A stretch of 27,794 nucleotides of DNA. It comes from a virus. The stretch is taken from positions 1 to 27,794 of the IMG/VR virus record IMGVR_UViG_3300042446_003067, one strand, 5' to 3'. This document shows positions 1-27,794 of this stretch, piece by piece. The notes below the pieces were generated by a model that saw nothing but the letters and a program-made list of their open reading frames with translations, was not told where the DNA came from and ran no database searches. The translations under genes and the position numbers were made by a program. Within the stretch, counting starts at the first letter, position 1, and each line of letters starts with the position of its first letter.

Positions 1-1
1 T

Positions 2-751
2 AAAAATAATGACTTGGTATTGTTTTCTAGTAATTATTCTTATGAAATTGCTAAGTCTGAAGGATTAGAAAATGTTGGAGTTTGTCATCCTTATTTTGAT
101 TCTCATAATGTAAAAGAAGATAATAATATTCAAAAGATTGATGCTATTAATTTTTTACTTATTGGAAAATTTGAAAAAAGAAAACATACTAGAAAGATAA
201 TTAGAATATGGAAAAAACTTTTTGCTAATGATAAAAGATATAGATTAAATTGTTTAATAGATAACCCTTTTATACAAAAAGATCAATGGGCTGAAATTTT
301 AAATGAAGTATTTGAAGGGTCTGTACCTTGGAATGTTAATCTAATCCCTCGTCAAGATAAGAATTCGGATGTAAATAAATTGATGAATGCTTGTGATATT
401 GACCTTTCTGGTCTCTCAGGGGCAGAGGGTTTTAATCTTCCTTTGTTTAATATGCTTTCTCTAAATAAAGTTTGTGTGGCAATGGATGCTCATGCTCATT
501 CCGACTTTATTAATAATGGAAATGCTATTATTGTGAAACCTTCTCAGAAAATTCCTATTTATGATGATGCATTTTTTAGACTTGGGAATATAGTGAACCA
601 AGGGAATATGTTTGACTTTGATGATAAAGAAGTTGAAGATAAAATTTTACAAGCTGTTGAATTTTTTAATTCTGGCGAAAAAAGTATATCTACTCTTCCG
701 AGTGTATTCAGTGTACAAAATACTGTAGATACACTATTATCAAAAATATGA
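2..751 (+). CDS. Glycosyltransferase (GT4-like), 5' truncated
   Basis: The frame is open from the window edge (position 2), so the true start lies upstream; the TTG at 14 is not a convincing start. The visible 249 residues look like the C-terminal half of a GT-B glycosyltransferase of the GT4 type. A Rossmann-like strand with the sequence INFLLIGKFEKRKH precedes a donor-binding region, SGAEGFNLPLFNML, which resembles the EX7E motif. The second Glu of EX7E is Asn here, so the catalytic signature is imperfect. It probably transfers a sugar to a phage, DNA or host-surface acceptor; the acceptor cannot be read. Its stop overlaps the next start (ATGA), so the two are translationally coupled. Sugar genes recur downstream (4.4, 20.6 and 22.3 kb). 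Confidence 0.6.
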   Translation, partial: KNNDLVLFSSNYSYEIAKSEGLENVGVCHPYFDSHNVKEDNNIQKIDAINFLLIGKFEKRKHTRKIIRIWKKLFANDKRYRLNCLIDNPFIQKDQWAEILNEVFEGSVPWNVNLIPRQDKNSDVNKLMNACDIDLSGLSGAEGFNLPLFNMLSLNKVCVAMDAHAHSDFINNGNAIIVKPSQKIPIYDDAFFRLGNIVNQGNMFDFDDKEVEDKILQAVEFFNSGEKSISTLPSVFSVQNTVDTLLSKI

Positions 752-1365
752 AATGGGATATAGATGCTCCAAATTTTGTTCAAGGAATAAATGGTCCAAG
801 AAGTTTTTATTTAACAGAATTTTCTTCAACAACAGTTAAAGCTTTAGCTAATAAAATTAATGAGGCTATAGAATTAGAACAAATTCTTTTTCCGATACAT
901 ATTGAATCTCCGGGTGGAGATATCTCTTCTTTAAAAGCTATTCTTTCAATACTACTTTCTGCTAGAAAGAAAGGTTTGAAGATAGCCACAATGACAGCAG
1001 GTGAAGCTTCCTCTGCTGGCGCTTTTATTTTTTGTTTTGGCGATGAAGGCTTCCGTTTTATGGGAGAATATGCTGGACTAATGCTTCATGGTATTCAAGT
1101 TTCCTCTATTCCTGATGGAAGGGCTAGTGAACAAAAAGAATTCTTTAACGCTTTAATGAAAGAAGAGGAAGAGATTATGAAAATCATTTCTTCTCACTTG
1201 AAGGGAGTTAAAAATAAAGAATGGCTTAAAAAAGAATTGAATAAAAGAAAAGATTTAGATTGGTATTTAAATGCGCAGGAAGCTTTGGATTTAGGTATTA
1301 CTAGTCACATTGGGTTGCCAATTTTTTCTTTAAAATTAACAGCAGAAATTTCAGTAAATATTTAG
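748..1365 (+). CDS. ClpP-like serine protease (S14 family)
   Basis: This 205-aa protein matches ClpP in length and motif order. The oxyanion segment ESPGGD is at residues 53-58, the nucleophile motif GEASSAGAF at 85-93 (Ser89), the histidine in LMLHGI (His114), and the third triad residue in LDWYLNAQEA (Asp171), which aligns with Asp171 of mature E. coli ClpP. All three catalytic residues are therefore present. There is no signal peptide, so it should act in the cytoplasm. S14 proteases in phages are either prohead proteases or ClpP mimics. No capsid or portal gene is nearby; the neighbours are a glycosyltransferase and RNR genes, which slightly favours a regulatory ClpP-like role or mixed complexes with host ClpP (inference). 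Start at 748 in an ATGA overlap. Confidence 0.85.
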   Translation: MKWDIDAPNFVQGINGPRSFYLTEFSSTTVKALANKINEAIELEQILFPIHIESPGGDISSLKAILSILLSARKKGLKIATMTAGEASSAGAFIFCFGDEGFRFMGEYAGLMLHGIQVSSIPDGRASEQKEFFNALMKEEEEIMKIISSHLKGVKNKEWLKKELNKRKDLDWYLNAQEALDLGITSHIGLPIFSLKLTAEISVNI

Positions 1366-1386
1366 AAAAGTGTAATTTCTTTTCCT

Positions 1387-1725
1387 ATGATATACATTTA
1401 TGAAAACCCAGACTCTAATGAAAGAGTCGAAGTCATTCAAGGTATGAATGATGAACACAAGTACGAAAAAGATGGCGTTCAATGGAACAGAGTATGGACT
1501 ATTCCGAACACTAGTATAGATACAAAAATTGACCCTTTTTCTTCAAGAGACTTTTTAAATAAAACAAATAAAAAAGGCACTATTGGAGATTTGCAGGATA
1601 GAGCTCAAGAACTTTCTCATATGAGGAAAGAAAAACTAGGGAAAGACCCTATTCTTGAAAAAGAAGTTGCGAAGTATAAAAAGAAGTATAACGTAGCTCA
1701 TCCCTCAGAAATAAAAAGGAATTAA
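1387..1725 (+). CDS. Small FmdB-like phage protein
   Basis: 112 aa. The first ~45 residues (MIYIYENP..., VEVIQGMNDEH, DGVQWNRVW) follow the layout of FmdB-type zinc-ribbon proteins (start MPIYEYxC, then a strand with EV.Q.M.D), but the cysteines are absent, so no zinc site is possible. The C-terminal half is charged and helical, rich in Lys/Glu. Similar cysteine-free FmdB-like proteins are, to my knowledge, common near replication genes in large myoviruses, with no assigned function. It ends two bases before nrdB, whose AAGGA ribosome-binding site lies inside this gene's 3' end. No catalytic motif is visible. Confidence 0.5.
   Translation: MIYIYENPDSNERVEVIQGMNDEHKYEKDGVQWNRVWTIPNTSIDTKIDPFSSRDFLNKTNKKGTIGDLQDRAQELSHMRKEKLGKDPILEKEVAKYKKKYNVAHPSEIKRN
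1716..1720 (+). promoter_or_regulatory. Shine-Dalgarno-like AAGGA upstream of nrdB
   Basis: AAGGA sits 7 nt before the nrdB ATG at 1728. It is the clearest ribosome-binding site in the window; nearly all other starts have none, which makes this one stand out. Confidence 0.55.
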
Positions 1726-1727
1726 TT

Positions 1728-2699
1728 ATGATTTTCGAAGAACAAATCTCTAGGAAGCCAGATCGCTATCCTTGGAGTCAAGAATTTATTTCAGCCATGC
1801 ATGATGGCTTTTGGACTAATAAAGAATTTAACTTCCAAAGCGACTTACAAGATTTCAAAGTTAAGCTTTCAGAAAAGGAAAGAGAAATAATTGTAAAAGC
1901 TTTAACTACTATTGGTCAGCTAGAAATTTCTGTAAAAAAGTTTTGGTCTAAGTTAGGTGATAACCTACCTCACCCTTCAATGAACGATCTAGGCTTTGTT
2001 ATGGCCAATACAGAGGTAATACATGGGGATGCATACGAAAGGCTACTAGAAGTTCTAGGATTAGAAACTGCTTTTGATGATGCTTTAAAATTAGATATTA
2101 TAAAAGGTAGAGTTAATTATCTTCGGAAACATCTTCATAAGTTTCACTCTGATAATAAAAAGCAGTTCATATACTCTATAATTCTTTTTACTTTATTCGT
2201 TGAAAACATTGCATTGTTTTCTCAGTTCTATATAATCAATTGGTTTGGTCGTTATAAGAATCTTCTTAAGGATACAAACAAGCAAGTAGAATACACTTCT
2301 AGAGAAGAAAACCTTCATGCTATCGTTGGCATTAAAATTATTAATACTATTCGTTCTGAGTATCCAGAGCTTTTTGATGAAGAACTTGAAGCTAAGGTAA
2401 TGTATGAATCTGAACAAGCAGTTAAATATGAATGTGAAATTATTGATTGGATTGTAAATGGATTTGAATCAGAAAAATTAAATTCTCCTCTTTTAAAGAA
2501 TTTTATTAAAAACCGTATGAATGAATCATTGGTTAGTATCGGATACAAAAAAATATTCGAAGTTGATCGAGATTTAATTTCAAAAACAGACTGGTTTGAT
2601 GAACAGCTACATGGGAATAATATGACTGATTTTTTCCATTCTCGTCCAACTGAATATGCAAGATCAAATAAAAGTTTTGGAGAAGAAGATCTGTTTTAA
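1728..2699 (+). CDS. nrdB: Class I ribonucleotide reductase, beta (radical) subunit
   Basis: 323 aa, the usual length for NrdB. The metal-ligand pattern is readable: Glu66 (QLEISVKKFW), Glu96 and His99 with the radical tyrosine Tyr103 in EVIHGDAY, Glu159 (FVENIALF), and Glu194/His197 in REENLHAIV. The first ligand is Glu where E. coli NrdB has Asp84. The tyrosine is kept, so a Tyr-radical (Ia/Ib-like) cofactor is expected rather than the class Ic type. The acidic/hydrophobic C-terminus (SFGEEDLF) fits the tail that docks on NrdA. The protein generates and stores the radical for reducing ribonucleotides to deoxyribonucleotides. It lies directly before nrdA, with a possible separate promoter between them, and is one of few genes here with an SD (AAGGA, 1716). 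Confidence 0.93.
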   Translation: MIFEEQISRKPDRYPWSQEFISAMHDGFWTNKEFNFQSDLQDFKVKLSEKEREIIVKALTTIGQLEISVKKFWSKLGDNLPHPSMNDLGFVMANTEVIHGDAYERLLEVLGLETAFDDALKLDIIKGRVNYLRKHLHKFHSDNKKQFIYSIILFTLFVENIALFSQFYIINWFGRYKNLLKDTNKQVEYTSREENLHAIVGIKIINTIRSEYPELFDEELEAKVMYESEQAVKYECEIIDWIVNGFESEKLNSPLLKNFIKNRMNESLVSIGYKKIFEVDRDLISKTDWFDEQLHGNNMTDFFHSRPTEYARSNKSFGEEDLF

Positions 2700-2711
2700 T
2701 ACAGATACACC

Positions 2712-2739
2712 TTGACTTTTTAATTGTAGTATATATGTT
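2712..2739 (+). promoter_or_regulatory. Putative sigma70-type promoter for nrdA
   Basis: TTGACT (2712-2717), 16-nt spacer, TATGTT (2734-2739); overlapping TATATA/TATATG alternatives give shorter spacers. The nrdA ATG is only 10 nt after the -10 box, so the transcript would have a leader of about 0-5 nt. Confidence 0.45.
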
Positions 2740-2749
2740 GTTTTAGATT

Positions 2750-4399
2750 ATGGAAAAAGCTTATAAATGGCTAAATAGCCACAGCCGTCTCTTTTTAGAG
2801 AGAGGCTATTTAGAAGAAGGAGTCTCTCCAGAAGAGAGGGTAAAAGAAATTGCTAAAAATGCAGAGAATATTCTAGGCATTGAAGGGTTTGCTGATAAGT
2901 TTGAAAAGTATACTTCTCTTGGTTATTATAGTCTAAGCACTCCAGTATGGATTAACTATGGGAATAGAAGGGGGCTTCCTGTTTCTTGTTTTAACTCTCA
3001 TATGGATGACACAATGACCGATATTCTTTGGAAGGTCGGAGAAGTAGGTATCATGTCAAAAATGGGGGGAGGAACTTCTGGCTTTTTTGGAGATCTTCGT
3101 AAAAGAGGTTCCAAAATAAGTTCTGGAGGAGAATCTAGTGGAGCAGTTCATTTCATGGAACTTTTTGACAAAGTTTCTGATGTGGTTAGTCAAGGGTCAG
3201 CTCGTAGAGGCAGCTTTGCAGCTTATCTTCCTGTCGAACATCCTGATATAGAAGAGTTCCTTATGATTCGTTCTGAAGGCCATGCTATTCAGAATATGAG
3301 CATTGGGGTGACAATCTCTGACGACTGGATGAATAGAATGATTGAGGGGGATAAAGACAAGAGAGGGATATGGGGGAAGATTGTGAAGAAAAGATTTGAA
3401 ACAGGGTATCCATATATTTTCTTTACTGATACTGTAAACAATGCGGCTCCTCAAGTTTATAAGGACAAAGGGTATAAAATAAATTCGAGTAATTTATGTT
3501 CAGAAATAACTCTTCAGTCTAAAGGGAATGAAAGTTTTGTCTGTGTTTTGTCTTCTTTGAATCTTCTTCATTGGGATGAAATTAAAGAAACTGATGCTGT
3601 TGAGACTTTGATCTATTTTCTTGATACTGTAAATCAAGAATTCGTTGACAAAACTAAAGAAATGAAATTCATGGAGGCTCCTCATGAATTCGCTAAAAAT
3701 CAAAGAGCTCTAGGAATGGGGGTATTAGGATGGCATTCTTTGCTTCAGTCAAAAATGATTCCCTTTGAATCTTTGGATGCAAAGATGCTTAACTCTGATA
3801 TGTGGAAAACTATCCGAGAAAGAGCAGATAAGGCTTCTAAAGATCTTGCTGATTTATTCGGAGAGCCAGAACTTCTCAAGGGATATGGAAGAAGGAATGT
3901 TACAACAATTGCTGTTGCTCCTACTACTTCCTCGTCATTTATTTTAGGACAGGTATCCCCGAGTATAGAGCCTTTAAATAGTAATTACTTTGTGAAGAAG
4001 CTTGCTAAAGGATCTTTTACTTTCAAAAACCCTTATCTAAAAGAAATCCTCAAGAAGTATAAGAATGATACAGATGAAGTGTGGAAATCTATTTTAATCA
4101 GAGGAGGCTCAGTTCAACATTTAGATTTTCTTTCTTCTGATGAAAAAGATGTATTTAAAACTTTTGGAGAAATCAGTCAAAAAGAAATTATTATTCAAGC
4201 TGCGCAAAGACAAAAATTTATTGATCAAAGTCAGAGCTTGAATATTATGATTCCTCCAGATGTAAAGCCTAAAGAAGTAAGCGACTTACTAATTGAGGCT
4301 TGGAAGATGGGAATTAAAACATTGTATTACCAAAGATCAGCTAATCCTGCTCAGGAATTATCTAGAAACATAATGACCTGCACTAGTTGCGAATCTTAA
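2750..4399 (+). CDS. nrdA: Class I ribonucleotide reductase, alpha (catalytic) subunit
   Basis: 549 aa. Catalytic residues are intact: Cys80 (PVSCFNS) and Cys265 (FVCVLSS) as the redox pair, and the active-site triad Asn248, Cys250, Glu252 in NLCSEI. The radical-transfer tyrosine pair is Tyr526-Tyr527 (TLYYQRS), the loop PTTSSSFILGQVSPSIEP is present, and the C-terminal CTSCES supplies the shuttle cysteines Cys544/Cys547. Bacterial NrdA is about 750 aa; the missing part is the N-terminal ATP cone, so dATP feedback inhibition at the overall-activity site should be lost, as in several phage enzymes. With NrdB it makes dNDPs for phage DNA synthesis. A possible promoter and a two-tier stem-loop lie at its 5' end. 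Confidence 0.95.
   Translation: MEKAYKWLNSHSRLFLERGYLEEGVSPEERVKEIAKNAENILGIEGFADKFEKYTSLGYYSLSTPVWINYGNRRGLPVSCFNSHMDDTMTDILWKVGEVGIMSKMGGGTSGFFGDLRKRGSKISSGGESSGAVHFMELFDKVSDVVSQGSARRGSFAAYLPVEHPDIEEFLMIRSEGHAIQNMSIGVTISDDWMNRMIEGDKDKRGIWGKIVKKRFETGYPYIFFTDTVNNAAPQVYKDKGYKINSSNLCSEITLQSKGNESFVCVLSSLNLLHWDEIKETDAVETLIYFLDTVNQEFVDKTKEMKFMEAPHEFAKNQRALGMGVLGWHSLLQSKMIPFESLDAKMLNSDMWKTIRERADKASKDLADLFGEPELLKGYGRRNVTTIAVAPTTSSSFILGQVSPSIEPLNSNYFVKKLAKGSFTFKNPYLKEILKKYKNDTDEVWKSILIRGGSVQHLDFLSSDEKDVFKTFGEISQKEIIIQAAQRQKFIDQSQSLNIMIPPDVKPKEVSDLLIEAWKMGIKTLYYQRSANPAQELSRNIMTCTSCES
2771..2813 (+). other. Two-tier stem-loop inside the 5' coding region of nrdA
   Basis: A perfect 10-bp inverted repeat, CTAAATAGCC (2771-2780) and GGCTATTTAG (2804-2813), encloses a second hairpin, TCTCT-TTTT-AGAGA (2788-2801). 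It begins 21 nt after the nrdA ATG. Coding constraint alone does not require such pairing; it may affect translation or mRNA stability, or serve as an operator. Function unproven. Confidence 0.5.
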
Positions 4400-4411
4400 A
4401 ATTTATTAAAA

Positions 4412-5581
4412 ATGAGTGACAATTTAACGAGTACTTATTACGGAAAAAAAATAGATACATCTAATATATTAAATATAGATGAAGCTGTTAATATACGCAA
4501 TGGAAAGCCCTGCGTAATCATAACAGGCGTCACTGGTCAAGATGGAAGTCATATGGTTGACTATTTACTTGAGAATACAGACTTTTTAATTTTTGGAGGA
4601 GTAAGAAGATTAAGTGTTTATAATCATGAAAATATTAAACATGTAAAATCAGATAGATTTCATCTCATTAATTTTGATTTGACTGATCCTCATGCTATTT
4701 CTAGGATTGTAGAAAAACTACTTCCTGATTATTTTATTAATTTTGCTGCTCAAAGTTTCGTTGCTAGTAGTTGGGATTTTGCTAGGCAAACATGGCAGGC
4801 TAATTCCACAGCTGTTCTTGATATATTAGAAGCTATCAGATTATATAAACCTACTTGTCGTTTGTATCAAGCTGGATCTTCCGAAGAATTCGGCAATGTT
4901 TTATATTTCCCTCAAGATGAGGCTCATCCCTTACGTCCTAGAAGTCCTTATGGAGCAAGTAAGGCTGCTTCTAGACAGCTTGTAAAAGTTTATAGAGAAT
5001 CTTATAATCTTTATGCTATTCAAGGCTGGTTATTTAACCATGAAGGGACAAGAAGGGGCGAAGAATTTGTTACTAGAAAAATATCTAAAAAAGTTTCTTC
5101 TATAAAATATTGTATAGATAACTCTTTAGATTTCTCTCCTTTGGAATTGGGAAATATAGATGCTAAAAGAGACTGGAGCGATGCTGAAGATTTCATGGAT
5201 GGAGTATGGAGAATGTTGAATCAAGATATTTATAATAAAGATTATTCAGGCATTCCAAATGAATATGTTTTCTCTTCTAATGAAACACATTCTATTAGAG
5301 AGTTTGTAGAAAAATCTTTCTATTATATTGGATTGGATTGCGCATGGGAAAACGAAACGAATAATCCTGAAGATGAAAAATTAGTAGCTTATATAAATGG
5401 GATTAAAAAAACTTTAATGATTGTCAATAAAAAGTTTTATAGACCAGCTGAAGTAGAAACTTTATTAGGAGACAGCTCTTTAGCCAGAAAAGATTTGGGT
5501 TGGGTTCCAAAATGTAACTTTGATCAGCTTGTTAATAAAATGCTTAAATCAGATATAGAGTCTTTCAATAAAATAACTTGA
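4412..5581 (+). CDS. GDP-mannose 4,6-dehydratase-like SDR enzyme
   Basis: 389 aa, extended short-chain dehydrogenase family. The NAD(P)-binding glycine motif TGVTGQDGSHM is at 38-48, the catalytic segment GSSEEFG at 155-161 (Ser156/Glu158 in place of the Thr/Glu of E. coli Gmd), and Y180xxxK184 in SPYGASKAA. Downstream the protein has the Gmd-typical FNHEGTRRGEEFVTRKI. This set is characteristic of Gmd, which converts GDP-mannose to GDP-4-keto-6-deoxymannose, the precursor of GDP-fucose, rhamnose or perosamine. It carries a ~30-residue N-terminal extension before the Rossmann fold, assuming the first ATG is used. No reductase or epimerase is adjacent, so the final sugar is unknown. The glycosyltransferases at 0-0.75 and 20.6-23.5 kb are possible users of the product. 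Confidence 0.88.
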   Translation: MSDNLTSTYYGKKIDTSNILNIDEAVNIRNGKPCVIITGVTGQDGSHMVDYLLENTDFLIFGGVRRLSVYNHENIKHVKSDRFHLINFDLTDPHAISRIVEKLLPDYFINFAAQSFVASSWDFARQTWQANSTAVLDILEAIRLYKPTCRLYQAGSSEEFGNVLYFPQDEAHPLRPRSPYGASKAASRQLVKVYRESYNLYAIQGWLFNHEGTRRGEEFVTRKISKKVSSIKYCIDNSLDFSPLELGNIDAKRDWSDAEDFMDGVWRMLNQDIYNKDYSGIPNEYVFSSNETHSIREFVEKSFYYIGLDCAWENETNNPEDEKLVAYINGIKKTLMIVNKKFYRPAEVETLLGDSSLARKDLGWVPKCNFDQLVNKMLKSDIESFNKIT

Positions 5582-5608
5582 CTTTTCTAAAAAATTCTAT
5601 AACATAAT
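5578..5608 (+). promoter_or_regulatory. Putative promoter before the MazG-like gene
   Basis: TTGACT (5578-5583) overlaps the stop of the Gmd-like gene. Possible -10 boxes are TAACAT (5600-5605, 16-nt spacer) or CATAAT (5603-5608, 19-nt spacer). TAATTTTG at 5605-5612 also matches the Bacteroidota -7 consensus TAnnTTTG. The ATG is at 5615, so under any reading the leader would be only a few nt. Confidence 0.4.
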
Positions 5609-5614
5609 TTTGTT

Positions 5615-6082
5615 ATGACGAATTTCCAAAAAAATGTTTTAAGTTTTATGAAAGCTGTTGGTCAAAGTTGCCCGGATTCACCTACTACTACAGATAACCT
5701 TACAAGGGTCTTGAGGATTAGTCTTTTAATAGAGGAGGTTCTAGAATTAGCTGAGGCAAGCGGAGTTAAAGTATGTCTGTTCAATGATGACACTCCTCTT
5801 TCTATAAATGATTTTAATTACAATATAGAAGGCGAAGTTGATTTAGTTGAAGTAGCAGATGCTTTAGCTGATATTAATTATGTATCTGCTGGCGCTGCTT
5901 GCTCATATGGGTTAGATCTAGAACCTTTTGAAGATGAAGTATGTAGATCTAATAATTCTAAAATTGTAAACGGTTTTCGTAGAGATGATGGTAAATGGCA
6001 AAAAGGTCCTAATTATAGTCCTGCGAATTTAGGTCCTATTTTACAAGAACAAATTTTAAAAAATAATAAAAATGCCGTTTGA
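5615..6082 (+). CDS. MazG-like nucleotide pyrophosphohydrolase
   Basis: 155 aa, all-alpha NTP pyrophosphatase (MazG/PRA-PH-like) type. The metal-binding signature is two-part: Glu40, Glu41 and Glu44 in IEEVLELAEA, then Glu79, Asp82 and Asp86 in VEVADALADINYV, matching ExxE...ExxD with a loop of about 35 residues between them. The C-terminal part, KGPNYSPANLGPIL, is typical of phage members. The family hydrolyses (d)NTPs to (d)NMPs and PPi; in phages it is thought to cleanse the nucleotide pool or affect host alarmone levels. Which nucleotide it prefers cannot be told. It sits between the Gmd-like gene and the nuclease/ThyX pair, overlapping the nuclease start by 11 nt, and has a possible promoter of its own. 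Confidence 0.8.
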   Translation: MTNFQKNVLSFMKAVGQSCPDSPTTTDNLTRVLRISLLIEEVLELAEASGVKVCLFNDDTPLSINDFNYNIEGEVDLVEVADALADINYVSAGAACSYGLDLEPFEDEVCRSNNSKIVNGFRRDDGKWQKGPNYSPANLGPILQEQILKNNKNAV

Positions 6083-6509
6083 ATATAAAGCGAAAGTATT
6101 AAAAGTTTACGATGGAGATACTTTTACAGCTGACATAGATTTAGGTTTTGGATTTTTTTTAAAAAACAAACTAGTAAGATTAATGGGAGTAGACACTCCT
6201 GAATTAAAAACTAAAGATTTAGAAGAGAAAAAATTTGGAGAATTAAGCAAAAAATTCGTAGAAAAGTTTTTTAAAGAAAATAAAAATGAAGTTATTATTC
6301 ATACTCATATTGAAAAAATATCTTTAGAAGGGAAAGAAAAATTCGGGAGAATATTAGCTTATGTTTTTAGTGAATCATCTAAAGAAAGTCTAAATCAAAA
6401 AATTATTGACAATTTCCTTGGGGTAGAGTATTTTGGAAAATCTAAAGATGAGATTATGTTTTCTCATTTGGAAAATAGAAAAAAAATAAACTCTTTGTAT
6501 GAAAGCTGA
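6072..6509 (+). CDS. Staphylococcal nuclease-like (thermonuclease) protein
   Basis: 145 aa with the SNase beta-barrel signature. VYDGDTFTADI (residues 12-22) gives Asp16; VRLMGVDTPE (35-44) gives Arg36, Asp41 and Glu44; KFGRILAYVF supplies Arg93. These match S. aureus Asp21, Arg35, Asp40, Glu43 and Arg87, so the active site is complete. There is no signal peptide, unlike secreted SNases, so it should act inside the cell, possibly in host DNA or RNA degradation or in trimming DNA for nucleotide recycling. It overlaps both neighbours (11 nt each), suggesting co-translation with the MazG-like gene and thyX in a nucleotide-salvage group. The ATG at 6072 has no SD. Confidence 0.85.
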   Translation: MPFEYKAKVLKVYDGDTFTADIDLGFGFFLKNKLVRLMGVDTPELKTKDLEEKKFGELSKKFVEKFFKENKNEVIIHTHIEKISLEGKEKFGRILAYVFSESSKESLNQKIIDNFLGVEYFGKSKDEIMFSHLENRKKINSLYES

Positions 6510-7134
6510 ATTATTAAATTACTTTGGTAATGATCTAATGGTCGTTAATGCTGCCCGTGTAAGTTATGGAAAGTCTAAAAATGATATAGATCAAAAAGAT
6601 GAAAAGCTAATTAATTTTTTAGTGGAACATAAGCATGTTGCTCCATTTAGACATGCTCAATTACAGTTTAGAATTGAGTGCCCTATTTTTGTTGAAAGAC
6701 AACTTTTCAAGCATCAAGTAGGAATGTCTGCTAACAGTATTAGTGGGAGATATGTTGATTTTAGTGATAATTATTTTACTGTAAAATCTTTAAGAAAACA
6801 ATCTAAATCTTCTAAACAGGGTAGTGAAGGAGAATTAGATAGGCCGGATTTAATAGAGAAGATGAATAGCCTAGTAGAACAGTCTTCTCAGTTATATAAA
6901 GATCTATGTGACGCCGGGGTAGCAAAAGAACAAGCTCGTATTATTCTTCCTTTATGTTTAGAGACACAATTTATTTGGACTGGATCACTACTAGCTTTTA
7001 TGCATTTTTGGGCTCTTCGCTTAAAAAACGATACTCAAGAAGAGACTAGACTATTAGCTTTAGAAATGCTAAATCTTGTTAAAAGTATAGATGGAGAGCC
7101 ATTTGCTCTAACATTAAAAGCTTTTAATCTTTGA
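6499..7134 (+). CDS. thyX: Flavin-dependent thymidylate synthase
   Basis: 211 aa. The ThyX signature appears as the variant KHQVGMSANSISGRY (residues 71-85) in place of RHRxxSxNxxSxRY; a Lys-His-Gln form occurs in other ThyX proteins. Downstream, KEQARIILPLCLET and the NDTQEETRLLALEM segment correspond to the conserved ARxxLP and Q.E regions near the C-terminus. ThyX methylates dUMP to dTMP using methylene-tetrahydrofolate, FAD and NADPH. With dCMP deaminase (26.0 kb) supplying dUMP and RNR supplying dNDPs, the window carries a dTTP route. The start lies in an 11-nt overlap with the nuclease gene. Confidence 0.92.
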   Translation: MKAELLNYFGNDLMVVNAARVSYGKSKNDIDQKDEKLINFLVEHKHVAPFRHAQLQFRIECPIFVERQLFKHQVGMSANSISGRYVDFSDNYFTVKSLRKQSKSSKQGSEGELDRPDLIEKMNSLVEQSSQLYKDLCDAGVAKEQARIILPLCLETQFIWTGSLLAFMHFWALRLKNDTQEETRLLALEMLNLVKSIDGEPFALTLKAFNL

Positions 7135-7143
7135 ATTTTTTGA

Positions 7144-7171
7144 TTGACAAAATCAATTAATGTGATATACT
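7144..7171 (+). promoter_or_regulatory. Strong sigma70-type promoter (extended -10)
   Basis: TTGACA (7144-7149), 16-nt spacer, TATACT (7166-7171) with TGA directly upstream (extended -10, 7163-7165). It is the best sigma70 match seen. Expected transcription start is about 7178. It would drive the block running from the 78-aa gene into the recombination/replication genes. Confidence 0.65.
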
Positions 7172-7177
7172 AAAGCT

Positions 7178-7207
7178 CAAATTAAATTTGAAACCTTGTA
7201 TAGGTTT
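7178..7207 (+). promoter_or_regulatory. Tandem hairpins in the 5' leader of the 7216 gene
   Basis: Two adjacent perfect hairpins fill the predicted leader: CAAATT-A-AATTTG (7178-7190) and AAACCT-TGTAT-AGGTTT (7191-7207), ending 8 nt before the ATG at 7216. The single-base spacer in the first would force a larger loop in RNA. A 5' stabilising or regulatory structure is likely; function is inferred. Confidence 0.45.
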
Positions 7208-7215
7208 ATTGTAAT

Positions 7216-7452
7216 ATGAAAAAACTAAATAAAGAAAAAAATACTATTGTAAATACTCAAAAGCCTTGTGAAGCTGAAAAGCTCCCTCACTATCTAAATC
7301 ATAAAGGTCGTTTTATTGGTCTTAAGACACGCTCTTCTCGTGGAGAAAGAAGTTATTGCGCAAAGATTATTCGCATCACTGAAAATTATGTAACATTTAT
7401 TAATGTTAACGATAAGTCTCTAGTGAAAGTTTCTAAAAATTCTATCATTTAA
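7216..7452 (+). CDS. Hypothetical small basic protein (78 aa)
   Basis: Not recognised. 78 aa, basic, Lys-rich N-terminus (MKKLNKEKNT), then a probable small beta-barrel: RFIGLKTRSS, SYCAKIIRITENYVTFINVN, KSLVKVSKNSII. The alternating hydrophobic strands and overall charge would suit a nucleic-acid-binding or SH3/OB-like fold, but no motif proves it. It is the first gene after the best promoter in the window and a structured leader, implying strong or controlled expression, and it is followed 6 nt later by the Cys-rich gene. It is probably the head of the recombination/replication unit. Confidence 0.6.
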   Translation: MKKLNKEKNTIVNTQKPCEAEKLPHYLNHKGRFIGLKTRSSRGERSYCAKIIRITENYVTFINVNDKSLVKVSKNSII

Positions 7453-7458
7453 GGATTC

Positions 7459-7662
7459 ATGTCCAAATCGGAAACATGTTTGCATAGATCAAAAGATCAA
7501 GTCGAATATGGCCCTCCTTGTTGCCAGTCAAGGAGATCCGTCGGATACTACTGTTTAGAAAGGGGTATCCACGGTTTAACAGAAGAAGTTTGCAATGCTT
7601 GCGACTTTTATGTAAGCAAAGTTGTAGAAGAAATTCCGTTAGAAGATAATCCATCAGAATAA
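7459..7662 (+). CDS. Small cysteine-rich, probable zinc-binding protein (67 aa)
   Basis: 67 aa. Cysteines at 7, 21, 22, 32, 45 and 48 plus His9 give the pattern CxH-x11-CC-x9-C-x12-CxxC, enough for one or possibly two Zn sites. The acidic tail (EEIPLEDNPSE) is probably disordered. No named family is certain; proteins with a similar C.HR...CC...C...C..C layout occur in phages. AAGGA lies only 3 nt before the ATG, too close for an ideal SD. It ends one base before the RecA/UvsX-like gene, so it may work with recombination proteins (inference). Confidence 0.6.
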   Translation: MSKSETCLHRSKDQVEYGPPCCQSRRSVGYYCLERGIHGLTEEVCNACDFYVSKVVEEIPLEDNPSE

Positions 7663-7663
7663 T

Positions 7664-8803
7664 ATGCCATCCAAAAGAAAAGACGACTCATCAAGCGAGA
7701 CAGGTTCAAAAGACATGCTCTCTTCATTCTTAAAAGATAATGAAGATAATCACTTTAACTATTTACAGCCTGATGAAGTTACTATTTCTTCTGGATCTCT
7801 AAATCTAGATGCTCTTATCAAAGTTCGCTCTGGCTCTTTTGTCAGAGTTTGTGGTAAGGGTAGCGAGCTAGGAAAAACATCTCAATGTTTTGTTTTTGCT
7901 CAAAATTACATGGATAAGATCGAAAGATCTAAAACCATTTTTATAAAAGCTGAAGCTCGTCTCACTCCAGAGATGCAAAAAAGAACTGGGATGAAATTCG
8001 TTACAGACCCTACTAACTGGGAGTATGGCACAGTGTTTGTCTTTAGTTGTAATGTATTCGAAACAATTGCTTCTCTTATCGAGAGCGTTCTACCTAAAAT
8101 GCATGAAGCTGGAGAAAAGCTTTGTATCATCCTTGATTCTTTAGATGGTGTTATACTTAAGTCGGATAAGGAGAAGAATCTTTGGAATGGAGATGAGAAT
8201 ATCAAAGTTGCAGGTGTTCCTCTCTTAACTAAGATTCTATTTAAAAGATTGGCTCTAAAGATAGTCCACTTTGATGCTTTATTTTTGATTACAAGTCAGT
8301 ATACAGCAGAGATAAAACTAGACCCTTATAGTAAAACGCCCCCAAGACAAAGCGATGGAGCTGGAGGGTCTGCCATTAATCACCAGAGCGATATAACTCT
8401 TTCATATCAGCCCAGATATGGAGGAGATTATATCCTTGAAAAACCTAATGATAAGCCTGACCCAATAAAGAATAAAACTTTAGGAGTTTACGCTACTATT
8501 GAAATTAAAAAGTCATCTACAGATGTAACAGGTTCAAAAGTTAAAATCCCTATCAAAAAAGGCAGAAGCGGATGCGCTATTTGGGTGGAGAAGGAAGTAG
8601 TTGATATGATTATTGCTTTTGAGTTGATTTCGAAAAAGGGAGCATGGTATTCATTTTCTGAGTCTATTATTTCGTTAGCTAAAAATGATGGAGTGGATAT
8701 TCAGATGCAGCATCAAGGAATTGGATCTGTTTATGATTATATTGAAAATAATAAAGATGTATTCGAATGGTTGCTTAAAAAAGTCAAAGAGATTATTTCA
8801 TAA
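7664..8803 (+). CDS. RecA/UvsX-like recombinase
   Basis: 379 aa, RecA-fold ATPase. The Walker A motif is the altered GKGSELGKT (residues 64-72, Lys71) in place of GPESSGKT. The catalytic glutamate is Glu97 in FIKAEARLT (RecA Glu96 position). The Walker B strand LCIILDSLDGV carries Asp158. A segment GGSAINHQSDITLSYQ corresponds to the RecA GGNALKFYAS region around loop L2 and the following strand. It should form filaments on ssDNA and catalyse strand exchange for recombination-dependent replication and repair, the role of T4 UvsX. The first ~35 residues are Ser/Lys/Asp-rich and probably disordered. Its stop overlaps the next ATG (TAATG), coupling it to a PD-(D/E)XK-type nuclease. Confidence 0.82.
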   Translation: MPSKRKDDSSSETGSKDMLSSFLKDNEDNHFNYLQPDEVTISSGSLNLDALIKVRSGSFVRVCGKGSELGKTSQCFVFAQNYMDKIERSKTIFIKAEARLTPEMQKRTGMKFVTDPTNWEYGTVFVFSCNVFETIASLIESVLPKMHEAGEKLCIILDSLDGVILKSDKEKNLWNGDENIKVAGVPLLTKILFKRLALKIVHFDALFLITSQYTAEIKLDPYSKTPPRQSDGAGGSAINHQSDITLSYQPRYGGDYILEKPNDKPDPIKNKTLGVYATIEIKKSSTDVTGSKVKIPIKKGRSGCAIWVEKEVVDMIIAFELISKKGAWYSFSESIISLAKNDGVDIQMQHQGIGSVYDYIENNKDVFEWLLKKVKEIIS

Positions 8804-9219
8804 TGCTGCTCACTAAGCTGCACGGCTCTTCTAAAATCAATGTCCCATCTAAATCGAATATAGATTGGGACAAGAAAGTCTCTTCCCCTCAATTTAAAGT
8901 TAAATCTTTTCTCCGAGAGTTTTGGAAAAATGATGTAATTGTAGAAGAGTTTATTATCCCCGGAAGTAAATTCAGAATTGACTTATTTAACTTATCTAAG
9001 AAATTGGCTGTAGAAGTAAGTCCAGATGAGTATCATAATTCTTTTAATAAATGGCTTCATAAAGATCGACAGAAGTTTCTGTCTAAAATTAAAGCTGACG
9101 AATTAAAAAAAGAATGGTGTATAAAAAATTCTATAAACTTGGTAGAACTTTTTAATGAAGATATAAATAATTTATCTGTTGACTATTTCGAAAAAAAATA
9201 TAATATACTGCTTTACTAA
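8803..9219 (+). CDS. Probable PD-(D/E)XK-type nuclease, copy A
   Basis: 138 aa. The core resembles small DUF559/Vsr-like endonucleases: an acidic residue before a strand (EEFIIP, Glu48/49), then FRIDLFNLSKKLAVEVS with Asp60 and Glu71, then His78. The usual lysine after the second acid is absent (EVS). It is clearly homologous to the protein at 9534-9950 (shared layout: VKxF, W, EE.xIP, R.D..N.S.K.AVEV, E/L-rich C-terminus). Of the two, this copy has the less canonical post-EV segment (SPDEYH against NGLFH), so it may have different specificity or reduced activity. Its position after the RecA-like gene suggests recombination or repair cleavage, for example branched DNA (inference). Confidence 0.55.
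   Translation: MLLTKLHGSSKINVPSKSNIDWDKKVSSPQFKVKSFLREFWKNDVIVEEFIIPGSKFRIDLFNLSKKLAVEVSPDEYHNSFNKWLHKDRQKFLSKIKADELKKEWCIKNSINLVELFNEDINNLSVDYFEKKYNILLY
9179..9209 (+). promoter_or_regulatory. Putative promoter inside the end of nuclease A
   Basis: TTGACT (9179-9184), 16-nt spacer, TAATAT (9201-9206); alternatively TATACT (9204-9209, 19-nt spacer). The next ATG (9221) is 11 nt after TATACT, the same distance as at 9938-9943/9955. The run is AT-rich, so chance is not excluded. Confidence 0.3.
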
Positions 9220-9220
9220 T

Positions 9221-9511
9221 ATGAAAGAACTTGAAGAAATTATTGAGTCAATTAAAGTTGAAAGGCAAAATCAGATAGATAAAGGCTATAATCCCGAACA
9301 TGATTCAAAGTATCAAAATGGAGAGCTACTTTTAGCAGCTTTAGTTTTAGCAGGTTATGCTAATGGTCAAAATACAAAGAAAGAGGAGACTTTAAAAATT
9401 GCTAAAGAGATGTGGCCATTTGGAGAATTCATTCCTAATGATTCTGATATCACTAATATGATTAAAGCTTGTTCATTAATCATTGCTGAAATACAAAGGA
9501 TATTGAAATGA
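9221..9511 (+). CDS. MazG-like nucleotide pyrophosphohydrolase family protein (96 aa)
   Basis: An upstream in-frame ATG at 9179 lies inside the preceding gene; the ATG at 9221, two bases after that gene's stop, gives a compact 96-aa protein that matches the family start. Recognisable features are ERQNQIDKGYNPEHDSKYQNGELLLAALVLA in outline (charged helix, then EHD, then GEL..AA), MWPFGEFIPND, and a last helix AEIQRIL. These resemble a widespread phage family, apparently all-alpha and distantly MazG-like, whose activity is not firmly known. It sits between two paralogous nuclease genes. A substrate cannot be assigned. Confidence 0.6.
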   Translation: MKELEEIIESIKVERQNQIDKGYNPEHDSKYQNGELLLAALVLAGYANGQNTKKEETLKIAKEMWPFGEFIPNDSDITNMIKACSLIIAEIQRILK

Positions 9512-9533
9512 GTTTTTGTATAGTATTTTTTAA

Positions 9534-9950
9534 ATGAAATGGATTACAGCAAATGGGAATATTCGCCCACTTTCTGAAAAAAAATATTCCATAAAATGGG
9601 ATAGTGAAAGTTTAAGTTTATTTCAATTTAATGTAAAACAATTCTTCAAAAAATATTGGATTGAAGATATTGTAGGAGAAGAGGTAGTTATTCCTCAAAC
9701 CCGTTTACGAGTCGATATTGTTAATTTTTCTAGGAAAATTGCAGTCGAAGTAAACGGGTTATTCCATGTAGAGTATACGCCTTATTTCCAAAACTCTGTC
9801 GAAGATTTTGAGAGGCAAGTATATAGAGATGTACTTAAAGAATATCTTCTTGAAAAAAATGGATTTGAAGTAATAGAGATCTATGAAAAAAATATGCCAT
9901 TGAGAGAAAAATGGGTTGAAAAAGTTTTTGGATCTCATATACTATTGTAA
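9534..9950 (+). CDS. Probable PD-(D/E)XK-type nuclease, copy B
   Basis: 138 aa, the same length as copy A at 8803-9219 and clearly its paralog. Core: EEVVIP (Glu49/50), LRVDIVNFSRKIAVEVNG with Asp61 and Glu72, followed by His78. The D...EVNG..H arrangement is the DUF559/Vsr-like form of the PD-(D/E)XK active site, in which the Lys is replaced. The C-terminal YLLEKNGFEVIEIYEKN matches the strand after the helix in that family. Likely role is an endonuclease in recombination, mismatch or branch processing. TATAGT (9519-9524) lies 9 nt before the ATG, without a good -35. A possible promoter for the next gene lies in its last codons. Confidence 0.6.
   Translation: MKWITANGNIRPLSEKKYSIKWDSESLSLFQFNVKQFFKKYWIEDIVGEEVVIPQTRLRVDIVNFSRKIAVEVNGLFHVEYTPYFQNSVEDFERQVYRDVLKEYLLEKNGFEVIEIYEKNMPLREKWVEKVFGSHILL
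9916..9943 (+). promoter_or_regulatory. Putative promoter before the alpha-CTD-like gene
   Basis: TTGAAA (9916-9921), 16-nt spacer, TATACT (9938-9943). The ATG at 9955 is 11 nt after the -10 box, giving a predicted leader of only about 5 nt. Confidence 0.4.
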
Positions 9951-9954
9951 TACT

Positions 9955-10494
9955 ATGCTTATATCAGAATTCCCTATCTCGAATAGAACAAAAAATGTTT
10001 TGATTCAAAATGGTTTTATTTCAGAAGAAGACTTGTCAAGCAAGTTTTTAGAAGATTTAAAATCCCTTGAAGGAATGGGAGACAAAGGTCTAATAGAAAT
10101 AAGAGAATATTTACATGGAAAATTTGGAATAGTCTTAAAACATAAGCCTAAAGATAAAAAAATATCTAATCCAAAAGAGGCAAGATCTGTTATATTGCAT
10201 TTCTTATCTCATAGTAAAAATATCTTTTGGCCAAAAGAGATGGCAGCAGCCAATAAGCTTCTATCTTTTTTTGATTTAAAAACTCTTCGGAGTGTTGTTC
10301 CTAATGAGAAAGCTTACAGTCTTTCGTATTATCTTTGTCAAGATGGTCGAAAATATATTAGAACATATTTACCTAGTATTAAAAATGTAGAAGAGAACAT
10401 TGAGAAACCTGTTGAAGTTTTAGAAGAAGTTCAATTAGACCTAGATCTCAGTGTAAAAAAACCAAAATCATTAAAAGATTTCTTATTTAAATGA
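9955..10494 (+). CDS. RNA polymerase alpha-CTD-like HhH protein with possible clamp-binding motif
   Basis: 179 aa from the ATG at 9955 (an in-frame ATG at 9916 lies within the preceding gene). Residues 1-61 follow the alpha-CTD pattern: FPISNRTKNVLIQNGF, then EDL, then LKSLEGMGDKGLIEIREYL, matching LSxRxxNxLxxxxI..DL.....L..i...G.KSl.EI...L, a helix-hairpin-helix type fold. The remaining ~115 residues are unique and include a FWPKEMAAANKLL region. Near the C-terminus QLDLDL (160-165) fits the bacterial sliding-clamp hexapeptide QxxLxL, and the protein ends SLKDFLFK. It overlaps the helicase start (ATGA). It may contact DNA or host RNAP/clamp and link transcription with replication, as T4 late factors do. 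This is inference; no clamp gene is in the window. Confidence 0.55.
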   Translation: MLISEFPISNRTKNVLIQNGFISEEDLSSKFLEDLKSLEGMGDKGLIEIREYLHGKFGIVLKHKPKDKKISNPKEARSVILHFLSHSKNIFWPKEMAAANKLLSFFDLKTLRSVVPNEKAYSLSYYLCQDGRKYIRTYLPSIKNVEENIEKPVEVLEEVQLDLDLSVKKPKSLKDFLFK

Positions 10495-11954
10495 GTAACA
10501 ATAGAATTTCAACTCCTCAAGAACAAGAACGTGCATGTTTAGCAGGCTTTATTAAGTGGCCTGATAATGTTGCAGATTATGCATCTGTTCTTAAACCTAC
10601 TCACTTTGATCATAAAGTTCATGCAGCTATATTCTCTGCTATCCTTTCTATTTATACTCAAAACTCAACTGTTGATAAATTATTAGTAGTCGAAAAATTG
10701 ACAGCGATTGGTTTGAAATTCTTTGAGGATTTAAACATAATTGATTATATAGAATGTTTATCTCAAATGGAGATAAGAGAACAGTCTCTTCCTAATTTTA
10801 TTGCGAATGTAATTAAATATGATTTTGCTAGAAAGGCAGATAAATCTCTTGATGAAGGCAAAGTAGAGATTCGAAGCAATATTGACAAGTCTCTTCCTGA
10901 ACTAGCGAATGTAGTAGAGACTACTCTTAAGAATGCTGGGACAGAGAATGTGGCGGACGAGGAGAAACCTATTGATGTGTTTTCTTCGATGCAGGAGACC
11001 GTTCTAGACTGGGCTAATAATCCAAGACCAGTATGTCTTAAAACTCCATTCCCAATTTTTACAAAAATGTATGGAGGCCCTAGCTTCGGTGATTTGTTTG
11101 TTATTGCCGCAGGGCCAAAGGTTGGCAAGAGTACTTTCGTAAACTTTTTAGCTTATGAAGTCGCCGGTCTAGAAGAGAATAATTGTTTAGCTTTAGTATT
11201 AGATACTGAACTGGAAACAGATCGTATTATTGCGAGAAATCTTTCTGCTATCTCTGGGGTTAATGAGTATAAAATTAAAACAGGTAAATTTCTTAACAAT
11301 CCTGTAGATAAAAATAAAGTTTATGCAGCTTTAAATTCTTTAGAAAAATATAAGGGTAGAGTCCATCATAAGTATGTAGCAAACAAATCTATTGATGAGG
11401 TAATTTCTATCGCTAAAAGATGGTATGTTCAAAATGTTAAAAACGGAGAGAATGTTCTTCTTATTTATGATTATCTGAAATCTACTCAAGAGAACATTAC
11501 AAATGCTTTCGAAGGATATGAACTATTGGGTCAAAAGACTGATAAACTTAAAAAGCTTGTATCAGCTTTACCAAGAACAGCAGGTTTAACTGCTGTTCAA
11601 ACAAATAGAAGTGGAGGGACAGCAATGTCATCTCAGATTGAGTGGCATTGTTCTAATATGTATCGTTTAGAAAAGAAAACTCCAGAAGAGATTGGAGAAG
11701 CTGGAAAAGAATTCGGTACTCATAAATTAATTGAAGTAAGAGCTCGTGTTCAAGGAGAAGAGGCTATGGGCGCTGACAACTATGTAAAACGAGTCACTCA
11801 AGATGGTGAAGTATACGTTGAGAATTATATTAATTTTAAAGTTGACAACTTTAAAGTAATGGAGTGTGGTAACGCTGAAGATGTATTCAATAAAAAATTA
11901 GGACAACTTGAGGTATCTAATAATAGAAAGTATACTAAAAACGATTTTATATGA
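10491..11954 (+). CDS. DnaB-like replicative helicase
   Basis: 487 aa. An N-terminal DnaB-like helical domain (about 1-110, starting TPQEQERACLAGFI) precedes a RecA-type ATPase core. Walker A is AGPKVGKST (207-215, Lys213), the catalytic Glu240 is in LVLDTELE, Walker B is VLLIYDYLK (Asp327), and further conserved segments are GQKTDKLKKL and TAVQTNRSGG with the sensor Gln and Arg. This is the hexameric 5'-3' helicase at the fork. Its stop overlaps the primase start (ATGA), so helicase and primase are made together, as expected for a phage primosome. No separate helicase loader is recognisable nearby; the alpha-CTD-like gene just upstream is the only unexplained candidate. Confidence 0.9.
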   Translation: MSNNRISTPQEQERACLAGFIKWPDNVADYASVLKPTHFDHKVHAAIFSAILSIYTQNSTVDKLLVVEKLTAIGLKFFEDLNIIDYIECLSQMEIREQSLPNFIANVIKYDFARKADKSLDEGKVEIRSNIDKSLPELANVVETTLKNAGTENVADEEKPIDVFSSMQETVLDWANNPRPVCLKTPFPIFTKMYGGPSFGDLFVIAAGPKVGKSTFVNFLAYEVAGLEENNCLALVLDTELETDRIIARNLSAISGVNEYKIKTGKFLNNPVDKNKVYAALNSLEKYKGRVHHKYVANKSIDEVISIAKRWYVQNVKNGENVLLIYDYLKSTQENITNAFEGYELLGQKTDKLKKLVSALPRTAGLTAVQTNRSGGTAMSSQIEWHCSNMYRLEKKTPEEIGEAGKEFGTHKLIEVRARVQGEEAMGADNYVKRVTQDGEVYVENYINFKVDNFKVMECGNAEDVFNKKLGQLEVSNNRKYTKNDFI

Positions 11955-12844
11955 TAGTAGAGCTGCTTAAAAAAATGGGATATGCGCCAGAAAGATCTGG
12001 CCCAGATTACTTAAGGATGAAAGCTATTTATAGGAATAGCGCGAGTTCATCTTTAAGTGTCAATACTAAGAGTGGATGGTTTACAGATTTTGTAACTGGG
12101 CAATCTGGGCCTCTTATTAAATTGGCAATGATAACTCTCAATATAAATGAGAAAGATGCCAAGAGCTTCTTGAGAAATGAGTATTTTGATAATGTGGTCG
12201 AAGTTGAGGATCAAGAATCTAAAATAGTTCAAGAGAAATTCTTTAGCTCTGATTTCTTGAGTGATTTGTTACCATCTTTTAATTTCTATAACAAAAGAGG
12301 TATATCTAATGAAACTTTAAAAGATTTTAAAGGAGGAGTAAAAACTTATGGTAAACTAAATAATAGGTTTGTATTCCCAGTTTTTGAAGGTAAAAAAATA
12401 ATAGGATTAGCTGGGAGAGATTTATACAGCAATTCTCAACGACCTAAATGGAAGATCCTTGGGAGAAAATCTAATTTTGTTTATCCATCTGATTTATCTT
12501 TCCCTGAAATACAGAGCACTAAGACTGTTATTTTAGTAGAAAGTATTGGAGATGCTTTAGCATTATATGAAAATGGTATAAAAAATTTCATTGTAATATT
12601 CGGATTATCAGTATCTAAGAATGTAATTCTTTTCTTGATGAAAAGTAATTTAGAAAAAATAATTATATCGACAAATAATGATGAGGAGTCCGATTACAAT
12701 AGAGGTATGGAAGCGGCTCTAAATATCAAATCAAAGCTCTCTAAATTTTTTAATTCAGATATTCTAAAAGTAAAGTTGCCTACCAAAAAAGATTTTGGAG
12801 ATATGACAAAGGAAGAGATACTTGAATGGAAAAAAGAAATATAA
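11951..12844 (+). CDS. DnaG-like TOPRIM primase with cysteine-free N-terminal domain
   Basis: 297 aa. The N-terminal ~60 residues match the DnaG zinc-binding domain in outline (YRNSASSSLSVNTKSGWFTD, then GQSGPLIKLAM, compare SPSFSV...GxxxxFxxGxGGDxIxF), but every zinc-ligand Cys/His is gone. A short helical region with YNKRGISNETLKDF and RFVFPVFEGKKIIGLAGRD follows, as in DnaG RNA polymerase domains. The TOPRIM core is VILVESIGDALAL (Glu197, Asp201) and STNNDEESDYNRG (Asp244, Asp248). It should lay RNA primers for the phage fork. It is much shorter than bacterial DnaG (~580 aa) and has no C-terminal helicase-binding domain. It is coupled to the helicase by ATGA. Confidence 0.85.
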   Translation: MIVELLKKMGYAPERSGPDYLRMKAIYRNSASSSLSVNTKSGWFTDFVTGQSGPLIKLAMITLNINEKDAKSFLRNEYFDNVVEVEDQESKIVQEKFFSSDFLSDLLPSFNFYNKRGISNETLKDFKGGVKTYGKLNNRFVFPVFEGKKIIGLAGRDLYSNSQRPKWKILGRKSNFVYPSDLSFPEIQSTKTVILVESIGDALALYENGIKNFIVIFGLSVSKNVILFLMKSNLEKIIISTNNDEESDYNRGMEAALNIKSKLSKFFNSDILKVKLPTKKDFGDMTKEEILEWKKEI

Positions 12845-12856
12845 TAAATAAATAAT

Positions 12857-13354
12857 ATGGAAAATAAAGAATACGGAATTTTAGCTATTAAGTCTGAAAA
12901 TACAAAAAGCAATTGTTTAGATATAATTATTGGAGCGAAGTATCTTCCTGACAATAAAATTTCTATTTTTGCTTATGGTTATGAAGGGGGAGGTTGTTGG
13001 TCAGACTTTTCCGCTACAATTTTAATGGATAGCGTTTATGAAGATATCCTATCTATTGAAGAGTACTTCTGCGGGATATATGATGAAGATTCTAATGAAA
13101 ATTGCTCAGAAAATTACGAGGAAGAATACGAAAACATTGGGGCTTTTTTAAGTAAATATTTTGACACAGGCGAAGATTGTAATGAGCCTTATTGGATTGC
13201 TTCAGAAAATTGCTCTGAGTTTGAAGGTAATGAATTTTCATTGTCTTGGACATCAGAGGATATTCCTGATCTCTCCTATATTTGGCCGTTGATTCTACCT
13301 ACTCTTTCTGAGTATTGGCCATTTCATTTAAAATGGTCTGAAGAATTAATCTAA
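12857..13354 (+). CDS. Hypothetical acidic protein (165 aa)
   Basis: Not recognised. 165 aa, very acidic, with an Asp/Glu-rich centre (CGIYDEDSNENC, NYEEEYEN). Six cysteines are scattered (residues about 20, 47, 72, 83, 108 and 118), without a clear CxxC zinc motif. Hydrophobic strands at the start (GILAIKSE, LDIIIGAKYLP, KISIFAYGYEGGG) suggest an alpha/beta or beta-rich domain; the C-terminus is aromatic (YIWPLILP, YWPFHLKW). High acidity could mimic nucleic acid, a feature of some anti-restriction proteins, but nothing specific supports that here. A perfect TATAAT (12840-12845) lies 11 nt before its ATG, so it may have its own transcript. Confidence 0.55.
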   Translation: MENKEYGILAIKSENTKSNCLDIIIGAKYLPDNKISIFAYGYEGGGCWSDFSATILMDSVYEDILSIEEYFCGIYDEDSNENCSENYEEEYENIGAFLSKYFDTGEDCNEPYWIASENCSEFEGNEFSLSWTSEDIPDLSYIWPLILPTLSEYWPFHLKWSEELI

Positions 13355-13373
13355 AATTGGTGTAAGATATATT

Positions 13374-14000
13374 ATGGCTAATGAAAATAAAACATTAAAT
13401 AAACCATTTAGACTTCCCCAAGGCAGTGCTAAAAAATTTGGCGTTTATGTAAAAAATGATAAAGGGAATGTCGTGATTGTAAAGTTCGGTGATCCAAATA
13501 TGTCAATCAAAAGAGATGACCCTGAGCGTAGAAGCAATTATAGAGCTAGACATAATTGTGATAATCCCGGACCTAAATATAAAGCCAACTATTGGTCATG
13601 TAAAATGTGGTCAGCTAAGCCAGTTAGTCAAATTGTAGGATCAGGAGAAGATTATTTTGATTTTGACAACTTGCCCTCTCAAGAAGAAATTATTTCTTTT
13701 AACCCTGATTTGGCAAATGTAAAAGAAGATCCTTTTGATTTAGAAGACCCTGCTGGAGAAGAGTTCTCCTTCTCAAAAGTACAATATCTTGACAAAGATA
13801 AACTAGCTGCGGTTCAAGAAGCTGCTGATAAAAAATTTGGAGGTAAAACTTCTTATGTAAAAAATCTCTGGGTCATAAGAGAGTATAAAAAAAGAGGCGG
13901 AAAAGTAAAATATTCAGGTGAAAAACCTAAAAACTCTGATATAAAGAAGCTGGTGAAGTCGTCACTTTTTGACGATGTCCTGTGGGATCTTATAGAATAA
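13374..14000 (+). CDS. Conserved phage protein, two small domains (208 aa)
   Basis: 208 aa. Residues 12-75 (KPFRLPQGSAKKFGVYVKN, VVIVKFGDPNM, RSNYRARHNC, YWSCKMW) match a conserved phage domain often seen in large myoviruses with the R.RH.C...YWSC.MW pattern; its function is unknown to me. An acidic linker follows. The C-terminal ~55 residues (NLWVIREYKKRGGKVKYSG, then a Lys-rich helix) resemble a small charged domain also found alone in phage and giant-virus proteins (DUF5872-like, low certainty). The conserved Cys/His could bind metal (Cys62, Cys76, His61). TAAGAT ends 5 nt before the ATG. No function assigned. Confidence 0.55.
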   Translation: MANENKTLNKPFRLPQGSAKKFGVYVKNDKGNVVIVKFGDPNMSIKRDDPERRSNYRARHNCDNPGPKYKANYWSCKMWSAKPVSQIVGSGEDYFDFDNLPSQEEIISFNPDLANVKEDPFDLEDPAGEEFSFSKVQYLDKDKLAAVQEAADKKFGGKTSYVKNLWVIREYKKRGGKVKYSGEKPKNSDIKKLVKSSLFDDVLWDLIE

Positions 14001-14006
14001 TAAAAA

Positions 14007-14948
14007 ATGTCATTACCAAGGCTCTCTGCGAGCAAAATCAAATCATATAGTAGCTGTTCATATCTTGCTTATCTAAAATATAATTGTGGCTTGCCTTCGA
14101 AAGGGAATGTAGGCTCAAAATTAGGAGGCATTACTCACGTTGTTCTCGAATGTTTAGCTCACCCTAGAAGGGTGGAAAAAGTTAAGCAGGCTATTGCCTG
14201 TGAGAAGCCATTGTCTATTCCGTCTTTAAGTCGTCTCGTTAAGAAATGGCTCAAGAAAGAAGATGTGGATTCTTTAGAGAATTATGAAAAAATAAATGGA
14301 TTTTTAGTAACTGGATTAGAAAATGATTTTCATGGCAAAGGTTGTGAAAAATACGAAACAGAATATGAATTTGATTTAAATACTGGTAAGTATTGGGTTT
14401 ATGGTTTTATAGATAGACTTTTTGTATATGATGATCATATTAGAATTTTAGATTTTAAATCTTCGAAGTCTAAATTTGCGAAAGGTTCAGAAGATATGGA
14501 TTTTAATGTTCAAGCATTAATCTATGCTTTAGTCGCTTCAAAATTATATCCCGGTAAAAAAATAACAGTTGAATTCTTATTCCTTAAATTTAGGAAAAAT
14601 CCTTATATCAAAATGGAATTCACTTTAAAGCAAATAGATGCATTTGAAGATTATTTAGAATATATAAGTAATTATTTACAAGATTTTGGATTAGAAAAAG
14701 CTTTGGCTAATACAGCTGCTGGAGATTTCAAACGTAAATGGCTTTGCGGTAAAGAACCTTTTACTTACAAAGAGGATGGCTCTCCAGTTTGGGTTTGCGA
14801 ATATAAGGCTCCTTTCCTTTACTTTGAAGCTGTGAAAGAGGGATCTCCATCCAAATCAGCGTATTCTAAAAAGGAACTTGACAAGTATATAGATATGGGT
14901 TATTCAATTGTGCAAAGGAAACATTCCGGTTGTCCGAAGTTTAACTAA
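14007..14948 (+). CDS. RecB/Cas4-like PD-(D/E)XK exonuclease with candidate Fe-S cysteines
   Basis: 313 aa. Opens with LSASKIKSYSSCSYLAYLKY, the typical first helix of RecB/Cas4-family nucleases with a Cys (17). Active-site motifs follow in order: His44 (GGITHVVLECL), Asp136 (YGFIDRLF), Asp149-x-Lys151 (ILDFKSSK) and Gln169 (VQALIYALV). Cys247 (WLCG), Cys264 (VWVCEYK) and Cys309 (HSGCPKF) near the C-terminus, with Cys17, make the one-plus-three pattern of a 4Fe-4S cluster in Cas4/AddB-type enzymes. The spacing is wide, so the cluster is a suggestion. Likely role: 5' or 3' end resection for recombination or processing of replication intermediates. No CRISPR array or cas1/2 is present, so it is not part of a CRISPR adaptation locus here. 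Confidence 0.75.
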   Translation: MSLPRLSASKIKSYSSCSYLAYLKYNCGLPSKGNVGSKLGGITHVVLECLAHPRRVEKVKQAIACEKPLSIPSLSRLVKKWLKKEDVDSLENYEKINGFLVTGLENDFHGKGCEKYETEYEFDLNTGKYWVYGFIDRLFVYDDHIRILDFKSSKSKFAKGSEDMDFNVQALIYALVASKLYPGKKITVEFLFLKFRKNPYIKMEFTLKQIDAFEDYLEYISNYLQDFGLEKALANTAAGDFKRKWLCGKEPFTYKEDGSPVWVCEYKAPFLYFEAVKEGSPSKSAYSKKELDKYIDMGYSIVQRKHSGCPKFN

Positions 14949-14964
14949 AATTCTTTTTAGAATT
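14949..14964 (+). other. Short hairpin upstream of the PHP gene
   Basis: AATTCT-TTTT-AGAATT (14949-14964) fills the gap between the nuclease stop and the ATG at 14966. It is a 6-bp, AT-rich stem with no U-tract after it, so it is not a terminator; any role is unknown. Confidence 0.25.
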
Positions 14965-14965
14965 A

Positions 14966-15757
14966 ATGACTCAATTAATCCCATTGTTTAAGTCGCACTA
15001 TAGTCTATTGCGTTCTATTCTAACTGTTGATCCATATGACTCAAGTAGAGATAAAGATCTTCCTGATAGTATTATAGATATAGCTGTAGAGAATAAGCTT
15101 AAAGAGATAGTCTTAGTAGAAGATAGTATGTCTGGATATATTGCGGCTTTGCAAGCTTGCGAAGCTTCTAATATTAAGCTTATATTTGGATTGAGGATGA
15201 CATTTATCAGGGACTCTTCTGAGAAGACAGATGATTCTTTGATATCGTGTCATAAAAATATTATTTTCCCGAAGAACCTAAAAGGATACAAAACTTTAAT
15301 CAAGTTATCTACTCTAGCATCTTATGATAATTTTTACAAAGAGCCTAGACTTTCTTATTCTGATTTGTATAAATATTGGAGTGATGACTTAGAAATCGCT
15401 ATTCCTTTTTATGATTCTTTCATTCATAATAATCTTTTAAAAGAGAATATATGCGTACCAGAATTTTCAAAAAATATTCCTCATACAATTTTTATTGAAT
15501 CTAATGGTATAGTATTTGATAATCTTCTTCGTAATGCTGCATTAGAATATGCAAAGGCTTATAAAGTAGAAGTCCTTGAAACAAAAAGCATTTATTATAA
15601 AAATCGAGAAGATTTTGATGCTTTTCTAGCTCTTAAATGTTTGAATAGAAAAAAATTTGGATCAGGGAGGACTTTAGATAATCCGGGTTTTGATGATATG
15701 TCTTCCAGAGAATTCAGCTGGGAATCTTATCTAGAAGCTAAAGATCGTTTAATTTAA
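14966..15757 (+). CDS. DNA polymerase III alpha, detached PHP-domain subunit
   Basis: 263 aa equivalent to the N-terminal PHP domain of DnaE. IPLFKSHYSLLRSILTV stands where LHxHSxYSLLDG begins in DnaE. LKEIVLVEDSMSGYIAALQAC and NIKLIFGLRMTFI match ALTDHGNMYGALEFY and IKPIIGxExYV, and the later KNLKGYKTLIKLSTLAS matches the NxxGYxNLxKLxS segment. Near its end, FDAFLALKCLNRKKF is the DnaE region just before the palm. The metal-binding His and Asp residues are lost (VLVEDS for ALTDHG), so the PHP site should be inactive, as in E. coli. It stops at the PHP/palm boundary; the rest of the polymerase is at 16615. It presumably binds the core and the DnaQ-like exonuclease. Confidence 0.8.
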   Translation: MTQLIPLFKSHYSLLRSILTVDPYDSSRDKDLPDSIIDIAVENKLKEIVLVEDSMSGYIAALQACEASNIKLIFGLRMTFIRDSSEKTDDSLISCHKNIIFPKNLKGYKTLIKLSTLASYDNFYKEPRLSYSDLYKYWSDDLEIAIPFYDSFIHNNLLKENICVPEFSKNIPHTIFIESNGIVFDNLLRNAALEYAKAYKVEVLETKSIYYKNREDFDAFLALKCLNRKKFGSGRTLDNPGFDDMSSREFSWESYLEAKDRLI

Positions 15758-15766
15758 ATATTAATT

Positions 15767-15994
15767 ATGGCAAATAATAAAATTGGAGACTTTGTTCAGT
15801 GCAGAGGCTTTTTTGGCATTCAGATTTTCGCTGAAATAAAAAGCATAGAAGAAGTTATGGGAGTTAATGAATACACTATAGAAGGTCCAGAGGGCGAGTA
15901 TAAAATGTTTTCACCTCAATCATTGACTAAAAAAGATGCAAAAGAATGGATTAAAAAGCTAGAAGATAATATACAATTTTTAAAAACAATATGA
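15767..15994 (+). CDS. Hypothetical protein inside the split polymerase locus (75 aa)
   Basis: Not recognised. 75 aa; residues 1-50 look like a small beta-barrel (KIGDFVQCRGF, GIQIFAEIKSI, VNEYTIEGPEGEYKMF), and the rest is one charged helix (TKKDAKEWIKKLEDNIQFL). The KIGDFV start and GEYKMFSP segment resemble SH3-like translation or DNA-binding barrels, but no family can be named. It lies between the PHP gene and the DnaQ-like gene and overlaps the latter by ATGA, so it could be an accessory part of the polymerase (a theta-like linker, for instance); that is only positional inference. Confidence 0.55.
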   Translation: MANNKIGDFVQCRGFFGIQIFAEIKSIEEVMGVNEYTIEGPEGEYKMFSPQSLTKKDAKEWIKKLEDNIQFLKTI

Positions 15995-16611
15995 ATAAAC
16001 TAGATATTAACCAGCGAATTTATTTTGCTGATACAGAGACGGAAGGTCTTAATTTAAATACTTCTCGTCCATGGGAATTCGCTTGGGTAGTTATGGAGAA
16101 TGGCGTTATAGTAGATAGCCAGTCTAGATATTTATGGTGGGAAGATCTTAATGTTAATCCTAAGGCTGCTGAAGTCACAGGCTTTAATTATAAAAAATAT
16201 GAAAAGATTGCTAAATGCCCGAAGGAAGTTTACAAAGAGATTTCTCCATGGTTTTTTGGAGATGATCTTTTAGGTTTTCATAATGGATTAAAATTCGATG
16301 TTTATCAAATTAGAAATTGGTTTCGTGAAATAGGAGAGTCTACAGACTTCGATTGGGTTTCAAGAGTAGTAGACACTAATGCTCTAGCAAAAGCTTTTCT
16401 AAGTGGATCAACCCCAGATTTTGACAATTTCGACGCTTGGCAACTTCGATGGGCAAATTTTATCAAGAAAGGTTTGAAAAGTAATGTAGCTTATCTTTGT
16501 AATGAATGGGGTATTGAAATAGATGCTTCCAAAACTCACCAAGGAGATTATGATTGTTTTCTAACTGCTCAAATTTTCAAAAAACTCGCTTACAATTTTC
16601 AAGAGACTTAA
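15991..16611 (+). CDS. DnaQ-like 3'-5' exonuclease (proofreading subunit)
   Basis: 206 aa of the DEDDh exonuclease superfamily. Exo I is FADTETEGLN (Asp14, Glu16), Exo II is GFHNGLKFDVYQIR (Asp103), Exo III is HQGDYDCFLTAQIF (His183, Asp188). All five catalytic positions are present. It probably proofreads for the C-family polymerase encoded immediately downstream, taking the place of epsilon, although a nucleotide-recycling exonuclease cannot be excluded. It lacks an obvious QxSMxF-type clamp motif or a long C-terminal tail for binding the PHP domain. It is coupled to the 75-aa gene (ATGA) and ends three bases before the polymerase core. Confidence 0.85.
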   Translation: MNKLDINQRIYFADTETEGLNLNTSRPWEFAWVVMENGVIVDSQSRYLWWEDLNVNPKAAEVTGFNYKKYEKIAKCPKEVYKEISPWFFGDDLLGFHNGLKFDVYQIRNWFREIGESTDFDWVSRVVDTNALAKAFLSGSTPDFDNFDAWQLRWANFIKKGLKSNVAYLCNEWGIEIDASKTHQGDYDCFLTAQIFKKLAYNFQET

Positions 16612-16614
16612 AAT

Positions 16615-19176
16615 ATGTTACCCTTTTTAGATAGATTCGAAAAAATAGATCTTAATATCCATGGGATTAGACTCCCAAAATTTTGTTTGAGCAAAGAAGA
16701 TTATGCTACGCTGGATCTTCCTTTTAACTTGAACGGATCTGACTTAACAAGTTTAGAGCTTTTTAATTTTCTAGTTGAAAAGGGATTTGAAAAAAGATTA
16801 AAGAATGATATTAACTCAAAAGAAGAGAAATCTTATAGAGATAGATTGTCTTATGAAATGGGTGTAATTAGCCCCACAGATTTCGTAGATTATTTATTGA
16901 TGGTATGGGATGTCGTCAATATCGCTAAAAAAAATAATATCGCTGTAGGACCGGGTAGAGGTAGTGCTGCTTCTAGTTTGGTTCTATACTGTCTTGGTGT
17001 AACTAATATTGACCCCGTAAAAAATGGTTTATATTTTGAAAGATTCTTGTCTCCTTCGAGAACGACACCTAACATAGTAGACGGTATTAAATATTATTCC
17101 GATGCCGCAGATATTGATCTTGATATTGAGGACTCTAAACGGGAAACACTAATTGAAATTCTAAAGAAAAAATATGATGGCTATTTTTGTAAAGTTTCTA
17201 CTTACAGTACATTGCAAAGTAGAAAGAATATTAAAGAGGTTTGTAAAATTGTTTTGGGATATTCAGAACAACAAAGTCTCGAAATTTCTTCACAAATTCC
17301 TTCTCTATTTGGGAAGGTGCATTCCTTAAAAAATGCTGTAAAAGAAGTCCCATCTTTTGCAGAGTTCGTAAAAGAAAATACTAAAGCATATAAAATAGCA
17401 TTAAAGCTTTCAGAATTGAACTGTTCTAAAGGTTCTCATGCTAGTGCTTATATTGTATCTTATAATAAACTAATTGATTCTATTCCATGTGAAATGGGAG
17501 AAGATGAAATGGTTACAAGTTATGATATGAATTATGCTCAACTTGATAATATCAAGCTTGACTTGCTGGGACTAAAAGCTGTTGGTATTATCAATGAGGT
17601 TTGTACTAATTTAAATTTAAAGCCTGAAAACTTTGATATTAATTATGAAAATGTCTTTAGTCATCTTCAAGATGTTAAATATCCATATGGACTTTTCCAA
17701 ATTAGTGGTGACTGCAACTTAGGAGTAGTCAATAAAGTAAAGCCTAAAAATATGGATGATCTAGCAGCAGTTACTGCTCTAGCTAGACCGGGAGCTTTGC
17801 AGTTCGTTGATAGGTATGCCCAGTTCGTTAATGAAGGGAAGAATGAGTCTATCCACCCATTCTTTGATGAGCTTTTGAAATCAACTGCATCTCTGGCTCT
17901 TTATCAAGAGTCTACCATGCAGATGTGTGAGAAGATTGGTCTTACAAAAGCTGACGGGGAAGTTATCCGTAAGTGCATTGGTAAGAAGAAAATCAAAGAG
18001 ATGGCTAAGTGGAAAGATATTATCTTTGAGACTTGTGAAAAGAATGGATTAAATAAAGAGATTCCAGATCTATTATGGAAGATTTTAGAAGATTCTGCAA
18101 ATTATTCGTTTAACAAAAGTCACAGTTTTTCTTATGCAAGTATTGCAGCCTCGACGGTTTATCTAAAACATAAATATCCTCAGCAGTTCTTCCTCGCTTG
18201 TCTTAAGATAGCTTCTACTAGAGGCGATTTCTTAGAGCAGTTTCAGCTTATCCAACATGAGTTGCCCCATTTTGGGATCGAACTTATGCCCCCGAATATA
18301 GCTAAAAGCGGATTAGGTTTTTCTATTGAAGGGAAGAATATCCGATTCGGACTAGGAGAGATAAAAGGTATATCAGATAAGAGTATAGATAAGCTTCGCA
18401 GTTTCATATCTTCTGATATAGATTCTGATTTTAAATTATATAATTCAGCTAAAGATGCTAAACTTGGAATAGGTATTCTTTCTTCTTTGATTCAGAGTGG
18501 AGCTTTAGGTCATACAGTTAAGGATAGGTCTAAGAAGGTCCTAGAAGCTCAGCTTTGGAATCTATTAACTCCAAAGGAAAAGATATTTTGTATAAATAAT
18601 GAAGGTAAATATGGTTCAGATTTAATCGTAATGCTTAAAGATTATTTGAACTGGATAGATTCTAATGGTAAAAAGTTTACTAAAGAATCTCGTCTAGAAA
18701 CTATTCGTAAAAATTCTGTAGGGTATTTTAAAATATATAATCTCAATAGTCGTAATGAGCTTTTAGCGTCATTCTTCTACGAAAGAATGCTTTTAGGATT
18801 TTCTTATTCTACAACCATGAAAATGGTTTTTGGAGATTTTAATATTGACATTCGTAATATAGATGAGATAGAACAGTATGTTCCTGTTAAAGGTAACTTT
18901 GAACTTATTTGCATTGTTAAAGAGACTCTCTCTGGGAAGAGTAAGGGTGGCAATAGGTATATAAAGATGAAAATCTTTGATGAAACAGGTACTAAATATG
19001 CAATGTTATTAGGAGATAAATTGGCTCAATATTTAGAAAAAAGTGAAGAACCAAAAGAAGAAGATATATTGTATATAAAAGGAACAAAAGGTGATGATAT
19101 TTTTTGGATAAATAAAATGGAAGTTCAAAACCATAAAGCTTATACAAAACTCTCTGAACTAAAAAATATAGAATAA
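16615..19176 (+). CDS. DNA polymerase III alpha, polymerase core (PHP-less DnaE)
   Basis: 853 aa, beginning after the PHP domain. Palm/fingers motifs: VGPGRGSAASSLVLYCLGVTNIDP in outline (111 onward), FERFLSPSR, then ADIDLDIED with the catalytic Asp168/Asp170 and Asp316 in KLDLLGL (E. coli Asp401, Asp403, Asp555). The ANYSFNKSHSFSYA segment with helix YLKHKYPQQFFLA matches the DnaE region FNKSHAAAYxxxxYxxxxLKxxYPxEF. A C-terminal OB domain includes VKGNFELICIVKE and GGNRYIKMKIFDETG. About 12 extra residues lie between FLSPSR and the catalytic aspartates. QLWNLL after an Arg/Lys-rich stretch is a weak clamp-motif candidate. This is the main replicative polymerase; together with the 14966 PHP protein it rebuilds a ~1,115-residue DnaE. 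Confidence 0.9.
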   Translation: MLPFLDRFEKIDLNIHGIRLPKFCLSKEDYATLDLPFNLNGSDLTSLELFNFLVEKGFEKRLKNDINSKEEKSYRDRLSYEMGVISPTDFVDYLLMVWDVVNIAKKNNIAVGPGRGSAASSLVLYCLGVTNIDPVKNGLYFERFLSPSRTTPNIVDGIKYYSDAADIDLDIEDSKRETLIEILKKKYDGYFCKVSTYSTLQSRKNIKEVCKIVLGYSEQQSLEISSQIPSLFGKVHSLKNAVKEVPSFAEFVKENTKAYKIALKLSELNCSKGSHASAYIVSYNKLIDSIPCEMGEDEMVTSYDMNYAQLDNIKLDLLGLKAVGIINEVCTNLNLKPENFDINYENVFSHLQDVKYPYGLFQISGDCNLGVVNKVKPKNMDDLAAVTALARPGALQFVDRYAQFVNEGKNESIHPFFDELLKSTASLALYQESTMQMCEKIGLTKADGEVIRKCIGKKKIKEMAKWKDIIFETCEKNGLNKEIPDLLWKILEDSANYSFNKSHSFSYASIAASTVYLKHKYPQQFFLACLKIASTRGDFLEQFQLIQHELPHFGIELMPPNIAKSGLGFSIEGKNIRFGLGEIKGISDKSIDKLRSFISSDIDSDFKLYNSAKDAKLGIGILSSLIQSGALGHTVKDRSKKVLEAQLWNLLTPKEKIFCINNEGKYGSDLIVMLKDYLNWIDSNGKKFTKESRLETIRKNSVGYFKIYNLNSRNELLASFFYERMLLGFSYSTTMKMVFGDFNIDIRNIDEIEQYVPVKGNFELICIVKETLSGKSKGGNRYIKMKIFDETGTKYAMLLGDKLAQYLEKSEEPKEEDILYIKGTKGDDIFWINKMEVQNHKAYTKLSELKNIE

Positions 19177-19177
19177 A

Positions 19178-19540
19178 ATGGATAATACTACGAATAAAGA
19201 AATTTTAGATGCTGAAATTATTAACGAAGAATTTAATACTGAAACATCGGAGCCTACAATAACCACTGATACTAAAACTCTATTTAGAGTATTATTCAAG
19301 GCTTCTGGAGAAGATGCCTCATCTGCTTTTTTCGACTATGTAGATCCTCATTCATTTAATTCCGATATAGTAGTCGCTTTAATACATTTAATTTTGAATT
19401 CATATTGTTCAATGGTCCCAGAAGATGAACGAGAAAGTTTTGCTATAGATGTTGTTCAAAAATTTATTGAGTCTTTGAAAGGAGAAGAAACTGCATCTGA
19501 AGAAGATATCCCTGATCAGCCTGAGCATGATGGCAATTAA
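19178..19540 (+). CDS. Hypothetical small acidic helical protein (120 aa)
   Basis: Not recognised. 120 aa with an acidic, disordered-looking N-terminus (about 1-30) and C-terminus (EETASEEDIPDQPEHDGN). The middle has a compact helical domain: TLFRVLFKASG, FFDYVDPHSFNSDIVVALIHLIL, ERESFAIDVVQKFIESL. The next gene (19549) has the same layout, FN..VA.L..LI....S.I..E...F..EV...F.FI, so the two look like tandem paralogs. It follows the polymerase core by one base and precedes the SSB-like gene, suggesting a role at the fork or in regulation (inference only). Confidence 0.55.
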   Translation: MDNTTNKEILDAEIINEEFNTETSEPTITTDTKTLFRVLFKASGEDASSAFFDYVDPHSFNSDIVVALIHLILNSYCSMVPEDERESFAIDVVQKFIESLKGEETASEEDIPDQPEHDGN

Positions 19541-19548
19541 AAATACTC

Positions 19549-19812
19549 ATGAGTGTAGATAAAGAATCTTTAGAAGTTTTCCTTTCTATAGGTCGAATTT
19601 TTTCTAAAAAAAATCAAACATGGCTTCCTTTTGTAAAAGATGAAGAAACTCATAACTTTAATGCTTTATGGGTTGCATCTTTAATGTATTTGATATATGA
19701 TAAATATATTTCTTGTATAGATGATGAAAATCAAAATGAATTTTCAGAAGAAGTATTAGAACTTTTTAATTTTATTATTGAAAATGGGATAGAACATACT
19801 TTTAAAGCTTGA
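19549..19812 (+). CDS. Hypothetical small helical protein (87 aa), paralog of the preceding gene
   Basis: 87 aa. ALWVASLMYLIYDKYISCIDDENQNEFSEEV in outline repeats the pattern of residues 62-92 of the 19178 protein, without its acidic tails. Predicted all-helical, no cysteine cluster, no signal peptide or convincing membrane helix (the SLMYLIYDKYI helix is too short). Both this gene and the SSB-like gene have AATACTC directly before the start (AAAAATACTCATG and AAATACTCGAATG), a possible shared translation-start feature. Function unknown. Confidence 0.5.
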   Translation: MSVDKESLEVFLSIGRIFSKKNQTWLPFVKDEETHNFNALWVASLMYLIYDKYISCIDDENQNEFSEEVLELFNFIIENGIEHTFKA

Positions 19813-19860
19813 AAACATTTTTCATTTTAAAATGTAATATTAGTATACAAAAATTTTGAG

Positions 19861-19896
19861 ATGAAAGTCTCTTTCCAAAACAAACCAAACAAATAA
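19861..19896 (+). CDS. Possible 11-residue leader ORF before the SSB-like gene
   Basis: ATG at 19861 followed by ten sense codons (MKVSFQNKPNK) and TAA, ending 12 nt before the SSB-like ATG. TATACA (19844-19849) lies 11 nt before this ATG, the same spacing as the -10-like boxes at 9204 and 9938. It could be a leader peptide, or a chance ORF. It partly fills the largest gene-free gap in the window (19813-19908); the rest of the gap is AT-rich and holds the palindrome CATTTTAAAATG (19823-19834). Confidence 0.2.
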   Translation: MKVSFQNKPNK

Positions 19897-19908
19897 AAAA
19901 ATACTCGA

Positions 19909-20562
19909 ATGTTAGGCAATAAAAACGAAAAAACTGGAACGCTTTTAATTCTTAAGCCCGTTTCAAAAGTGAATGGCGAAAGTGTTAAACCTTTCTTTGA
20001 AGTCTCGTCCAAAAATGTAGCTGAAAATAAATGGGTTCCATCTACAGATACTTCTATCAACTCTATATCTGGATCTTTATTTAAGATTGAAGCCGTAGAA
20101 GAGGAGTATAAGGGAGATAAGTACTTTAGAGTCAAGGCTATTATTAAAGATAAAGATGAGGCTTATCTCATTCCTTTCAGAATGAATATAGCTACTAGAA
20201 GTCTTCTTAATTCGTTTTTTCATTTAGAATCTTTTGACAATCTCTCTATTAGATATTATCTATCTAAATCAGGATATGATTCTTACTATGTCACTCAGAA
20301 TGATGAAAAAGTTACTTGGAAATTTGAATCTTCAGAACTTCCAGCTCCAGAAGAGATCTCTTTCAAAGGTAAAATTATTAGAGACTTTACTAAGCTAGAT
20401 TTATTTTTCGTAGATCAAATTAAAATCCTTAATGAGAGAATCAAGTTGAGTCCATCTAAAGCTTCGGAAGAATCAGAAAGTAAAGTCAGTTCTTCTAGCT
20501 TTCAAACTTCAGACTCTTCCGAACCGGAGAACTGGGAAAGTGAAGAAGAAGTTCCTTTTTAA
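19909..20562 (+). CDS. SSB-like single-stranded DNA-binding protein with acidic VPF tip
   Basis: 217 aa. The N-terminal ~145 residues are beta-rich with an OB-like alternation (TLLILKPV, FKIEAVEEEYKGDKYFRVKAII, EAYLIPFRMNIATRSLLNSFF, LSIRYYLSKSGYDSYYVT). The Ser-rich, acidic C-terminal tail ends ESEEEVPF, matching the bacterial SSB tip (DDDIPF-type) that recruits repair and replication partners. It likely coats ssDNA and docks host or phage proteins through the tip. Its position, downstream of the polymerase core and just before a strong terminator, fits the last gene of a replication transcript. OB fold is inferred by pattern, not alignment, so the tail is the strongest evidence. Start at 19909. 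Confidence 0.7.
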   Translation: MLGNKNEKTGTLLILKPVSKVNGESVKPFFEVSSKNVAENKWVPSTDTSINSISGSLFKIEAVEEEYKGDKYFRVKAIIKDKDEAYLIPFRMNIATRSLLNSFFHLESFDNLSIRYYLSKSGYDSYYVTQNDEKVTWKFESSELPAPEEISFKGKIIRDFTKLDLFFVDQIKILNERIKLSPSKASEESESKVSSSSFQTSDSSEPENWESEEEVPF

Positions 20563-20586
20563 TGTTTAGTTAAATAAAATAATCGA

Positions 20587-20620
20587 GGCTTCTCACTTTT
20601 TAGGTGAGGGGCCTTTTTTT
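20587..20620 (+). terminator. Intrinsic (rho-independent) terminator
   Basis: A 10-bp stem, GGCTTCTCAC (20587-20596) with GTGAGGGGCC (20604-20613), two pairs being G-U, 7-nt loop, followed by seven T (20614-20620). It closes the replication block after the SSB-like gene; it is the only strong terminator found in the window. Confidence 0.88.
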
Positions 20621-20627
20621 GTAAATA

Positions 20628-20635
20628 TATAAATA
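20628..20635 (+). promoter_or_regulatory. TATAAATA box, candidate late-type promoter
   Basis: TATAAATA, identical to the T4 late-promoter consensus recognised by the sigma-like gp55, lies just after the terminator and 10 nt before the ATG at 20646. No -35 element is visible upstream. In such AT-rich DNA the match may be chance, but its place at the head of a new transcription unit is apt. Confidence 0.4.
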
Positions 20636-20645
20636 GCACAATCAA

Positions 20646-22337
20646 ATGGAAAGAAAGAAAAAAATCGTATTACACTCTAATTCATGTTTAGCGAATACAG
20701 GTTTCGGTAGGCACATGAAATTTTTATTATCTTATCTTTTTCGTACAGGTAAATATGAATTGGTAGAATATGCCGGAGGTTCTTTTACTTGGAGTGATAA
20801 TAATTGCAAGTCAATGCCTTGGAAATGTTATGGGTGTCTACCAGATAACCCTAGAGAGTTGGATCAGTTTCGAGGGGACGCATCTAAAATGCAAGCTATT
20901 CAGTATGGAGATTATAATATAAACAGAGTCCTTGAAACAGAAAAACCTGACGCTTTAATAATGTTGGAAGATATATGGGGTATGCCATATTTTGATAAGC
21001 CTTGGATTAATAAATTTCCTCATGTTTTCTGGACTCCTATTGATTCTCTTCCTTTATTAAAAGTTTTTAAAGAACAGAAAGATAAATTCGGAAATCTTTG
21101 GGTCAAAGCTCAGTTTGCTAAAGATGCTTTGGCAGAGCAAGGAGTAGACTCTGAATATATGCCTGCTCTTATCGAGGATAAGAATTTTAAAATATTATCA
21201 AAAGAAGAAAAAAAATCTATTCGAAGAAAATTTGGGATAGCAGACAATACTTTCCTATTCGGTTTTGTTTTTAGGAATCAATTAAGAAAGCTCGTAGGTA
21301 CTTTAATTGAAGCTTTTTCTATTTTTAAAAAATCACATCCTGAAATTGATTGTAAATTGTTTTTACATACAAATTGGTCGGAGGGATGGCGCATTCCTGA
21401 ATTTATAGAAAGGTTTGGAGTAAAAAGGGAGGATGTTTTAACAACTTATATATGTTCTTGTTGTAGAGATGTATCTGTAAAGCCTTTTTTTGGTCAAGAG
21501 TTGAGTTGCCAAAATTGCCAATCTGAAAAAAAAGTCAATACTACAAATGTATCTGTAGGGGTAGAAGAGAAGGATTTATGTGAACTATATAATATGTGCG
21601 ATGCTTATATTCATCCTGCTACAAGCGGAGGATTTGAGATGCCTGTTTTGGAAGCTCTATTTTGTGGTTTACCTGTAGCTACTACTAATTACTCTTATGG
21701 TACTAATTTTACAGTAAATCCTGAAGTCTTTCCTCTCGATTTCACATTATATAGGGAGCATGGATCTCAGTTTGATAAAGCTCAAGTCTTACCATCTTCA
21801 ATAGTTGAATTCATGGAAAAAATAACTTCTATTTCCAAAGAAGAGAAAGATAAGAAAGGTTACAATCTAAGACAATGGGCTTTAGAAAATTTTGATGGAA
21901 ATAAAATTTGTGCTAAAATCGAGAAGTTCATAGATGATCTTCCTTTCACTGATTATGATTTTTCTTTTAATAAAGAAACTCAAGATGAAGGTCAAAGTAA
22001 AACTCTCCCTATAGAAGATATAATAGATTTTGAAAGTAGCAAAAAAAGAATTCTATATGTAGAAGATGGCAATCTAGGAGACTGCGTCGATTCTATTGCT
22101 GTTTTACAAAGACTGGAAACAAAATTCCCTAAATCAGAATGGGATTATTATGTATCAACATTATTCCCTCAAATGTTTGAGCATTTGGATTTTATTAAAA
22201 AAGCAATACCTTGTAGTCCAGTCTTCGATGATGTTCTTGGAATGGAAGGCGTAGAGAATCATAAGGGATTTTTTGACATGGCATTCCATCCGAAAATAAC
22301 AAGGAATTGTGTAGATTTCATGAAAAATAATTTTTAA
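20646..22337 (+). CDS. GT4 glycosyltransferase with zinc-ribbon insertion and N-terminal half of a GT9-like domain
   Basis: 563 aa in two parts. Residues ~1-430 are a GT-B, GT4-type transferase: GFGRHM near the start, LFGFVFRNQLRKLVGTLIEAF, CDAYIHPATSGGFEMPVLEALFCGLPVATT in outline. The EX7E motif has lost its first Glu (Gly328) but keeps Glu336. Between them is a CxxC-x14-CxxC insertion (Cys270, 273, 288, 291), a probable zinc ribbon not usual in this family. From about 468, KRILYVEDGNLGDCVDSIAVLQRL resembles the GDxxxxxpxL N-terminal half of GT9 heptosyltransferase-like enzymes; the matching C-terminal half is in the next gene. It probably glycosylates phage or host components; donor and acceptor are unknown. 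Confidence 0.7.
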   Translation: MERKKKIVLHSNSCLANTGFGRHMKFLLSYLFRTGKYELVEYAGGSFTWSDNNCKSMPWKCYGCLPDNPRELDQFRGDASKMQAIQYGDYNINRVLETEKPDALIMLEDIWGMPYFDKPWINKFPHVFWTPIDSLPLLKVFKEQKDKFGNLWVKAQFAKDALAEQGVDSEYMPALIEDKNFKILSKEEKKSIRRKFGIADNTFLFGFVFRNQLRKLVGTLIEAFSIFKKSHPEIDCKLFLHTNWSEGWRIPEFIERFGVKREDVLTTYICSCCRDVSVKPFFGQELSCQNCQSEKKVNTTNVSVGVEEKDLCELYNMCDAYIHPATSGGFEMPVLEALFCGLPVATTNYSYGTNFTVNPEVFPLDFTLYREHGSQFDKAQVLPSSIVEFMEKITSISKEEKDKKGYNLRQWALENFDGNKICAKIEKFIDDLPFTDYDFSFNKETQDEGQSKTLPIEDIIDFESSKKRILYVEDGNLGDCVDSIAVLQRLETKFPKSEWDYYVSTLFPQMFEHLDFIKKAIPCSPVFDDVLGMEGVENHKGFFDMAFHPKITRNCVDFMKNNF

Positions 22338-22338
22338 T

Positions 22339-23487
22339 ATGCTTAATAAAATATTTCAACATTGTGGGTTAGAAGACTCTATTCCTAAAGAAGAATTTCC
22401 TGAAAACTTTTATCCTGTACCTTCTGATTATATAGTATATCAAACAGGGTCAGAAAAAAAATCTCAAATATATGATTATAGTTCAGAAGTCATTCCTATG
22501 ATTCATGATTTTCTGAGAATTACAGGGATTCAAGTTATTCAAGTCGGAGATAAAGAAGATCCCTCTGTTTTAAGTTCTTTAGATTTGAGGTCAGCCTTAA
22601 GTGTAAGGCAATTAGCTTATGTAATTAAAAATAGTAGACTTTGTATTACTTCTAATCAACTCACGGCTAAATTATGTAGAGTTTATAATAAAGATTTAAT
22701 TCTTCTTGGGAGTAATTATCCTAGTAAACATGTAGTTCCTTCTTTTGATAAGGTTCTTTATATTGAGCCAGAATTAAAAACTGCGAGATGGAATTATAAA
22801 AAAGACGAATGGCCAAAGACTATAAATACTATAAAGCCAGAAGTAATAGCTAATGCAATTTTAGATAAAGTAGGAATTACAGATTCTGTAAATTATAAAA
22901 CATTATATATTGGAGAAAAATTTGGTCCTAGATTTTTAAATTTTATTCCAGAAGGAATTTTTCCTAAAGAACTAATTAATACGCCTTTTAATATACGCCT
23001 TGATATTATTGATAATCAAGAATATCTATCTCCTATTTTAAATATAACACAGGCAGATATAACAACTAAAAAACCTTTAGATTTAAACTCTTTAAATATT
23101 AAAAATATAAGATCTATTGTTTACTTTTGTGATAAAGATTTTGATGTTAATTTTATTAAAAGTTGCATTTCTAATCTTATAAATTTAGTTGTTATCTGTT
23201 GTAATGATGACTTATTGAATGATTTAAGACTTGAAACTCTAGGTATATGTACTGTATATAAGAAATCAAAAGAAAAACCTCTTGACATACTAGAAAAAGA
23301 TGCTATGTTATTTAAATCAAATAGAGTTTATATAGCTCGTGGAAAAACATATGCGTCTATTTATCATTATAAAAATGATTTAGACTTCAAATCTTTTCCT
23401 GTAGAACTAAAAGAAAGCTTTATGAATGATGAAGATTTCTTGGAGAACAAAGATTATACTTTAATATTTAAAAATGAATCTAAATAA
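22339..23487 (+). CDS. C-terminal half of a GT9-like transferase plus an unknown domain
   Basis: 382 aa, starting one base after the previous stop, in a different frame. Residues ~30-160 read as the second Rossmann domain of a GT9-type enzyme: SDYIVYQTGSEKKSQI, GIQVIQVGDKEDP, ALSVRQLAYVIKNSRLCIT, DLILLGSNYP. These complete the N-terminal GT9 half at the end of the upstream protein, so the two polypeptides probably pair. Residues ~190-382 (LYIGEKFGPRFLNFIPE..., then IRSIVYFCDKDFDVNFI and NLVVICCNDDLLNDL) form a further alpha/beta domain I cannot name. The frame directly upstream has a stop (TGA at 22321), so a frameshifted fusion is possible only within about 12 nt. The last 14 nt overlap the next gene. 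Confidence 0.6.
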   Translation: MLNKIFQHCGLEDSIPKEEFPENFYPVPSDYIVYQTGSEKKSQIYDYSSEVIPMIHDFLRITGIQVIQVGDKEDPSVLSSLDLRSALSVRQLAYVIKNSRLCITSNQLTAKLCRVYNKDLILLGSNYPSKHVVPSFDKVLYIEPELKTARWNYKKDEWPKTINTIKPEVIANAILDKVGITDSVNYKTLYIGEKFGPRFLNFIPEGIFPKELINTPFNIRLDIIDNQEYLSPILNITQADITTKKPLDLNSLNIKNIRSIVYFCDKDFDVNFIKSCISNLINLVVICCNDDLLNDLRLETLGICTVYKKSKEKPLDILEKDAMLFKSNRVYIARGKTYASIYHYKNDLDFKSFPVELKESFMNDEDFLENKDYTLIFKNESK

Positions 23488-23794
23488 AATATTTACCAAT
23501 AAAAACAAGTGGTTACAAAATGGGAGAGCATTAAATAAAGATGGCTCTAATTTCTCTTTTACTAGAAAATGGAAAGAGGATGTAAAGGAGCCTATCTGCT
23601 TTTCTCTGCATGGCGCAGTTACTTATTTTTCAGAGCCAGAATCTCAATCTCGCTCTAAGGTAATGTCTAAATTATCAAAAGCTATTGGATTGTATACAGG
23701 TAAAAACTTTTTTGTTGCACAGTTCAATGATAGTCCAGATACTTCTTTCGAAGATATCTTGAATGTTATAAAAATTTACAACAAGCTACAGTAG
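23474..23794 (+). CDS. DUF6197-like protein (106 aa)
   Basis: 106 aa. KWLQNGRALNKDGS, CFSLHGAVTYF and FFVAQFNDSPDTSFEDIL match the DUF6197 layout (W.qGxxx.D..G, then CL.GAi, then hxxWND...T.edV) with Asn for Trp in the last. The family is small, alpha/beta, of unknown function, and is found in phages and bacteria. It overlaps the previous gene by 14 nt and lies six bases before the next, so it is co-translated with the glycosyltransferase genes, but no functional link is known. Start at 23474 with no SD. Confidence 0.55.
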   Translation: MNLNKIFTNKNKWLQNGRALNKDGSNFSFTRKWKEDVKEPICFSLHGAVTYFSEPESQSRSKVMSKLSKAIGLYTGKNFFVAQFNDSPDTSFEDILNVIKIYNKLQ

Positions 23795-23799
23795 AAGTT

Positions 23800-24654
23800 A
23801 TGCTAAAGTCTAGTAATCATTCTGATATTAAAGACTCTCAAGAAGAACCTTCCAAAAAGTCTTCTAAAAAAAGAGTTATTGCACCTGCGAAAACAGGTTT
23901 AGATTCTCCTCTTTTATTTGTTCAGCCTGAAGATGGCATTTTTAAACCATTGAGAAACGAAGCTGGTCTTTTAAATAATATCAATTATCCTTTAAAGTCT
24001 AATGGTCTTATAGATTGGAGGAAACTTATTCCAAGGGAGCATATTGTATTGAATAAATACAATTTCGCTGCAAGGGCTATTCCATTAGATGATTTAAGTC
24101 AGGAGGATATTGATCGACTTATAGATGAATCCCCAGAAGAAGATCTCGTTATTAAATTAGCAGGATTTAGAGAATTGGCGTCTATTAGAGGTTACTCTTT
24201 GATTGACCCTATTCCAGTATCTTCGTCTGGAGATAGTGTTACAATGAAAGTTGTAATTAAATGGATACCTAATATAGAAAACCCTTTGGAGATGACAGTA
24301 GGGGCCACAGCTAATGCTTCTATCTCTAATACTGATGAAAAGTTTTCTAAATTTCTAGAAACTATCGCTGAGAACAGGGCTTTCATTCGAGCTGTTAGAC
24401 ATTCTTTGGGAATTATATCTCTAGGTCAAGATGAGATGAAACAAGAAGACGTGAAAGCTGAAGCTCAAACTGTAAAAATACAATCTTTGTTATCTCAGCA
24501 TTTAGATAAATATGCTATGGATATTTTCTCTCTGAAAGATTTAGTTTCTATAGAAGGATTTGAATGGAATCCTAAGTGGACTACTATTGAGAGAATTGAT
24601 CCAGCCGCAGCTATGAGTTTCATTACTATTTTAAAATCTAAATATAATAAATAA
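23800..24654 (+). CDS. Conserved phage protein, possible ssDNA-annealing (Rad52/Erf-like) protein
   Basis: 284 aa. After a Ser/Lys-rich disordered start (about 1-30) comes a conserved domain: DWRKLIPREHIVLNKYNF, EEDLVIKLAGFRELASIRGY, strands VTMKVVIKWIP, and LETIAENRAFIRAVRHSLGI with GQDEM. The pattern (K.AG...LA..RGY, beta-strands, then AExRAxxRAVR) resembles phage single-strand annealing proteins of the Rad52/Erf type, which would suit a recombination-driven phage. The match is by pattern only and is modest; an unrelated phage DNA-metabolism protein remains possible. Its stop overlaps the next start (TAATG). Confidence 0.4.
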   Translation: MLKSSNHSDIKDSQEEPSKKSSKKRVIAPAKTGLDSPLLFVQPEDGIFKPLRNEAGLLNNINYPLKSNGLIDWRKLIPREHIVLNKYNFAARAIPLDDLSQEDIDRLIDESPEEDLVIKLAGFRELASIRGYSLIDPIPVSSSGDSVTMKVVIKWIPNIENPLEMTVGATANASISNTDEKFSKFLETIAENRAFIRAVRHSLGIISLGQDEMKQEDVKAEAQTVKIQSLLSQHLDKYAMDIFSLKDLVSIEGFEWNPKWTTIERIDPAAAMSFITILKSKYNK

Positions 24655-25220
24655 TGTTTTTAACTACTTTCCATCCGCATCAAAACGAGGAGAATTTAAG
24701 AAAATTTATTGAAAAAAGTAAAACTGAAATAGTAGTTTTATCTTATAAACCTTTGCAAGATATTTCATATGGTCTAGTTACTTTCAGAAATATTCCTCCT
24801 CAAGATGAGGCTTTAAATATTTTTCTTTCTGTATTGTCTTCTGATCAAATCGAAAGTAAAGATTTCACATTAATAGATTGGGAAATTATAAATTTGTATT
24901 CCTCTTTGGAAACTGAAATCTCTAAATTAAAAATGACAGAACAGGGATTTGAAATTATACAAGAGAATGTTACAGTTCAAGATTTTAGACTTCATCCTTA
25001 TCTGGGCAATCTCTTAAAGATTTGTCATGATCTGAAATTATCTGGAGTGGATAGACTTTTTTCTGAAAATCCTTTATTGATTCTCCCTAAAATTTTAAGG
25101 GGAGAAAAGACTAAACTGATAGAAGCTTTAAGTCAATTTTCTGTAATTAGAGAGTCTTTTAAAAATCAAAATTTTTGCGGTTGTATTCCTATTTTTAATT
25201 CTCAATTCTCAATAAAATGA
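24654..25220 (+). CDS. Hypothetical protein (188 aa)
   Basis: Not recognised. 188 aa, mixed alpha/beta at the start (FLTTFHPHQNEENL, EIVVLSYKPL, YGLVTFRNIP) and mainly helical afterwards (NIFLSVLSS, LLKICHDLKLSGVDRLF, LIEALSQFSVI). Two Cys near the end (FCGC) could be redox or metal-binding. No catalytic motif is evident. It is coupled to the preceding gene by TAATG and to the sigma-like gene by ATGA, so it may be part of a recombination/transcription unit. Function cannot be assigned. Confidence 0.5.
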   Translation: MFLTTFHPHQNEENLRKFIEKSKTEIVVLSYKPLQDISYGLVTFRNIPPQDEALNIFLSVLSSDQIESKDFTLIDWEIINLYSSLETEISKLKMTEQGFEIIQENVTVQDFRLHPYLGNLLKICHDLKLSGVDRLFSENPLLILPKILRGEKTKLIEALSQFSVIRESFKNQNFCGCIPIFNSQFSIK

Positions 25221-25669
25221 TCCTAGAAGAAAAAGTAAAAAACTTTTGTTTAACTGGAGATTATTCTATGGGTAAGGATATACTAGAACAGTCTTATAAA
25301 TTAGCAAATACTATTGTTTGTAATAAATATAAAAATTTTGGATATACAGAAGATTTATTATCTGAATCTCATGACGCTATAATTTCTGCTATTTACGCTT
25401 TTAACCCTGAAAATAAAACTAAATTTTTAACATTCTGTTCTGTTTGCATTAATAACAGAATACAAAATTTTATAAAAAGAAAAAAAGTATCTTATAAATA
25501 TGTTTCAAACCAGAAAGATAAATCTTTTTCTGATTTAGAAAGTCTAGATATTTTGAATTCTTTGAAAACCTTAAGCGAGAATCATTTCAACTGCTTGACA
25601 AAAGGAGAAGGGTCTAGATCAATGAAATTTAGAGCAAAAAGAAAACTTATAAATGGTATAATAGATTAA
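25217..25669 (+). CDS. Sigma-70 region 2 protein (gp55-like candidate)
   Basis: 150 aa. Residues ~21-90 follow sigma region 2: DILEQSYKLANTIVCNKYKNF, GYTEDLLSESHDAIISAIYAF in outline (EDLxxEgxxGLxxAixxFdp), NPENKTKFLTFCSVCINNRI (Fxp..g.kFxTYAxxxIrxxI), then a basic NFIKRKK. Region 2 binds the RNAP beta' clamp helices and the -10 DNA. No clear region 4 is seen; the short C-terminus (LDILNSLKTL, then RSMKFRAKRKL) may be a remnant or clamp-contact tail. The size and single-domain form resemble T4 gp55 (~185 aa), the late sigma factor, but a truncated ECF-type sigma is also possible. The only TATAAATA box in an intergenic gap lies at 20628. Start in an ATGA overlap. Confidence 0.72.
   Translation: MILEEKVKNFCLTGDYSMGKDILEQSYKLANTIVCNKYKNFGYTEDLLSESHDAIISAIYAFNPENKTKFLTFCSVCINNRIQNFIKRKKVSYKYVSNQKDKSFSDLESLDILNSLKTLSENHFNCLTKGEGSRSMKFRAKRKLINGIID
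25654..25662 (+). promoter_or_regulatory. Extended -10 promoter candidate
   Basis: TGGTATAAT (TGn plus perfect TATAAT) lies within the 3' end of the sigma-like gene, 10 nt before the ATG at 25673. No -35 match is seen; extended -10 promoters may do without one. Predicted leader is about 3-5 nt. Confidence 0.4.
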
Positions 25670-25672
25670 TAT

Positions 25673-25999
25673 ATGTCTGAAAATAAAAATCAAATAGAAA
25701 ATGTGCTTGAACTCATAGAACAAGTTTTTCCTAGTACTGCGGAAAAAATATCTACGATAGCATTTGTTAATTGGCATAATATTCTTAATCATTCATCTTT
25801 AGAAGGAATGGATGAAAAAGAAATTTTATTCTGCTGTAATTTAATTTTATCTTTAGCATCTGTTCATTTCTCTGATAAAAACAAAGATCTAAATGAAATT
25901 TCTGAAAAACTAAAAGAAGTTTCTTTCGAAGATACTATCTCATTTCTTCAAGATGATTCTGATGAAGACGAAGATGAAGATGAAGAAAATTTTTTATAA
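25673..25999 (+). CDS. Hypothetical protein with poly-acidic tail (108 aa)
   Basis: 108 aa. Two or three amphipathic helices (ENVLELIEQVF, EILFCCNLILSLASVHF, LNEISEKLKEV), then an Asp/Glu run (DDSDEDEDEDEENFL). The helix pattern (EKEILFCCNLILSLASVHF...L..IS.KLKE) is loosely similar to the paired acidic proteins at 19178 and 19549, making a third relative possible but not proven. Such tails occur on nucleic-acid mimics and on partners of basic proteins. It follows the sigma-like gene, with a possible extended -10 promoter of its own. Confidence 0.5.
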   Translation: MSENKNQIENVLELIEQVFPSTAEKISTIAFVNWHNILNHSSLEGMDEKEILFCCNLILSLASVHFSDKNKDLNEISEKLKEVSFEDTISFLQDDSDEDEDEDEENFL

Positions 26000-26004
26000 A
26001 ATAG

Positions 26005-26403
26005 ATGAGTAGAATATCTTGGGAAGAATATGCTTTAAAATTAGCGGAAACAGCCTCTATAAGATCTGAAGATCCTTATTTAAAAGTTGGAGCTTGTGTC
26101 TTAAGGCATGATAATAGTGTCGCTGGATTAGGGTATAACGGATCTCCTCCGGGATACGAGATAGATTGGTCAGATAGGGACTCTAGAAGACCATTCGTAT
26201 CTCATGCAGAGAGATCAGCCCTTCGCTACTGTAAGCCCGGAGAAGCGAAATTAATAGCCATTACGCTGTCTCCATGTCAACATTGTATTATGGACATTGC
26301 AATGTTCGGAATAAAAAAAGTTGTTTTTAGAAATTTCTATGAAAGAGATGAGAAATCTTTTGAAATAGCCCACAAATTCAATATAGAAATGATTCAAATT
26401 TAG
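26005..26403 (+). CDS. dCMP deaminase
   Basis: 132 aa, deoxycytidylate deaminase family. WEEYALKLAETASIRSEDPYLKVGACV is the typical opening in outline; the zinc site is SHAERSAL (His67, catalytic Glu69) and LSPCQHCIMDIA (Cys91, Cys94). GYNGSPPG is a standard substrate-loop motif of dCMP deaminases. It makes dUMP from dCMP, feeding the ThyX encoded at 6.5 kb. It is somewhat short (most are 150-190 aa). TATAAA ends four bases before the ATG, though this overlaps the previous stop codon. There is no SD. Confidence 0.92.
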   Translation: MSRISWEEYALKLAETASIRSEDPYLKVGACVLRHDNSVAGLGYNGSPPGYEIDWSDRDSRRPFVSHAERSALRYCKPGEAKLIAITLSPCQHCIMDIAMFGIKKVVFRNFYERDEKSFEIAHKFNIEMIQI

Positions 26404-26431
26404 TTGACGGATTAAAAATTTTTTGTATATT
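26404..26431 (+). promoter_or_regulatory. Putative leaderless promoter of the RNA ligase gene
   Basis: TTGACG (26404-26409), 16-nt spacer, TATATT (26426-26431), then five bases (TAATT) and the ATG at 26437. A canonical start 6-7 nt after the -10 box would fall on the A or T of the start codon, so the mRNA should be leaderless. Confidence 0.55.
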
Positions 26432-26436
26432 TAATT

Positions 26437-27726
26437 ATGACACTCTCTACTTCTAAAGATTATAATTCAAATTATTTAGCTCAAATTTTAAAATTGGATT
26501 CTGTTTACCCTCACCCAAATGCTGATAAATTGCAATTGGCAGAGATACAGAATTCAGTAGTTGTTACTGACTTAACTTCTAAAGTCGGTGATATTTACGT
26601 GTATTGCCCTGTTGAAAGTCAAATCTCTTCTAAGTTTTTATCTTGGAGTAATTCTTTTAGAGATCCTCTTTTAAATCAGGATAAAACTATCAAAGGCTTT
26701 TTTGATGCTAAAGGCAGAGTCAAAATGATAAAATTGAGAGGAGAATATTCTAATGGGTATATTATCTCTTTTGAAAAATTTTCCGAATTTGTTTCTAGTG
26801 AATACGGTGTGTTTTTAAAAGATGTCGAAGAGAATATTTCTTTTGATACAATTTGCGGTGAATTATTTATTTCTAAATATGAGCCTCCTATTCAAGAAGG
26901 TAGTTCTCCATCTCCAAAAACAAAAGTTAAAAAATTTGATAGATTAGTAGAGAATCAATTCAGACTTCATTCTGATACAGAAAACTTGAGAAAAGAAATC
27001 TATAAGATTAATCCTGAAGATTATATTTCTATTACAAATAAATATCATGGAAGCAATGGCGTTGTAGCTAATGTTTTAATCAAGCGCCGTCTTTCTCTCT
27101 TAGAAAAGATTGTTAAGCTTCTAGGGTTCAAAGTGTCAGAAGAAGAATATGGGATGCTATATGCTTCTAGAAATGTAATCAAAAATAAAGATATTGCAAT
27201 TGGAGTTTCAAAAGGGTTTTACAAAGAGGATATTTGGAAGTCTGTTGCTGATGAAGTTTACCCAAAACTAGATAAGGGTATCTCTGTTTATGGAGAAGTA
27301 ATTGGTTGGGTAAATGGTCAGTCAATGATTCAAACTCCATATGATTATGGGATTCTTAAGGGTCAAAGAGATTTTCTAGTATTCAGAATTGATTATACTA
27401 ATCAAGATGGAGAAGTTATTTCTTTTTCTCATGAACAAATTCAAGCTTATTGTAAGAAGAAGCAGTTAAAAACTCCAGAAACTTACTATTATGGAAAAGC
27501 TAAGGATTTATTTGATATCCCTTCAGACTCTCCTGAATGGGGTAAAACTTTCTTAAAAAGATTAGAAGGTCAGTATCTAGACAAAATAGATCCTTTGTGT
27601 TCTACTAATCTCCCAATGGAAGGCATAGTTGTTTCTCGACAAGTCCCTTTTAAATGGGAGGCTTATAAACTCAAGGATCTTAAATTCTTAGGATTAGAAA
27701 CTCAATTATTAGACAATGCAGAGTAA
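26437..27726 (+). CDS. RNA ligase with N-terminal OB-like domain (DraRnl-like)
   Basis: 429 aa. Nucleotidyltransferase motif I is KYHG (Lys202 to Gly205 in ITNKYHGSNG), the KxHG variant seen in the Deinococcus DraRnl group of RNA ligases. Further motifs are YASRNVI, SVYGEVIGWVNG (III), MEGIVVSR (IV) and EAYKLKDLKFL (V). About 190 residues precede motif I and contain a likely OB fold (VYPHPNADKLQLAEI, VGDIYVYCPVE), as in DraRnl; the first strands even recall tRNA-binding EMAP/MetG-like domains. It probably seals RNA breaks, perhaps repairing tRNAs cleaved by host defence nucleases (established for phage T4, inferred here). No polynucleotide kinase is in view. It has its own likely promoter. 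Confidence 0.85.
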   Translation: MTLSTSKDYNSNYLAQILKLDSVYPHPNADKLQLAEIQNSVVVTDLTSKVGDIYVYCPVESQISSKFLSWSNSFRDPLLNQDKTIKGFFDAKGRVKMIKLRGEYSNGYIISFEKFSEFVSSEYGVFLKDVEENISFDTICGELFISKYEPPIQEGSSPSPKTKVKKFDRLVENQFRLHSDTENLRKEIYKINPEDYISITNKYHGSNGVVANVLIKRRLSLLEKIVKLLGFKVSEEEYGMLYASRNVIKNKDIAIGVSKGFYKEDIWKSVADEVYPKLDKGISVYGEVIGWVNGQSMIQTPYDYGILKGQRDFLVFRIDYTNQDGEVISFSHEQIQAYCKKKQLKTPETYYYGKAKDLFDIPSDSPEWGKTFLKRLEGQYLDKIDPLCSTNLPMEGIVVSRQVPFKWEAYKLKDLKFLGLETQLLDNAE

Positions 27727-27744
27727 AATATTTAAACTGTAAAT

Positions 27745-27794
27745 ATGAAATATACATTTATATCAGATGAATTTTATGAAGATGGTTTTTCAGG
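27745..27794 (+). CDS. 5' end of a gene cut by the window edge
   Basis: ATG at 27745 opens a frame (MKYTFISDEFYEDGFS) still open at the last base; 16 codons are visible. The beginning, a strand followed by SDEF..D, resembles the start of phage GT4-type glycosyltransferases (F.SD...., then a Gly-rich loop), so another glycosyltransferase is possible but unproven. Confidence 0.4.
   Translation, partial: MKYTFISDEFYEDGFS

Follow-up and report, generated by a model that had tools for sequence, protein, structure and literature searches.

A short phage protein with sigma region 2 and no recognisable region 4 as a candidate minimal promoter-specificity factor

The stretch of DNA analysed here (the window) is one entire IMG/VR virus record of 27,794 bases. 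It carries genes for nucleotide metabolism (ribonucleotide reductase, thymidylate synthase, a MazG-like pyrophosphohydrolase and dCMP deaminase) and for replication and recombination (a UvsX-like recombinase, DnaB helicase, primase and a PolIII-alpha-type polymerase), as well as an RNA ligase and a ClpP-like head protease. A first-pass annotation had placed a phage-encoded sigma-like protein at 25217-25669, and an ORF of 150 aa was found at exactly these positions, within the block of replication and nucleotide-metabolism genes. Relatives were present in IMG/VR: G001, a contig with the same sequence as the window; G002-G004, near-identical to each other, whose protein is 88% identical; and the more distant G011, at 52%. 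The sigma family is thus represented by three distinct sequences, carried by contigs that are genome fragments. The relevant features, all on the plus strand, are the following:

20585-20620, plus strand: intrinsic-terminator-like hairpin with a T run, upstream of the operon ending with the sigma-like gene; a hairpin also occurs in G002 and G011.
20628-20635, plus strand: TATAAATA box cited in the first-pass annotation; present, with no TTGAC at -35 distance; the relatives read TATATTTT and TATATAAT.
24654-25220, plus strand: ORF of 188 aa with no function assigned, in the same operon; its stop overlaps the start of the sigma-like gene (ATGA); syntenic in G011.
25217-25669, plus strand: sigma-like gene, 150 aa, ATG to TAA with the stop codon included; intact, with equal-length homologues at 88% and 52% identity.
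25256-25486, plus strand: sigma region 2, residues 14-90, in which the acidic residues D46/E50/D53 align with the beta' clamp helix contacts of gp55.
25544-25663, plus strand: C-terminal module, residues 110-149, of helices predicted at low confidence; possibly a region 4 remnant or a gp55-like helix-loop-helix.
25610-25639, plus strand: GSRSMKFRAK motif (residues 132-141), identical in all three family members while its flanks diverge.
25673-25999, plus strand: small helical ORF of 108 aa, a candidate partner; conserved and syntenic in G002 (117 aa) and G011 (105 aa).

Since the 188-aa ORF overlaps the sigma-like gene and the 108-aa ORF starts only 3 nt past its stop, the gene was assigned to an operon within the replication block. 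Gene order is the same in G011 (261-aa ORF, 195-aa ORF, sigma-like gene, 105-aa ORF). All proteins of the family are 150 aa long, and the differences between the window and G002 genes are mostly silent (pN 0.07, pS 0.64, silent sites being near saturation). Equal length, synteny, the invariant GSRSMKFRAK and the prevalence of silent changes indicate that the short form is the functional one. The missing region 4 could also be read as the mark of an ordinary sigma gene that was truncated or frameshifted, yet the probability of this is negligible: length and C-terminus are kept down to 52% identity, changes are mostly silent, and no region 4 occurs in any nearby frame. The pseudogene or frameshift reading was ruled out by this conservation of length, C-terminus and context. 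No relative of the protein was found in the bacterial genomes searched, nor any longer contig with more of the structural genes; likewise, a literature search for phage sigmas without region 4 returned nothing.

Further observations were made on the replication block and on the contigs of the relatives. The PolIII-alpha polymerase appeared to be split, a 263-aa ORF corresponding to the N-terminal part and an 853-aa ORF to the remainder of the same PHROG_405 profile (window coordinates 14966-15757, 15991-16611 and 16615-19176, with a proofreading-exonuclease-like gene in between), and this layout is also kept in G011. In G002, the polymerase gene (contigs L027/L028, reverse complement 3453-4925) displayed an insertion of about 1.4 kb relative to window positions 18086-18126, with an intein-like motif at its end (NFYADDIVVSNSHSFSY); it looks divided into two frames, while the window gene is uninterrupted. 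The same relative codes for a tmRNA, which scores 76.8 bits in Rfam, and for five tRNAs (L027 16260-16661 and 7710-12882, both minus strand); it also has some ten short ORFs in an array, all with repeated Gly/Asp/Ser/Tyr-rich sequence of GDGDG type (L027, reverse complement 28630-32069). Two paralogous 138-aa ORFs in the window (8803-9219 and 9534-9950) gave weak HNH-type PHROG matches; they look resident rather than mobile because G011 has a separate syntenic counterpart for each (55% and 66%).

The assignment of region 2 is secure and places the protein in the sigma-70 superfamily. NCBIfam returned SigE (E=1.9e-9) and SigK (2.4e-8) over residues ~11-98, many other sigma-70 families being weaker, and the best PDB sequence match was the N-terminal domain (domain 2) of SigE (2.2e-8, residues 14-89). 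PHROG_351 matched at 3.3e-6 and Pfam Sigma70_r2 at 6.9e-4, the latter with a score just under the gathering cut-off. Pairwise scores of residues 1-90 against four SigE-type sigmas were 99-110, as compared with maxima of 43-49 in 200 shuffles. By profile, this region 2 is nearest to that of SigE/SigK-type group 3 sigmas. Regions 2.3/2.4, which handle promoter DNA, are kept as well as the core-binding part. The earlier statement that region 2 is well preserved was therefore borne out by NCBIfam, PDB and PHROG matches and by the pairwise shuffles. Region 3 families were absent from the profile matches, which stop at about residue 90-118.

Region 4 was sought by several routes. Sigma70_r4 was absent from Pfam results up to E=10 for the full protein, its C-terminal 60 residues and the two relatives, and neither Sigma70_r4 nor r4_2 appeared in six-frame searches of the contigs examined, which are incomplete genomes. 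This search has some reach, since the degenerate region 4 of SPO1 gp34, used as a yardstick, was detected in the same Pfam library at E=0.058. The locus thus encodes an intact, conserved 150-aa protein with region 2 as its one significant domain and no region 3 or 4 by curated profiles, and the absence of a clear region 4 proposed at first pass withstood the search with curated profiles that might have overturned it. A more nuanced picture came from a custom profile, built from nine region 4 sequences and set against the C-termini of the three family members. It aligned residues ~111-148 to region 4, leaving one gap of 17 residues that takes out the first helix of the helix-turn-helix, at a score of 15.65 that was reached by 4 of 600 column shuffles (p=0.007) and exceeded by a segment of an unrelated helical protein (16.69); the score dropped to 9.65 once SPO1 gp34 was removed from the profile. 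Pairwise tests of this reading were not significant. Three helices were predicted at 110-149, with pLDDT of 53-61 at best in poor AlphaFold models built on two sequences; a PDB fold search with such a model ranked sigma factors first, at E of 0.3 or more, which has illustrative value only. The reading of the C-terminal helices as what is left of a region 4 after the loss of 17 residues is suggestive but unproven.

The first-pass annotation had likened the protein to T4 gp55. This likeness gives the best account of the mechanism, with region 2 on the beta' clamp and recognition of the -10 alone; kinship was not supported. In the HMM comparison that the annotation had proposed, an alignment of the window and G002 proteins gave an hhalign probability of 14% against nine gp55s vs 96% (95.8%, E 8e-9) against five sigmas, mostly of SigE type. 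The 'late sigma' family PHROG_234 matched weakly over residues 36-102 (E=0.012; 4e-5 to 3e-4 per record for contigs), and BLASTP against gp55 was not significant. In the hhalign alignment, D46/E50/D53, invariant in the family, fall on gp55 E70/D74/E77, the acidic residues on the beta' clamp helices (PMC7892883); this triad is weak evidence of membership because it is common to sigma factors generally. The hydrophobic-acidic sliding-clamp epitope at the gp55 C-terminus (SPSLDFLYEAND) has no counterpart in the three family members, the C-termini of which are basic (KRKLINGIID, KKLIKGITN and KKAFFKNLNS). As for partners, the neighbouring ORF is unlike gp33 and no gp45 was seen in the annotated stretches of this incomplete genome. 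Since functional anatomy is shared (region 2, C-terminal helices, acidic triad) and sequence kinship is not, the protein probably functions like gp55 without belonging to its family.

An ORF of about 105 aa (105-117 aa) lies directly downstream of the sigma-like gene in all three lineages. Near its end it keeps (T/S)I(S/A)FL, which resembles SLDFL and TLDFL at the gp55 and gp33 termini. A profile of this ORF displayed no similarity beyond shuffles to T4 gp33 or SPO1 gp33, and neither the ORF nor its homologue had a Pfam match, including the Phage_Gene33 family (PF25742). Its identification as gp33 was dropped for want of support from the profile comparison. There is precedent for an accessory gene beside a sigma gene: in SPO1, gene 33, annotated as a sigma accessory, adjoins gene 34.

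Recognition of -10-type boxes had originally been illustrated by TATAAATA, notably the copy at 20628, and here the evidence dissolved. Nine copies occur in the window vs 5.3 expected, a number reached by 11 of 100 shuffles, and most are intragenic. Upstream of 96 starts there were 3 exact copies vs 1.1 expected (reached by 9 of 100 shuffles) and 19 one-mismatch copies vs 17.9, these late-promoter counts resting on contigs with few late genes. In the contig of presumed structural genes (G009), the two strands carry 9 copies each, which points to codon usage. As copy numbers differ little from chance and the two relatives do not keep the box at 20628, the reading of TATAAATA as a T4-type late promoter was rejected for these contigs, which carry few late genes. 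What the window and both relatives do share at this site is a layout without TTGAC, in which the terminator hairpin is followed by an A/T-rich box close upstream of the ATG. Window position 20627 and G002 (reverse complement) 32315 also share ATATAAATA(G/A)CACAAT upstream of unrelated genes, a coincidence noticed post hoc. An element TATACAAA at 19844, conserved in G002, was considered as a phage-specific promoter and discarded, as no further convincing copies were found. De novo k-mer enrichment upstream of genes gave no motif, being swamped by Gly-rich coding repeats, and the motif searches revealed no promoter motif assignable to the sigma-like protein.

Host-type TTGAC-N16-TANNNT sites were enriched upstream of genes and occur in the window upstream of 2750, 5615, 7216 and 26437. 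With some genes served by promoter-like sites of this kind, promoters consisting of a -10 alone are not general in this phage. Those at 2712, 5578 and 26404, together with their equivalents on L050/L028, end just 5-10 nt before the ATG, which would leave the mRNAs with hardly any leader. Shine-Dalgarno-like sequences are very scarce (window, 2 of 34 starts vs 14% of random ATGs; G011, contigs L076/L077, 2 of 28 starts vs 11%). A Bacteroidota host, which the missing Shine-Dalgarno sequences had suggested, was not borne out: TAnnTTTG is not enriched and the promoters seen are of the TTGAC/TANNNT type. Two other upstream regions deserve mention. At 19831-19875, upstream of ORF 19909, and at the equivalent places in G002 and G011, a -10-like element is immediately followed by a short hairpin whose sequence varies while pairing, judged by eye, is kept (GAGA..TCTC, GAGG..CCTC, GAGTC..GACTC), perhaps a 5' mRNA hairpin. 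In G009 (L050 7400-7880), a strong TTGACA promoter precedes an ORF-free stretch of about 450 nt that is apparently higher in G+C, has no Rfam match and may encode a phage non-coding RNA.

Taken together, the protein is fairly probably a member of the sigma-70 family that serves the phage as a minimal promoter-specificity factor, binding at the beta' clamp and working with -10-like elements. Region 2 would replace the host sigma on the beta' clamp helices of host core RNA polymerase, and would capture and melt an A/T-rich -10-like element. Promoters without a -35 would be served, the -35-reading domain being missing; recognition of the -10 without a -35, as first proposed, is plausible with region 2 kept and no recognisable region 3 or 4. 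The basic C-terminal helices could stabilise the complex via the beta flap, the template strand or a partner protein. Made alongside replication proteins, the factor might turn on a later class of genes. Core binding and -10 use we infer from homology; which class of promoter the factor serves, and when it acts, are guesses.

The alternatives differ mainly in what the C-terminus does: it may represent a reduced region 4 that contacts the beta flap, a helix-loop-helix like that of gp55, or the place where the product of the downstream ORF docks. In the first case, which is a more specific form of the minimal-factor account, the protein would be a SigE-type sigma whose region 4 has lost ~17 residues, including the first helix-turn-helix helix, so that it reads no -35 and still grips the beta flap; in this reading one chain does what T4 needs gp55 and gp33 for. 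The one-gap custom alignment, matched by few shuffles, the three helices predicted with low confidence and the SigE/SigK-like region 2 speak for it. Yet an unrelated helical segment scored higher, the score leaned on SPO1 gp34, Pfam found no region 4 and pairwise tests were not significant, which leaves this a tentative option and on balance an unlikely one. The stronger claim, an independently evolved single-chain counterpart of gp55 plus gp33, derived from a SigE-type factor and keeping on the beta flap a region 4 without its DNA-reading helix, is quite doubtful; a review of T4 late transcription asks why a fused late sigma is not known in nature (PMC2988020). A sigma split in two, working only together with the adjacent ~105-aa ORF (25673-25999) as a stand-in for region 4 or a gp33-like co-activator, would account for that ORF following the gene directly in three lineages, and both the (T/S)I(S/A)FL motif reminiscent of gp55/gp33 ends and the SPO1 arrangement of genes 33 and 34 lend it some appeal. 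We regard it as doubtful, since the ORF is unlike either gp33, contains no region 4 and has no database match, the motif was a post hoc observation, and operon neighbours need not interact.

Two further readings concern region 2 itself. A host-takeover decoy would occupy the beta' clamp helices and block the host sigma without initiating at promoters, which agrees with the core-binding domain being the only one clearly present and with the failure to find a promoter motif; it is nonetheless improbable, for a pure blocker would not need region 2.3/2.4, which matches the core-binding part in its degree of conservation. Descent as a true gp55-family late sigma, orthologous to T4 gene 55, might be argued from the weak PHROG_234 match and from similar size and gene neighbourhood, but it is highly improbable given the hhalign preference for SigE-type sigmas, the non-significant BLASTP, the missing clamp-binding tail, the failure to find a late-promoter motif on contigs with few late genes, and a phage polymerase of PolIII-alpha type. 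We thus retain the minimal promoter-specificity factor as our preferred reading.

Among known systems, SPO1 gp34 with its accessory gp33 offers a phage sigma with region 2 and a small adjoining gene. Yet gp34 retains a detectable region 4 (E=0.058), and the neighbour in the window is unrelated to gp33 and sits downstream rather than upstream of the sigma gene. The split sigma SigO/RsoA of B. subtilis (PMC10141391) is comparable, by description and not by sequence, in that sigma function is divided and one subunit is a small single-domain protein; it differs in that the contigs searched here, which are incomplete genomes, yielded no protein carrying region 4 on its own. SigE/SigK-type group 3 sigmas and their phage copies have the closest region 2, both by profile and by PDB sequence, but carry regions 3 and 4, of which the 150-aa family displays no recognisable form.

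T4 gp55, the late sigma acting with gp33 and the sliding clamp gp45, is likewise a small phage protein with region 2 only. Both would have extra C-terminal helices (predicted here), acidic beta' clamp residues at matching positions and, probably, -10-only recognition. The present family differs by the lineage of its region 2, by a basic C-terminus without an SLDFLY-type clamp epitope, and in that neither a gp33 nor TATAAATA late promoters were recognised on these contigs, which carry few late genes. The best-documented promoter factors with region 2 only come from T4-type phages. If a SigE-type region 2 has given rise to a second case, apparently an independent one, this would show how small a part of a sigma a virus needs to redirect bacterial RNA polymerase. 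The tiny family, with three distinct sequences of 150 aa and an adjacent candidate partner, is amenable to direct work with purified core RNA polymerase.
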